64,000 nucleotides of DNA, taken from NCBI GenBank assembly GCA_003132665.1, contig PKYN01000016.1, positions 1 through 64,000 of the forward strand, in the 5' to 3' direction. The notes under the pieces were generated by a model. The model was not told the origin of the DNA and made no database searches. It was given only the letters and a program-made list of their open reading frames with translations. Both the position numbers and the translations under genes were made by a program. This document shows, piece after piece, positions 1 to 64,000 of this stretch (the stretch's first letter is position 1; each line of letters starts with the position of its first letter). The DNA comes from Actinomycetota bacterium. GTDB lineage: Bacteria > Actinomycetota > Thermoleophilia > Gaiellales > Gaiellaceae.

Positions 1-546
1 ACCACGCCTCCCGCGACCACGCCCCCCGCCACCACGCCTCCCGCCACCACGCCTCCCACGACTACGAGCACGACTCCCGCGGTGACTCCTCCTGCACCGC
101 CCGCAGCCACACCGGTGGCCGCACCGGTGGCCACACCGGTCACCACGCCGACCGTGGCACGCCCGGCTAGTCCGTCTCACGAAGCGCCGGCGGCAAAGGA
201 GCCAAAAGCTCCGAAGGAACCGAACGCCCCCGGCTCCCACCATCCGAAGGGCAAAGACCGCGGACACCAACGGGGTTCAGGGCCGGGTAGCCCGCAGGTA
301 GACCAAGCGAGCGCAGGCCCGACTGGGCAGACGCAGCCCGGCAATCCACCGCCCTGCCCTCAACCGCCGCAGGACAACTACGGGCAGGCTCCGCAGGACA
401 ACCACGGCCAGTCTCCGCAGGACCACCACGGCCAGTCTCCGCAAGACCACCAGCCGGGCGCCAGCGACCCCACCGGAAATGGTCACGGCCACAATCAAGG
501 CTCCGGGCACGATCGAGATCAACACTCGGATAAGGGCCATCACTAG
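1..546 (+). CDS. C-terminal part of a Pro/Thr-rich, His/Gly-rich low-complexity protein (5' end outside the window)
   Basis: Frame is open from base 1 (TTPPATTPPATTPP...) into the listed ORF 82..546; PQD(N/H)(Y/H)GQ(A/S) tandem repeats; His-rich tail ending HSDKGHH. Confidence 0.5.
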   Translation, partial: TTPPATTPPATTPPATTPPTTTSTTPAVTPPAPPAATPVAAPVATPVTTPTVARPASPSHEAPAAKEPKAPKEPNAPGSHHPKGKDRGHQRGSGPGSPQVDQASAGPTGQTQPGNPPPCPQPPQDNYGQAPQDNHGQSPQDHHGQSPQDHQPGASDPTGNGHGHNQGSGHDRDQHSDKGHH

Positions 547-667
547 TAGGCCCCGCTCGGTAGAGCGGCCTTCCTAGCCGAAACGCCGGTCTCGTTCGCT
601 CGTTACACAGCGGCGAATTGGGTACAAGAACATTGACTGGACCGAAAAGCGATCGATTGGAGACTCC

Positions 668-862
668 ATGGTTCTCTTTCGTTCCCTCTTACGCTTGCTA
701 GTTCGCACCAAGGGACGGACATGGGTTGCGCTCACCGCGTTCCGCGTCTACCAACGCCTGCCGCGTTTCGCCCAACGTCGTGTTCGCAAACGAGCATTTC
801 GCGCCGCTCTGCCCCGCCTCGTCAGCAAGCTGACAGACAAGACACATAACGGCCCTCGTTAG
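668..862 (+). CDS. small basic hypothetical protein (64 aa)
   Basis: Short Arg-rich ORF with a GGAG-like RBS (attggagactccATG). Confidence 0.4.
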   Translation: MVLFRSLLRLLVRTKGRTWVALTAFRVYQRLPRFAQRRVRKRAFRAALPRLVSKLTDKTHNGPR

Positions 863-889
863 CCAGCCGCTACTAACCGGGCTGGGCCG

Positions 890-1696
890 TCAGCTCGCCT
901 GCTCGGCGATCGGGCCGCGTTCGCGCGCGCGAAGGTCGCCATAGAGAACGACCAGGAATGCGACATAGAACGGGGCGACGAACAGTTCTCCCAACCCAAA
1001 CCCGACAAGCGTGACGATCAGGATCACGTTGCCGCCGCCGAGAGAGAAAACCGAGACGAGTATCGCTACGAGAACGCCGGCGAAAAGAGCGAGCACCGCG
1101 CCGAACAGAATCGTTCCCAGTGCCCGGAAGAGGCTCCCGCGAACGAGCAGCGCAGAGCGGCGTAGAGAGTCCTTGATGCCCTTCTCCTCCAGCAGCATCG
1201 CCGGCAGGGCGACAGCCCACGTTCCCGACGCCCAGAGCGAGAACAGCGCCAGGATCAGCAGGAGCAGCGAATAGCTGCCGAGCGCCGTCAGCCCGGGGAG
1301 GGCCAGTAGGGCTACCGCCGGCGCGGCCGCAACCACCACTAGCGCCGTGAGGGCGAGAACCGGGCGGAACCGCCGGAGCACGAGCGCGATCGCTTCCCGT
1401 GCGCTCGGGCTCGCGCCGCTATAAGCCTCGGCGGCCACCTTCAAACAAGCCGCTCCCGAAGCCATCGCCGCGAGCGCGTAGACGACGCCCACCGGCACGA
1501 GTATCCCGAGAGCAAAGTCGTGGCTCGAGCCCGAGCTGTTGTCCAACCAGAAGACGGCAGCGCTGAACAGCAAGCCGATGGGCAGAGTCAGCGGCGTCGT
1601 GATGCGCAGAAAGACGAGTATGTGACGAGCGGCGAGCCCGGCCCCGCTTTCGAGGATGTCGCTCACGGCTCGCTTGCGTTGTTCCGGCTCGTTCAT
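890..1696 (-). CDS. multi-pass integral membrane protein, hypothetical
   Basis: Several hydrophobic segments; start trimmed to MNEPEQRKRAVSDILESG. Confidence 0.65.
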   Translation of the reverse strand: MNEPEQRKRAVSDILESGAGLAARHILVFLRITTPLTLPIGLLFSAAVFWLDNSSGSSHDFALGILVPVGVVYALAAMASGAACLKVAAEAYSGASPSAREAIALVLRRFRPVLALTALVVVAAAPAVALLALPGLTALGSYSLLLLILALFSLWASGTWAVALPAMLLEEKGIKDSLRRSALLVRGSLFRALGTILFGAVLALFAGVLVAILVSVFSLGGGNVILIVTLVGFGLGELFVAPFYVAFLVVLYGDLRARERGPIAEQAS

Positions 1697-1767
1697 GCCC
1701 GCGGACGATACCCTCTTGCGCTTCGATGAGGCGTACGATCTGCCGGCCGCCGTAGGATGAGCGCCCC

Positions 1768-2388
1768 GTGAGTAAAGACCTCGACATCGGCTCCGACGGG
1801 CTCGGGCGCTGCTCCTGGGCATCGGCCACGCCTGAGTTGCGCGAGTATCACGACAGCGAGTGGGGCCTCCCGGTGAGCGATGACGGCGGGCTGTTCGAAC
1901 ATATCTGCCTAGAGGCTTTTCAGTGTGGGCTTTCCTGGCTCACCATCCTGCGCAAGCGCGAGGCCTTCCGGCAGGGATTCGCCTCGTTCGAGATCGAGGC
2001 GGTGGCGAGATTCGGCGACGCCGACATCGCGCGTTTGCTCGCCGAGCCGGGGATCGTGCGCAATCGCGCCAAGATCGTCGCCTCGATCGAGAACGCGCGG
2101 CGCTCGCAGGAGGTGATCGCAGAGGACGGCTCGCTGGCGCAGCTGATCTGGCCCTATGCTCCGCCGCCGGCGGCTGCGCCCCGATCCTACGCCGAGGTGG
2201 CGACCGTTACGCCGGAGTCTCGAGCTCTCGCGCAGGAGCTCAAGCGCCGAGGTTTTCGCTATCTCGGCCCGACCACCGTGTGCGCACTCATGCAGGCCTG
2301 CGGCCTGATCAATGCCCACCTCGCCGGCTGCCACGCTCGCGAGCGAGTCGACGCAGCTCGCGTGGAGGTCCTGAGCCGGCTCGATTGA
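1768..2388 (+). CDS. tag: DNA-3-methyladenine glycosylase I
   Basis: RCSWA...YHDSEWG.P..DD..LFE.ICLE.FQ.GLSW.TIL.KRE.FR..F...: typical Tag family sequence. Confidence 0.9.
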   Translation: MSKDLDIGSDGLGRCSWASATPELREYHDSEWGLPVSDDGGLFEHICLEAFQCGLSWLTILRKREAFRQGFASFEIEAVARFGDADIARLLAEPGIVRNRAKIVASIENARRSQEVIAEDGSLAQLIWPYAPPPAAAPRSYAEVATVTPESRALAQELKRRGFRYLGPTTVCALMQACGLINAHLAGCHARERVDAARVEVLSRLD

Positions 2389-2389
2389 T

Positions 2390-3712
2390 TTGTCAAACCG
2401 CAAGACTGAAGCTAGCGTACGGCGAGAGATGAATCTCCGTTCGACCGCCTCGCGCCAGTTCTCGCTGCTTCGGTATGAGGGCGTGCGGCGCCTGTTCTGG
2501 GCAACGCTGATCTCGAGCGCGGGCACCTGGCTCGCTTTCGTCGCGCTCGCGCTCGACGTCTACGGCCGAACGCACTCCTCGGTTTGGGTCGGTGCGCTCT
2601 TCGTGACCGAGACACTGCCGATTGCCCTGCTCGGCTTCCTGTGCGGGCCGCTGCTCGACCGTCTGCCGCGGCGCTCGTTGATGATCGGCGCCGATCTCTT
2701 CCGCGTAGCGGTGTTCGTCGCCCTCGTCTTCGCGCCGAGCGCCTGGGCGATCTTGGCGCTCGCGATGCTGGCCGGAGTGGCGGCCGGTCTGTTCACGCCC
2801 GCCGTCTACGCGGGGCTTCCGAATCTCGTCGAGGAGCGCGATCTGGCCGGCGCCAACGGGCTCTTCCAGACGGCCACTAGCGCAACGATGATCGTCGGGC
2901 CGCTCGGCGGCGGAGCCATCGTCCTTACTGTCGGACCGCACTCGGCCTACCTGTTCAACGCCGCCAGCTTTGTCGTATCGGCGCTTCTCATTGCCGGTAT
3001 CCGACCGTCCGGTTTGCAGTCGGTGACGGCGGCGTCGCGCGGCTACCTGCGCGATCTCCTCGACGGAGCCGCTGCCGTCTTCCGCTCGCGGCCACTTCTG
3101 ACCGTGTTCATCTCCTGGAACGTGGCGATGGTCGGCATCGCCGCGATGAACACGGCCGAGGTCGAGTTGGTCAAGCGCGACTTCGGCGCCGGCGATCTCG
3201 GCTATGGAGTGTTCATGGCCGCGACCGGCCTCGGTGTGCTCATCGGCGCCTTGAGCGCACGGGCGGTCTTCGCGCGGATTGCCTTCGCCACCGCCTACGC
3301 ACTCGGATTCGCACTGCTCGCGCTCGGCATGGGCCTCGTGGCCCTTCTTCCTCCCTTCGCGCTCGCGGTCGCGATTCTCCTGATCGCCGGAGCGGGCAAC
3401 GGCTTGCTTCTGACAGCCAACGCGATGCTCGTGCAACAAGGCGCGAGCGATGATCTGCGCGGTCGCTCGTTCATGCTGATCATGAGCGCCAACGCCCTCG
3501 TTCTCACGGTCGCCTCGCTCGGAGCGGGCGTGCTCACCGACCAAAACGGCGCCCGATTCGTCTGGGCGCTGGCCGCGGCCGCGACGGTGCTCGCCGGCCT
3601 GATCGGTGTGCTGCTCGCCCGCCCGCTTGCTTCCCCCGGGAGGGCGATGGCGTCCGATTCGGCACCCGAGCCGTTACCCGAGTTGTCGACCGAGTCGCCG
3701 CTCAATCTGTAG
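2390..3712 (+). CDS. MFS transporter (EntS/MFS_3-like)
   Basis: 440 aa, about 12 hydrophobic segments, FLCGPLLDRLPRRSLMIGADLFR loop motif. Confidence 0.85.
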   Translation: MSNRKTEASVRREMNLRSTASRQFSLLRYEGVRRLFWATLISSAGTWLAFVALALDVYGRTHSSVWVGALFVTETLPIALLGFLCGPLLDRLPRRSLMIGADLFRVAVFVALVFAPSAWAILALAMLAGVAAGLFTPAVYAGLPNLVEERDLAGANGLFQTATSATMIVGPLGGGAIVLTVGPHSAYLFNAASFVVSALLIAGIRPSGLQSVTAASRGYLRDLLDGAAAVFRSRPLLTVFISWNVAMVGIAAMNTAEVELVKRDFGAGDLGYGVFMAATGLGVLIGALSARAVFARIAFATAYALGFALLALGMGLVALLPPFALAVAILLIAGAGNGLLLTANAMLVQQGASDDLRGRSFMLIMSANALVLTVASLGAGVLTDQNGARFVWALAAAATVLAGLIGVLLARPLASPGRAMASDSAPEPLPELSTESPLNL

Positions 3713-3765
3713 TCTCCGCGTCCGCTTCGATCAGGCGGCGACCGGTAAGAGCGTGATCGATTTAG

Positions 3766-5037
3766 CTAGCTCGGGGCGCCCGGGATCGGGAACGCTGCCG
3801 TCAGCTCCAGCACCTCGGCGGCGATTCGCTCGATCGCGCTCTCGTCCTCGCGTTTCGCCGCCTCGACGCCGTCGTCGATCCAGCGGGCGATCTCGAGCAT
3901 CTCGGGCTCCTTCATGCCCCGGGTGGTGGCGGCCGGAGTGCCGAGACGGATGCCCGAGGGATCGAACGGCTTGCGCTGGTCGAAGGGCACGGTGTTGTAA
4001 TTGAGCGTGAGGCGCGCCCGGTCGAGCGCCTTGGCGGCGACCTTGCCGGGGACGTCTTTCGAGGTCAGGTCGATGAGGATCAGATGGTTGTCGGTTCCGC
4101 CCGAGACGAGATCGAATCCGCGCTCGACCAGCGCCTCCGCCAGCACCTTGGCGTTGGTCACGATCTGAGCGGCGTAGGCCGAGAAACTCGGCCGGCTGGC
4201 CTCCCCTAGCGCGACCGCGATCGCCGCGGTGGTGTTGTCGTGCGGACCCCCCTGCAGCCCGGGGAAGACGGCCTTGTCGATCGCCGTGGCGTGCTCCTCG
4301 GTGCACATCAGCATCGCGCCGCGCGGGCCGCGCAGCGTCTTGTGCGTCGTGGTCGAGAGCACCTGGGCGTGGCCGACCGGGGAGGGATGGGCGCCGCCGG
4401 CGATCAGGCCTGCGATGTGGGCGATATCGGCAACCAGGATCGCGTCGATCTCCTGCGCCACCTCGGCGAAGGCCGGGAAATCGATCGTGCGCGGAATCGC
4501 CGTGCCACCGCAGAAGATCAGCTTGGGACGTTCCTTGCGCGCCAGCTCGCGCACCTCGTCCATGTCGACGATGCCCGTCTCGCGGCGCACGCCGTACTGA
4601 ACCGCGCGGAACCACTTGCCCGTCGCCGAGACGCCCCAGCCGTGGGTGAGGTGGCCGCCCATCGGCAAGGCCATTCCCATCACCGTGTCGCCGGGCTCGA
4701 GAAAGGCCATGTAGACGGCGAGGTTGGCTGGCGAGCCCGAGTAGGGCTGGACGTTGGCGTGCTCGACGCCGAAGAGCTTCTGCGCCCGCTCGATCGCCAG
4801 CGGCTCCAGCTCGTCGATCACCTGCTGGCCCTCGTAGTAGCGGCGGTGGGCGTATCCCTCGGAGTACTTGTTGGTCAACACACTCCCCAGCGCGGCGAGC
4901 ACGGCCCGGGAGACGTGGTTCTCGGACGGGATCAGACAGATCGTCTGCGACTGCCGCTCGAACTCCTGCTCGATCAGCCCGGCGACGGCCGGATCGACCT
5001 GCTCGAGAGTCTGATTTATAGTCTCCTGCGCGCTCAC
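3766..5037 (-). CDS. glyA: serine hydroxymethyltransferase
   Basis: NKYSEGYAHRRYYEGQQVIDELE, TTHKTLRGPRG; GTG start preceded by AGGAGGTG. Confidence 0.95.
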   Translation of the reverse strand: MSAQETINQTLEQVDPAVAGLIEQEFERQSQTICLIPSENHVSRAVLAALGSVLTNKYSEGYAHRRYYEGQQVIDELEPLAIERAQKLFGVEHANVQPYSGSPANLAVYMAFLEPGDTVMGMALPMGGHLTHGWGVSATGKWFRAVQYGVRRETGIVDMDEVRELARKERPKLIFCGGTAIPRTIDFPAFAEVAQEIDAILVADIAHIAGLIAGGAHPSPVGHAQVLSTTTHKTLRGPRGAMLMCTEEHATAIDKAVFPGLQGGPHDNTTAAIAVALGEASRPSFSAYAAQIVTNAKVLAEALVERGFDLVSGGTDNHLILIDLTSKDVPGKVAAKALDRARLTLNYNTVPFDQRKPFDPSGIRLGTPAATTRGMKEPEMLEIARWIDDGVEAAKREDESAIERIAAEVLELTAAFPIPGAPS

Positions 5038-5181
5038 TGGAACACCTCCTGATTGGATCTGGGTGCCCAGGCGCTCGGCTGGAATTGCTGCCGTTCCCCG
5101 GTGGTGTGCTCCACCTCTCCGCGCCAGTCGCGGCAGCACGCTCAGTCTAGCGCGCGGCTTCGTAGTGAGTCGAGGATGCGC

Positions 5182-6090
5182 CTACGGGGCCGGCCGCTTC
5201 AGCTCGCGGGCCAGATCGAGCAAGATGCGCGCTCCGATCCCCGGTGGATCGACGACCAGCGCGCGCAGACGACGCATCGGGACCGGCGCGGCAAGCGGCT
5301 TCAACGCGATGTCGTCGCGTAGCGCCACCGAGATCCACGGTGAAGAGAGCGAGACGCCGAGACCGGCGGCGACGAGACTCTGGGTCGCCAGGGGGTCGTC
5401 GGTCTCGAAGACGACGCTCGGCTCGAAGCCGGCGGCGATGCAGGCGTTGACGATGATCGACGAGGAAGGATCGGGGGCGCCGACGATCCAGCGCTCCTTG
5501 GCCAGGTCGGCGAGCTTCACTTTTGCCTTGCGCGCCAGCCGGTGCTCGCGCGGCAAGAGGGCGAGCATCGGCTCCTCCCCCAGCTCGGCGATCTGGATGC
5601 CGATGGGCTGCTGCGCGATGTCCGGGCGCGAGAAGACGAGCGCGAGATCGAGCTCGGCGCTACGCAGCAGCGACAGCGCCTCGTCGTGCCCGCAGCGCTT
5701 GAGGATGATCTCCGCCTCGGGCGCGTGAGCGCGCAGTCCGCGAACGAGCTCGGGAATCATGCCGACGAAGGCGCTCGGAAACCCGCCGATACCGACGGCC
5801 AGGCGCGCTCCCCCCGAGAGCTCCGTGAGCGAGGTCTCCAGTTGAAGCAGCTGGCCGCGTATCGCCTCGGCGTGCTCGACAACGAGGCGCCCGGCGGCGG
5901 TCAGGCTCACGCCCTGGCGGCTGCGTACGACCAGCGGCATCCCGATATCGCGCTCGAGCTGGGCGACCTGCCTGGAAACCGCCGGCTGGGTGAAGTGCAG
6001 CGCAGCGGCGGCGGCCGAGAACGAGCCGCGCTCACCGACTTCTCGAAGGGTTTGAACGAAGCGAAGGTTCATAACGGTTTCTTTGGTCAT
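5182..6090 (-). CDS. LysR-family transcriptional regulator
   Basis: N-terminal HTH: FVQTLREVGERGSFSAAAAALHFTQPAVSRQVAQLERDIG. Confidence 0.9.
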   Translation of the reverse strand: MTKETVMNLRFVQTLREVGERGSFSAAAAALHFTQPAVSRQVAQLERDIGMPLVVRSRQGVSLTAAGRLVVEHAEAIRGQLLQLETSLTELSGGARLAVGIGGFPSAFVGMIPELVRGLRAHAPEAEIILKRCGHDEALSLLRSAELDLALVFSRPDIAQQPIGIQIAELGEEPMLALLPREHRLARKAKVKLADLAKERWIVGAPDPSSSIIVNACIAAGFEPSVVFETDDPLATQSLVAAGLGVSLSSPWISVALRDDIALKPLAAPVPMRRLRALVVDPPGIGARILLDLARELKRPAP

Positions 6091-6092
6091 AC

Positions 6093-6104
6093 ACGATTAA
6101 TCGT
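6093..6104. promoter_or_regulatory. candidate LysR operator (ACGATTAATCGT palindrome)
   Basis: Perfect 12-bp palindrome in the divergent LysR/AKR intergenic region. Confidence 0.45.
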
Positions 6105-6172
6105 ACTTGCGCTCATACTATGCCTCCGCCACACTCTCCTTGTCAACAGCGAATCTCGCGGAAGGAAGTTCG

Positions 6173-7174
6173 ATGGAGAACATGGTTGGAACGGCAAGGC
6201 GGAGGCTCGGACACTCCGACATCGAGGTCAGCGCGATGGGGCTCGGCTGCTGGGCGATCGGCGGCGCCTGGAGCTGGGGCGATGCCCCGGTTGGCTGGGG
6301 CGAGACGGACGACGAGGAGTCGATCTGCGCCATTCGCGCCGCGATCGACCTCGGCGTCGACTTCTTCGACACCGCCGACGTCTACGGCTGCGGTCGCAGC
6401 GAGCGCGTTCTCGGCAAGGCGATCGCAGGTCGAGCCGACGAGATTGTCGTCGCGACCAAGTTCGGCAACGTCTTCGACGAGGAGACGCGCAGATGGACGG
6501 GCGAGGACATCTCGCCGGCGCACATCCGCGCGGCCTGCCAGGCGTCGCTCCGGCGCCTCGGGCTCGATCGCATCGACCTCTATCAGCTGCACATCTGGTC
6601 GCTTCCACAGGCGCAGGCGGAAGCGGTCGCCGAGACGCTCGAAGAGCTGGTGGCAGAAGGCCTGATTCGCGCCTACGGCTGGAGCACCGACGACCTTCCC
6701 TGCGCGCGGCTGTTCGCGGCCAAGCCAGGTTGCGCGTCCATCCAAAACGACCTGAACGTCTTCAAGGATGCGAGCGAGATCCTGACCATTTGCGACGAGC
6801 ACGACCTCGCCTCGATCAACCGCGCCCCGCTTGCGATGGGCATCCTGAGCGGTAAGTTCGGGCCCGACTCGAAGCTGCCGGAAAACGACGTACGCGGCCA
6901 GCTCGGTCCCGAGTGGGTGCAGTTCTTCAAGGACGGACGGCCACAGCCCGAGCTGCTGGAGAAGGTGGACGCGCTGCGCGAAGTCCTGACCTCGAACGGG
7001 CGCACGCTCGTGCAGGGCGCGCTGGCCTGGATCTGGGCCCGCAGCGAGCGCACGATTCCGATCCCGGGCTTCAAGAGCGTCAAGCAGGCCGAGGAGAACG
7101 CGCGCGCGCTCGAGTTCGGGCCACTCACCCCCGCCCAGATGAGCCAGATCGCCGAGATCCTCGCGGGCGACTGA
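6173..7174 (+). CDS. aldo/keto reductase (tandem copy 1)
   Basis: IEVSAMGLGCWAIGG, DFFDTADVYGCGRSERVLG, LDRIDLYQLH. Confidence 0.9.
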   Translation: MENMVGTARRRLGHSDIEVSAMGLGCWAIGGAWSWGDAPVGWGETDDEESICAIRAAIDLGVDFFDTADVYGCGRSERVLGKAIAGRADEIVVATKFGNVFDEETRRWTGEDISPAHIRAACQASLRRLGLDRIDLYQLHIWSLPQAQAEAVAETLEELVAEGLIRAYGWSTDDLPCARLFAAKPGCASIQNDLNVFKDASEILTICDEHDLASINRAPLAMGILSGKFGPDSKLPENDVRGQLGPEWVQFFKDGRPQPELLEKVDALREVLTSNGRTLVQGALAWIWARSERTIPIPGFKSVKQAEENARALEFGPLTPAQMSQIAEILAGD

Positions 7175-7204
7175 TAGAACGACGAACGCAAGGAGCAACC
7201 AGGA

Positions 7205-8209
7205 ATGGAGACAGAACAAGTGACGATGAAGCGCACACTCGGACGGTCGGGCATCGAAGTCAGCGCCATGGGCCTCGGCTGCTGGGCCATCGGCGGCCCG
7301 GTGGTCTGGGAAGACGGCACGGAGTTCGGTTGGGGAAAGATCGACGACAGCGACTCGATCGCGGCGATCCGGCGCGGACTCGAGAGCGGAGTTACGTTTT
7401 TCGACACCGCCGACTCCTACGGCGCCGGCCACAGCGAGCACGTTCTCGGTCGGGCGCTCGGCAAGGATCGGGACAGGGTTGCGATCGCGACCAAGTTCGG
7501 TTGGACGTTCGACGACGACGGCAGCCGCCGTTCGCACGGCTCGAATGCCTCGCCCGAGTACGTCCGCAGCGCCTGCGAAGCCTCGCTGCGCCGGCTTGGA
7601 ACCGACCGCATCGACCTCTACCAGCTGCACATCGGCGATCTGGAGCTGAGCGCGGCCGACGCGGCCGCAGAGGTACTGGACGAGCTCGTGAGCGAAGGTT
7701 CGATTCGCGCCTACTGCTGGAGCACGGACAGCCTCGAGCGCGGCGAGCGCTGGCTGGCCAGACCCGGATACACGGCCATCCAGCACAACCTGAACGTGTT
7801 CGAGGACAGCCCGGCCCTGCTCGAGCTGTGCGAACGCGAGAACCTCGCCAGCATCAACCGGAACCCGTTGGCGATGGGCTTCCTGAGCGGGAAGTACACG
7901 AAGGACACGCGCGTCTCGCCCGACGACTTCCGCGCCTCGGGCATCGAGTGGGTTGCGGTCTTCGACGAGAACGGAGCGCCGCGGGCGGAATGGCTGGCCA
8001 AGCTCGACTCGGTGCGCGAGATCCTCAGCTCGAACGGGCGCACGCTCGTGCAGGGTGCGATCGCCTGGATCTGGGGCCGCAGCGAGAAGACGATCCCGAT
8101 CCCCGGCATCAAGACCGCGGCGCAGGCCGAGGAGAACGCGGGCGCCATGCAGTTCGGCCCGCTCACGCCGGCGCAGGTCGCCGAGATCGATGCCATCCTC
8201 GGTCGCTGA
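7205..8209 (+). CDS. aldo/keto reductase (tandem copy 2)
   Basis: Close paralogue of the preceding ORF (IEVSAMGLGCWAIGGP, NGRTLVQGAIAWIWGRSEKTIPIPG). Confidence 0.9.
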   Translation: METEQVTMKRTLGRSGIEVSAMGLGCWAIGGPVVWEDGTEFGWGKIDDSDSIAAIRRGLESGVTFFDTADSYGAGHSEHVLGRALGKDRDRVAIATKFGWTFDDDGSRRSHGSNASPEYVRSACEASLRRLGTDRIDLYQLHIGDLELSAADAAAEVLDELVSEGSIRAYCWSTDSLERGERWLARPGYTAIQHNLNVFEDSPALLELCERENLASINRNPLAMGFLSGKYTKDTRVSPDDFRASGIEWVAVFDENGAPRAEWLAKLDSVREILSSNGRTLVQGAIAWIWGRSEKTIPIPGIKTAAQAEENAGAMQFGPLTPAQVAEIDAILGR

Positions 8210-8306
8210 TAACGCGCTGCGACCGAACGAACGGCAGAATGGAGAGCCGGCTGCGAGCGCAAAGCTCCGGCCGGCTCTCGACGCCCAACCCGGAAAGGAC
8301 TCGGCC

Positions 8307-8897
8307 GTGACCAATCCCGATTCGACGAGTGAGCAGGCGAAGGCCTGCGCCGAGAGGTGGAAGGAACTACTCGACTGGCTCGACTTCTGGTTCCAGCCCG
8401 AGAAGGCCGAGGCGCACGACTTCGATGCGGGCGAGCGCGAGCTTTTCGCCTCACTGGCTCCCGCCTGGCTCGCAGCAGGACCGGGCGAGGGCAAGATCGC
8501 CGTGCTCGAGTCGATGAGCGAGCGCTTCGGTCGCCGACGCGTCTTCGCCTTGATCGAGAAGATGTGCGAAGACGAGACGGGCGCGTACTGGCGCGAGCTT
8601 GCTCGTAGCGAGGGCGGAACGCTCGACGATCTCGTGCGCATGCTCTGGGCACCGCTGCCCGAGCTCGGCTTCGAGTTCGCGTCCGAGCCGCGCCCGAACG
8701 GACTCCAGTTCTGCGTAACGCGTTGCCCGCACGCCGAGCTGGGCGCGCAGCTGGGTGCGGCGGACTGGCTCTACGCACTCGTTTGCGCCGGTGATCCGCA
8801 CATTGCAACGTCGTTCGATCCGCCGATCAGCTTCGAGCGCACCAAGACGCTGATGCAGGGCGACGACTGCTGCGACCACGCTTACTTCACGGACTGA
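8307..8897 (+). CDS. L-2-amino-thiazoline-4-carboxylic acid hydrolase-like protein
   Basis: C-terminal pattern FCVTRCPHAEL...CAGDPHIATSFDPPISFERTKTLMQGDDCCDHAYF; GTG start with GGAAAGGA RBS. Confidence 0.65.
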   Translation: MTNPDSTSEQAKACAERWKELLDWLDFWFQPEKAEAHDFDAGERELFASLAPAWLAAGPGEGKIAVLESMSERFGRRRVFALIEKMCEDETGAYWRELARSEGGTLDDLVRMLWAPLPELGFEFASEPRPNGLQFCVTRCPHAELGAQLGAADWLYALVCAGDPHIATSFDPPISFERTKTLMQGDDCCDHAYFTD

Positions 8898-8924
8898 GAA
8901 CCGGCGACCTCGGCGACCTTACTG

Positions 8925-9320
8925 TCAGCCCGGCTCGACTCGCTCTACGGACTCGACTTGATCGAGCGAGCGGTAGAACGAGGCAACCGCACCGACTCCG
9001 CTTCGCTCGGCGCCGGCCGCGAGATAGGCGGTGACGAAATCGAGGCGCTCCAGCTCGTAAAGCTCGAGCGCGCGTAACAGCAGCACCTCGTCCAGCACGA
9101 CGATGGCCGGAAAGGCGATCGTCGCCCGAACCAGCTCGGCGACCTGTCCGCGCTCGACGCGATAGACGGTCTCGAGCGCGTAGACGAGCTCGGCAACGAC
9201 GATGTCGGGAAGGATCAACTCCTCGGCGCCGGCGAGGAATGCCGTCGCCCGCGCCGCTTGCTCCGGCGGATCCGCTGTCAGGTGCCGCACGAGCACGTTC
9301 GTGTCGAGAACGGCCCTCAC
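8925..9320 (-). CDS. PIN-domain toxin (VapC-like)
   Basis: MRAVLDTNVLVRHLTADPPEQAARA...ILPDIVVAELVYAL...; conserved acidic PIN residues. Confidence 0.85.
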   Translation of the reverse strand: MRAVLDTNVLVRHLTADPPEQAARATAFLAGAEELILPDIVVAELVYALETVYRVERGQVAELVRATIAFPAIVVLDEVLLLRALELYELERLDFVTAYLAAGAERSGVGAVASFYRSLDQVESVERVEPG

Positions 9321-9571
9321 TTCTTCTGCCGGGCCCGCGTCCTGCGCAGCTGACGCCGTACCTCGTCCCAGCCCGCCGAAAGCTCGGCCGGCGCCGCCGT
9401 GACCGAGACCGCACCGGCCAGCTCGAGCAGGTCGGCCGTGCGCGCCAACTCCGCGCGCTCGCCGGCCACCCGAAACACGACTCGGTCGCCCTCCTTCAGC
9501 TTCAGAGCGTCGCGTACCGCCTTGGGCACCGTCAACTGACCCTTGCTCGTTATGTGCGACACGACATCCAC
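9317..9571 (-). CDS. AbrB/MazE-type antitoxin (VapB-like)
   Basis: SHITSKGQLTVPKAVRDALKLKEGDRVVFRV; 4-bp overlap with the downstream PIN gene. Confidence 0.85.
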   Translation of the reverse strand: MDVVSHITSKGQLTVPKAVRDALKLKEGDRVVFRVAGERAELARTADLLELAGAVSVTAAPAELSAGWDEVRRQLRRTRARQKK

Positions 9572-9577
9572 TGTGTT

Positions 9578-9601
9578 CCTTACTTTTCTCTCAATGTAAG
9601 G
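9578..9601. promoter_or_regulatory. inverted repeat upstream of the vapBC-like pair (CCTTAC-N12-GTAAGG)
   Basis: Direct reading; lies just upstream of the antitoxin start. Confidence 0.4.
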
Positions 9602-9716
9602 ACTCCTCGCTACTGTTCAACCCCAAAAGTGGGCCGCGACCTCTTTTGCCTGCATACGGTACTTTCCGGCGCGGCGCGTAAGCCGCCGTCAGGACCACTC
9701 CTTAACGTGTGCGCTT

Positions 9717-10658
9717 GTGCCGGGACCCGTTCTCTTCCTTGGCGAGACGCTCCTCGATTTGATTTGCGAACGCCCGCTCGCGAGCTGGTCGCAGGCAGAC
9801 TCCTTTGTCCCGCACTGCGGCGGGGCTCCGACCAACGCGGCAATCGTCTCGGCGCGCTGCGGCGCGCAGGTCGCTCTTGCGGGCGGCGTCGGAGACGATC
9901 ATTGGGGTCGCTGGTTGGAGGACCGCCTGCGGGCGGAGAAAATCGACCTGCGCTGGTGGAAGCGCGTACCGGGGGTGCAAACAGGAGTCGCCTTCGACGT
10001 GATCGACCAGCTCGGGGTGCCCGACTTCCTCATCTACGGGCAGGGAATAGAGCCGGCGCTGGAGGCGCTGGAGCCCGAGCTGGAAGCGGCCGTGTCGGCC
10101 TCGGCCGCGCTCGAGCTCGGTTCCAACACCCTCCTGGGCGAGCGAGAGCGCGCGATCTCGCTACGGGCTCGTGAGCTGATACTGGAGGCGGGCAAGCCTC
10201 TCGTCGTCGACGTCAATCTCCGCCTTAACCGTTGGGAAAGTACTGCTCAGGCCGTTAAAACCGTGCTCTCGCTTTGCTCGGGCGCTTTCCTCGTGAAGGT
10301 CAATCGCGAGGAGGCGCAACTACTGAGCAGCGAGAACGATCCCGCGCGCGGCGCCGAGGCGCTCTGCGCGCAACTCGGTGCTCGCATCGTTGTTCTAACG
10401 CTCGGCGCCGCGGGAGCGTTGGTGCGCGGCGAAACTCGCGCGAACGCGGCCGGTAAACCTGCCAACGTTGTCGACACGACCGGCGCAGGCGACGCATTTC
10501 TCGGCGTCCTCATTGCCGCCCTGGCAGCCTCGGGCTTCGACCCGGGTGCGGCGGCGGAAGCTTTGCCGCACGCGACGACGATTGCGGCACGCTCGACCGA
10601 AGGCTATGGCGCGCTCGACGCGCTGCCGAACTCAATCGCGCTCACGGGCGGTCGCTAG
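9717..10658 (+). CDS. PfkB-family carbohydrate kinase
   Basis: LFLGETLLDLICERP, CGGAPTNAAIVSARCG, C-terminal DTTGAGDAFLGVLIAAL signature. Confidence 0.9.
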   Translation: MPGPVLFLGETLLDLICERPLASWSQADSFVPHCGGAPTNAAIVSARCGAQVALAGGVGDDHWGRWLEDRLRAEKIDLRWWKRVPGVQTGVAFDVIDQLGVPDFLIYGQGIEPALEALEPELEAAVSASAALELGSNTLLGERERAISLRARELILEAGKPLVVDVNLRLNRWESTAQAVKTVLSLCSGAFLVKVNREEAQLLSSENDPARGAEALCAQLGARIVVLTLGAAGALVRGETRANAAGKPANVVDTTGAGDAFLGVLIAALAASGFDPGAAAEALPHATTIAARSTEGYGALDALPNSIALTGGR

Positions 10659-12120
10659 AGGTTGGCCCCGCACTTTCGAGCGCCGACATCTGCGGCGGCG
10701 GAAGCACCTCGTACCCGACGACGTCTTCCGCCTCGACCGTAGACAGCACGAAACGAAGCTTTCCGCTTGCCGTGCGCTCGATTTCGTCGACGTAGTCGAT
10801 CGTAACTTTCGAATCGTCGTGGATCGTCTTCTTTATCGCCGCTCGCAGAAGGTTCTCGTCTTCTTTTGTGTAGCCCGCTCCGGGTTGCACGAGAACCTGT
10901 ATTTCGCCGATTACCGCTTGCCGGATTTGCGCTTCCCGGATGTTCTGGAATCCGAAAACGATCCGGTCCAACCGACCAAGTCGTACGCCGCTCTTTAGCA
11001 CCACGTAATCGTCCTGCCGACCGTCGATTCGCGTGACGACGCGTCCAGGGCGTCCACAAGGGCATGACTCTCCGGAGTCGATAGTCACATGATCGTTACA
11101 CTCGTAGCGAATGAGCGGCATCGCCGGATTCGACATGTTCGTTCCGACGACGCGATAGAGGTTTCCGGAAATTGGAATGAATTCAGCGGCTCCAAGCTCT
11201 TCGTCTACGTGCAGCTTCCCTTTATCGCACTCAGAGAAGTTCGCGATCGCCTCGGCCATTCCGTAGTGCCGTTTCGGTCTCACGCCGAATGCTTTCTCGA
11301 TCAACTCCGCGTGCATCGAAAGCAGATTCTCGCTCGAAGTCGTCACCCAGCGGACCTCGTATCCGAGATCGGTTTTCGTTTCGATCAGATACGACGCGAT
11401 CAAGGCGAGTTGCGAAGCGAGACCGGAGAGCCAGGGCGGTTTCTTTCGACGAAGCTCCGCGACGTAATAGCGCAGATTTTCGAAAGAGGTGTGGAGGCTG
11501 CTGAATACGAGCTCGCGCCCAGGTCGGTTGTATCTCCAGAAGGGCGGCGCTTGCTGAAAAGGAGAGACGGCGCTCGGGCTCCCTAGAATCGCATTCCACG
11601 TTCCGCGCTCGATGCCGTGCCAGCGCCAGCAGCGCCACCACGTCGCCCACTGCTCCTGAACCGCTTCCAAGGTAGTTGCCACAATCAAGCCGGAGCCGGT
11701 GCTTCCGCTGGTGGACAGAAGCTTCCGGCCGCGCCGCGGAACACTCGACGAGAGAAACTCGCTTCGGCGCTCCTGTACGTCGGCCCTGCTCGTAATCGGG
11801 AGCAGAGCGAGATCGTCGAGTGTCGCAACCTCCTGCGGACGCAGCCCCGCTTTGTCGAACAGTTCGCGATAGTAGGGAACAGTCCGGTACGCGTGCAGAA
11901 CGAACGCTCTCAGCCTAGCGTCACGAAGTTCCTGGATATCGCGGCTATCGACGAATGCTCTCGCCTCGTACTCAGCGAGCAGTCGCGCGAATCCGCGGCC
12001 GCGAACTGTGAGATCGTTGTGCCAGCCGACCGTGCCGAGTGCCGCGTTTTGAAGTGCGACGGGAAGATGCGGATACGTGCGCCGGTAGATGGTTTTCAGT
12101 CGGGTGAGCGTGTCTGTCAT
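10642..12120 (-). CDS. phenylacetate-CoA ligase / CapK-like adenylate-forming protein
   Basis: VPYYRELFDKAGL, LLSTSGSTGSG, RYGMAE-like HYGMAEAIANFSEC, PLIRYECNDHV. Confidence 0.8.
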   Translation of the reverse strand: MTDTLTRLKTIYRRTYPHLPVALQNAALGTVGWHNDLTVRGRGFARLLAEYEARAFVDSRDIQELRDARLRAFVLHAYRTVPYYRELFDKAGLRPQEVATLDDLALLPITSRADVQERRSEFLSSSVPRRGRKLLSTSGSTGSGLIVATTLEAVQEQWATWWRCWRWHGIERGTWNAILGSPSAVSPFQQAPPFWRYNRPGRELVFSSLHTSFENLRYYVAELRRKKPPWLSGLASQLALIASYLIETKTDLGYEVRWVTTSSENLLSMHAELIEKAFGVRPKRHYGMAEAIANFSECDKGKLHVDEELGAAEFIPISGNLYRVVGTNMSNPAMPLIRYECNDHVTIDSGESCPCGRPGRVVTRIDGRQDDYVVLKSGVRLGRLDRIVFGFQNIREAQIRQAVIGEIQVLVQPGAGYTKEDENLLRAAIKKTIHDDSKVTIDYVDEIERTASGKLRFVLSTVEAEDVVGYEVLPPPQMSALESAGPTSSDRP

Positions 12121-12218
12121 TCGCCGGAAGGTGACGGCCGCAAGCACAGCGGCTCGAGTCGTTTACTCTCGCTGCACTCTACTTCAGGCGTCCGGCGGCG
12201 CTCTAGTGCTTCAGCGCG

Positions 12219-13547
12219 CTACTTGCCGGCGGCCCAGCGCTGGTAGTAGTAGTTGAGCAACGGTACGAACTCGGCGGTTGCCTTGCGATTCCCGGCCTGC
12301 GAGGGATGACTGTCCCCGGTTGGATAAGCGAGGAAGTTGCTCGAGCCGGTTTTGCTGTGCTGAACGCTTCCGTTCCACCAGCGGTGGTGGTTACCGCCGG
12401 ATGCGCCGAGGTCGTTCTTATTCGCGCTTCCGCCGTTACTCGTCAACACGTTATAGAAATCGAATACGGCGACGTTATTGTGTGTGTAGCCGGAAAGCCA
12501 CTTGTTCACGAGCCAATTTGCTACCGCTCGAGCGTTCGCCGCCCGCGCTGAGTTCGTCGCGCTTTCAACGAGCGGCGGCGGAACTATGAGCACGAACAGC
12601 TTGTCCTGATGGGCGGCGAAATAGGTCAAGATGTCGTTGTATATCCCCTTGACGTTGGCGACGGTCATGGGCCCGCCGCCGCGCAACGGGTTGTTCCCCG
12701 CTTTGGCCGGGTCGTCCGGGTTACCATCGATCGCCGAGCTCGGGAAGCACGACTTGAACATCACGATCTCGTTCTCGCGACTCGAATCCGGATCGGAAGA
12801 AAGGCGTGTGTAGCCCGAGAGCTGTCCGAATTCGGTATACAAGGCTTGCATATAAGTATTGCTTTTCGGACCGCGGAACCAGTCCCACCAGTTCCCCGTA
12901 TCTGTCCGGTCGCCGATTACGTCCGGTCCCCAACCGTAGTTGGTATCGCTGACGAAGTAGTTGTTGTTCTTGAGCTCGATACCCAGCCCGCCGTTGTCGT
13001 CGGCGAGCCAGTTCTGGCCAGTGGAATGGTGTATGAAAATAAGCTTCACAGGTTTTGCCGGCTTGGTAGGCAGCGGAGCGCTCGGCACGATCCTGAAGCC
13101 GAGCCGCACGCGGTTCGCATCGGCGCTGAGGTCGAGATGGTAACTTGCGGCGGTTACGGGCTTCGAGCCGAAGATCGATTTCACGCTCTTGCTGTAAGAG
13201 CCCCCGAAGCGTCCCATGCGCGCGACCGCTCGCAGCTTCACCCACTGGGCTCCCGTCTGCCTCGAGAGTTGGTAGGAAAAGCGCTTACTCGCCGGAGCGA
13301 AGCTGTAGGCGAGCTTGACCGAGCGTGCCTCGGCGGCGGCGAAGCTCTTCTTGCTCAGACGGGCGCGGACCTTGCCCGACACGCTAGTCGAAGCCGGAAG
13401 CAGGACCAACCGCGCGGAGACCGCGGCCGTGGGCGCCGGCCCCGCGCTTCGCGCCACCGCGTCGGCGGGGACGCCCCCGGCAGAGAGGAGAGCTAGCGAT
13501 CCTGCGACGGCGAGGATTGGGGCAACCGACTTCGCGCTGAAGAGCAT
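12219..13547 (-). CDS. secreted SGNH/GDSL-like hypothetical protein
   Basis: Signal-peptide-like N-terminus, KLIFIHHSTGQNW, C-terminal GDSHPSQAGNRKA. Confidence 0.55.
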   Translation of the reverse strand: MLFSAKSVAPILAVAGSLALLSAGGVPADAVARSAGPAPTAAVSARLVLLPASTSVSGKVRARLSKKSFAAAEARSVKLAYSFAPASKRFSYQLSRQTGAQWVKLRAVARMGRFGGSYSKSVKSIFGSKPVTAASYHLDLSADANRVRLGFRIVPSAPLPTKPAKPVKLIFIHHSTGQNWLADDNGGLGIELKNNNYFVSDTNYGWGPDVIGDRTDTGNWWDWFRGPKSNTYMQALYTEFGQLSGYTRLSSDPDSSRENEIVMFKSCFPSSAIDGNPDDPAKAGNNPLRGGGPMTVANVKGIYNDILTYFAAHQDKLFVLIVPPPLVESATNSARAANARAVANWLVNKWLSGYTHNNVAVFDFYNVLTSNGGSANKNDLGASGGNHHRWWNGSVQHSKTGSSNFLAYPTGDSHPSQAGNRKATAEFVPLLNYYYQRWAAGK

Positions 13548-13629
13548 CTCGCTAATAGTGGTGTCTGTTCGCTGGTAGCGCAATACTCCGGCGACGCCGG
13601 TTGACGAGACAGCCGCGAGCGAGACGTAC

Positions 13630-13653
13630 TTCCGATGCGGTACCGTCTCGTAA
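13630..13653. promoter_or_regulatory. TetR operator candidate, site 1
   Basis: ttccgatgcggtaccgtctcgtaa, aligns without gaps to three other 24-bp sites in the window. Confidence 0.55.
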
Positions 13654-14264
13654 ACAAGCTCGCCCACAACAATGGCCTCACTCGCAAAAAACGCTCCGGG
13701 AGACCGCGAAGCACACAGATCGACAGCGCCGTGCTCGAGGTGACGGGCACGCTGCTAGCCGAGAGGGGGTACACGGCGACGAGCATCGAGACGATCGCTC
13801 GCCGCGCCGGGGTCGGGAAGGCCGCGATCTACCGGCGCTGGCGCTCGAAGGAAGAGCTGGTCGTGGAGCTGCTCTCGCATGTCGCCGCGGGCGTCGAGCC
13901 GGTGCCCGACCTCGGCGATACGCGCGGCGAGCTTCTGCGGCTGGTCGGTGAAGCGATCGACCACCTCACACGGACGCCGACTGGCGGCATCATCCAGGGG
14001 CTCGCGTCCGAGCTCTCGCGCAATCCGAAGCTCAGCCGTCTCGTGCGCGAGCGGGTGATCAGCCTCCGCCACGGCGAAGTTGGGACGGTGCTCGAGAGAG
14101 GCATCGCCCGCGGCGACCTCCGCGCGGACACGGACGCGGAGATCGCGCACGAGCTTCTCATCGGGCCCGCCTACTACCACCTCCTGCTCGGAGGCAAGCG
14201 GCTCGACGGGCAGTTCGCCGTTCGTATCGTGGATGCGTTTCTGCGCGGCGCTCGCGCGGACTGA
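13635..14264 (+). CDS. TetR-family transcriptional regulator (paralogue 1)
   Basis: TetR HTH: LAERGYTATSIETIARRAGVGKAAIYRRWRSKEELVVELL; start codon uncertain. Confidence 0.9.
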   Translation: MRYRLVNKLAHNNGLTRKKRSGRPRSTQIDSAVLEVTGTLLAERGYTATSIETIARRAGVGKAAIYRRWRSKEELVVELLSHVAAGVEPVPDLGDTRGELLRLVGEAIDHLTRTPTGGIIQGLASELSRNPKLSRLVRERVISLRHGEVGTVLERGIARGDLRADTDAEIAHELLIGPAYYHLLLGGKRLDGQFAVRIVDAFLRGARAD

Positions 14265-14313
14265 GTGCCCCGGCGCCGCGCTAACAACTCGACTCGAGCG
14301 ACCGATGAGGTAG

Positions 14314-14337
14314 TTACGATACGGTATCGTCTCGTTA
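14314..14337. promoter_or_regulatory. TetR operator candidate, site 2
   Basis: ttACGATACGGTATCGTctcgtta; contains the perfect palindrome ACGATAC-G-GTATCGT, 42 nt before the exporter start. Confidence 0.65.
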
Positions 14338-14378
14338 TTACTTACCCATCACTCTTGAACGCGAACAGAGGGAGCCCG

Positions 14379-15635
14379 ATGCCGAAACCACTGGTCCGCA
14401 GCCCGCTTGTCTGGATCGCCGGCGCCCTCGCCTCTGTTTTGGCGATCGTCTTCACCTACGCCTATCTCGGCGCATTCCTCGACCCGGGCCAGAACGCGCG
14501 CGACGTGCCTGTCGCCGTGGTCAGCGAAGACGCCGGTGCGACCGTTCACGGCATCAAGCTGAATCTCGGCAAAGAGCTGGCCGGCTCGGTCTCGTCGGGA
14601 GAAGTCGCGAACGAGTCGGTGCGTTTCACCGTTCTGCCCAGTCGCCGAGCGCTGGTCGCGCAGATGCGCGACGACAAGGTGTTCGCGGCCATCGTCGTGC
14701 CGCGCGGCTTCTCGCAGCGAGTCGCGAGCCTGATAGCCGGCAAGCCGAGCTCGAGCGACCGGCTGCGGATCGAGATTCTCACCAACCCGGCAGCAGGCAC
14801 GATCGCGAGCTCGTCGGGAGAGCGGATTGCGAAGGAGACGGCGCAGACGTTCGAGCAGGCAGCCCTGACGAGAATCAGCGCGGGCCTGCGTCTGCTCGGC
14901 CTTTCGCCCTCCGACAAGCTCGCCGCGGGTTTCGCCGATACGGGGGTCGTTACCGTGCATCCGGCCGTCGCCCTACCGGCGAAGAGCGCGCTCGGTACGG
15001 GCCCGTTCTTCTTCCAGCTCACGGTTGCGCTCGGCGGCTTCTTCCTGGCGGCGATCATCAGCGCCGCGGCGGAGATAGCGGCCGGTCGCAGCAAGCTGCA
15101 TCTGCTCGGCCGGACGTTGGAGCGACCGGTCGCGAACGTGTCGCGGTCGGGGCTGGTAGCGCTGAAAATCTCTCTCACGCTGCTCTTCGCCGTGCTCACG
15201 GCTCTGCTGCAAACGCTGTTCGCGGTCAAGGGCCTCGGGATGGAGACGACCAACCCGGTCTCGCTCGCGTTCTTCTCGGCGCTCGGATCGGCCGCCGTAG
15301 CGATGATCACGCTCTTCTTCCTGCTGACGCTCGACGTCGTCGGCAGGATCGTCGCCGTCCTCGTGACGATCCTCTTCGCCGTGCCCTCGTCGGGCGGCGT
15401 CTATCCGGCGCAGACGCTGCCGAGCTTCTTCCGCTTTCTCGGCGACTGGTTGCCGCTCAGGCGGATGACCGACGGCGCGCGCTCGCTCACCTTCTTCGGC
15501 GGGAACGGCGCCGCGGGGCTCGACACAGCGATCTGGGTGCTCGCTCTCTATCTGGGCACCTTCACGCTGCTGACGCTACTCGTCGCCTGGAACAGGCGTG
15601 GAGCTACTCTCCAGGGGGCGGAGAAAGTCGCTTGA
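14379..15635 (+). CDS. YhgE/Pip-like ABC-2 type membrane exporter
   Basis: N-terminal TM then DVPVAVVSEDAGATVHGIKLNLG extracytoplasmic region, C-terminal multi-TM block. Confidence 0.75.
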   Translation: MPKPLVRSPLVWIAGALASVLAIVFTYAYLGAFLDPGQNARDVPVAVVSEDAGATVHGIKLNLGKELAGSVSSGEVANESVRFTVLPSRRALVAQMRDDKVFAAIVVPRGFSQRVASLIAGKPSSSDRLRIEILTNPAAGTIASSSGERIAKETAQTFEQAALTRISAGLRLLGLSPSDKLAAGFADTGVVTVHPAVALPAKSALGTGPFFFQLTVALGGFFLAAIISAAAEIAAGRSKLHLLGRTLERPVANVSRSGLVALKISLTLLFAVLTALLQTLFAVKGLGMETTNPVSLAFFSALGSAAVAMITLFFLLTLDVVGRIVAVLVTILFAVPSSGGVYPAQTLPSFFRFLGDWLPLRRMTDGARSLTFFGGNGAAGLDTAIWVLALYLGTFTLLTLLVAWNRRGATLQGAEKVA

Positions 15636-15677
15636 CCGGGGCGGATTCGCCGGCCCTCAACAAGAGGGGAGTCGAGA

Positions 15678-15920
15678 ATGATGCATGGCTGGCACCACGA
15701 CATGGATGCCGCGGCCTGGATCTTCATGGGGATTTTCTGGGTCGTTCTGCTCGTAGTGATCGTCTGGGTGCTCTCGAGCGTTTTCGGTCGCGGTGGTTCC
15801 AGCGAGGGGCGCGAGCGACCGGAGGAGATTCTCGATCGAAGACTTGCGGCGGGTGAGATAGACGTCGCGACCTACGACGAGCTGAAGGCGAAACTGCGAG
15901 CCCCCGAGAAGCAGTCCTGA
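15678..15920 (+). CDS. small membrane protein with SHOCT-like C-terminus
   Basis: One TM then EILDRRLAAGEIDVATYDELKAKL. Confidence 0.8.
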   Translation: MMHGWHHDMDAAAWIFMGIFWVVLLVVIVWVLSSVFGRGGSSEGRERPEEILDRRLAAGEIDVATYDELKAKLRAPEKQS

Positions 15921-15968
15921 GCCGTCGATGACGCCGCGAGGCCGTCCGCCTCAATGCAAGTCCGCCGC

Positions 15969-16892
15969 CTAGAGCGACTCGATCGTCAGGCAGAACGCGT
16001 TCCCCGCCGGGTCGCGGACGAGCTCGCCGCCTTCCACCGGCTCCGGCTCATGTCCGCCCTCGCGAAGGCGATCGAGAATCTCGCCAAGCGCTTCCTCGCT
16101 GGGCACCAGAACAGTGAAGCGCCGCAACCCGGCGCTGCCGCCCGGAGGTTGCGGGGCACCGGCGCCGGCCCAAACGTTCAGCGCCAGCCGGTGCGGGAAC
16201 GCACCGCCCGCGCTGAGATCGGCGAAGCCGAGCTGCGGCGAGTAGATGTGCTCGCGAAAGCCGATCAGGTCGCGATAGAAGGCGAGGGCCGGCTCGAGCT
16301 CGGCGACGTGAAGATGGACGTGACCGATCTTCGCGTCCGGCGGTAGAAGCGGCTGATCGAAATTGCGATCGGGCAGGTGGGCCAGCACTTCGTTGACGTC
16401 GAGCGGCTCGGCGATGCTGTGCGGGTTTCCCTCGGCGTCCATCATCTGCACTCCGTCCGCTTCGTTCCGCCAGGAGCCCAGCCGCTCGGGCGTCTCCAGC
16501 ACAAGCTCGACGCCGAGGCCGTCGGGGTCGCTCAGGTAGGTGGACTTCGACATCGTGTGATCGGTGGGCGCCTGCGGATAGCCCGCGACGATGAGCCGCC
16601 AGAGCACGCGCGCCAGCTCGGTCTCGTCCGGCAGGTGGATAGCCAGGTGGTATAGGCCGCTGTGACCGGGCACCACAGCGCGCTTGGCGCCGGAGTGCAA
16701 AACCACGAGGACATGCCCGGCGGCGCCGAGTCGGCACTCCTCGTCACAACGGTCGACCACGTTCAACCCGACGATGTCGTGCCAGAAGTCGAAGGCACGC
16801 TTCACGTCGGTGACGTCGAGGTGCACCTCGCCGTAGGCCAGAGTATCCGCCCCAACCGCCGGCTTCGAGGCGCAATAAATACGAGTGCCCAT
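15969..16892 (-). CDS. glyoxalase/extradiol dioxygenase superfamily protein (two VOC repeats)
   Basis: LAYGEVHLDVTDVKRAFDFWHDIVGL ... IGHVHLHVAELEPALAFYRDLIGF. Confidence 0.85.
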   Translation of the reverse strand: MGTRIYCASKPAVGADTLAYGEVHLDVTDVKRAFDFWHDIVGLNVVDRCDEECRLGAAGHVLVVLHSGAKRAVVPGHSGLYHLAIHLPDETELARVLWRLIVAGYPQAPTDHTMSKSTYLSDPDGLGVELVLETPERLGSWRNEADGVQMMDAEGNPHSIAEPLDVNEVLAHLPDRNFDQPLLPPDAKIGHVHLHVAELEPALAFYRDLIGFREHIYSPQLGFADLSAGGAFPHRLALNVWAGAGAPQPPGGSAGLRRFTVLVPSEEALGEILDRLREGGHEPEPVEGGELVRDPAGNAFCLTIESL

Positions 16893-16998
16893 CTCCAAGT
16901 TAATATGCTCGGAGTTGCCGGAAGCGAAACGCGCCACCCCCACATGGCAGCGTCGTTCGAGCTGATGATCGCGCCTAGGCTGAAGGTTGCGACGACGA

Positions 16999-18072
16999 TC
17001 AGGCTCGAGAGGCGGTTGCGCGCGCCCGCAGCGACACGCCGCTACGCCATACGACGGCGAAGAGGAAAACCGCGGCTCCGGAGAAGACCCCAAGTGCTGC
17101 AACCGAGATGGCGACAGCGACGGCCTGAGAGCCTCCGATGCCGGTACCGATGAGCGCCGCCGCGCCCGCGCCGGTTTGCGTGGCGGCGCCCGCGGGGCCA
17201 ACGGGAAGTGCAGCCGCTGCGGCGCCGGCGCAGAGAAAGAGAAGGGCGAGCGGAACCGAGAAGCCGATTCCGAGCGTACCCAGGAGGAGGAAGAGCGCGG
17301 CCCCCCGGACGATCCAACAGGCCGAGACGAGCAACCAGGCCTCGATCGCTCGTCTTGGTGACGTCGTGCGTGGGCTTAGCCAGCGCCCGAGCCGATAGTT
17401 TTCGACGCGCCTGCTCCTCGCCAGATGGGGCAGACCGAGAATCAGGGCGGCGGCCGTGACGCCGGCGAGAGCCACCAGCGCCAGCCCGGCGCGTACGCCG
17501 ACGGCGGCACCCGTCGCCGCGGCGCCGACAGAGGCGAGTGGCACCAGGGCGACGCTGTCGATCAGGCCGAGCATGACGAGCGACAGGCAGAGCGTGCTCA
17601 CGCTGGCCGGGCAGCCCGGGTAGCGCCGAACGACCGCGACGCGCATCGCGTCATCGAAGCGGCCGGGAAGAACGACTCCGATCAGCGCGGCGCCGCCGTT
17701 GCCCGCGGCGAGCGCGACCACTTTGGGCCGCTCTTCCGGCGTAAAGAGCCGTCCCCAGCCGTACGCCTTGAGCGCCTGGGCGCCGATCAGCAGCAGCCCC
17801 ACCGCGACGAGCAAGCTCGGCCGGCCGCTCGACAGCGGCCAGGAACTGGTTGCGTAGTGGTGCACGGCCAGCAAGCTCAACGCGACCACCAGTGCGCCCG
17901 AGCCGCCGGCTAGCGTCCAACGGCTCTTCTGCGAGCGGCGCAGGCGCGCAAGTGCTCCCAGAAGCATGCGATACCTGCCCTCGAGCACGATCGGCGTCGT
18001 GGAGGCGGCAATCAGCTCCAGCGGGTCGTGGTGCTCCGCGGGCTGAGACGGAGGGTTCTCGTCGTTACTCAT
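16999..18072 (-). CDS. flippase-like (lysylphosphatidylglycerol synthase TM / UPF0104) membrane protein
   Basis: Multi-TM protein with GGAALIGVVLPGRFDDAMRVAVVRRYPGC; start trimmed to MSNDENPPS. Confidence 0.6.
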   Translation of the reverse strand: MSNDENPPSQPAEHHDPLELIAASTTPIVLEGRYRMLLGALARLRRSQKSRWTLAGGSGALVVALSLLAVHHYATSSWPLSSGRPSLLVAVGLLLIGAQALKAYGWGRLFTPEERPKVVALAAGNGGAALIGVVLPGRFDDAMRVAVVRRYPGCPASVSTLCLSLVMLGLIDSVALVPLASVGAAATGAAVGVRAGLALVALAGVTAAALILGLPHLARSRRVENYRLGRWLSPRTTSPRRAIEAWLLVSACWIVRGAALFLLLGTLGIGFSVPLALLFLCAGAAAAALPVGPAGAATQTGAGAAALIGTGIGGSQAVAVAISVAALGVFSGAAVFLFAVVWRSGVSLRARATASRA

Positions 18073-18168
18073 GGCGTCCGTCCTTCGCACTGTAGTTGTC
18101 GTCGACTGCCCCTGATACCACACAGGATCGAGAAGAGACGCCTGAGCTTTCGGCTCGCCTCGTCGAGC

Positions 18169-19839
18169 TCAGTTCTCGACCGTGACGAGAGTGCCGATCG
18201 GCGTGTAGGGCCAGACCTTGGCCGCCGCGGCGAGCGGCAGTTCGACGCAGCCGAGGCTCTGCGGCGTGCCGAACGACCCGCGGTTGAAGGCGTGGATCGC
18301 TTCGCCGTGGTTGAAGTAGCTGATGTAGCGGATGCCGGGATCGTTGTAGTGCGAGCCGTTCGGGTTCGTCCCGCTCATCGTTCCGATCGGGATATGCTCG
18401 AACACCGGGAACGTGCCGAGCTGTGTCGGGGCGGCGGGCACGCCGGTGTTACCCGGCGAGCTGAGAACCAGTTTCCCGTTGTGCCAGAGGTTGAGCGACT
18501 GGGGCACGCTACGGTGCACATAGACGTAGCTGTAACCGGCGGAGTGGCGCTTGTTGGCAATAGCATCGGCGATCAGCGCCCGCCAAACCCTCGGTCCCAC
18601 CAGCGCGTCGACGACGAGATTGTGCGTGTCCTGGAACATCATCACGGCGCCGCGCGTGATCTGGTTCGGCTGGCCCGCGCGCCAGATCGCATGCAACTCC
18701 GTGGGCGTGTTCGGATAGCGCCAAACGAACTGTCCGTGCGGTGGCGAGAGCGCGGCCGCAAGCTGCGCCTCCGGCGACGGCGGTACGACGGTGGTGGTTG
18801 GATTCCAGAGCAGCGGTAGATAGCCGAGCTGCGCGAGCAGCTGCTGCAATCGGAGAGTCGAGCCGCTCGCGACCTGCCAGTTGAACGAACGGGTCAGCTT
18901 CCTGCCGGCTCGGCCAACGAGGTGGGCGGCTTGCGGCAGCACTACGCGCACGTTCTCTCCGAGACCGAAGCCGAGCTTGCCCGGCCGGAAGGCGAGCGTG
19001 TGCGCATCGAGCAGGCGCCAGTGCCCCGGCGTCGCCGGCGAAAGCCGCGGACGGCGAGTGCCGAGCACGTCGCTCACCGTGCTGGAAAAGGCGAGCGTGA
19101 GCTGCCCGCCCGGCGCGAGTGGCGCACCCGGTTTGGGCTCGGCCAGTAGCTGTAGATAGGGGCGCTCGGGAAACCAGCTCACCCACACCGGGGCCGGTAG
19201 GCGCTCCCAGGAGCGAGCGACGGCCGCGACGTTCATTCCACCGGCGCTGTGTGAGCCGCGTGCGACGAGCCCGAGCGGCACGACCGCCCGGGGACTGCTC
19301 AACCGCCGCGGCGGCGCTCCTCCGAGCGAGACGCGGCTGACCGGTCTGTCAAACGTGACTGTGATCGGCGCGCCGGTCTTTACCTGTAGCCAGTGGCCGA
19401 GCAGATGCGCGCTCGGCGTCTCGATCGTGAAGGTGCGCTGCTTGCTGTGCCCGACCAACCAGCCGGCCCAGCCCGGTCGTCGCACCGTGACGGTCACGGT
19501 CAATCGCTCGCCGGCGGCGAGCTTGCCGAGCGGCCAGAGGCTCCCCTGCGACAGCCGCACCGGTACCGGCGTCCCGTCCGCCGAGCGAACACGCACAGCC
19601 GTGACGCTCCCGGCGAAGCCGGCCAGATCGACTCGGGCCAGCGCTTCATCGGCGCCGGCAAGATGCGGGCTCGGCCAGGCGAGAAGCGCCGCCCCGGCCA
19701 GCCCCGCCAGCACGACGCCGAGCACGACGGCCGACACCATCCATGCGCGCGCGTGCTCTCTCAGCCGGCTCTTGCCCCCCCGTCGATTGCTCAACTTCCG
19801 CGGACTATGTAGCAAAAGAGTCGCGAGCGCCGCACTCAC
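18169..19839 (-). CDS. L,D-transpeptidase (YkuD) with peptidoglycan-binding-like region
   Basis: C-terminal HGEAIHAFNRGSFGTPQSLGCVELPLAAAAKVW (YkuD H...SxGC); single N-terminal TM. Confidence 0.85.
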   Translation of the reverse strand: MSAALATLLLHSPRKLSNRRGGKSRLREHARAWMVSAVVLGVVLAGLAGAALLAWPSPHLAGADEALARVDLAGFAGSVTAVRVRSADGTPVPVRLSQGSLWPLGKLAAGERLTVTVTVRRPGWAGWLVGHSKQRTFTIETPSAHLLGHWLQVKTGAPITVTFDRPVSRVSLGGAPPRRLSSPRAVVPLGLVARGSHSAGGMNVAAVARSWERLPAPVWVSWFPERPYLQLLAEPKPGAPLAPGGQLTLAFSSTVSDVLGTRRPRLSPATPGHWRLLDAHTLAFRPGKLGFGLGENVRVVLPQAAHLVGRAGRKLTRSFNWQVASGSTLRLQQLLAQLGYLPLLWNPTTTVVPPSPEAQLAAALSPPHGQFVWRYPNTPTELHAIWRAGQPNQITRGAVMMFQDTHNLVVDALVGPRVWRALIADAIANKRHSAGYSYVYVHRSVPQSLNLWHNGKLVLSSPGNTGVPAAPTQLGTFPVFEHIPIGTMSGTNPNGSHYNDPGIRYISYFNHGEAIHAFNRGSFGTPQSLGCVELPLAAAAKVWPYTPIGTLVTVEN

Positions 19840-20024
19840 TAGCGCCTACGAAACGCTCTACGTGGCCTCCTCGTCGCTCTCGATCATCTGGCCTTTGCCA
19901 TCCGGCTCCAGCACGAAGACCTCCGCGGCGAGAAAGAAGAAGCCCTACGGAAGTTCGTACACACACATAGCTCTCCCGGCGTTGCCGAGCAGGAAATCGC
20001 GGTGGTACTCTTACTGTTCAGACC

Positions 20025-20420
20025 GTGTCCGCAAAGCCGCTACAGCGAGATACCGGCGATCGTAGTAACAACGACTCCGCAGCGCCGAAGCGGGAACTTA
20101 TGTTGCGCCGCGCGCTCTTCAGGTCGGTCAACGAGCAGGTCGCGCGAGTGAACAAGCGCCACGACACGCTCGAGAGAGCCGCTCTTTCGCTCTTCTGCGA
20201 ATGCGGAAGCCCGGATTGCGAAGAGCGCGTCGAACTGACGCGAGCCGCGTATGAGCGAGCACGCGCGCACCGGGCTCGCTTCGTCCTCAAGACAGAGCAC
20301 GCCAGTCAGGAGTTCGAACGGCTAGTCGAGGAAGCCGACGGATGCGTCGTGGTGGAGAGAAGCGATCCTCGCCTCGATGACCTGCTGGAGTCATTCGACT
20401 CTGGTGCGCCGGACAGCTAG
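20025..20420 (+). CDS. conserved small hypothetical with Cys pattern
   Basis: LRRALFRSVNEQVARVN..., LFCECGSPDCEERVELTRAAYERARAHRARFV. Confidence 0.6.
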   Translation: MSAKPLQRDTGDRSNNDSAAPKRELMLRRALFRSVNEQVARVNKRHDTLERAALSLFCECGSPDCEERVELTRAAYERARAHRARFVLKTEHASQEFERLVEEADGCVVVERSDPRLDDLLESFDSGAPDS

Positions 20421-20569
20421 ATCGCGCCGTCGCCCGCGATACGAGCCGCCGGATCGTCGCCATGTTCGACCCTGAGTTGACCCTGATTTCGACGGGACGG
20501 AGCGGCGTATAGCCTTTACGGCCATCGCGGCGCGATTCTCTTGAATCCTGGGATTGACGAAGGAGAGGC

Positions 20570-21538
20570 ATGAAAGCGATCGTCAACAAGAAGTACGGCT
20601 CGCCCGATCTCCTGCAGCTCCAGGAGATCAACAAGCCGGCGGTCGATGATGACGGAGTGCTCGTGCGAGTCAGTGCGGCTTCCGTGAACCCCTACGACTG
20701 GCACTTCATGCGAGGCCAGCCGTATGTGATGCGCCTGATGACGGGCCGCCGGAGACCGAAGCAGAGCGTTCGGGGCGTCGACGTGGCGGGGTATGTCGAG
20801 GCGGTCGGCAAGAACGTGACGCAGTTTCGACCGGATGGCGAGGTGTTCGGCGCGGGCTGGAGCGGCGCCTTCGCGGAGTACGTGCGAGGCGGAGAGAACG
20901 ACTTCACGCGGAAGCCGGCGGGCCTCACGTTCGAGCAAGCCGCCGCCATACCGATGGCGGGATGCACTGCCATCCAGGCTGTTCGCGATCACGGACAGCT
21001 TCAGCCCGGGCAGAGCGTTCTAGTCAACGGCGCCGCGGGAGGAGTCGGCTCGTTCGCCGTGCAGATCGCGAAGGCGCTCGGTGGCGAGGTGACCGGCGTG
21101 TGCAGCACGAGTAACGTCGACATGGTCCGATCGATCGGCGCCAACCAGGTCGTCGACTACACGGTGGAGGATTTCACGCGGAAGGGCCGGCGCTACGACC
21201 TGATCCTCGACACGGTCGGGAACCGCTCGTTAACAGCGCTCAGGCGCGCACTGACGCCCAAGGGAACCCTCGTGCTTCTTGGAGGCGCGGGCGGCCGTTT
21301 GCTCGGACCGTTGCCTTACTTGCTCAGAGCCCGCGTCCTATCTCGGTTCGTGGGCCAGCGGTTGCTCATGTTCATGGCACAGCTCCACAACGAGGACCTC
21401 GTCGCTCTCACGGAGCTCGTCGAAGCCGGGAAGATCAGGCCGGTCGTCGGCCGAACGTACCCCCTGAGCGAGGCACCTGAGGCGATCCGCTACGTAGAAA
21501 CGGGACACGCCCGAGGCAAGACGGTCATCACCGTGTAA
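20570..21538 (+). CDS. NAD(P)-dependent alcohol dehydrogenase / quinone oxidoreductase
   Basis: VLVNGAAGGVGSFAVQIAKALGGEVTGVCSTSN nucleotide-binding motif. Confidence 0.9.
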   Translation: MKAIVNKKYGSPDLLQLQEINKPAVDDDGVLVRVSAASVNPYDWHFMRGQPYVMRLMTGRRRPKQSVRGVDVAGYVEAVGKNVTQFRPDGEVFGAGWSGAFAEYVRGGENDFTRKPAGLTFEQAAAIPMAGCTAIQAVRDHGQLQPGQSVLVNGAAGGVGSFAVQIAKALGGEVTGVCSTSNVDMVRSIGANQVVDYTVEDFTRKGRRYDLILDTVGNRSLTALRRALTPKGTLVLLGGAGGRLLGPLPYLLRARVLSRFVGQRLLMFMAQLHNEDLVALTELVEAGKIRPVVGRTYPLSEAPEAIRYVETGHARGKTVITV

Positions 21539-21673
21539 ATGCCCTCTTGGATTGCCCTCTTGGCGCCGGCTGAGGTCGACCCAAGCTAACCCCGCCTCTC
21601 GCGTTCTCTGGGCGCCGCTAGCCGACACGGCGGGCGCGGCCAACAAACGCCATTCCCCAGTCGCTGTTGTCTC

Positions 21674-21726
21674 TCACCGCCGAAAGTCGTCATGCCCTCC
21701 ACAGGAGGGCGGACTTTCGGCGGTGA
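21674..21726. repeat. large hairpin, 15-bp outer and 7-bp inner perfect arms
   Basis: TCACCGCCGAAAGTC gtcat GCCCTCC aca GGAGGGC g GACTTTCGGCGGTGA. Confidence 0.8.
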
Positions 21727-21727
21727 A

Positions 21728-22075
21728 GTGGAACTAAACGGGGCACGTTCGAACCCTCGACTCCAGGTTCAGCTCTCCCGGCTTAGCGCGATTCACGAGC
21801 GGCTGCTCGCGACAGCAGCGGCGGGACCGCTCGAGCCTCGACCCGCGCCGCCGAGACCCAGCCCGGTGCTCGAGACGATCACGCTGGTGCTAGCGCGGGC
21901 CGGACAGCCGATGCGTGCGGGTCAGATCCATGCTGCAACAAAGCAACTCGCCGGCGAGCCGTTGCTCTGGACGTCCGTGAAAGCGGCGCTGGCTGCCGGG
22001 GCGTCGGGCCAGAGGCCGCGCTTCCAACGGGTCGGCCACGGCATCTACCAGCTGACCGGCTCGGCTGCTCGATAG
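21728..22075 (+). CDS. small HARE-HTH/winged-helix-like protein, family copy A
   Basis: ELNGARSNPRLQVQLSRLSAIHERLL ... VLETITLVLARAGQPMRAGQIHAATKQL...RPRFQRVGHGIYQL; homologous to two other ORFs here. Confidence 0.65.
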   Translation: MELNGARSNPRLQVQLSRLSAIHERLLATAAAGPLEPRPAPPRPSPVLETITLVLARAGQPMRAGQIHAATKQLAGEPLLWTSVKAALAAGASGQRPRFQRVGHGIYQLTGSAAR

Positions 22076-22301
22076 CCATAGCTCCCGCTCGAACGCGTCC
22101 GGACAGCGGCTGATTGGCGCAGTTGGACGCTCGGCTTGGCCGATTCAGTGAACTGCGCGACACAGCTCCCGTTCTCATTGGGCTCCGCTGCTAGGCCGCT
22201 CGCGTGGGAGGCGCGCTGGCCGCTGCCGTCGGCATCACGAATCGACTGATCAATGAGGACGCCCAGAGCGGCGTTGGGAAGAGGGGATCACTCGGGAACG
22301 A

Positions 22302-22703
22302 TCACGGCCGCCATCGCCGCTTCAGCTCGTAGCCGGCGTCGATCCGCAGCAGCCGCGCCCAACGGTCCCGGTGGCCCGCAACCCAGCGGTAGACGCGATC
22401 GGTGATCCCCGGAAAGGAGCGGAAGACGAAGGCCAAGGGCCTGCCGCCGGGGAGCAGCCGCGCGAGCGGCTCGGCGGCGGCGCCGGCCGAGAGCACTTGG
22501 CGCGCGGGCGTCACGAGGTGCCAGGAGTCGAGCCGCGTCTCGCGGTCCACGGCGGCGAGCAGGCGCTCCCCCTCCTCGCCCTGGATCGGCACCGGGCGGA
22601 GTCGGCCGCCGCGGTCCCAGACGAGGATCTTGTCGAGAGACCACTTGCAGAACCCGCAATCGCGGTCGTAGAGGAGGACATGGTCGCGGGGCATCCCCGT
22701 CAT
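22302..22703 (-). CDS. DCC-family (DUF393) thiol-disulfide oxidoreductase-like protein
   Basis: LLYDRDCGFCKWSLDKILVWDR. Confidence 0.85.
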   Translation of the reverse strand: MTGMPRDHVLLYDRDCGFCKWSLDKILVWDRGGRLRPVPIQGEEGERLLAAVDRETRLDSWHLVTPARQVLSAGAAAEPLARLLPGGRPLAFVFRSFPGITDRVYRWVAGHRDRWARLLRIDAGYELKRRWRP

Positions 22704-22862
22704 CGTGGCGCCGATCGCGCCTCACAGTTAGGGACATTCCCGAAGCGTCGACCACGCGGCGGCCTACCGCGAGTAGAGCGGGCGGGGACCGCGCTGGAAA
22801 CCCTCGCGACGACGCACAAGCAGGGAAAGCTCGCGATCACGATCGCCTAGTGGTCTGCCGGT

Positions 22863-23249
22863 TCAGTCGGTCCACCAGTCTTTCGCGGGAACGCCGTCGC
22901 CGCCTTCCGGCCGGTCGGCGCCGATCGCGATCAATTCGAGGCCGTCGGGGCCGCCTTCGAGCGCGCGCACGGTGTTCGGCGCGACGCGTACGGTGTCCCA
23001 TTGGCGGAGCGCGACGATCTCGTCGTTGAGCTTGATCCGGCCGGAGCCGTTGAGGACGACGTAGACCTCTTCCTGCTCGCGGTGGCTATGGCCCATCGGT
23101 GAGCGGAAGCCGGGGCCGTAGCGGAAATAGCTGACGCCGAGGTGCTCGGAGTCGAGGTGCTTGCGGGCGAAGTGCGCCTCCAGGTTCGGTGCGTATTCGC
23201 CTGCGGAGTCGTCAATCTCCTTGAGGTTTGCGATCGTGTAATCGGACAT
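22863..23249 (-). CDS. cupin-domain protein
   Basis: MGHSHREQEEVYVVLNGSGRIKLNDEIVALRQWDTVRVAPNTVRALEGG. Confidence 0.85.
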   Translation of the reverse strand: MSDYTIANLKEIDDSAGEYAPNLEAHFARKHLDSEHLGVSYFRYGPGFRSPMGHSHREQEEVYVVLNGSGRIKLNDEIVALRQWDTVRVAPNTVRALEGGPDGLELIAIGADRPEGGDGVPAKDWWTD

Positions 23250-23457
23250 GAGCTGATGATCCTCCTCTCGTACTAGCTCGAAGCAGTGGCCGCGAGCAGT
23301 CCTCAGCCAAGTCTTGCATGCAACGAGCAAACACGTCCGCGCCGCAACAGGGCTCCGGAGTGCCGCTCGTATCCGGTTTGGGCGCTCCTCACGTCGCAAC
23401 CGCCGCCGCGACCGGCATGACGGGCGCGGCTCACAACGGCCTGGATTCACGCGCGTA

Positions 23458-23510
23458 ACCCAAGCGAATCATTATGGTCTGCGCGTAGCGCAGGCCGGAT
23501 TCGCTTGGGT
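23458..23510. repeat. large hairpin, 13-bp perfect outer arms and 6-bp inner arms
   Basis: ACCCAAGCGAATC ... CTGCGC gta GCGCAG ... GATTCGCTTGGGT. Confidence 0.8.
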
Positions 23511-23551
23511 AGTGGACAGTGGCGGATACGAACTATGAGGCCACGCACAGG

Positions 23552-23608
23552 GGTTCGTATGTCGCACCTTAGGTCATAGACAGCGGAGCACGTTCGAACC
23601 TTTTTGGA
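23552..23608 (+). repeat. 57-bp dispersed repeat, copy 1
   Basis: ggttcgtatgtcgcaccttaggtcatagacagcggagcacgttcgaacctttttgga; 54/57 identical to 28888..28944. Confidence 0.85.
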
Positions 23609-23831
23609 GGCAGGCGGGTTCGAACCGAGTCGCTTCTCGCCCACTGGGGGCGCCGCTGGCGGTGCGAGCCCGGAGTGGCACGACCGTGCGCGTGCTCTTC
23701 CCGCAAAGGCGGAGCTGGACGAGCCCGAGAGCCACGTCGGCTGAGCGTTGCCATCCCCAGGCGCTGCCGAGCCTGCCCCTACGACATTACCTGCTAGCGT
23801 TGCCCTCGACCGCGACGAAGGAGACGCTGCA

Positions 23832-24830
23832 ATGGACTACCGCAAGCTGGGCCGACTGGGGCTGCGAGTCAGTCCGCTTTGTCTCGGAACGATGAACTTC
23901 GGCTGGGAGGCCCGCGGAACGAGCGAGCGGGACGCCTTCGCGATCATGGATCGCGCGCTCGAGCAAGGTATCAACTTCTTTGACACCGCCAATGTCTACG
24001 GCTGGCGCGGCGACAACCAGGAGCGCCGCGGTGAGGGAATCACCGAGCAAATCGTAGGCCGCTGGCTCGCCCAGGGCGGCGGCCGCCGCGACAAGGTCGT
24101 GCTCGCGACGAAGGTCTTCGGACCGATGGGCCCCTGGCCGAACGAGGGCCGGCTCTCGGCCCTCCACATCAGGAAGGCCTGCGATGCGAGCCTGCGGCGG
24201 CTCCAGACCGACTACATCGACCTCTACCAGATGCACCACATCGACCGTGACACGCCCTGGGAGGAGATCTGGCAGGCGGTGGAGCAGCTCGTGCGCGAGG
24301 GCAAGGTCCTCTACGTCGGCTCCAGCAACTTCGCGGGCTGGCACATCGCGCAAGCGAACGAGAGCGCCCGCTCGCGCAACTTCCTCGGGCTCGTCTCCGA
24401 GCAGAGCCTCTACAACCTCCTCGCGCGCAGCGTCGAGCTCGAGGTGCTGCCCGCCTGCGAGGCGTACGGGCTGGGCGTCATCACCTGGAGCCCGCTCGCG
24501 GCCGGCCTGCTGGGCGGCGCAGCGGCGAAGGCGCAACAGGGACGTCGCGCCAGCCCGGACACTCAGGCCCAGCTCGAGCGTGAGCGCGACAGGATCGAGC
24601 GCTACGAGGCGCTCTGCGCCGAGCTCGGCGAGCAGCCGGCCAACGTCGCGCTTGCCTGGCTACTGTCGAACCCGGTCGTGACCGCCCCGATCATCGGGCC
24701 GCGCACGCTCGAGCAGCTCGACGAGATGATGCGCGTGCCGGAGATCGAGCTCGACGAGGAAACGCTCCGCAAGCTCGACGAGCTCTTCCCCGGCCCGGGC
24801 GGGCCCGCGCCCGAAGCGTACGCCTGGTAA
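23832..24830 (+). CDS. aldo/keto reductase
   Basis: MDYRKLGRLGLRVSPLCLGTMNFG, NFFDTANVYGW, LQTDYIDLYQMHHID. Confidence 0.9.
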   Translation: MDYRKLGRLGLRVSPLCLGTMNFGWEARGTSERDAFAIMDRALEQGINFFDTANVYGWRGDNQERRGEGITEQIVGRWLAQGGGRRDKVVLATKVFGPMGPWPNEGRLSALHIRKACDASLRRLQTDYIDLYQMHHIDRDTPWEEIWQAVEQLVREGKVLYVGSSNFAGWHIAQANESARSRNFLGLVSEQSLYNLLARSVELEVLPACEAYGLGVITWSPLAAGLLGGAAAKAQQGRRASPDTQAQLERERDRIERYEALCAELGEQPANVALAWLLSNPVVTAPIIGPRTLEQLDEMMRVPEIELDEETLRKLDELFPGPGGPAPEAYAW

Positions 24831-24900
24831 CCGCGGTTCGGAGCGCCGGCACGGTGCAGGAAGCGCCGCGCCGGCGCTTCCATGCTCGATGTCGCGAGGC

Positions 24901-25113
24901 TCAGCGCACCGGTCCCATGTGCCTGAGCGCGAGCTCGAGCCAGGCAGTCGCGTGCGCGGTCCAGAGCGAGGTTCCGTGGCCACCCGGGTACTCCTCGAAC
25001 ACGTGCGCCACGTGTGCCCGCCGGAGCTCGAGATCGAGCTACTCTTTCTCGCCCCGGAAGAGATCGTCGCTCTCGCCGACGTAGAAGGCGAAGAAGGTGG
25101 GGTAGTGCTGGAG
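24901..25113 (-). pseudogene. 5'-truncated esterase remnant with an in-frame TAG
   Basis: Minus-strand translation QHYPTFFAFYVGESDDLFRGEKE*LDLELRRAHVAHVFEEYPGGHGTSLWTAHATAWLELALRHMGPVR*. Confidence 0.6.
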
Positions 25114-25133
25114 CCAGGCGGGTTCGAACCAGG
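25112..25133. repeat. 22-bp sequence identical to the 3' end of tRNA-Ala(GGC)
   Basis: tggagccaggcgggttcgaacc, same as 36441..36462; near-copy at about 23606..23625. Confidence 0.6.
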
Positions 25134-25285
25134 CGCCTCTCGCTTTCTCGGGGCGTCGCTGAGCGCGCGTAGATCGAGGGACAGTGCTTCGCACGGCCCG
25201 AAGGGCGGAGTGCGGTCAGCGACGTGAGTCGGCTCCGCGAGTCGGTCGCGCCCGGCCGGAAGGAGCCGCCGACCGAGGAAGCGAG

Positions 25286-25663
25286 ATGGAACTAAACGGA
25301 GCACGTTCAAACCCTCGAGCCGGAGTTGAGCTCTCTCGGCTGGGTGCACTCCACGACGAGCTGCTCTGGAAAGCCATGGCCAATCCCCGTGAACCTCGAC
25401 CTGCCCCCGCCAAAGTGAGCCCAGTACTTGAGACCGTGACGCTGGTGCTCGAGCGAGCCCGGAAGCCGATGCGAGTTCGAAGGCTCGCCGGATTTGTGAG
25501 CGAGTTAGGCCAGGCAGTTCGGTCGAGCGCCGGCGTGGTAGAGACGTCGGGAGTGATCGCTCGTCTCTCGACGCCGGACCGTTTCCTGCCGCTCTGGATC
25601 GCGCTGGCGATGGCTGGAGAGCTGGCTCTCGTCCGGTTTCGGCAGGATTCAGCGCTGCGCTAG
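25286..25663 (+). CDS. family copy B, chimeric/truncated version of the HARE-HTH-like protein
   Basis: MELNGARSNPRAGVELSRLGALHDELL...VLETVTLVLERARKPMRV, then diverges from copies A and C. Confidence 0.5.
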   Translation: MELNGARSNPRAGVELSRLGALHDELLWKAMANPREPRPAPAKVSPVLETVTLVLERARKPMRVRRLAGFVSELGQAVRSSAGVVETSGVIARLSTPDRFLPLWIALAMAGELALVRFRQDSALR

Positions 25664-26478
25664 ATCTTGAACTTCCTCGTCGCGGGAGTCTGATCGAGCT
25701 TGCCGCTGGCGTCCTTGGCCCGCACCCGGAAGACGTGCTTGCCGCGCTTCAGGTGCTTGTAGCTCTTGCCCGAGCGGCACATCTCGTACTTGCCCTTGTC
25801 CAGCTTGCACTGGAAGTTGAGCTTCCCCCTGCCGCCGGAGCCCGAGAACCTGAAGATCGCCGTGCGCTTCTTGGCGTTTATCGCTGCCTTGACGATCTTC
25901 GTCTGCGGGGTTGCCTGAACCTTGACGGCTGGACTGGCGGTTCCGTTCGTTCCGTTCGTTCCTGCTGGGCCGGCAGCACCGGTAGCACCAGCGGGACCAG
26001 TAGCGCCGATGGAACCAGTAGCGCCGGTAGCGCCGGTGGAACCAGTGGGACCGGTAGCACCAGCTTGCGGGGCGTAGGTGTCGATCTGGATCGCCGGCTG
26101 TCCCCAGCCGTGCGCGACGTCCCAGCAGCCCGAGTCGAGCCTGAAGATGCCCAGGGCGGTGCCCGAGCAGTATGCACCGGTCCAGAAGGAACTCAGGTAG
26201 GCAGAGTCGGGCAGCGGGTCGGTACCCACGAAGGGAGCGTTAACGACCGCCACATTCAGCGAGTCGTACCCGCAGCCGCCCGATCTGGAGTGGCATGGCG
26301 CCCCGTAGCCGATCGGCTGGTAGCCCCAGTCGCTCGTGTTGTACATGACCGAGACAATCACCTGGTCCGGCAGCGTCACGCTCTGCCCGCCCACCAGTGG
26401 CAACTCGCAATCTGCGTTGCGACATCTCGGCAAGTTGGGCAAACGGTTACCGCGCGCTCGGGGAACATTCCTGAACAC
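25660..26478 (-). CDS. collagen-like Gly-X-Thr/Ala repeat protein with C-terminal Ig-like domain; N-terminus appears truncated
   Basis: GATGPTGSTGATGATGSIGATGPAGATGAAGPAG; C-terminus FSGSGGRGKLNFQCKLDKGKYEMCRSGKSYKHLKRGKHVFRVRAKD; no signal peptide at the ORF start. Confidence 0.6.
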   Translation of the reverse strand: MFRNVPRARGNRLPNLPRCRNADCELPLVGGQSVTLPDQVIVSVMYNTSDWGYQPIGYGAPCHSRSGGCGYDSLNVAVVNAPFVGTDPLPDSAYLSSFWTGAYCSGTALGIFRLDSGCWDVAHGWGQPAIQIDTYAPQAGATGPTGSTGATGATGSIGATGPAGATGAAGPAGTNGTNGTASPAVKVQATPQTKIVKAAINAKKRTAIFRFSGSGGRGKLNFQCKLDKGKYEMCRSGKSYKHLKRGKHVFRVRAKDASGKLDQTPATRKFKI

Positions 26479-26657
26479 TCGGGCACCCCACCCTTGGGGC
26501 GTGACACGGTATTAAACGAAATGAGCCGAACCGGGGCACAGTTCCCGATTACAACTCGCCCTCGACCATCGCCTACACATAAGTGTCGAGATAGCACGGT
26601 GTTCCAGCAAGCAGTGGAGCGAAAGGAATACCCTCTTAACTCGATGGCCGCTCGACA

Positions 26658-26663
26658 TATAAT
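26658..26663 (+). promoter_or_regulatory. candidate -10 box TATAAT upstream of the double LacI-domain gene
   Basis: gctcgacaTATAATctgg, about 100 bp before the ORF start; no good -35. Confidence 0.3.
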
Positions 26664-26761
26664 CTGGAAATGGGCGAGCGTCGTGGATGACGTTCGGGGC
26701 TGCTTGCACACGAGAGGCGGTGTGGCTCAGCTAGGCGGCGGTTCGGCCGACCTCCACGGCG

Positions 26762-28816
26762 ATGCATGACGAGCTTCGTCAGCGACTGACGCCTCGGGCG
26801 ATCTTCGAGCTTCTCGACGAAGCCAACGTAGCGAGTACAACGACGATCGCCCGGGCCAGCGCGCTGGCGGAAGATCACCGCACTCGAGACGACCGGCGAC
26901 GCCTGATCGCAGTCGCGATGAACCTCAGCGGTTGGATGCTGAGGCTGGAGGGTGGGGACGGCCGTCGGCATCCCTTCTTCGACGACATCCTCTTCGGAAT
27001 CCGCGCGCGAGCGGACGCCGGTAACGTCGACATCCTCCTTCTCACCGGAGCGTCCAGCCAGGTCAGCGGCGAGCCGACGCGCTACCTCGATCTCTGCCGG
27101 CGCCACGGGGCCGAGGGCATCATCCTCGGCGCCTTCGTGCCCGAGGAGCCGGAGCTCGCCTCGCTCGCCTCCTCCGGGTTTCCCTGCGTCGCGATCGACA
27201 CGCAGCTGATCGGGCCCAGGGTCGGCTTCGTCACCTCTGACAACGTGAGCGGAGCGGCCGCTGCGGTTCGCCACTTGATCGAGCTCGGCCGCAAGCGAAT
27301 CGCCTACGTCGGTGGCTGGGGCTCCGAGCCGGCCCACATCGATCGCCGTCTCGGTTACGAGAGCGCGCTCGATGAGTCCGGGCTCGAGCTGCGGGAGGAG
27401 TACGTGGTGCTCGGCGGCTGGCTACACCAGCAAGCGCATGCCTTGACTCATCAGTTGCTGGCCCTGGCCGAGCCGCCCGACGCCATCTTCTGCGCCAGCG
27501 ACGTGATGGCGATTGGCGCGATGCTCGCCATCGAGGAGGCCGGGCTACGAATCCCGGAAGACGTAGCGTTGGTCGGCTTCGACGACAGCGACTACGCGAC
27601 GATGACGGTGCCCTCACTGACGAGCGTTCGCCAGGATCGCGTCGGACTCGGGGCGGCGGCCGTTGAGGCGATGCTACGCGTTCTGGACCATCCGGACAGC
27701 TCTCCGCCATCCTCCGTTCTCCCGGTGGAACTGATCGTGCGCGAGTCGTCTGCGCGAGACTTGGCAACAGGCGCCAACGCCTCGCTGAAAACTCCCGGCG
27801 AGCGAGCCGAGCAGGCTGCGATTCCAAGCCGACTGGGGATCGAAGAGTCCGCCCAGCGCCTGTCCGCCGCGGCGGTCTACCGCCTGCTCGGACGAACGCC
27901 CGGCTCTCCCCCGAAGCGACCGGACGAGCCGCCCGCGAACGTTCTCAGGCAGGAATGGCGCCCGGAGAAGCGCCGCCTTGTTGCGCTTGCGATCGATACC
28001 GCTCCCGATCAGAGCTTCCGCCACGCCTTCTTCGACGAGCTCTTCTACCGAATCCGCGCCCACGCGCACGCGCAGGACATCGACCTGCTCGTTTTCACGA
28101 CAATCGGGACGACGTCGGGAGTGCCTTTCCCGCCCTTCCTCAAGCTTTGCCGGCGCCACAGAGCGGATGGGCTCGTGATCGTCTCGCTGGCGCCCGAAGA
28201 GCCCTCAGTCGCGGAGGTCGCGAGCTCCGACCTCCCCTGTGCCACGCTCGACGTCGACCTGCTCAGCGATCGCATAGCCTTCGTGATGTCCGACAACGTG
28301 GGCGGCGGCGTCAACGTAGTTCGCCACCTGATCGAGACCGGGCACCGCAGGATCGCCTTCATCGGCGGCCGCGGCAACGAGCGACCGACGGTCGACCGGC
28401 ACTTCGGCTATCAGAGCGAACTGGCGCGCTGGGGATTGCCCCATCCGGAGGAGTACGTGGCCATGGCCAACTGGCTTCCGCGCAGAGCCTACGAGGCGAC
28501 GCAAAGGTTTCTCGCCCTTCCCGAGCCGCCCGACGCCGTCTTCTGCGCCAGCGACGTGATGGCGATCGGTGCCATGGCGGCGATCGCGGAAGCGGGACTT
28601 CGCATTCCCGAGGACGTCGCGGTCGTCGGCTTCGACGACATCGACTACTCGCGCTTGGTTACGCCCGCACTGACCACCGTTCGCCAGAACCAGGCGAAGC
28701 TCGCCAAGGGGCTGATCGAGGCGATGATCAACCTGCTCGAGCATGCGGGCGAGCCACCGACGGTGTCGGTAATCCCGATCGAGCTGGTCGTGCGCGGGTC
28801 GAGCGTCCGCGAATAG
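26762..28816 (+). CDS. tandem LacI-type sugar-sensor domain protein without a recognisable N-terminal HTH
   Basis: Two homologous about 320-aa units, both with EPPDA(I/V)[25 protein letters not shown](L/V)VGFDD. Confidence 0.85.
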
Positions 28817-28887
28817 CGGCGGTGTGACAGGCGAAAAGCTAGAGGTTCCTATACTCAATTCAGGGCTCTGACGACTGAAGCGCCCAA

Positions 28888-28944
28888 GGTTCGTACGTCG
28901 CACCTTGGGTCATAGACAGCGGAGCACGTTCAAACCTTTTTGGA
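28888..28944 (+). repeat. 57-bp dispersed repeat, copy 2
   Basis: ggttcgtacgtcgcaccttgggtcatagacagcggagcacgttcaaacctttttgga. Confidence 0.85.
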
Positions 28945-29305
28945 ACTAAACGGGGCACGTTCGAACCCTCGAGCCGGGGTTGAGCTATCTAGGGTCAGCT
29001 CGCTCCACGGCGAGTTGCTTCGCAGAGCCTCGGTGAATCCACGTCAACCCCGGCCTGTTCCGGCCAAGGTGAGCCCAGTGCTTGAGACCGTGACACTGGT
29101 TCTGGAGCGAGCCGGGGGTCCGATGTGGATACGTGAGATTCACGCAGCCGCCGAGGAGCTCGCAGGCGAGCCCCTGCTTTGGACATCGGTGAAAGCAGCG
29201 CTGGCCGCAGGTACGTCGGGCAAGAGTCCGCGCTTCCAGAGGATATGCCGCGGCGTCTACGAGACGGCCAAGAGCGTGAACGCTCGCCGAACTCGGCAGG
29301 GATAG
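28940..29305 (+). CDS. small HARE-HTH/winged-helix-like protein, family copy C
   Basis: TTG start; ELNGARSNPRAGVELSRVSSLHGELL...GGPMWIREIHAAAEELAGEPLLWTSVKAALAAGTSGKSPRFQRICRGVYET. Confidence 0.65.
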   Translation: MELNGARSNPRAGVELSRVSSLHGELLRRASVNPRQPRPVPAKVSPVLETVTLVLERAGGPMWIREIHAAAEELAGEPLLWTSVKAALAAGTSGKSPRFQRICRGVYETAKSVNARRTRQG

Positions 29306-29321
29306 AGCGGCCGCCGGGCGC

Positions 29322-30656
29322 TTATGGGCGACTGCTCCTTCGAGTGCTCGTCGCTCCGCTAATGCCGATGCGCGACACGTAGTCTCCGACCTGTTGCCTC
29401 ATTCGCTCCGCCTCGTACGGTTTCCCGGCCCAGCGCAGCATGTCTGCCCGGTCACGAGCAATGAGGGCCGCCTCGCGCCAGAGCTTGCCCTGTTCCGCGA
29501 GCGTGAGCACTCGTTGATACACCTTGTCGGCCGCGTCGTAGTCAGCATGCGCACCGAGAGCTAGAGCTTTCGCGTAGAGGGCGGAGGCCTGCTCGAAGGT
29601 GTGCTCGGGTAGCAGCTCAAGAGCTTCATCGGCCGCGAGGTTGGCTTCCTCCATGCGGTCCTGTCGGGCGGCGAGCAAGGCCTCGTGCCCACGCAGGATT
29701 CCCCAGTCATTCGCCTCGGCATGGGCTGGGAACAGCGCCCGAGCGGCACGAAGGTGCTTAGCTGCGCCGGTAGTCTTGCCGCCCCACAAGAGGATCCCGA
29801 CACAGAGCACATGAGCGCGCGCGAGGCGCAACGTATCCTCGGATCCCTTGAGCAGTGAGATCGCGGTACGCAGATGCCGAAGCGCGAGCAGTCGATCGTC
29901 CCGTGTCGCCGCGACTCGTGAAAGCGACCAATGAATCCTTGCTCGTGCGTACGGGTTCGCGTTCTCGAGGTCGCCTGCGTATTCCTCAAGCACGCGCTCG
30001 GCGCGTTCGAAGTCGCCGTTATCAGAGAGCGTCTGGCTTAGCTCTGTGGCGAGGATTGTCCGCGGAGTACTGTCCTCGACTTCGCTGATCGCGCGCTCGC
30101 ATAGCACCACCGCATCCTCTGTCCTGCCTAAGGAACAATAAGCTCGGGCTAGAGTCGCATAGACATCGGGGAAGACGTCCGGCCTCATGAGTGGATGAGT
30201 GATCGCTTCTTCGAGTTGCTCGACAGCGTCACCTACTCGCCCCCGGCCTGCCGCAGTAGTACCGAGCGCGGCTCGTGCTTTGGCAACGACATCGTGTGCG
30301 CCCTCACGTTGTGCAAACGTGATGAGAGTCCGGAGATCGCGCTCGATTGCCTCGTCGCTGGTGTCGAGACGTATCCGTAGCTCCATGTCGGCGAGCGTAA
30401 GCTCGAGCTCCTCGCGGGTCGTGATATCAACCCCGGTTTCGAGGTACTCGGGCGAAACTTCGAGCTTGCGCGCAATACGGCGGACTGCCTTGATCGATGG
30501 CGCGCGCTTCCCAGCTTCGATTCGAGAGACCTGCGCGGCCGTCACGCCGGGGCCCGTGAGTGCGCCTTGGGTTAATCCCTTTTTCTCGCGGAGCCGGTGA
30601 ATCCGCTCGCCGATGGTCTCAGCGCTACGACGTTCGATGTGACGATTCTCCAGCAC
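29322..30656 (-). CDS. XRE-family HTH regulator with C-terminal TPR-like repeats (RRNPP-like)
   Basis: IGERIHRLREKKGLTQGALTGPGVTAAQVSRIEAGKRAPSIKAVRRIARKLEVSPEYLETG then repeated helical pairs (DVYATLARAYCSLGRTEDAVVLCERAI). Confidence 0.85.
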   Translation of the reverse strand: MLENRHIERRSAETIGERIHRLREKKGLTQGALTGPGVTAAQVSRIEAGKRAPSIKAVRRIARKLEVSPEYLETGVDITTREELELTLADMELRIRLDTSDEAIERDLRTLITFAQREGAHDVVAKARAALGTTAAGRGRVGDAVEQLEEAITHPLMRPDVFPDVYATLARAYCSLGRTEDAVVLCERAISEVEDSTPRTILATELSQTLSDNGDFERAERVLEEYAGDLENANPYARARIHWSLSRVAATRDDRLLALRHLRTAISLLKGSEDTLRLARAHVLCVGILLWGGKTTGAAKHLRAARALFPAHAEANDWGILRGHEALLAARQDRMEEANLAADEALELLPEHTFEQASALYAKALALGAHADYDAADKVYQRVLTLAEQGKLWREAALIARDRADMLRWAGKPYEAERMRQQVGDYVSRIGISGATSTRRSSRP

Positions 30657-30680
30657 TTACTAACCGATTCTGGGCGTTGT

Positions 30681-30710
30681 CAAGGGGTAAGTCAACTGGT
30701 ACCCCCCTTG
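30681..30710. promoter_or_regulatory. imperfect inverted repeat (CAAGGGGTA-N10-TACCCCCCTTG) between regulator and peptide gene
   Basis: Overlaps a TTGACA -35-like hexamer on the minus strand (30678..30683). Confidence 0.45.
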
Positions 30711-30776
30711 CCTCTTGGTACGACGCATGGAAAGGTCCTTTTGTAAGCGTAATCGAATCAACGAGGGGAGGGAATC

Positions 30777-30854
30777 ATGCGCGCAAGGATCATCTTGCTA
30801 CTCGGCGCCCTCGCGACCATCGCGAGTTCCGCCGCCTTCTACATCAAGTGGTAG
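30777..30854 (+). CDS. putative secreted/hydrophobic signalling peptide precursor, 25 aa (MRARIILLLGALATIASSAAFYIKW)
   Basis: Below the ORF-track size limit; RBS gaggggagggaatcATG; short basic N-terminus, hydrophobic core, AxxA-like region, aromatic tail; divergent to the XRE-TPR gene. Confidence 0.55.
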   Translation: MRARIILLLGALATIASSAAFYIKW

Positions 30855-30884
30855 ATAGAAGTCGCGCTAGCACCGATCGCATCC

Positions 30885-30916
30885 AGGAGGCGGGGCGAGC
30901 GCTCGCCCCGCCTCCT
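30885..30916 (+). terminator. perfect 32-bp palindrome after the peptide ORF, terminator-like
   Basis: AGGAGGCGGGGCGAGC|GCTCGCCCCGCCTCCT; flanked by ccgatc...gatcgg; no T-tract. Confidence 0.55.
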
Positions 30917-30964
30917 CCGATCGGGCACAGTGCGACGCCTCGTGCCGGACAGAACGACCCTCGC

Positions 30965-31073
30965 TCAGATGATCTCCTCGGGGCGGTAGCGCTTCTGGGG
31001 GCATGATCTGACTCCTCCTTTGCGGTCCGAAAACCATGACCTCAGGGTGGACCGATTTTAGGGGGTCAGGTCA
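30965..31073 (-). mobile_element. IS3-type element remnant: terminal region plus start of orfA
   Basis: Minus strand: ...aaaggaggagtcagatcATGccccca.. then K-R-Y-R-P-E-E-I-I* in a shifted frame, matching the N-terminus typical of IS3-family OrfA. Confidence 0.5.
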
Positions 31074-31325
31074 CGTCGGCGCGGCGGACACGCCGTCGAG
31101 GGCTTCGATGGTTGGTGTCCGGGTCGGAACTCCTACGTGCCTTCCAGCACGACCCGCCACCCGCTTCACTCCCGATCGTCGGTCCCGCGTCGTCGCGTGA
31201 GGCCCTACCCCATGGTGACGGCAACTCCACTGCTCCGACCCGATCACCGCACCACGGCCTGGGTGCCCGCGGAACACCTGCGGCGATGACGTGACCATGC
31301 GCCGAAAGACGGCGGCCGAACGATT

Positions 31326-31351
31326 GAGGGGCGCCCGGCCGGGCGCCCCTC
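31326..31351 (-). terminator. perfect 26-bp palindrome downstream of the GH74-like gene
   Basis: GAGGGGCGCCCGG|CCGGGCGCCCCTC. Confidence 0.6.
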
Positions 31352-31374
31352 TATCTGCTCTAACTTGCGAAGTG

Positions 31375-34300
31375 CTAGATCCTGAAGCTCTTCTTGGCCG
31401 GAGTCAGATCGAACTTGGCTCCCGCCTTGGCCCGCACCTGGAATACGTGCTTGCCACTCTTCAGGCTCTTGTAGGTCTTGCTGGAGCGGCAGGACTTGTA
31501 CTTCCCGTTGTCCAGCTTGCACTGGAAGCTGAGCTTCCCCTTACCGCCGGAGCCCGAGAACCAGAACTTCGCCGTGCGATTAATGGCGGAGATCGTCGCC
31601 TTAGCGATCTTCGTCTGCGGGCGTGTCTGAGTCTTGACGGCAGGACTGGCGGTTCCGTTCGTGCCGGCTGCTCCGGTAGCACCAGTAGCGCCGGTGGGAC
31701 CAGCGGGGCCAGTAGCGCCAGCGGGGCCGGTAGCACCAGCGGGGCCGGTAGCACCAGCGGGGCCGGTAGCACCAGCGGGGCCGGTAGCACCAGCGGAGCC
31801 TGTCGCCCTGACCACGGTAACGACGGTGTTGTCGGCGCCGGAGTCACGGCTGTAGTAGCCGCCGATGACGGTGCCGACGGTGAAGCTGAAGTCGTCCGCC
31901 GTACCGACGTCCACTCCGATCGTGCACGTCGCGGTGGCCTTGCTCGAGTTATCACCGCTCGTCGGGCCGAAAGACGCCGTACAGAGCGGTTCGTTCTTGT
32001 CCCGGTTGACGAACGTCACCGTCGCGTTCCGGATGTCACCGGAGGTCGTGTCGCCGGCCGCATCGGACGTCACGGAGACGTCCTGCACGGTCGTCGCCAG
32101 AGTGACCGTCGCCACCGAGATCTTCGGCGAGAAGGTCGGCACAACCGTCGCACCGACGTAGGTCGCTCGCGCGTCCTCCTGAGCGACGTTGACGGTGAAT
32201 GACGTCTCGCTGTTCGAGCCGCCGGGATCGCTGACTGTGACGGTGACCGGGTAAGAGCCCGGCGCCGCCGTTGTCGTGCCGGACACCTTCCACCTCTGCG
32301 TGCCCGGGAACGTTCCCTCGTCGGACGTCGAGGCGGTCGCGAGCGAGAGACCCGCCGGCAGCCCGACGGCGTTCGCCGTCAAGCTCGCCCCGGCCTCGTC
32401 CCCGACCGTGCCCGTCACGGTCAAGTCGGGAACACCGTCGCTGTACTGGGTGTGCGCGGACGATGCGCTGCTCGTCGCCGTGACGTCGGCCGGGATAACC
32501 GACGAATCGGTCGAGCCCGTGTCCGTGCTCCAGTTGACCTCACCGACGCGGATGCCGAGGCCGTTGCTGCCGATATAGACGCGGCCGAAGACCTTCGAGT
32601 CGCCCGAGAGCGCACTGAGGAGGCCGAACTGGTGCTTATTGTCGTTGATTCGCTTCCAGGTGGCGCCGCCGTCGAGCGAGCGGTACTGACCGAAGTACGC
32701 GGCCGCGGCCGGGGACACGGAGTTGTCGGAGATCACGCCCGCCGCATAGAGGGCTGGAACAGAGTTGTCTCCAACGCCCAGACCCTCGCCCACCCACTGG
32801 AAAGTGCTGGTGGTACCGGGGCTGACCTTCGCCGAAGTCCATGTGCCGGTGGAGGTGTCGTAGGTGACGTGGACCAGACCGCCCGCAGTCGTGTTGGGCG
32901 CCAACCAGATGCTGCGCGTCTTGTACACGTCGATCTGGACCTTGCCGCCCGGGATGCCGACGCCGCCGACCGTCTGCGCGTGGAACGTCTTGCCGCCATC
33001 CTCGCTGACGTACATCGTCGTGCCGGTGAACGCGTAGAACACGTCCGGGTTGAACTTGTCAGAGTAGATATTGACACTGCCGCTGGTCACCAGCGTGCCG
33101 GTCGCACTGTAGAACGTGCTGGGTGTCCAGGCCGTGCGGTCGCCGTTCTTGACGACCTGACGGATCTCGCTCACGGCCACCGGGCGGGTGGAGTCGGAGC
33201 CCACCACCGCGCTGTCGGGGCCTTGGGAGACATCCGCGTAGTAGGTCGAGGTGATGCGTGTGTTGCCGACCTCCCACACCACCGTCTTGGCGTCCGCGCT
33301 GATCGAGATCCAACCCGAACTGCTCTGCGCGGTCGGCTCAGTGGCGTTCGACGGCGCCGCGAGCGGCGTCGCCGTCTTGCCCTCGTCGAACGAGATGACG
33401 CCGGCGCTCATGTTCGTGTTCTGATAGTTGCCGGACGGCGTAGAGACCATCACGTTCTGCTTCAGGCCCGCGTAGTCCATGTTCGCGCCGTTGATCCAGC
33501 GCTCGTAGTAGCCCGGCTTCACCTGCTTCTGGACATTGTTGTAGAAATCGAGGTCGTAGCGTGGATTGCCGTTCGCGTCGAAGGCCGGATCCAGGTACTT
33601 GACCTGTTGGACCGGCGACTCGGTGTTGACCTGGCTGTTCTTCGGAGAGACGGTGTAGTCCTTCCCCCACGACATGACGCCCCAGTCGCCGAGGGTACTG
33701 ATGAGGTAGTCGTCCGTATGGGTCGGGCTCATCAGGCTCAAGACGGCCGTCTGCTCGATACCGTCGTCCCAGAAGCCCCAGACGACCTGGTTGTCCTTGG
33801 TGATGGGCTGGTCGGCGACCTCCAGGTTCTTGGTCATCCAGACGCCGTTGCCCGTGTTGAACAGCGCCATGTTGCTGTCGTACGGGTTGATCTGGATGTC
33901 GAACGCCCAGTGCACGGCGGAGCCCCAGCCGTTGTTCTTGTCGACGTAGCCGACGCCGCGGTAGTCCATCTTGCCGACCACCTCGCTGTGGATCACCTTC
34001 CAGTGCGCACCGTAGTCGTTCGTGTACCAGACCACTTCCTCGGAGAAGTCCTGGTGCCGGTGGAAGCTCGAGGCGACCATGACACCCGGGCGTTCGGGAT
34101 CGACGGAGATGCCGCCGATGCCGCCGCGCTGCATGACCTGCCCGCTCGCGATCTGAGCCGGCGTGAGGTCCGGGTACTGCTTGGTGTAGACGTTCTGCGG
34201 GGTGATGTTCTCGGACGTTCCCGCGTTGACGTCGAAACGGTAGACACGGCCGTCCTGCGCGAAGTTCGAGTTCGAGCCAACCTGTCCAAAGTTGTTCAGG

Positions 34301-35505
34301 TTGAACTCGGCGTAGGCGACGACGAGGTTGCCGTTCGAGTCCCACGCCGGGTGCTCGGCGACGAAGCCTCCGTACTGCCGGGTCGGGTTGGCCACAGGCT
34401 GGCCGGGCAGCTCGGTGAACGTGCTGCCGCCGTCGTTCGTAATGTAGAGCGACTTGTACGGACGCTGCTGCAGCGGGTCGACCGCCACGGTGGGCGGAGT
34501 CGTGCTGGTGGCGCCGATGGTGCCGACGACGATCCGGGTGGAATTGCCACTCGCGTCGACCGGACTATTCGGGTCGATCGTCACGAACGTCGGGTGGAAG
34601 TCAACGGGGGTACCTGTGGCGCCCGTGACACGGGCGAAGGTCTGACCCGCGTCGGAGCTCTTCCACAGGCCGGCCGACTGACTTGCGTAGTAGACGATGT
34701 TGTTGTTCTTCGGGTCGATCGCCAGCCGCGGACCCGTGCTGCGGTTGCTCCCGTCGTTGCCGTTCATGGAGATGCTCGGCTCCGGGAACCGCTGCCAATT
34801 GGCGCCGTAGTCGTCCGACCGGTAGATGGCGGCGTTGGTAGCGCTACTGCCGGCTGCCATGTACACGCGACCGGGCTGAACCGGGTCGGGCATGATGCCC
34901 GTGACGAAGGTCTCGCCGTCGCCCGGGCCGTTGGGACTGGTCGCGCTGTAGGCCGAGCTGGAGGAGGTGGCCTCATCGGTGAGCGCGACCCAGTAGTCGC
35001 GGCTGAAGTCGTAGCGGTAGGCGCCACCCATGTCGGTCATCGCGTACAGGACGTTGGGCTCGATCTTCGAGAACACCTCGCCCGTCACGTAGCCGCTACC
35101 GCCGACCTTGGCGGAGCTCCAGTTGTAGCCGTTCTCTGTCTTGGATACGACGTGCACGGCAAAGGTCTGCGTGGCTTCGGCATAGCCGGCCTCCGCAGCG
35201 GTCACCTCGACGTACATCGTGCCGGCTTTTTCCGGGGTGATGACCAGGCTGTCACCGTCGGCGACGACCTTGGCCTTATCGGTGCTGCTCGTCCTGATCG
35301 CGATAGTCGCGTCCCCAGGGTCGACCGTCAGTGGAACGGTGGTCGGCGTGGTCGTAACAGTCCCGGGGTAAATCGCCAGGGTCTGATCCGGAATGGACGC
35401 AAGGCTGATCGGCGGAACGCCGGCACCAAGGCCGGCCGGGACAGAAGGCAGCAGCAACACCGCTGCAGCAACCGCCAGGCCTAAGAGCAAGTACAAACGC
35501 TTCAT
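31375..35505 (-). CDS. secreted GH74/xyloglucanase-like BNR-repeat protein with collagen-like stalk and C-terminal Ig-like domain
   Basis: Signal peptide MKRLYLLLGLAVAAAVLLLPSVPAGLGAG; GGSGYVTGEVFSKIEPNVLYAMTDMGGAYRYD, IYRSDDYGANWQRF, GLWKSSDAGQTF; start preceded by AGGAGG. Confidence 0.75.
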   Translation of the reverse strand: MKRLYLLLGLAVAAAVLLLPSVPAGLGAGVPPISLASIPDQTLAIYPGTVTTTPTTVPLTVDPGDATIAIRTSSTDKAKVVADGDSLVITPEKAGTMYVEVTAAEAGYAEATQTFAVHVVSKTENGYNWSSAKVGGSGYVTGEVFSKIEPNVLYAMTDMGGAYRYDFSRDYWVALTDEATSSSSAYSATSPNGPGDGETFVTGIMPDPVQPGRVYMAAGSSATNAAIYRSDDYGANWQRFPEPSISMNGNDGSNRSTGPRLAIDPKNNNIVYYASQSAGLWKSSDAGQTFARVTGATGTPVDFHPTFVTIDPNSPVDASGNSTRIVVGTIGATSTTPPTVAVDPLQQRPYKSLYITNDGGSTFTELPGQPVANPTRQYGGFVAEHPAWDSNGNLVVAYAEFNLNNFGQVGSNSNFAQDGRVYRFDVNAGTSENITPQNVYTKQYPDLTPAQIASGQVMQRGGIGGISVDPERPGVMVASSFHRHQDFSEEVVWYTNDYGAHWKVIHSEVVGKMDYRGVGYVDKNNGWGSAVHWAFDIQINPYDSNMALFNTGNGVWMTKNLEVADQPITKDNQVVWGFWDDGIEQTAVLSLMSPTHTDDYLISTLGDWGVMSWGKDYTVSPKNSQVNTESPVQQVKYLDPAFDANGNPRYDLDFYNNVQKQVKPGYYERWINGANMDYAGLKQNVMVSTPSGNYQNTNMSAGVISFDEGKTATPLAAPSNATEPTAQSSSGWISISADAKTVVWEVGNTRITSTYYADVSQGPDSAVVGSDSTRPVAVSEIRQVVKNGDRTAWTPSTFYSATGTLVTSGSVNIYSDKFNPDVFYAFTGTTMYVSEDGGKTFHAQTVGGVGIPGGKVQIDVYKTRSIWLAPNTTAGGLVHVTYDTSTGTWTSAKVSPGTTSTFQWVGEGLGVGDNSVPALYAAGVISDNSVSPAAAAYFGQYRSLDGGATWKRINDNKHQFGLLSALSGDSKVFGRVYIGSNGLGIRVGEVNWSTDTGSTDSSVIPADVTATSSASSAHTQYSDGVPDLTVTGTVGDEAGASLTANAVGLPAGLSLATASTSDEGTFPGTQRWKVSGTTTAAPGSYPVTVTVSDPGGSNSETSFTVNVAQEDARATYVGATVVPTFSPKISVATVTLATTVQDVSVTSDAAGDTTSGDIRNATVTFVNRDKNEPLCTASFGPTSGDNSSKATATCTIGVDVGTADDFSFTVGTVIGGYYSRDSGADNTVVTVVRATGSAGATGPAGATGPAGATGPAGATGPAGATGPAGPTGATGATGAAGTNGTASPAVKTQTRPQTKIAKATISAINRTAKFWFSGSGGKGKLSFQCKLDNGKYKSCRSSKTYKSLKSGKHVFQVRAKAGAKFDLTPAKKSFRI
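31674..31800 (-). repeat. 18-bp tandem repeats encoding collagen-like GATGPA units
   Basis: Consecutive copies of ggggccggtagcaccagc. Confidence 0.9.
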
Positions 35506-35626
35506 CTCATCAATCCTCCTTATGGGAACCGCATATCTCAAAACCACAGTTACAATCGTTGCAATCAGTTCGCTCGACTCGGATCGGCCAGAAAGGGGCG
35601 CTTTCCGCAGCGCCACTATATAGCAA

Positions 35627-35650
35627 TTACGATACGGGTCCGCCTCGTAA
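35627..35650. promoter_or_regulatory. TetR operator candidate, site 3
   Basis: TTACGATACGGGTCCGCCTCGTAA between divergent GH74-like and tetR paralogue 2. Confidence 0.6.
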
Positions 35651-35670
35651 CGAAAGTTACACTCACGCCA

Positions 35671-36285
35671 ATGCCGCCGCCTATCAAGAAATGTTCCGGA
35701 AGACCGCGAAACGCGGAGATCGACAGCGCCGTACTCGAAGCGACGAGCAAGCTACTTGCCGAGCAGGGTTACGCGACTATGGGCATCGAGATGATTGCCC
35801 GCCGCGCAGGAGTTGGGAAGGCGGCCATCTACCGGCGCTGGAGTTCGAAGGAGGAGTTAGTCGTCGAGCTGCTCTCGCACACCGCGCCCGCTATCGAGCC
35901 GGTGCCCGATCTCGGCGATACGCGCACCGAGCTGCTGCGAGCGGTCAGCGAGACAATCGAGAACTTCACGCGGAGGTCGACCGGCGGCATCATCCAAGGG
36001 CTTGCGGCCGAGTTGTCGCGCAACCCGAGGCTCAGTCGCCTCGTGCGCGAGCGCTGGATCGGTCCTCGCCGCGACAAGCTCGGGACGGTGCTCGAGCGCG
36101 GCATCGCCCGTGGCGACCTACGTGCGGATACGGACGTGGAGATCGCACACAATCTCCTCATTGGGCCGGCCTACCACCGCCTTATTCTCGGAGGCAAGCG
36201 GTTCGACAAGCAGTTCGCCGAGCGGGTAGTCGATGCGTTTCTGCACGGCGCAGGCGCCAAGGAAAGCTCGCCGCGTAGCCGATGA
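35671..36285 (+). CDS. TetR-family transcriptional regulator (paralogue 2)
   Basis: Highly similar along its length to 13635..14264 (MIARRAGVGKAAIYRRWSSKEELVVELLSH, GTVLERGIARGDLRADTDVEIAH). Confidence 0.9.
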   Translation: MPPPIKKCSGRPRNAEIDSAVLEATSKLLAEQGYATMGIEMIARRAGVGKAAIYRRWSSKEELVVELLSHTAPAIEPVPDLGDTRTELLRAVSETIENFTRRSTGGIIQGLAAELSRNPRLSRLVRERWIGPRRDKLGTVLERGIARGDLRADTDVEIAHNLLIGPAYHRLILGGKRFDKQFAERVVDAFLHGAGAKESSPRSR

Positions 36286-36290
36286 ATTAG

Positions 36291-36314
36291 TTACGATACG
36301 GTTTCGTCCGGGTA
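36291..36314. promoter_or_regulatory. TetR operator candidate, site 4 (no target gene adjacent)
   Basis: ttacgatacggtttcgtccgggta, same position relative to tetR as site 2. Confidence 0.5.
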
Positions 36315-36440
36315 GGCTGTCACTCCTCCCTCCCTGGTGCGATCCTATTCGGGAAAAGAGTAATAGCGTTTTGCCCCTCAAGCGACCGGGCTACAGAAGG
36401 TGCTCCTGAGCAGCAACAACGTTGTGTTGATCACAACGGA

Positions 36441-36513
36441 TGGAGCCAGGCGGGTTCGAACCGCCGACCTTCTGGCTGCCAGCCAGACGCTCTCCCAACT
36501 GAGCTATGGCCCC
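36441..36513 (-). tRNA. tRNA-Ala (anticodon GGC)
   Basis: Folds as GGGGCCA-TA-GCTC..GAGC-G-TCTGG-CTGGCAG-CCAGA-AGGTC-GGCGG-TTCGAAC-CCGCC-TGGCTCC-A, 73 nt. Confidence 0.95.
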
Positions 36514-36567
36514 AGGGTAGGGGTTAATTGTAGCGTCGAAACGAGGGTGCTCGTATAGCCTAGATTC

Positions 36568-36930
36568 GTGGAGGAAGAGCGGAGGTCGTTGCGGGATCGG
36601 CTACAGGCGAAGCGCGAGCGTCACCGCGAGCGGCGACTTGTTGTGCGGATCGTTTTCGCGGCCACCGGTCTCGTCGTGCTGATCGGAGGCCTGGCGATGC
36701 TCGTTCTTCCCGGCCCCGGAATGCTCACGGTCGCGATCGGGCTGAGCATGCTCGCGCTGGAGTTCGCCTGGGCAGAGCGTTTGCTCGCGAAGGCGCTCGA
36801 CCGACTCGAGCGGATTCGCCCCAGAGAGCGCTCGCCGCTGGTGCGGATCCTTCTGGTCGCGATGACCGTGCTCGGCGTATTGAGCCTAGTTGCGGGGATT
36901 CTGGCCGCGCTGTTTTTCGGCCTGGCCTAG
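36568..36930 (+). CDS. PGPGW-motif transmembrane protein
   Basis: GGLAMLVLPGPGMLTVAIGLSMLALEFAWAERLL. Confidence 0.8.
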   Translation: MEEERRSLRDRLQAKRERHRERRLVVRIVFAATGLVVLIGGLAMLVLPGPGMLTVAIGLSMLALEFAWAERLLAKALDRLERIRPRERSPLVRILLVAMTVLGVLSLVAGILAALFFGLA

Positions 36931-36949
36931 GAGGCGCGATCGGGTCCGG

Positions 36950-37306
36950 CTAACCCGTTGCGGCTTTTGTCAGCTCGACCTGGGGTACGTCGCCCCAGAG
37001 ATCCTCGAGGGCGTAGAAGCTACGCGTCTCCGGCGCGAAGACGTGTAGGACGACATCGAGGTAGTCGACGATGATCCAGCTGCCTTCGCGCTCACCGTCG
37101 ATGGAGCGAGGCACGATCTTCTCGCGCTTCATGCCGGCGTGCACCTCGTCGGAGATCGACTTGGTCTGGCGCGGGTTTCCACCCGAGCAGATGACGAAGT
37201 AGTCGGTGAAATCGCAGACCGAGCGCATGTCGAGTACGACGATGTCTTCGGCCAGCTTCTCGGCCGCCAGGGCGGCTATGCGGCGTGCTTGCTCGAGCGG
37301 AGTCAG
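36950..37306 (-). CDS. rsfS: ribosome silencing factor RsfS
   Basis: LAAEKLAEDIVVLDMRSVCDFTDYFVICSG.N.RQ..SI.DE; listed ORF starts at 37228 but homology continues upstream to about 37306 with a non-ATG start. Confidence 0.8.
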   Translation of the reverse strand: MTPLEQARRIAALAAEKLAEDIVVLDMRSVCDFTDYFVICSGGNPRQTKSISDEVHAGMKREKIVPRSIDGEREGSWIIVDYLDVVLHVFAPETRSFYALEDLWGDVPQVELTKAATG

Positions 37307-37522
37307 TGAGATACGTCAGTCCTTGGTTGCCTTCCCTTCAAGTGTAGCCGGGGACGGCGCCGACGCAGCCTGATCGGCTCGAGAGCGGCACCAACGCTTC
37401 CTTTCGAACCGGAGCGGGAACTCCGGGCGTGAAACGGTATCGATTAGTTCCACTCACGAATGTGCCGGCTGTGTGCCAACCCGGAGCACATTGGACAAAC
37501 TGCTCTCGACTTCCGCGCGATA

Positions 37523-38107
37523 TCAGTCTCGGTAGAGACCAAGCCGATCTATCTCGGTGGCGACCGGACGCGGAACGAGATCGTCGATCGGCAGCCCGTC
37601 GTGAGCGTGGGCGCGTATCTCCTGCGAGGAGACGGCGTGGGCGGGGATCTGGAAAAAGGAAACGCGCTCCGGCCGCTCGAGCGCGGCCAGTACCCGCTGC
37701 AGATCCTCGTCGGGATAGCCGGGACGGTTTGCAACGGCAAGCGTTGCCAGCTTGAGCAACCGGTCGGGCTCGCGCCAGCTCAAAAAGCCCGCGAACTGAT
37801 CGGCGCCGACGAGAAGAGTCAGATCGTTGTATCGCTCGCGCAGGCGATGAAGCGTGTCGATCGTGTAGTGAGGCCCGTCCGGCGCCAGCTCGAGTCGCGA
37901 GATCTCGACCTGGGGAATACCTGCGAAGGCGAGCTCGGCCAGGCGGACGCGAATCTCGGCCGGTGTGGCCACGTCTTTGTGCGGCGGATCGCCGGCCGGC
38001 ACAACGAGAAGGCGTTCGAAGCCGAAATGCTCGAGCGCGGCGCGAACGAGGGCGACGTGACCGAGATGGGGTGGATCGAAGGCGCTTCCGAAGACGGCAA
38101 TGGTCAC
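37523..38107 (-). CDS. nadD: nicotinate-nucleotide adenylyltransferase
   Basis: IAVFGSAFDPPHLGHVALVRAAL, PPHK, LLVGADQFAGFLSW. Confidence 0.9.
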   Translation of the reverse strand: MTIAVFGSAFDPPHLGHVALVRAALEHFGFERLLVVPAGDPPHKDVATPAEIRVRLAELAFAGIPQVEISRLELAPDGPHYTIDTLHRLRERYNDLTLLVGADQFAGFLSWREPDRLLKLATLAVANRPGYPDEDLQRVLAALERPERVSFFQIPAHAVSSQEIRAHAHDGLPIDDLVPRPVATEIDRLGLYRD

Positions 38108-39345
38108 ATCTTCTCCTCTCTTCCAGCGATCTCGATCACCGAGTCGCTGCGCGCACCGGCCTCGGCGAGCGCCTCCCGCAGCTCCTCGTCGTCCGACACG
38201 TCACCCACGACGCGGAAGCCGCGATCGGTGCGGTAGATGCGGAAGGAATGCCTGCGGCGCGAGCGCGGCCGGTAGACGAGGAAATCGACCAGACCCTGGG
38301 CTTGGAGCTCGTCGGCGGCGCGCGGCTCGGCGCGCGGCGGACACAAGCGGAAGAGCGCCCGCTTCAACTCGTCCACCCCCTCCCCCGTCGCGCAGGAAAG
38401 CTCGATGACCTGCGCGATCCGCTCGTCTTGGAGCGAGAACTGCGGCGGCGTTCCGAGATCGACCTTGTTCAGCACGACGACCTGAGCGCGCTCGTCGAGG
38501 CCGGCGCCGTAGGCGGCGAGCTCGGCGTCGATCAGGCGGAAGCGCTCGAGCGGACCCGTTTCTGAGCTGTCGATCACGTGGATGAGGAGTTGCGCGCGCT
38601 CGAGGTGGGCGAGGAACTCGTGTCCGAGCCCGAGCCCCTCGCTGGCGCCCTCGATCAGCCCGGGCACATCGGCGACCGTCAGCTGGCGTCCGTCCGGCCC
38701 GTCGACCGTGCCGATCACCGGCGCGAGCGTGGTGAACGGGTAGTCCGCCACCTTGGGCTTGGCGTTCGAGATGCGGCGCAAAAGCGAAGACTTACCGGCG
38801 TTCGGAAGCCCGGCCAGGGCGGCGTCCACGACCAGCTTCAGGCGCAGCTCGAACCAGCCTCCCTCGCCCGGCTCGCCGGTCTCGGCGAAACGAGGCGTGC
38901 GCCTGACCGGGGTTGCGAAGTGGCGGTTTCCCCTTCCACCGCGACCGCCGCGGGCGACGACGACACGGGCCCCGACGCTGGCGAGATCGGCCACGAGCTG
39001 GCCGTTCTCGTCGTGAATCTGCGTTCCAATCGGCAGGTGCAACTCGACCGAATCACCGTCGGCGCCATGCTTGTTACGACCCTTCCCGGGCTCGCCGCGA
39101 CCGGCCTTGAACTCGTGCCGCGAGCGCAGCTTGGAAAGATCGCGCAACTCGGGATCGGCGATCAGGATCACGTCGCCGCCGTCGCCGCCGTCGCCGCCGT
39201 CGGGCCCGCCTTTGGGCACGTATTTCTCGCGCCGGAAAGAGAGGCTGCCGTCGCCACCCCGCCCGGCCAGTACGTAAACGCGGGCCTGGTCGTGAAAGGG
39301 AGACTCGCGGGTTGCGTGCTCGCCTTTGTTAGCGCCCGGGCTCAT
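38104..39345 (-). CDS. obgE: Obg/CgtA GTPase
   Basis: Gly-rich Obg domain GGPDGGDGGDGGDV, GLPNAGKSSLLRRISNAKPKVADYPFTTL. Confidence 0.95.
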   Translation of the reverse strand: MSPGANKGEHATRESPFHDQARVYVLAGRGGDGSLSFRREKYVPKGGPDGGDGGDGGDVILIADPELRDLSKLRSRHEFKAGRGEPGKGRNKHGADGDSVELHLPIGTQIHDENGQLVADLASVGARVVVARGGRGGRGNRHFATPVRRTPRFAETGEPGEGGWFELRLKLVVDAALAGLPNAGKSSLLRRISNAKPKVADYPFTTLAPVIGTVDGPDGRQLTVADVPGLIEGASEGLGLGHEFLAHLERAQLLIHVIDSSETGPLERFRLIDAELAAYGAGLDERAQVVVLNKVDLGTPPQFSLQDERIAQVIELSCATGEGVDELKRALFRLCPPRAEPRAADELQAQGLVDFLVYRPRSRRRHSFRIYRTDRGFRVVGDVSDDEELREALAEAGARSDSVIEIAGREEKM

Positions 39346-39420
39346 GTCTAGAGCCTATCCCGTAAGGAAGGCACGCATCAGGCGCGGGAATCCAGAGGAA
39401 TGGAAGAGCCGCGGACTCGC

Positions 39421-39678
39421 CTAGGAGTCGCTGGAATCGACCGAGATGGTGCGGCGCTTGCCCGAGCGATGGAAACCGACGAAGCCCTCGCGCTTGGCGA
39501 AGATCGTGTCGTCGCGCCCGAGACCGACGCCGGGGCCCGGATGGAATCTGGTGCCGCGCTGGCGCACGATGATCATCCCGGCCTTGACCTTCTGGCCGGC
39601 GAAGATCTTGACACCGAGCCGCTTGGAATTCGAATCGCGACCGTTTCTGGAGGAACCGAGACCTTTTTTATGTGCCAT
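39421..39678 (-). CDS. rpmA: 50S ribosomal protein L27
   Basis: [45 protein letters not shown]. Confidence 0.97.
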
Positions 39679-39680
39679 AA

Positions 39681-40277
39681 CTAGCTCTCTGCCTTCTTGC
39701 GCGGCGCCGCTTTCTTGGCAGCCGGCTTCTTCGCCGTCTCAACTTTAGCCTTCGCGGGCGCCTTGGCTGCGGTCTTCTTGGTCGCGGCCGGCTTTTTGGC
39801 CGCGGGCTTCGCCGTCGCCGGCTTGGCCGCTACAGCCTTGGCTGCCGGTTTGGCTGCGGCCTTCGCAGGCGGCTTGGGCTCGACCTCAGGCTCGATCGCG
39901 GCGGGCTTGACGGCCTTCGGCTTCGCTGCAGCAGGCGCTTCAGCGACGGTTTCGGACTTGCCGGCTCTAGCTGCCTTGCCCGTGCCGATCGCCTCGATCT
40001 GAATCTGTGAGAGCTGAGCGCGAAAGCCGGTATGGCGCCGGTAACCCTTCTTGGGCTTGTACTTGGCGATGCGGATCTTCTCGCCGAGCGTGTGCTTGAG
40101 GATGCGCGCGCTGACCGCGCCTGCGCTCGGTTTCAGGTCGAGCGTGCCGGCATCGACGAGTAGGACATCCGGCTGGAAAACGGCGCCCTCATCTTGCGCA
40201 AGCCGATCTACGAGCAAATGCTCGCCCTCGTGAACGACGTACTGTTTTCCGCCGACTGCAATTACTGCGTATGCCAT
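39681..40277 (-). CDS. rplU: 50S ribosomal protein L21 with long Ala/Lys/Pro-rich C-terminal extension
   Basis: [26 protein letters not shown]...[25 protein letters not shown], then about 90 aa of AKPA/KKPA repeats. Confidence 0.95.
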
Positions 40278-40348
40278 CTCGTCCCTCGACGCTCAAATCG
40301 CGGGCATTCGCCCGCGAACCGGGGCGCATACTAGCAAGAGCAGCCTGC

Positions 40349-43207
40349 CTATGCGCTCTCGCTCGGTGTGCTCGATCCCTGCCCGGAGCCTGTCGAGCTC
40401 CCCGGGCTTGGCCCATTTCCGGAGCCGGGCCCGCTTCCGGAGCCAGCCCCGTTTCCGGGGCGCGCGCCTGCCTGTGAGGGCTTGCGATGCCTGCGCCCGC
40501 CGCGCGAGCCGCGCCGCGTGCGCTTCTTGGGCTTGGCCGGCTCGTCCCCGGCGGGCTGAGACTGATTCGACTCGACAGCGCCAGGTGCGGCTTCGGCCTC
40601 TGCCGCCGGAGCGGCGGCTTGTCCGCTCGAGCTCGCGGCTGCCGGCCTGGGCGGGCGCCTCGTCGGCGCCGGGTGTGGCTTCGGTCTCTCCGTCCTCGGG
40701 GGCTGGGCCCTCTCGACTGCCGCGGCCGGCGCCGCGCCGGTGTTTGCGTCCGTGCCGGTCGTTTCGGTGGTTGCATCGGTGCCGATCGTACCGCTGCTTG
40801 CATCGCTACCGTTCGTACCGGCGACAGCTGCGCCGGCCGGCTTGCGGCGCCTGCGGCCTCCACGCGAGCCTCGCCGTGTGCGCTTCTTGGGCCGAGGCGG
40901 TCCCTCGGTCGCGCTCTCGCCGCCGGCTTCGCCGGCGGTGGTGCCGATGGCGGCGGTTGTTTCAGATTTCCCAGCGGCGACCGGAGCCTCGCTCGGCTTC
41001 CCGGTCTTTGCGACGGCTGCCGGCGGCGCGGGCTTCGCAGCGACGGCTGGAGTCGCCGCCTGCTTCTCGCTGGTCGTCTCGGCGGGCGCAGCCTCGGCGG
41101 GCGCCGCAGCGTCCGCCCTGGCGGATGCCTTCTTTGATGGCGCCCTCGTCGGGCGCTCGGCCATACTCTCGGCCGTCAGAGGTTGATCTTCCTCGCGCTC
41201 GGGCTCGGGCAGACTGGCGTAGGCGGCGGCGGCGAGCGCACGCTCGATTCGCGCCTTCACCTTCTTGCCGACGAGCTTCGCCGCCGCGGGCACGTTCACC
41301 TCGTAGTCGCCGACCTTGCCCACCGCCGCCTGACTGTCGTAGAGGCCGACCTCGACCAGCGTCAACTCCAGCTCGGCGCCCTCCTCCACCGGCGTCGACG
41401 GTCTCATCTCTTCGACCGCTCCCTGAGCGACGACGACGAAGTGATCGAGTGCCTCGCTGTCGACCAACTCGAGGAAGAAACGGCGCTTGCTGCGCTCTTC
41501 GATCTCCACGAGGCGAGAGGCGCCGGGGCCGACGAGCAGGCTCGCCACCTTCGCGTTCACCTCGATGCGGAAGGCCTTGCTGCGCGAGCCGAGCGCGGTC
41601 TGGCGCAAGCGCCGCTCGAGATCGATCGCGGCCGAGGCTTCCGAATAGACGATGCCGTCGCCGGCGCAGACGGGGCAGGGCTTGGTCAAGATCTCGCGCG
41701 GACCGTCGGTGACGTTCTGGCGAGTCATCTCCACCAGCCCGAGCGGCGAGATCTCGACCACGTAAGTCTTGGTGCGGTCACGCTCCAGCTCGTTTCGCAG
41801 AGCCTCCTCGACCGCCGCCCGGTTCTTCGGGTTGGCCATGTCGATGAAGTCGATGACGATAATGCCGCCCACGTCGCGCAGGCGAAGCTGGCGCACGACC
41901 TCCTTCACCGCCTCGAGATTGTTCTTGGTGATCGTGTCCTCGAGGCGCGCCGACGAGGAACGCGAGCGCGAGCCCACAAAGCGTCCGGTGTTGACGTCGA
42001 TGACGGTAAAGGCCTCGGCGTAGTCGAAGACGAGGTAACCGCCCGAGGGAAGATCGACTCGCCTCGAGAGCGTCGAGCGGATCTCGGCGTCCACGCCGTA
42101 GGCCTCGAAGAGCGGTGTGCGCTCCTTGTAGCGAACGACTCGCTCGACCATGTGCGGAGAGGTCTTCTTCAGGTAGCCGACGACGCGCTTGTAGGTGCGC
42201 TCGTGGTCGACATAGGCCCGTTCGAAGTCGCCGGTGAACAGATCGCGGGTGACGCGCAGCGGCAGCTCGGCTTCCTGGTAGACGAGCGAAGGCGCCTTGA
42301 CGCGCTTGGCCCGGTCCTGAATCGATTTCCAGAGTCGCTCGAGAAAGACCAGGTCGCGCTCGATGTCCTCGGCCGATGCGCCTTCGGCGGCGGTGCGAAC
42401 GATCACGCCGCCCTTCTTGCGCTCCAGCGCCTTGACGATCTCGCGCAGGCGGGAGCGCTCCTCGTCGGGCAGGCGCCGGGAGACGCCCAGCCCCTCGCCG
42501 TTGGGAACGAAGACGACGAAGCGGCCGGGCAACGAGATGTCCGTGGTCAGACGGGCGCCCTTCGTCTTCATCGGATCCTTGACGGCCTGGACGAGAATCT
42601 CCTGGCCGCGCTGAACGAGCTCCTGAATCTTGCGGCCCTGGCCACGACCCTCGAGCTCGGGAACGACGATCTCGTCAACGTAGAGGAAGCCGTTCTTCTC
42701 CAGCCCAACTTCTACGAAGGCGGCTTCCATGCCCGGTAGAACGTTGTCGACTACGCCCTTGTAGACGTTGCCGGCGATCGAGTAGCGTTCGGGGCGCTCG
42801 AGGTAGACCTCGGCGACCTTCTCGTCCTCGAGCACGGCGACGCGGCGTTCGCCGGCGTCCACCGAGACGAGCAGCTCGCGCTTGGCGGCCGGCAGAGGTA
42901 CCCGTCGCGGCGCACTGCGACGACGACCGCTGCGGTCGTGACGCTGCGATGCTCGCCGCTCGGCCGCCTGTGACTTGGTCGCCTGCTCGGGCTTTTTGGC
43001 CTCGGGCTTCTGATCGGGCCGGGCTTCGCCCGACGGCCTCTTGCGACCGCGACCACCGCGACTACCGCGGCGGCGGGGTGGGCGTTGCGCTCCCGCTTGG
43101 GCGGGAGGTCTACTTTCAACTGCCTTCGAGGGAGCTTCCGCCCGGGGGGCGGAAACCTCCTTCTTCTCTGGAGCTTGTTCCTTGTTGCGTCTGAACCAAC
43201 GAGGCAA
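40349..43207 (-). CDS. rne: ribonuclease E/G
   Basis: IAGNVYKGVVDNVLPGMEAAFVEVGLEKNGFLY (S1), IIVIDFIDM, TKPCPVCAGDG; disordered RGSRGGR-rich termini. Confidence 0.93.
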   Translation of the reverse strand: MPRWFRRNKEQAPEKKEVSAPRAEAPSKAVESRPPAQAGAQRPPRRRGSRGGRGRKRPSGEARPDQKPEAKKPEQATKSQAAERRASQRHDRSGRRRSAPRRVPLPAAKRELLVSVDAGERRVAVLEDEKVAEVYLERPERYSIAGNVYKGVVDNVLPGMEAAFVEVGLEKNGFLYVDEIVVPELEGRGQGRKIQELVQRGQEILVQAVKDPMKTKGARLTTDISLPGRFVVFVPNGEGLGVSRRLPDEERSRLREIVKALERKKGGVIVRTAAEGASAEDIERDLVFLERLWKSIQDRAKRVKAPSLVYQEAELPLRVTRDLFTGDFERAYVDHERTYKRVVGYLKKTSPHMVERVVRYKERTPLFEAYGVDAEIRSTLSRRVDLPSGGYLVFDYAEAFTVIDVNTGRFVGSRSRSSSARLEDTITKNNLEAVKEVVRQLRLRDVGGIIVIDFIDMANPKNRAAVEEALRNELERDRTKTYVVEISPLGLVEMTRQNVTDGPREILTKPCPVCAGDGIVYSEASAAIDLERRLRQTALGSRSKAFRIEVNAKVASLLVGPGASRLVEIEERSKRRFFLELVDSEALDHFVVVAQGAVEEMRPSTPVEEGAELELTLVEVGLYDSQAAVGKVGDYEVNVPAAAKLVGKKVKARIERALAAAAYASLPEPEREEDQPLTAESMAERPTRAPSKKASARADAAAPAEAAPAETTSEKQAATPAVAAKPAPPAAVAKTGKPSEAPVAAGKSETTAAIGTTAGEAGGESATEGPPRPKKRTRRGSRGGRRRRKPAGAAVAGTNGSDASSGTIGTDATTETTGTDANTGAAPAAAVERAQPPRTERPKPHPAPTRRPPRPAAASSSGQAAAPAAEAEAAPGAVESNQSQPAGDEPAKPKKRTRRGSRGGRRHRKPSQAGARPGNGAGSGSGPGSGNGPSPGSSTGSGQGSSTPSESA

Positions 43208-43495
43208 GGGAAACCTTCTCTCTCAAATGAGTGCGCGCGAGCGGCACCCTGGAAGCGGGCGCGCGGGTCGCGCTGCACGGAGGTATGGAAAACTTCATCT
43301 AGCCCCTAAGGCTACCAGGGTTGGGCGCTACCTCCCTTCGCCCTGGCTCGAATCGCTCCGAACACCGGCTCGCAGCGAAGAAGCGCCGTCCGAAAGCGAA
43401 CCTAGGATCGATCGCGTAGTGGCTGCGAGCGTAGAGACAGCGAGCCCACTCAGCCAAGACACGGCTCGGTCGAGCCCTGCACTCTACGGACGGCG

Positions 43496-43696
43496 ATGAG
43501 GATAGGGCGATCCAGAGAGGACGTTCGCGAGCTGCTCGAGATCGAGGAGGCGGACGCCTGGTTCGAGTATCTCCGCTCGACTCGCGAAGCGCCTGCGTCG
43601 TGCTACGCGAACGTCGAGCGCTGGGCCTGGGCGCAACTGAACGGGCGCCTACGCTCGATCAAGGCCAGGCGAGCAGAGCTCGTTCCCGTGGCCTAA
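43496..43696 (+). CDS. small hypothetical protein (66 aa)
   Basis: MRIGRSREDVRELLEIEEADAWFEYLRSTREA..CYANVERWAWAQLNGRL. Confidence 0.5.
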   Translation: MRIGRSREDVRELLEIEEADAWFEYLRSTREAPASCYANVERWAWAQLNGRLRSIKARRAELVPVA

Positions 43697-43746
43697 GAGC
43701 CTATTTCGGTAGGGAGGCGCCGTGCGGGCCTATCGAAACAGGCTCT
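43696..43746. terminator. inverted repeat / terminator-like hairpin
   Basis: AGAGCCTATTTCG ... CGAAACAGGCTCT (one mismatch). Confidence 0.5.
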
Positions 43747-43805
43747 AAGAGCGCGTTCCAAATCAAGCACTCCAGCGGTCGTCAATCGAACCGAGCTCTA
43801 CGGAT

Positions 43806-44597
43806 CTATTCCGAGGCAAACGCCGAGAAGTAGCGAAGCGCAGCGTCGCCTAGGGCTCGCGTTCCCGCATAGGCGATCGAGCCCTGCAGAGCCCAGGCTG
43901 GAAAGAGTGTCTCGTACCGAACCCGGCGGGCCAGTCGGCGCAGGCCCAGGCCCGCCGCGAGCACCGCGGCGATCTCGACTCCGCGCGCCGGCTCGAGCCG
44001 GCGATTGTGCGCATAGCCGAGACGAAGAATCAGGCGTGCCTGCTCGAGAAAGAGGGCCGGCAAGTCGGCGGCCGGAACAAAGGTGGAGGCGCCGATAGCT
44101 CCCGCGCGGCGAGCCGAGCGTTGAATCAGTTCGTCGCAGACGCCCGCTCGCAGGGCCGGTATGCGTGCGGCGAGCGCCGTCGACCTGCCCTCGAGCCGAC
44201 GTGCAAGCAGCCTGCCGAGCTCTTCAACGGGCACCGGTCCTTCGCTCTCGAGCTCGATGACGTCGGTCGCGAGCACTCCCGGAAGCGAGCTCTTGTCCCC
44301 TCCGATCCTCACGCAGATGATCGGGACTCGCGCCGCTTCTGCCGCTCTGAGCCGGCGCAGGTCGTCGCTCTTCGGCCGGCCGCGCAGCAGATACACGAGC
44401 GCCGCCGCCGGCTCGATATCGTCATCCTGCCGAACGCTGTCGGGCGCAGCGGATCGCGAGAGCTCACGCGCCAGCGCCGCAACCGGTCTGCGCGCCCCGG
44501 AGAGAACCAGCGGGCCGGTCTGCTCGTTCTCGAGCTCGCGTTGCTCGGTCGCCAGGCCAAGCAGTGCGCGCGGAGAGAGGGAGGAATGGCCGGCCAC
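43806..44597 (-). CDS. hypothetical protein (DUF697-like C-terminus possible)
   Basis: 263-aa ORF in the rodA-rne gap, same strand as its neighbours; alpha-helical Ala/Leu-rich. Confidence 0.55.
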   Translation of the reverse strand: MAGHSSLSPRALLGLATEQRELENEQTGPLVLSGARRPVAALARELSRSAAPDSVRQDDDIEPAAALVYLLRGRPKSDDLRRLRAAEAARVPIICVRIGGDKSSLPGVLATDVIELESEGPVPVEELGRLLARRLEGRSTALAARIPALRAGVCDELIQRSARRAGAIGASTFVPAADLPALFLEQARLILRLGYAHNRRLEPARGVEIAAVLAAGLGLRRLARRVRYETLFPAWALQGSIAYAGTRALGDAALRYFSAFASE

Positions 44598-44600
44598 GAC

Positions 44601-45788
44601 CTACCTCAACCTCCCGCGCGCGCCCTCGCCGCGCATCTGCACGCCGATCAAAACACCGAGCGCCGCCAGGTTCGCGATCAGCGAGGAGCCGCCGACGCTC
44701 ACCAGCGGTAACGGAATGCCCGTGATCGGCGCGATACCCATCGTCATGCCGACGTTGACAAAGACCTGGAACACCATGGTGGCGACTATGCCACCGATGA
44801 CCACCGCTCCGTAGCCGTCGCCGGCGCCCGCGAGCGCGCGCAGGCCGCGCCAGACGACGAAGAGGTAGAGAGCGAGCAAGATCGAGGTGCCGACGAAACC
44901 ATGCTCCTCGCCGATCGCGGCGAAGATGAAGTCGGTGTGATTCTCGGGCAGGAAGCCGAGGACGGTCTGGGTGGAGCCGATAGTTCCCCGCCCGTGCAGA
45001 CCGCCCGCGCCCAGAGCCACCTTCGACTGCGCGACGTTGTAGGTCGCATGGTTGGGGTCGAAGCTGGGATGGATGAAGCCGGTGAGACGCTGGGTCTGAT
45101 ACGGCCTGAGTACCTGAACGCCGAGTGCGGGCAAGATCCAGACCAGGAGCGCAGCTCCGATCAGCGTCGCCGCGACCAGTGTCCCGAGGTGCAGCCAGCG
45201 TGTGCCCGCAATGAGAAGCACCGCGGCGGTGACGGCCGCGTAGACGAGCGCTGTGCCGAAGTCCGGCTGCATGAACACGAGCGCCGTGGGAATGGCGACC
45301 AAGATCAGCACGCCGATCACCGTGCTTCGATCGCGCAGGGCGCGACCTCGCTCGGCCAGGAACCCGGCCAGCGCCAGCACAACGAGGACCTTGGCGAACT
45401 CGGAGGGCTGGAACTGGAAGGAGCCGATCTGCAGCCAGCGCCTGGAACCGCGCTTGGCGACTCCGAGCAGCGGGACGAGAAGCAGTGTCAAGATGGCAAC
45501 GACGTAGAGCGCACGCCAGTAGCGGCGATAGAGATCGGGATGGAACGCCGCCGCGAGGAGAAGCATGACGGCGCCCACTCCGGCGTAGAGCTCTTGCTTT
45601 GCGAGGTAGTAGTGCGGCTGCCCAGGGACTTCGTGGCCGGTGACCCCCGCGACGGCCCAGAGACCGTAACCGACGAGAGCGGCGATCCCGATCACGAGCA
45701 ACCAATCGACCTGGCGGAGGATGATCGCAAGGGGAAGCTCGCGAGTCTTCGCCAGCGGCGTGCCCAGTGGTCTTGCGCTCTCGAGCAT
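44601..45788 (-). CDS. rodA: rod-shape-determining SEDS protein RodA
   Basis: QPSEFAKVLVVLALAGFLAERG, LPENHTDFIFAAIGEEHGFVG, TGIPLPLVSVGGSSL. Confidence 0.93.
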   Translation of the reverse strand: MLESARPLGTPLAKTRELPLAIILRQVDWLLVIGIAALVGYGLWAVAGVTGHEVPGQPHYYLAKQELYAGVGAVMLLLAAAFHPDLYRRYWRALYVVAILTLLLVPLLGVAKRGSRRWLQIGSFQFQPSEFAKVLVVLALAGFLAERGRALRDRSTVIGVLILVAIPTALVFMQPDFGTALVYAAVTAAVLLIAGTRWLHLGTLVAATLIGAALLVWILPALGVQVLRPYQTQRLTGFIHPSFDPNHATYNVAQSKVALGAGGLHGRGTIGSTQTVLGFLPENHTDFIFAAIGEEHGFVGTSILLALYLFVVWRGLRALAGAGDGYGAVVIGGIVATMVFQVFVNVGMTMGIAPITGIPLPLVSVGGSSLIANLAALGVLIGVQMRGEGARGRLR

Positions 45789-47761
45789 CAGTCCGTTTGG
45801 GTCGGCAACGTGTAGGTATTGCTTTTGTGGAAGAACTGCCGGAAGACCTCGAGCGCCGCGGGCGCCGCCGCCGTACCGCCGTGCCCGCCGTTCTCGATCA
45901 CGGCGCAGACGACGAGCTCGGGCTTGTCGGTCGGCCCGTACCCGCACCACCAGGCCTGGTTGAAGTTGCGCTGGTACTGGTTCGAGTACTTCTCCGCCGT
46001 TCCGGTCTTGCCGGCGATCGGAATCGGGAAGCTGCCGAAGACGGCCGACGAGGTCCCGATCGTGTCGTGCGTTGCCATGAACAGCCCCGTGCGGATGATG
46101 TTCAGCTTCTGGCTGAAGTCGGAGCCGGGCGCGATCGCTTCGGGCGCCTTCGAGATGCCGAGCTTGATCGTTCTCTTGTCGCGCTGGACCGAGGCGAGCA
46201 GGTGCGGAGTGACGAGCTTCCCGGTTGCGATTCCGCCGTAGAGGCGCGCCATCTGCAGCGGGGTGACCTGCAAGTCTTTCTGGCCGATGGAGAGGTTGAT
46301 CGAGTCACCCGGCTTCCAAGTCCTATCCTCGGGGGCCTTGTAGTGGCGACGCTGCCATTTCTTCGTCGGCACCAAGCCAGCGTAATCGCCGATCTCGATA
46401 CCGGTGTGCTTACCGAGCCCGAAGATCTTGGCCCATTTCTGGATCGGCTCGCCGTTGATCTTCGGCAGGCCCCAGATCCGCTGCCCGAGCTGGTAGAAGT
46501 AGGTGTCGCAGGAAAGCGCAAGCGCCGTCGGCAGGTTGATCCAGCTGTTCGCGTTCGGGTCCCAGTTGTCGAAGCGCGTGCCGTGATCGATCAGCTTGCC
46601 CGTGCAGTGCAAGTTTGCCTCCGGATCGAGCACTCCGGACTGGATGGCGGCGATCGCCGTCACCGGCTTGAAGGTCGAGCCGGGCGGATAGAGGCCCATC
46701 GTGGCTCGATTGAGGCCCGGGTAGTTGTCGGCCAGACCGCTGGAGGCCGTCAAGCCCCAGCGAGCGAGCTTGCGATTGGTGACGTGGCCGGCATAGACCG
46801 CCGGCGAGTAGCTCGGGTAGGAAGCCAGCGCCAGCACCGAGCCGTCGTTCGGGTTTAGCGCGACGATCGCGCCGCCGTTCGCATTCCAGCAACTGGCGCA
46901 TGAGTTCTTCGCGATCTGAATGCCGTCCTTCAGCGCCTTTTGAGCCACCGACTGCAGATCGGCGTCGATCGTCAATTGCACCGTGTCGCCGGGCTGCGGC
47001 TCGGGGTTGGCCACCAGCTCGCTGCGCGGTCGTCCCTGCGAGTCGATGCGCTGCGAGGCTACCCCGGGCGTCCCGCGAAGGTAATCGTCGAAGGCCGCCT
47101 CGACTCCGGATTGTCCAACCAGATCGCCCGGCTTGATCGAGGGATTGTTCTTGATCTCCTGCTCTGTGGCCGAGCCGACATAGCCGAGCGTCTGCGCCGC
47201 GAGCCAGCCCTGTGGATAGTCGCGAACGTAGTGCGACGCGACCTCGACGCCGGGGAACTGGTCGGAGCGCTCGAGAATGTAGTCGCTCTGCCAGTGATTG
47301 ACATCAGCCTTGACGACCACCGGGTTGAGCGGATCGACCTTCCTGGCGTCTACCTCGCGATACAGGCGCTTCGGCCTGACGTTCAGAACACCGGCCAGCT
47401 TCTTGAGCACATCGTGGCGGGTTGGTCGGTCGCCCTTGCCGGGCAGCTCCGCGTACCAGACGCGCACCTCGTGGGTGAGCCGGTTTTTGACCAGAACCCG
47501 GTTTTTGATATCCACGATCGAGCCGCGCGGAGCCTGCAGGCGAACCGTTCTCACCTGGTTGTCCTGGGCGATGCGCAGGTACTCGTTTCCCGAGATGATC
47601 TGAAGCGCCCAGAGACGGACGATCAGCGTCACGAACAGCGCGATCGCGATCGCGCCGAGAATCCCGGCCCGCAGAATCGTCTGCTGGTTGACGTGCCAGG
47701 GCTCGCGGGTACGCGGATCGCCCGGTACGAAAGAGCCGAAACCTCCCGGTATCTCAGGCAA
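45788..47761 (-). CDS. mrdA: penicillin-binding protein 2
   Basis: YPPGSTFKPVTAIAAIQSG (SxxK), SCDTYFYQLG, AGKTGTAE. Confidence 0.95.
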   Translation of the reverse strand: MPEIPGGFGSFVPGDPRTREPWHVNQQTILRAGILGAIAIALFVTLIVRLWALQIISGNEYLRIAQDNQVRTVRLQAPRGSIVDIKNRVLVKNRLTHEVRVWYAELPGKGDRPTRHDVLKKLAGVLNVRPKRLYREVDARKVDPLNPVVVKADVNHWQSDYILERSDQFPGVEVASHYVRDYPQGWLAAQTLGYVGSATEQEIKNNPSIKPGDLVGQSGVEAAFDDYLRGTPGVASQRIDSQGRPRSELVANPEPQPGDTVQLTIDADLQSVAQKALKDGIQIAKNSCASCWNANGGAIVALNPNDGSVLALASYPSYSPAVYAGHVTNRKLARWGLTASSGLADNYPGLNRATMGLYPPGSTFKPVTAIAAIQSGVLDPEANLHCTGKLIDHGTRFDNWDPNANSWINLPTALALSCDTYFYQLGQRIWGLPKINGEPIQKWAKIFGLGKHTGIEIGDYAGLVPTKKWQRRHYKAPEDRTWKPGDSINLSIGQKDLQVTPLQMARLYGGIATGKLVTPHLLASVQRDKRTIKLGISKAPEAIAPGSDFSQKLNIIRTGLFMATHDTIGTSSAVFGSFPIPIAGKTGTAEKYSNQYQRNFNQAWWCGYGPTDKPELVVCAVIENGGHGGTAAAPAALEVFRQFFHKSNTYTLPTQTD

Positions 47762-48275
47762 GGACCCTCACCTCCGGGGCACCCAGCTCATCGCCGTGCT
47801 TGCCGACTGCCCGGCGACAGAGCACGTAGACCGGCGCGATCAAAAGCAGGTTGAGTACCAGCTCTCCGGGGAGAGTCCCCAGAACGAGCTTCCCGAAGGG
47901 CGCTGGCTCACCGATCAGAAAGCGGACGAGCAACCCGCCCAGCTCGTAGAGAACCGTGATGACGGCAACCGAGAGGAAGGGTGCGTGCGCCCGGTCGCGT
48001 CCCGTCGTCTCGCCATAGCGACCGGTCCAGAAGCCTGCAAGCGTGAGCAGCAGTGAGGTTAGGCCGAGCTGGCCGTAGGTCGAGATGTCGAACAGTAGCC
48101 CGGCCGCAAACCCCGCGCTGGCGCCGAGAACCGAGCCACGCAGAAGCGCAAGTGAGACGACCACGACGAGCAGCAGGCCGGCGCTGCCGGAACCGAGCGA
48201 GAGCGCGTCGAACCAGCTGCCCTGCAGGATCGCCGCGGCGAAGACGATTGCAGCCGTCTTCAGAACCAACCTCAC
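47754..48275 (-). CDS. mreD: MreD
   Basis: Small multi-TM protein between mreC and mrdA. Confidence 0.85.
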   Translation of the reverse strand: MRLVLKTAAIVFAAAILQGSWFDALSLGSGSAGLLLVVVVSLALLRGSVLGASAGFAAGLLFDISTYGQLGLTSLLLTLAGFWTGRYGETTGRDRAHAPFLSVAVITVLYELGGLLVRFLIGEPAPFGKLVLGTLPGELVLNLLLIAPVYVLCRRAVGKHGDELGAPEVRVLA

Positions 48276-49231
48276 GGACCACTCACTTGCCTGTTGTTCG
48301 GGATCAGCACGATAACGGCCTCGAGCGATGAGAAGTCGACGGTCGGCTCGACCTGAATCTGAATGTTCGGATCGACATCGGTCCGGCTGTAGCTGCTGAT
48401 CCGCCCGATCGAGATCTGGGCCGGGTAAAGCGAAGAGAGATCCGGCCGGCGCCAGCCCGAGGTGATGATCGAGTCGCCCTCTCTCACCCTCTGGTCGGTC
48501 TTGACGTTGTCGAGTATCAGCACGTCGCTGCCCGTCGCCGGGTGGCGGACGATTCCCTCGGCGCTGGTGCGCAGGTCGCGGGCCGAGGCGGCGAAGCTCG
48601 GGTCGCTCACCAGCGTCACCTTCGACGTCGTCGGGCCAACCTGGGATATCCGCCCGACCAGGCCGTCACCGACGACAACGGAGTCGTTGATCCGGATGTC
48701 GCGATTCTGCCCGGCGGCTAGCACGATCGTCTGCTCGAAGGCTCCGGTGGCCGGAGTCATCACCTCGACGTTCACCTTCTGATAATCCTGCGGAAAGCGC
48801 GACGAGTGCTCGTAATGGAGCAGCGCCTCCAGCTGCACCACCTCGGCCTCGGCATTCCTCTGCCGCGCGCGCTGCTGGCGCAGGCTCTCGAGTTCCTGGC
48901 GCATCTGCTTGTTCTCGTTCTTGGCTGTGAGCATGCCGTGAATCCAGCCGTAGCCGTCCTCGAAGGGCTGAGCGACGCGATCGGCAACTACCTGGAAGGG
49001 CTTGGTAGCGGAGCTTCCGTAGCCCTGGAAGCGATGCAGTGGGCCGTTCGACGACTCGCGGAAGGAGACGGTCAGAAGCGCCAGCGAGAGCAGCACGAGC
49101 ACAACGACGATGACTCGACGCCGAATTGTCCTCCGATCCCGAGCCAAGGATGAAGAGGCGGACGCTCGCCGCCCCGCCGAGCCCAGGACCCCGAACCGTG
49201 GTGTGCGGTTACGAGGCACGTAGCGAGACAT
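48272..49231 (-). CDS. mreC: MreC
   Basis: N-terminal TM, coiled coil, VVVGDGLVGRISQVGPTTSKVTLVSDPSF. Confidence 0.92.
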   Translation of the reverse strand: MSRYVPRNRTPRFGVLGSAGRRASASSSLARDRRTIRRRVIVVVLVLLSLALLTVSFRESSNGPLHRFQGYGSSATKPFQVVADRVAQPFEDGYGWIHGMLTAKNENKQMRQELESLRQQRARQRNAEAEVVQLEALLHYEHSSRFPQDYQKVNVEVMTPATGAFEQTIVLAAGQNRDIRINDSVVVGDGLVGRISQVGPTTSKVTLVSDPSFAASARDLRTSAEGIVRHPATGSDVLILDNVKTDQRVREGDSIITSGWRRPDLSSLYPAQISIGRISSYSRTDVDPNIQIQVEPTVDFSSLEAVIVLIPNNRQVSGP

Positions 49232-49296
49232 TCTAGAGAGCCGTGCAACCCTAGGCGCCGGTCACGGGGGCGGCGGCGCGGGGAACGCAGGCCTGG

Positions 49297-50343
49297 TCAG
49301 CGCTTGTTGTGTCGCCGCCGCGAGCGCTCGCTGCGGTGAATGACGTCGAACTCTTCCAGGCTCTTGCCCGATCCGACCGCGACGCAGGTGAGCGGTGACT
49401 CGGCAACCTGAACGGGCATGTGCGTCTCGTGCCTGAGCCGTTCGTCGAGTCCCGTGAGGAGCGCGCCGCCGCCGGCGAGTACGATGCCCCTGTCCATGAT
49501 GTCGGCCGCGAGCTCGGGCGGCGTGCGATCGAGGGTGGCCCGAATCGCGTCGATGATCTGGGTGACCGGCTCGTCGAGCGCCTGGCGAACTTCTTCCGAG
49601 GAGATGATCACCGTCTTCGGCAGGCCGGTGAGCATGTCACGCCCGCGCACCTCGGCCTGAAGCTCTTCGCGCAACGGATAGGCCGAGCCGACCTCGAGCT
49701 TGAGCTCCTCGGCGGTCTGATGGCCGATCAGGAGCTTGAACTCGCGCTTGAGGTAGTTGACGATCGCGTCGTCCATCTCGTCGCCGCCCAGGCGAAGGCT
49801 CTGCGAGACTACGATCCCGCCCAGCGAGATGATCGCTACCTCGCTGGTGCCGCCGCCGATGTCCACGATCATGTTCCCGGCCGGCTCGCCGACGGGCAGC
49901 CCGGCCCCGATCGCGGCGGCCATCGGCTCCTCGATCAGGTAGGCGCGGCGCGCACCGGCGGTGAGCGTCGCCTCCTCGACGGCGCGCTTCTCGACACCGG
50001 TCACGCCGCTCGGCACGCAGACGACCACGCGCGGATGAGCGAAGCGGTTCTGGTGCACCTTCTGGATGAAGTGGCGCAACATCGTCTCGGTCACGTCGAA
50101 GTCGGCGATCACGCCGTCCTTGAGCGGACGGATCGCCGAGATCGTTCCCGGGGTCCGGCCGAGCATGCGCTTGGCCTCGACACCGACCGCATGAACCTCA
50201 CCCGTGCGCTGGTCGATAGCGACCACCGACGGCTCGGAAAGGACGATGCCGCGGCCCCGCACGTAGACGAGCGTGTTAGCCGTCCCCAAGTCGACGGCCA
50301 TGTCGCGGCCCCCAAAGCCGCCGATCGAGCTGAAGATGCCCAT
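49297..50343 (-). CDS. mreB: MreB actin-like protein
   Basis: [50 protein letters not shown]. Confidence 0.97.
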
Positions 50344-50520
50344 AGCGACGTGCGAGTCTAGCTGTTTTGGCCTTTCAGGGGCGGTTGCGGCCGTCAGGCG
50401 AACGCCGCAAGAGGGGCTCGAAGGAGGTCATACCGCCACGTTTGCTAGATCGCTCCGCGTTCCGGTGCGGGGAGGGCGAACGTGGCCGGGCGAGGCGAGT
50501 CGGCGCTCGTATCCGGGCCG

Positions 50521-51114
50521 CTATCCAAGCCCGTAAACGCCGGGGAAGCGCCGGGCGAGAATGCTCACCAGTAGCGCCGCCGGGAGTCCGACAACGTTCA
50601 GGTAGTCGCCCTCGATGCGAGCGATTTGCCGCGCACCGAGGCCCTGGATGGCGTAGGCGCCGGCCCGCCCGCGCCACTCGTCGCCGGCGAGATAGACATC
50701 GATCTCGCGCGCGCTCAGCTCGCGAAAGGTCACGCGCGTGATCTCGTGTTCGAGCTCCTCCCAGCCCGGGCCAATCAGGCAGAGCCCGGACACGACCTCG
50801 TGCGTTCTTCCCGCCAGACGGGTCAGCATGGCCCGAGCCTCGCTCTCGTCGGCCGGCTTGCCGAAGACGCGCCCGTCCAGCAGAACCGCGGTGTCGATGC
50901 CCAGCACCGGACGGTTCGCCGCCTCGCCGGCCAGCGAGCGCGCCTTGCCGCGGGCGTGCGCGCGCATCAGCTCGATCGGATCGGCGCCGGGATCATCCTT
51001 CTCGTCGTAGCACGGACGGGCCACGTCGAAGGGAAGTCCCAGCTGGCCGAGTATCGCGCGCCGCTGTGGCGAGGTCGAGGCGAGCAGAAGCGGCGTGGGC
51101 GCGCTGCCGCTCAC
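50521..51114 (-). CDS. maf: Maf-like nucleotide pyrophosphatase
   Basis: LLLASTSPQRRAILGQLGLPFDV; GTG start overlaps the upstream stop (GTGA). Confidence 0.92.
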   Translation of the reverse strand: MSGSAPTPLLLASTSPQRRAILGQLGLPFDVARPCYDEKDDPGADPIELMRAHARGKARSLAGEAANRPVLGIDTAVLLDGRVFGKPADESEARAMLTRLAGRTHEVVSGLCLIGPGWEELEHEITRVTFRELSAREIDVYLAGDEWRGRAGAYAIQGLGARQIARIEGDYLNVVGLPAALLVSILARRFPGVYGLG

Positions 51115-51884
51115 AGTTTCCGCGCGACCCAGATCTCCTCGGCCGGCCATTTCTGAGCCCACTCGACGCTGACGAAATCCCAGAGGGGGTTGTCACTCGC
51201 TCCCTCGGGCGCGTACAGCTCGACCAGACGCTCTAGCTCGAAGCCGGCTTCGCGAAGCAGATCGATCCATTCGCCGTGCGAAAGCTGAAACTCGCTGCCC
51301 TGACCGTCATCGTCCACCCAGTCGATTCGGTAGAGGCCGGGTTGCGGCCGCTCGAGCTTTTCCTGAACAACCCCCTTTTCGTCACTGCAGAGCACGAGCA
51401 GGGTGGAGTTGCGCATGAAAACCAAGCGGCCTCCGGGCCTCAGCAGCCGCCTTGCCTCGGGGACCCACTTCTTTGGATCGCACCAGGTGCTGGCCCCGTA
51501 CTCCGAAAGCGCGAGATCGAAAGAATTGTCCGGCAGCGCTACTTCCTCGGCGTTCGCCTCGATGAGTGGAAACTCGAGCTCAAACTCGCGCTGAAAACCG
51601 CGCGCCCGCTCGAGCTGATCGGGATTCAGGTCGACCCCCACCACGCGCGCGCCTCGCCGGGCCAGCCAAGCGGAGAAGTACGCCGTCCCGCAACCGAGCT
51701 CGATCACATCGGTCTCATAGAGCCCGGGCAGCACATTGATGGCGTTCTCGGGCACGCGGAAGATTCCCCAGCAGATGTCTTCCGTCGCCCACTGGGCGCG
51801 TCCCCACTCCTCCTGACCGCGGCCGTATATCGACCACAGAGCCCTATTGTTCGCCGCGTAATCGGGCAGTTCAGACGGCGTCAT
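51111..51884 (-). CDS. class I SAM-dependent methyltransferase
   Basis: [37 protein letters not shown]. Confidence 0.9.
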
Positions 51885-52287
51885 CGGGGAACCAAAGGGC
51901 CAACTCTCGCCTCGCCGATTCGGGCGAGTCGGAGCCGTGCACGAGGTTGTCGGGCATCGATAGCCCCAGGTCGCCGCGGATCGTCCCCGGCGCCGCCTTT
52001 GCCGGATCGGTCGCGCCCATGGTCGAGCGGACGACGGTCACCGCCGACTCGCCCTCCACAACCAGGGCGAGCGTCGGGCCCGAGGTGATGAAGGAGACGA
52101 GTCTTGCGAAAAACTCTTTGCCGCGATGCTCGGCGTAGTGGGCGCCGGCCAGCTCCTCGTCGACCTGAACGAGCCGGGCACCGCGCAGCGCCAGGCCCCT
52201 GCGCTCGAGGCGGGCGACAATCTCGCCGCATAAACCACGCCGGACCGCATCGGGCTTGACGAGCACCAATGTGCGCTCAACAGCCAT
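51871..52287 (-). CDS. ndk: nucleoside diphosphate kinase
   Basis: [46 protein letters not shown]. Confidence 0.96.
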
Positions 52288-52473
52288 CAGACCGGAAGTC
52301 TAGTGAAGCGACCTAAACAAGAGCTTAGATTGCGTTAGTTTCACTCGGCCGAGTGAGAAGTACGACCCTCGGGTTAACCCCGAACGGATTGTCGACCCAC
52401 TGATTGGGTGCGATCGAAGGAGTGCTTCGTTTCGCTAGAGGTTCACCGTCCAAGCGGGAAGAAGATCGACCGC

Positions 52474-53007
52474 TCAGCGTGATCGGCGCAGGTGCGGAGG
52501 TCGCTCCCAGGTTTCCTCGGCGACCGTTTCCTGCGGCGCTACCGGCGCCTCGCAGTAGGGGCAGATTTGCCAGAGCGGCTCGAGCGGCGCCTTGCAGCGT
52601 GCGCAGGGCTGCTTGAGACGCGTGGTGCAAACCGGGCAGACGAGGTAGTTGGAGTCGATGTCCACTTGGCAGACCGGGCAACGAGTCACGCGCTTCCCGA
52701 GGCGCGCTTCCATTTCCTTGATCTCCAGCTCGCGCTCGTGCACCTCGTCGAGGTACTCGGGCGGGCGGAAGAGCATGTAGATGATCGCGCCGAAGAACGG
52801 GAAGAGAAGCGCGAGCGCCGTCGAGGTACCGATCAGCCACGGATCCTCGATGCGCCGCCGCGCATCCTTGTTGACCCAGTAGGCGACCGCGAGCCAGAGG
52901 ACGGCGATGAAAAAGAAGGACAGATTCCTGATCACGTCCCAGAGGTTCGAGTCGAAGAAGCTGCTCAGCGAGGCAACGGTAATTGGGGCGAGAAGTGAAT
53001 TTGTCAT
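52474..53007 (-). CDS. membrane protein with C-terminal double zinc ribbon
   Basis: Two TM segments then CPVC..(x)..CPVC...CARC...CPYC. Confidence 0.8.
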   Translation of the reverse strand: MTNSLLAPITVASLSSFFDSNLWDVIRNLSFFFIAVLWLAVAYWVNKDARRRIEDPWLIGTSTALALLFPFFGAIIYMLFRPPEYLDEVHERELEIKEMEARLGKRVTRCPVCQVDIDSNYLVCPVCTTRLKQPCARCKAPLEPLWQICPYCEAPVAPQETVAEETWERPPHLRRSR

Positions 53008-53117
53008 ACGAGCAGTTTGCCTACGAAGTATCCGATTCCGAATGCAGTACCGAGAACAATGACGACGACCAGAAGCAATACGAAAAAAGCGGTTAAGCCA
53101 TGGCTTGCGTTCTTCAT
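53004..53117 (-). CDS. 37-aa single-TM small protein (unlisted ORF)
   Basis: MKNASHGLTAFFVLLLVVVIVLGTAFGIGYFVGKLLV; ATGA overlaps with both folC and the zinc-ribbon gene. Confidence 0.65.
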   Translation of the reverse strand: MKNASHGLTAFFVLLLVVVIVLGTAFGIGYFVGKLLV

Positions 53118-54238
53118 TCCCCCACAGCTTCCTCTATCGACGCAAGATCGGCAAGAAGGTAGAGCGATCCGGTAACGAGAAGGTACCCGTCGGGCGCCGC
53201 CAACTCTCGCCCCCGAGCGAGAGCCTGCGCGGGATCATCGACCGCCACGACACGCTCGAAAAGGCCTTCGGCCCGCGCCGCCAGCTCGGCCGCCGGGAGC
53301 GCTCGCGGGCTCGAGGAGCTGGTCGCTACGAGCGTGCTCGCGAGCGGGGCAAGCGTCTCGAGCATCGAGTCGACATCCTTTTCGCCGAGGATCGAGCAGA
53401 CGAGGGTCCAGTCGTTACGAGGCAGGCGCCGCACGAGCCAGGCAACACCGGCCGGATTGTGAGCGCCGTCCCATAGCTCGCGCTCATTACGCCACTCGAA
53501 CCGGCCCGGCACGATCGCGGCGACCTTCTCGTTTCCGATCGCTCGACCGAGCACGAGCTCGACCGCCGTGCGCGCTATCTCGTCGGAGTCGCCGATCGAG
53601 ATCGATCCCGCGCCCGCCGCGCGCGCCAACGTTTCCCACTCCCCTTCGCCCAGTACTACCTTGGCGCCGGGCACGATCACGGCCAGCTTCTCGAGTGCGA
53701 TCTGCCCACGCGTCGAGCCGAGCCACTGTGTGTGCTCGAGCGAGACGTTCGTGAGCACGACGACCTCGCTTGCGATCACGTTGGTCGCGTCATAACGACC
53801 GCCAAGCCCGGCCTCGACGGCGGCCACTTCGACCCCGGCAGCGGCAAACTCCGCGAAGGCGGCCGCCGTGATGACCTCGAACTGGGTGGCTTGCAACCGC
53901 TCCGCGGACGGCCGCACGCGGGCGAGCGCCAGCTCGAGATCGGCCTCGACCCCATTCACGCTGATTCGCTCTGCCCAGCCGCGCACGTGCGGCGAGACGG
54001 TGGCGCCGCTCAGCACACCCTCGCCGGACAGCAGCGCCTCGATCCGTTTCGTCGTCGTCGTCTTGCCGTTCGTGCCGACGACGTGAACCGAGCGAAAGGC
54101 GCGCTCCGGACAATCTAGCTCGGCGAGCAGCTCCTTCATCCTCTCCAGGCCGAAACGCTCCGGCCAGGGGTTGAGAGAGCTGAGCCAGGCCGCATTCGGG
54201 CCGCCGCGCGGATCAACCGGAGAGGGCATCGAGCTCAC
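53114..54238 (-). CDS. folC: folylpolyglutamate/dihydrofolate synthase
   Basis: VHVVGTNGKTTTTKRIEALL, EAGLGGRYDATNVI, LVTGSLYLLADL. Confidence 0.92.
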   Translation of the reverse strand: MSSMPSPVDPRGGPNAAWLSSLNPWPERFGLERMKELLAELDCPERAFRSVHVVGTNGKTTTTKRIEALLSGEGVLSGATVSPHVRGWAERISVNGVEADLELALARVRPSAERLQATQFEVITAAAFAEFAAAGVEVAAVEAGLGGRYDATNVIASEVVVLTNVSLEHTQWLGSTRGQIALEKLAVIVPGAKVVLGEGEWETLARAAGAGSISIGDSDEIARTAVELVLGRAIGNEKVAAIVPGRFEWRNERELWDGAHNPAGVAWLVRRLPRNDWTLVCSILGEKDVDSMLETLAPLASTLVATSSSSPRALPAAELAARAEGLFERVVAVDDPAQALARGRELAAPDGYLLVTGSLYLLADLASIEEAVGE

Positions 54239-56630
54239 GCCTGTAACGGGCGAGCTTCTCGCGCTCGGCCTCGACGACCTCGGCTCTCGCGCGCTCGACG
54301 AAGCTCGGATTGGAGAGCATCTTTTCGCACCGGGCGATCTCCGAGTTCAGCCGCTTGGTCTCGGCCTCGATGCTCACCGCCTCGACCTTCATCCGCTCGG
54401 GCTTGACGACGGCCTCGAAGATGCGCTTTTCATCGTCTGTGAGACTCACGCGCAATCCGCTACGGCGGAAGATCGCCGCCGCGTCCTGAATCCGCTCCAG
54501 CGCATTCGCGTCGGCCGCGTAGCCGTCGTCGGCCTCGGGCCAGGGCGAGACGATCAGGCGAGCCTTGCGAGCCGGCAAGTTCGACCAGATCTCCTCGGTC
54601 ACGTGCGGCATGACCGGATGGAGCAGCGCGAGCAGGCGCTCGAGCGCCGCGAGCGCCGTCGAGCGAGCGTCCGCGTCGCCTTCGTAGAGGCGCGGCTTGA
54701 TCGACTCGGCGTACCAGTCGCAGAACTCGTCGAAGGTCAGGTGGTAGAGCCGGGTCACGACTCCCGCGTAGTCGAAAGCGCTGAAGCACTCTTCGATCTC
54801 TCCTCGCGTCGCCTCGAGCCGGGCCAGGATCCAGCGCTCGGCGACCTCGCCGGGGCGGGCGCCGGGCTCGGCATCGCCGACGTTGGCGAGGATCAGGCGA
54901 GAGACGTTCCAGAGCTTGTTGGCGAGCTTGCGTCCCTCCTCGACGGCGCCGTACGAGAAGCGCACGTCTTGAGTGGAGGACATCTTGAGCAGGCCGTAGC
55001 GCACCGCGTCGGCGCCGTGACCTGCAATCACCTCGAGCGGATCGATGCCGGTGCCGAGACTCTTGGACATGCGCCGGCCGTCTGTGGCCAGCACGGTCGA
55101 GTGGATGACCACGTCCCGGAAGGGAACATCGCCGAGCAACTCCAGCCCGGCGAAGATCATGCGGTTCTCCCAGAGACGGATGATCTCGCGCGCGGTGGTC
55201 TGCAGGTTGCCCGGATAGAACGTGCGCAGATCAGCTGTCTCGTCCGGCCAGCCGAGCGTGGCGAACGGCCAGAGCGCGGAGGAGAACCAGGTATCAAGCA
55301 CGTCCTCGCTGCGTGTGAGCTTCGTAGACGCGCACTCGGTGCAGGCGCCGGGCTCCGTCTCCTCGACCGTCAGGTGGCCCTCAGGGCACTCCCAGATGGG
55401 TAGCTGATGGCCCCACCAGAGCTGCCTGGAGATGCACCAGTCGGGCGCCTCCTCGAGCGACTCGATCGCGAAGCGATGCTGCGACTCGGGATGGAAGCGG
55501 ACGCGCCGCTCGCGTAGGGCCTCCAGCGCCGGCTTCTTCAGCTCCTCCATCGAGCACCACCACTGCAACGAGACACGCGGCTCGATGCGGGTCTCGCAGC
55601 GCTCGCAGAGGGCGACCGCGTGACGGAAGGGCTCGCGTGAGACGAGCAGATCGCGCTCGGCGCACCAGGCGAGAATGCGCTCTGTCGCCTCTTCCTGAGT
55701 CAGGCCGGCGAGCTCCGCCACCTCGTCGTTCATGCGTCCGTCGGGGCCGATCACGCTCGGCTCGCCCAGCTCGTGCGCACGCCCGATCTCGAAATCGACG
55801 GGGTCGTGCGCGGGGGTGATCTTGAGCGCCCCGGTGCCGAACTCGGGATCGACGTGCTCGTCGGCGATCACGGGCACGCGCCGCTCGACGAAGGGCACGA
55901 GCACTTCCTTGCCGACCAGATCGCGGTAGCGCTCGTCGCCCGGGTGCACGGCTAGCGCGACATCGGCCGGGATCGTGGCGGGACGCACCGTGGCGATGGC
56001 AATGTGGCCCGACCCGTCGGCGAGCGGGTAGCGGATCGTGACCAGCTCGTCGTTGGCGTCGATGTGCACCAGCTCGAGATCGGACAGCGAAGTGCGGTGA
56101 AAGGGGCACCAGTTGATGATCCTGTTGTCGCGATAGATCCAGCCCTTGCGATAGAGATGAACGAAGAAGCGCAGCACCGCCCGGGTGTAGCCCTCATCCA
56201 TCGTGAAGCGCTCGCGCCGGTAGTCGAGCGAAGCGCCGATGCGCCGAAACTGCGTCATGATCTTGCCGCCGTACTCGTGCAGCCACTCCCAGACGCGAGC
56301 CTCGAAGGCTTCCCGCCCCAGCTCCTGGCGCGTCTTCCCCTGGGTCGCGAGGTACTTCTCGACAGCGTTTTGAGTCGAGATGCCGGCATGGTCGTAGCCG
56401 GGCTGGAAGAGCACGTTGAAGCCCTGCATGCGCTTCATGCGCACGACCGAGTCACCAAGCGCCAGCTGGAGGGCGTGACCGATGTGCAGCTCGCCGGTGA
56501 CATTCGGCGGCGGGTGGGCATCGACGAACGTCGGGCGCGAATTGTCGGGATCGGCGTTGTAGAGACCCTCCTCTTCCCAGGTCTTCTGCCAGCGCTCTTC
56601 GACGCCTGCGGGTTCGTAGAGCGGATCCAT
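54213..56630 (-). CDS. valS: valyl-tRNA synthetase
   Basis: PPPNVTGELHIGHAL, DTWFSSALWPFATLGWP, RRMSKSLGTGIDPLE. Confidence 0.97.
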   Translation of the reverse strand: MDPLYEPAGVEERWQKTWEEEGLYNADPDNSRPTFVDAHPPPNVTGELHIGHALQLALGDSVVRMKRMQGFNVLFQPGYDHAGISTQNAVEKYLATQGKTRQELGREAFEARVWEWLHEYGGKIMTQFRRIGASLDYRRERFTMDEGYTRAVLRFFVHLYRKGWIYRDNRIINWCPFHRTSLSDLELVHIDANDELVTIRYPLADGSGHIAIATVRPATIPADVALAVHPGDERYRDLVGKEVLVPFVERRVPVIADEHVDPEFGTGALKITPAHDPVDFEIGRAHELGEPSVIGPDGRMNDEVAELAGLTQEEATERILAWCAERDLLVSREPFRHAVALCERCETRIEPRVSLQWWCSMEELKKPALEALRERRVRFHPESQHRFAIESLEEAPDWCISRQLWWGHQLPIWECPEGHLTVEETEPGACTECASTKLTRSEDVLDTWFSSALWPFATLGWPDETADLRTFYPGNLQTTAREIIRLWENRMIFAGLELLGDVPFRDVVIHSTVLATDGRRMSKSLGTGIDPLEVIAGHGADAVRYGLLKMSSTQDVRFSYGAVEEGRKLANKLWNVSRLILANVGDAEPGARPGEVAERWILARLEATRGEIEECFSAFDYAGVVTRLYHLTFDEFCDWYAESIKPRLYEGDADARSTALAALERLLALLHPVMPHVTEEIWSNLPARKARLIVSPWPEADDGYAADANALERIQDAAAIFRRSGLRVSLTDDEKRIFEAVVKPERMKVEAVSIEAETKRLNSEIARCEKMLSNPSFVERARAEVVEAEREKLARYRRELDALSG

Positions 56631-56863
56631 GTTGCTGGGATTCTACGGATGAGGCGGTCGCGGGCAGCTGAAGTGCATTCGCTTGCGCGAGTCGAGGGCT
56701 AGTTCGTTGAGGAGTTCGCTGCGGCCGTTCTCGAGCCGCTTTGTGAGGCAAGATCGGCGCCCTTGTGCAGCAGAAAGTCTACGGCGTCGCGCCGAGCTGA
56801 TCTCCGTCGAGATCCAGTCGATCGACGAGAAGGGCATGGAGCTGTGCTCCGGCAGCCTCTGAT

Positions 56864-57745
56864 CTATCGCTCTCTGATCAGGAGGAGCGTCAGGTTCGGC
56901 CGGGCCAGAAGCTGCTGCACGACCGACGGATCGAACCAGCCGGCGACTCCGCCGTGGACATGAGTGACCAGGATGATCAGGTCGGCCGGTAGCGATTCGC
57001 TCGCGGCGAGGATGGCGGCTCCGGGCCGCCGCAGGTCGACCGCGGTTTGCACATCGGACACCAGGTCTCGTAGCCGTGCAGCGAGCTCATCCAGCCGCTG
57101 CCGGATGTCGTCCTGCTCGAACTGGCGGGCCAGCGCCGTTGCGCCCGGCAGCAGCTGGCTCTGCGCAGGGGAGGGGGGCTCCGGCACCGAGAGCAGCGTC
57201 ACCGAGGCGTCGAAGGCCCCGGCCAGAGTGCCGGCCGCGTCGAGGGCGGCATCGATGTCGTGGCCGAAGTCGATCGGCACGAGGAGCTTCCTGAGCTCGA
57301 ACTCAGGGGCATCCGAATGCCGCACTGTGCGAAGCAGAATCGGGATGCTGCCGCCGCGCAGGACGCGCTCGGCGATGGACCCGAGCAGCCGGTCGAGCGG
57401 CCCGGTGCGACCGTGCGCGCACATCGCGATGAGATCGGCCGCCTGCTCGTGCACGTGTTGATCGATGGCGGCCGCGACGTCGTCGACGGGCCGCTCGTGC
57501 ACGTGTACCTCCACCGTGGTCCCGCTTCGGCTTATTCGCCCGGCCTGCTCGTAGAGATAGGCCTCGGCCGCGGCCGCACCGGCGAGATGCGGCTCGCCGT
57601 GCACGCTGGTCGGAGGTGCGTGCTCGAGCACGTGAAGCAGCACCAGCGACGCCCCGAGCTTCTGCGCGAACGAGGAGGCGGCAGGCAGCACCGCCTCGGC
57701 GAGGCGTGAGCCGTCGAGCGGGACGAGGATACGCCGCACCTTCAC
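56864..57745 (-). CDS. universal stress protein, tandem UspA domains
   Basis: RRILVPLDGSRLAEAVLPAA ... MCAHGRTGPLDRLLGSIAERVLRGGSIPILL; second domain KLLVPIDFGHDIDAALDAA. Confidence 0.9.
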   Translation of the reverse strand: MKVRRILVPLDGSRLAEAVLPAASSFAQKLGASLVLLHVLEHAPPTSVHGEPHLAGAAAAEAYLYEQAGRISRSGTTVEVHVHERPVDDVAAAIDQHVHEQAADLIAMCAHGRTGPLDRLLGSIAERVLRGGSIPILLRTVRHSDAPEFELRKLLVPIDFGHDIDAALDAAGTLAGAFDASVTLLSVPEPPSPAQSQLLPGATALARQFEQDDIRQRLDELAARLRDLVSDVQTAVDLRRPGAAILAASESLPADLIILVTHVHGGVAGWFDPSVVQQLLARPNLTLLLIRER

Positions 57746-59025
57746 AGCCCTAACACCTGCGCAAGGAGGAACACGTTAAGGGCGACGATCAGGATCGTCA
57801 GACCCCAGAGCGGAGCCGAGACGGCGGCGCGATTTCGGAAGGAGCCCATGACATCCATCTTGCCCGTAAGCCAAGCCAGAGGGATCAGCGCCTGGGGGAT
57901 TCCGAAGGAGAGCACCACCTGGCTGAGCACGAGCGCGCGAGTCGCGTTCACACCTATGCCGGCGATGACGAGCGCCGGGATCATCGTGACGGCGCGACGA
58001 AACCAGATCGGAAAGGTGCGGTTCAGGAAGCCACTCATGATCACCTGGCCGGCGAAAGTACCGACAGCAGAGGCCGAAAGTCCCGAGGCGAGGAGCGACA
58101 CCGCGAAGATGACGCTTGACGCGCCCCCGAGTATCGGCACGAGCGTCTTGTGCGCCTGCTCGATGCCGGAGACGCCGATCAGGCCGTGGGCATGGAATGT
58201 TGCGGCTGCCATCATCACCATCAACACGTTGACAACGCCCGCGAGCGCCAGCGCGATCACGACGTCCGTGCGCTGCGCGCGCAGCATCCGCCGCAGCTTC
58301 TGGGGGTTGTCTCGTACGCCCCGTTCCTGCATCAGCGCCGAGTGCAGGTAGATGACGTGCGGCATCACGGTGGCGCCCAGGATCCCGGTTGCGAGCAGCA
58401 CGCCCTCCTGACCGCCCAGTGACGGCGGCAGGAAGCTCCGCCCAGTGGCCAGCAGATCGGGCTTTCCGAGGAATGTCTCGGCCGCATAGCTAACGGCTAT
58501 CACTCCGATCAGAGCCGCGATGATGGCCTCGAACAGGGGCATGCCCCAGCGCTGGAGCGCGAGCACGACGACCGTCCCCGCGCCGGCGATAATCGTTGCC
58601 GGGAAGAGCGGGATGCCTGTCAGCAGCTTCAATCCGAGCCCCGCGCCAAGCAGCTCGGCGAGATCAGTCGCCATTGCGACTACCTCCGCACCGAGCCACG
58701 CCGCGACGACGAGGCGCCGCGGCGCGCGTTCCCGGATGTGCTCGGGCAGGTTGCGGCCCGTCACCAGCCCGAGCTTCGCCGACTGAAGCTGGATGACCAT
58801 CGCGGCGATGTTCGCCACCACGACGATCCAGACCAGGCGATAGCCTGCCTCCGACCCGGCCTGGATGTTCGTCGCGAAGTTCCCGGGATCGACATAGGCG
58901 ACGGCAGCCACGAACGCCGGGCCGAGGAACAACCATGTCCCCCTTACGCGGTGTACTCCGCTCGAGCGCCCGAGGCTGCGTAGGAAGCGGAACCGGGTGC
59001 AGGGGTTCAGGTCTTGCATGTGCAA
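57742..59025 (-). CDS. mntH: Nramp-family divalent metal transporter
   Basis: GPAFVAAVAYVDPGNFATNIQAGSEAGY, GATVMPHVIYLHSAL. Confidence 0.93.
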   Translation of the reverse strand: MHMQDLNPCTRFRFLRSLGRSSGVHRVRGTWLFLGPAFVAAVAYVDPGNFATNIQAGSEAGYRLVWIVVVANIAAMVIQLQSAKLGLVTGRNLPEHIRERAPRRLVVAAWLGAEVVAMATDLAELLGAGLGLKLLTGIPLFPATIIAGAGTVVVLALQRWGMPLFEAIIAALIGVIAVSYAAETFLGKPDLLATGRSFLPPSLGGQEGVLLATGILGATVMPHVIYLHSALMQERGVRDNPQKLRRMLRAQRTDVVIALALAGVVNVLMVMMAAATFHAHGLIGVSGIEQAHKTLVPILGGASSVIFAVSLLASGLSASAVGTFAGQVIMSGFLNRTFPIWFRRAVTMIPALVIAGIGVNATRALVLSQVVLSFGIPQALIPLAWLTGKMDVMGSFRNRAAVSAPLWGLTILIVALNVFLLAQVLGL

Positions 59026-59393
59026 CGCCCGTATCTTGATCGCTCGTAGCGACCGATGCGGCGGCTAGCGAAAAGGGGACCGCAGTTTCAGACAGGCGTC
59101 GCTGTTCGTGACCCCGGTCATCGCCCCGATCGCCATGGCCGTGCTCTCGTTGGTGCTGCTCGCCGCGGCGGCGATCAATCCAGGCGGGTTCTAGAGGCAC
59201 CTGAGCCGGTACGAATCCGTCGAGGAGCCCGTGCAGGACCGGGCCGAAGAATCGGCGCCGAGGCGGCGGTACTTCTCTTCTGCCCGCCCCCGAGCCACCC
59301 ACCCGCGGGGTCGTTCGAAGATACCGCCCCGAAGCGCAAGAAGGCGCACTTCAATGTGCCGATTTCGTCCCGATTCGCGGCTGAGCGGAGAAC

Positions 59394-60674
<1,281 letters not shown>

Positions 60675-60753
60675 TTCTACTCCTTGTAACTCGAAATCGT
60701 CGTTTCGGCTAGCTCCAATCGGCGCCGAGCAGTCGTGGCTGCGGCGACGCTCA

Positions 60754-61371
60754 CTAGCTCTCGACCTTCTCCGGCACCGGCGTGGAGGAGCGGTGCTCCA
60801 GCACGCGGTCGATCAATCCGTACTCGAGCGCCTCCTCCGAGGTCATGAAGTAGTCGCGCTCCATGTCCTTGGCGACCTTCTCCATCTTCTGACGGGAATG
60901 CGCCGAGAGGATCTCCTCGAGCCGGCGCTTGATGTTGATCACTTCGCGCGCCTGAATCTCGATGTCGGAAGCCTGGCCCTGGAAGCCGCTCGAAACCTGA
61001 TGGATGAGAATCTTCGAGTTGGGCAGCGCAGCGCGCTTGCCCTTGGTGCCGCCGGCCAGGAGAACCGCGCCCATCGACATGGCGATGCCGACGCAGGTCG
61101 TTTGCACGTCGGGCTTGATGAACTGCATCGTGTCGTAGATAGCGAGTCCGGCGTACACGGAGCCCCCGGGCGAGTTGATGTAGATGGAAATGTCCTTGTC
61201 CGGGTCTTCGGACTCTAGGTGGATCAATTGAGCGATCACCAGATTGGCGATCTGATCGTCAATCGGCGTGCCCAAGAAGATGATCCGCTCGTTGAGAAGC
61301 CGCGAGTAGATGTCGAACGAGCGCTCGCCGCGCGATGTCTGCTCGATGACCATTGGGATCAAAGGACTCAT
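60754..61371 (-). CDS. clpP: ATP-dependent Clp protease proteolytic subunit
   Basis: [47 protein letters not shown]. Confidence 0.97.
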
Positions 61372-62729
61372 GAAGTCTCCTCACTACCAGGGGTCCACAG
61401 TTTCGTAGCGGAGGCCGGCTTTTCCTTCCCCGGCGTCCAGATTTGCTCGCGCGCCTCAGCCTGAGCGAGCGGAATCGGTTTGACTTCTTCGCAGATGCGA
61501 TCGAGGGCGGCGCTCATGCGCATGTCCTCTCGCAACTCCTCGTGGCGGCCCTGGCGCCAGATGTCCGCCACCAGCTCGTCGGCGTCCTCGCCCGCCGCGC
61601 CGGACTGCTCGCGCACGAGCTCCTCGATCTCGTTGTCCGAGATCTTGAGCTTCAGCTTGTCGGCGCCGACTTCGAGCACCAGCTCGCGGGCGATCGAGCG
61701 GCGAGCCTCGACTCGCACCTCCTCAACGAGCTGTCCGGCGTCCTGGCCGGTCAGCTGGAGGTAGAGGTCGAGGTTCATGCCACGCTGCTCGAGCGACCGA
61801 ACCAGGTTGGCCAGCAGGGCGCGTGCCCGTTCTTCGACGAGCACCGGATGCACGTCGATGTTCGAAGCATCGACCAGCGCGTCGACCGCCGCCTCGCGGA
61901 AGGCGATGTCGCGCTCGGCCTCGGCCTGGGCCAGCAATCTTCCTTCGATCTCGGAGCGCAGCTCGTCGAGAGTCTCGAACTCGCTCGCGGCGCGCGCCAG
62001 CTCGTCATCGAGCGGTGGCAGGTCCTTCTCCATGATCTCTTTCACGGTCACCTTCACGGTGCTCGTGCTGCCATCGGTGAGGAAGAAGGGAATCTCGCGG
62101 CTCTCACCGGCCTCTGCCCCGATCAGCCCCTGCTCGAGCTCGCGAGTCAGCTTGCCCGCACCGAGCTCGACGACCTGATCGCGGCTCTCCTCTTCGCCCT
62201 CGCTGACGAAATCGACGACGAGCGTGTCCCCGAGCTGTACCGACCTTCCCTCGACCGGCACGAGCTGGGCGACGCTTGCGCGGAGGGCGTCGAGCTCGCG
62301 CTCGAGCAGACCGTCCGGAATCTCCGCCTCGCCCTTGCCGACCTCGAGCTTGCGCCAGTCGGCCAGCTTGGGCAGCGGCTGCAGTTCGAACTCGGCGCTG
62401 AAGCTCCAGCCCGAATCGGTTGAGACAGGCAGCTCGTAGTCGAACTTCGGCTCCGACACCGGGCGCAGGCGCTTGCTCGCCACAGCCGCACGGAGCCAGC
62501 CGCCGACATGCGTCTCGACAGCTTCGGTGTAGATGCGCTCCTTGCCTAACCGGCGCACGAGTATCGGCATCGGCACCTTGCCGGCGCGAAATCCGGGCAC
62601 CTTCGTGCGCTCGGCCAGGTCGGCGCCGGCGTGCTCGACTGCATGCTTGATGTCAGCGCTCGGCACTTCGACCGTCAGACGCACACGGTCCTGGGCGAGC
62701 TCGGCTACGTTCGTCTCCACGCACCGCAT
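61368..62729 (-). CDS. tig: trigger factor
   Basis: [19 protein letters not shown]; position upstream of clpP with ATGA overlap. Confidence 0.93.
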
Positions 62730-62776
62730 TCAAGCAGAGCCGGCCCGGCCGCCGTCGGATTCCTCGGCGCGGCTTC

Positions 62777-64000
62777 CTAGGCGAGCAACTCGAGGCGCTC
62801 GCCGTCGGACAGCTCCAGGTAGCCGCCGGCCTCGACCTCGTTGGTCAGGATGTTCTCGGCACAGCGCGCGCAGCGCGGGCAGAACTGCTTACCGGCGCCG
62901 AAGCGCAGCTGCTCGAGTGCCTCGGCGACCGGACGCTGGGCCTGATAGATGCGAGTCGTGAGTATCGAATCGAGCGCGTCGGCGACGTGGATGATGCGGG
63001 CGCCCAGCGGGATGTCCTCGCCGGCGAGACTGTCCGGGTAGCCACTGCCGTCCCAGCGCTCGTGGTGGTGACGGATCGCGGGCACCGCGTCGGCGAGGAA
63101 GCCGAGCCGCTCGATGATGCGCGCCCCCTCGTCGGCGTGCTTGCGCATCACTCCCCACTCCTCGAGGCTCAGGCGGGCTGGCTTGAGCAGGATCGAGTCG
63201 GGAATGGCGAGCTTGCCGATGTCGTGGAAGAGCGCGGCGTGACCGAGCAGGTCGAGCTCCGGCTCCGAGAGCTCCAGCTCGCGTCCGATGGCCAGCGCCA
63301 GCTTCTGAACACGGCGCGAGTGTCCGGCGGTGTAGGAGTCGCGAGCATCGACCGTGGCCGACAGGCTTTCCATCGCGGCGGTAGAGCGCTCGCGCAACAG
63401 CTGGTTGGCCTCGGCCAGGGAGACGTTCTGCTTCTTGATCATCTCGGCTGCCGTGCGCAGCCTGCGCGCGCTGCCTTGCGTGTGGTTCAGGTAGGCCTCC
63501 TGAGTGCGGCGGATGAGCACCAGCGGGAGCGCGAAGACGAGCAGCGCATAGGCGTGCATCGAGCCGTAGCCGATGACCATCGCCGCCGCCACCGCGCCGT
63601 AGACGAGGTAGTGACCGGTCATCCACGAGAAGCGGTCGCGCCAGAGCGCCCACCAGCTCTGTCCCGACTCCAGCGCCAAGGCCAGCGCCAGCAAGCCGGT
63701 GTTGAGGACGAAGTAGATGCCCGCGGCAGCCAGCGCCGCCGGAACCACTCTGATGTCGTGCGAGCCGAGCGGTAGCGCAAAAACGAGCTCGTAGGCGCCG
63801 ACCGCTCCGAGCGTCGAGAGAGTGAGCGCACCGACGTTGAAGAGCGGCTGATGCAGCGGCGAGCGGCGAGCGCCCCAGTCGACGAGCGCCGCGACAAACG
63901 CCGCCGCAAGCGCGATCCGAGCGCCGAAAAGCGAGGCTCCGGCGATCGCGCCCACAGCGGTGACCGAGATCGACGAATCGTCCGTCTCGATCGCCAGCAC
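62777..64000 (-). CDS. HD-GYP domain phosphodiesterase-like membrane protein (5' end outside window)
   Basis: HSRRVQKLALAIG...LFHDIGKLAIPDSILLKPARLS...HHERWDGSGYPDSLAGEDIPLGARIIHVADALDS. Confidence 0.93.
   Translation of the reverse strand: MLAIETDDSSISVTAVGAIAGASLFGARIALAAAFVAALVDWGARRSPLHQPLFNVGALTLSTLGAVGAYELVFALPLGSHDIRVVPAALAAAGIYFVLNTGLLALALALESGQSWWALWRDRFSWMTGHYLVYGAVAAAMVIGYGSMHAYALLVFALPLVLIRRTQEAYLNHTQGSARRLRTAAEMIKKQNVSLAEANQLLRERSTAAMESLSATVDARDSYTAGHSRRVQKLALAIGRELELSEPELDLLGHAALFHDIGKLAIPDSILLKPARLSLEEWGVMRKHADEGARIIERLGFLADAVPAIRHHHERWDGSGYPDSLAGEDIPLGARIIHVADALDSILTTRIYQAQRPVAEALEQLRFGAGKQFCPRCARCAENILTNEVEAGGYLELSDGERLELLA

Follow-up and report, generated by a model that had tools for sequence, protein, structure and literature searches.

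A tryptophan-tipped peptide gene divergent from an XRE-TPR regulator recurs in Gaiellales and points to a peptide communication system in soil actinobacteria

Does an XRE-TPR regulator of an uncultured soil actinobacterium, located back to back with a tiny unannotated peptide gene, represent a peptide-signal and receptor pair of the kind described in Firmicutes? To address this question, we analyzed a stretch of 64,000 nucleotides (hereafter, the window; contig PKYN01000016.1 of assembly GCA_003132665.1, positions 1 to 64,000) from a 2.15-Mb, 78%-complete genome in the family Gaiellaceae (order Gaiellales, class Thermoleophilia, phylum Actinomycetota), which is represented here mostly by soil metagenome assemblies. 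The initial annotation had proposed a candidate quorum-sensing pair of RRNPP architecture at this locus, with a 25-codon peptide gene followed by a perfect palindrome, and the regulator, the peptide gene, and the palindrome were confirmed with the following coordinates.

29322..30656, minus strand: XRE-HTH and TPR regulator of 444 aa (GTG start at 30656, stop at 29322), the presumed peptide receptor.
30657..30776, no strand assigned: 120-bp divergent intergenic region with the presumed promoters and operator, containing TTGTCAAGGGGTAAGTCAA.
30763..30776, plus strand: Shine-Dalgarno (SD) region GAGGGGAGGGAATC immediately before the ATG of the peptide gene.
30777..30854, plus strand: 25-codon peptide gene encoding MRARIILLLGALATIASSAAFYIKW, with a basic N-terminus, a hydrophobic core, and the C-terminal code FYxxW.
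30834..30851, plus strand: presumed mature signal, inferred as about the last 6-8 residues (AFYIKW or slightly longer).
30885..30916, no strand assigned: perfect 32-nt palindrome, the probable end of the monocistronic peptide transcript.

The regulator contained HTH_3 at residues 19-72 (E 2e-11) and several TPR families over residues 130-426 based on Pfam. The peptide gene starts 120 bp from the regulator start on the other strand, with GAGGGGAGGG upstream of its ATG. The arms of the palindrome (30885-30900 and 30901-30916, 16 nt each) are 100% complementary without a loop, although no T-run follows and the terminator scan therefore did not call it. Additionally, perfect hairpin arms of at least 7 bp were found after 36 of 81 peptide genes.

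Two paralogous receptors (65% and 59% identical) were identified in the same genome, and each has a divergent 25-codon peptide gene at about the same distance, MRMRLITLIGMAALIASYAAFYPHW and MRVRFTMLAAGFATLATLFGFYRGW, with the C-terminal FYxxW. Other genomes of the genus have the same forms. In the family, 101 of 103 genomes had a receptor-like hit at E <= 0.001, a count that includes a second, more distant XRE-TPR clade. In receptors 30-42% identical to that of the window, most divergent intergenic regions hold a peptide gene of 25-32 codons with a strong SD and a C-terminus such as NGSLPWGP, GTEPWGPW, GGLFWGP, FTTYWP, or GTPWS, and 82 peptide genes were curated beside related receptors in Gaiellales. 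Nevertheless, some receptors lack any recognizable adjacent peptide (e.g., loci L020, L021, L053, L064, L066, and L068; L numbers denote the receptor loci compared). Of these, L066 and L068, relatives from the genus of the window, have in-frame stop codons in the profile match and are apparently decaying systems. In the sister family, two receptor homologues in tandem (L169 and L171) have no recognizable peptide gene, and the second match begins after the HTH region (profile positions 83-86 onward).

To determine whether such ORFs could arise by chance, a fixed rule was applied, namely a contiguous SD match of at least 6, an ORF of 5-60 codons, and a Trp in the last six residues. This rule was fulfilled divergently in 54 of 106 loci, against 0.34 expected on Markov shuffles of the same regions, whereas 2 of 106 loci fulfilled it on the other strand and 0 of 22 in a control XRE-TPR clade (motif FSKEYVSQIE; L004, L184, and L186-L205). 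The rule was written after the first peptides had been seen, although the shuffles and the control clade used the same rule, and the peptide of the window itself falls just short of it, with an SD match of 5. Nine pairs of peptide genes gave a pooled pN of 0.099 and pS of 0.320 (Fisher p = 1.6e-11), indicating purifying selection. Because the closest same-genus pairs are too similar to inform on their own, this is a family-level statement; the pair of the window and L002 has a pS of 0.70 and a pN of 0.36. These results rejected a chance ORF, as well as the possibility that any XRE-TPR regulator has such a neighbor, and the coding pair is all but certain.

Four comparative observations single out the C-terminal six to eight residues as the likely signal. 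First, in one genus-level clade the ORF is only six codons long, with excellent SD sites (MAPWGS, MLPWGS, MHPWGS, MYPWGC, MAPWGC, and MWPWGE). Receptor relatives in the genus of the window have MRSKTQWW, MRSKLPWW, MREKWPIW, MRDKWPWW, and MLRSRLGWF, and those in a sister family have MYGGRIWP, MYAGRLWP, and MPGGKAWP. In total, 20 forms are leaderless, and on an IQ-TREE receptor tree the change between leadered and leaderless forms needs four events, at least three of them forced by well-supported branches. Second, L060 (998-2296 and upstream) has a precursor with four copies of GSAGWGP, in three different codon spellings and without an obvious hydrophobic leader, beside a receptor whose sister has GSTGWGP, and L010 has two copies of ETRSGVWPWGS. 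Third, in five loci with tandem peptide genes, 39 of 112 leader residues differ but only 1 of 35 in the last seven, despite five synonymous changes there. Fourth, 75 of 77 unique peptides contain Trp, most often with Pro or Gly before it and Gly or Pro after it (consensus [P/G]-W-[G/P]-P), and the exact code follows the receptor clades. Hydrophobic-leader precursors, leaderless 6-12-mers, and multi-copy precursors share one C-terminal code (mostly [P/G]-W-[G/P]-P). Interestingly, the initial annotation had expected a conserved hydrophobic core and a variable C-terminus at homologous loci, but within a receptor clade the C-terminus is the conserved part and changes between clades as a receptor-specific code. 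The leaderless and multi-copy forms, the Trp-centered code, and the spread to other Actinomycetota had not been anticipated.

The AlphaFold2 model of the receptor, built with 37 homologues, was confident (mean pLDDT 92.8, pTM 0.82) and showed a predicted HTH followed by a long all-helical, TPR-like superhelix. A Foldseek search against the PDB ranked generic TPR superhelices first, and the HTH-TPR regulator among the 50 best matches listed was PlcR with PapR7 and DNA (3u3w, E 8.5e-6). PlcR was also the best natural HTH-TPR regulator by profile (E 8e-12 over residues 8-207), although generic TPR proteins score as well or better. As TPR and HTH are common folds, these results support the architecture but do not prove shared descent with RRNPP receptors.

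The intergenic regions were enriched for TTGACAAC/GTTGTCAA (20 of 79 regions against 0.4 expected), a plausible half-site that also appears in the window region as TTGTCAAGGGGTAAGTCAA. In the paralogue L003 it forms the palindrome TTGTCGCGCGACAA (TTGTCN4GACAA), which occurs once in the genome, in the intergenic region of the paralogue itself. This suggests local autoregulation, and no regulon was recovered by searching for this operator. A Wzy_C (O-antigen ligase, PF04932) gene lies just downstream of the peptide position in 13 syntenic Gaiellaceae loci (L099, L100, L101, L102, L105, L107, L111-L115, L121, and L135) and is a candidate target linked to surface polysaccharide, but it was not found at the window or its paralogues. 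At the window, the next gene encodes a convergent Sortilin/BNR-collagen protein, and no conserved target gene was found. The genome also encodes four OppA-type binding proteins and M50/RseP-type proteases, so an import and processing route is possible, although the presence of these proteins is not specific.

Taken together, the pair is best explained, with fairly good confidence, as a peptide-signal and receptor module that works like the RRNPP systems of Bacillota. In the absence of direct evidence of transcription, translation, export, import, or binding, we infer that the basic and hydrophobic N-terminus takes the peptide to the membrane, that the C-terminal 6-8 residues (here within ...AAFYIKW) are released, for example by signal peptidase or the M50/RseP-type protease, and that they re-enter through an oligopeptide permease. 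They would then bind the TPR superhelix of the neighboring regulator and change its grip on operators between the two genes, which would adjust transcription of the peptide gene and of as yet unknown targets. In lineages with leaderless peptides, the same code is made directly and must move by another route, or act inside the cell. That the C-terminus is the ligand of the receptor is likely, and that it passes between cells is plausible.

The alternative that survives best, although it is unlikely, is that the peptide acts only inside the producing cell, as a self-sensing co-factor or timer. Leaderless 6-9-mers have no export sequence and leader change needs at least three events, so export may be dispensable. 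However, 60 leadered peptides keep a mean N-terminal charge of about +2 and a strongly hydrophobic core, with acidic residues in the core in only 2 of 60, which a purely cytosolic ligand would not need, and the leaderless peptide SIP of Streptococcus pyogenes is secreted and reimported although it lacks a leader (PMC10518010). A small membrane protein or type I-like toxin repressed by the regulator, with no ligand role, is very unlikely. The hydrophobic core of about 15-20 residues, the strong SD, and the divergent position of the leadered forms alone would fit, but the corresponding positions beside related receptors hold 6-residue peptides with no membrane segment and a 4-copy precursor without a leader-like core, and in tandem duplicates it is the C-terminus that is fixed, not the membrane part. 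A regulatory leader peptide whose Trp codon controls attenuation is comparably doubtful. The conserved Trp codon, the hairpin after many of the ORFs, and the Wzy_C gene following in 13 loci are in its favor, whereas there is mostly a single Trp, the hydrophobic leader is under purifying selection at the amino-acid level, tandem and multi-copy forms make no sense for attenuation, no common downstream gene was found at the window or its paralogues, and no Rfam family reached its gathering threshold in 30500-31400. Finally, a precursor of a modified natural product (RiPP) or bacteriocin, suggested by the short precursor with a conserved core and the multi-copy forms, is the least likely, since no modification enzyme or transporter was recognized among the recurrent neighbors looked at or next to the pair in the window, and unmodified 6-mers leave no room for a leader.

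Among known systems, Rgg-SHP of streptococci likewise has an adjacent, often divergent short hydrophobic peptide gene with a basic N-terminus, a C-terminal signal (which is inferred here), and a cytosolic HTH-TPR receptor, but it belongs to a different phylum, whereas the system here has a Trp-centered [P/G]W[G/P]P code, a receptor of about 440 aa with a longer TPR array, and no PptAB export evidence. RopB-LCP has an ultra-small ORF with a strong SD that encodes only the mature short signal, divergent from an HTH-TPR receptor (PMC10518010). This leaderless class is described for Firmicutes only, and here leaderless and leadered forms alternate within one receptor family, including within the genus of the window; the peptide of the window has a hydrophobic leader and therefore does not belong to the leaderless class. 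PlcR-PapR of the Bacillus cereus group shares the HTH plus TPR receptor and the presumed short C-terminal peptide signal, but sequence similarity is low and the TPR fold is generic. The candidate subfamilies of RRNPP_detector are defined by a 250-500-aa TPR receptor next to a short SD-led propeptide, which agrees with the receptor size and gene pairing found here, but that survey covered Firmicutes and viruses only and describes actinobacterial signals as small molecules (PMC10075063). A structural phylogeny of these receptors mentions no actinobacteria (PMC12700828), and a 2026 review treats RRNPP as a Gram-positive system with Firmicutes examples (PMC13220807). We found no description of such systems in Actinomycetota or Streptomyces in a literature search with restricted coverage of subscription papers and preprints, so absence is not proof. 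As RRNPP-type signaling is described as a trait of Bacillota and their phages, a conserved peptide-receptor family in mostly uncultured soil actinobacteria would extend peptide quorum sensing of this type to another phylum. Moreover, the leaderless and multi-copy relatives work as natural experiments that name the likely mature signal, six to eight residues around a Trp, before any biochemistry, and the repeated change of the leader in one receptor family gives a handle on how leaderless signals arise and move.

Strong receptor hits in Thermoleophilia are confined to this family and one sister family of the order. In a sample of 398 Actinomycetota genomes, more distant homologues were found in several other families, and 8 of 20 examined have a divergent peptide fulfilling the strict rule (0.12 expected), for example ...GAANWPHH, ...ATAGFPWPK, ...AISGYPWPK, ...SAGWPKH, and ...AAKWPWG. 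Scans of viral contigs gave no answer. It is somewhat more likely than not that Actinomycetota possess their own widespread RRNPP-like peptide communication system with a Trp-centered code, present in Gaiellales and at least several other families of the phylum, in which the signal has repeatedly switched between leadered, leaderless, and multi-copy precursors while the receptor kept the same architecture. Homologues were also found in 35 of 61 genomes of a large-genome genus, which is Streptomyces (a genome coordinate, G697:C2:1441643, coincides with Streptomyces sp. NZ_CP108509.1). In one Streptomyces subclade (L231-L234 and L246-L260), the HTH-TPR homologues have a divergent ORF of about 49-58 aa with an apparent Sec signal ending ANAGPARAAE and a variable tail, possibly a longer-precursor version, whereas S. 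clavuligerus has an M64 metallopeptidase instead. These were not counted as the same peptide.

Additionally, the window contains two proteins (31375-35616 and 25660-26478, both on the minus strand) with collagen-like GxT repeats and a shared C-terminal part (300 nt, 81% identical), the larger of which also has Sortilin/BNR repeats. A double LacI-type sugar-binding protein (26762-28816, plus strand) consists of two Peripla_BP_3 halves in tandem, with a 154-nt repeat 81% identical between the halves. Lastly, a 185-nt direct repeat (25287-25471 and 28941-29125, 80% identical) covers the reading MELNGARSNPRAGVELSR in two small ORFs, with no Pfam match for the one scanned (28940-29302).
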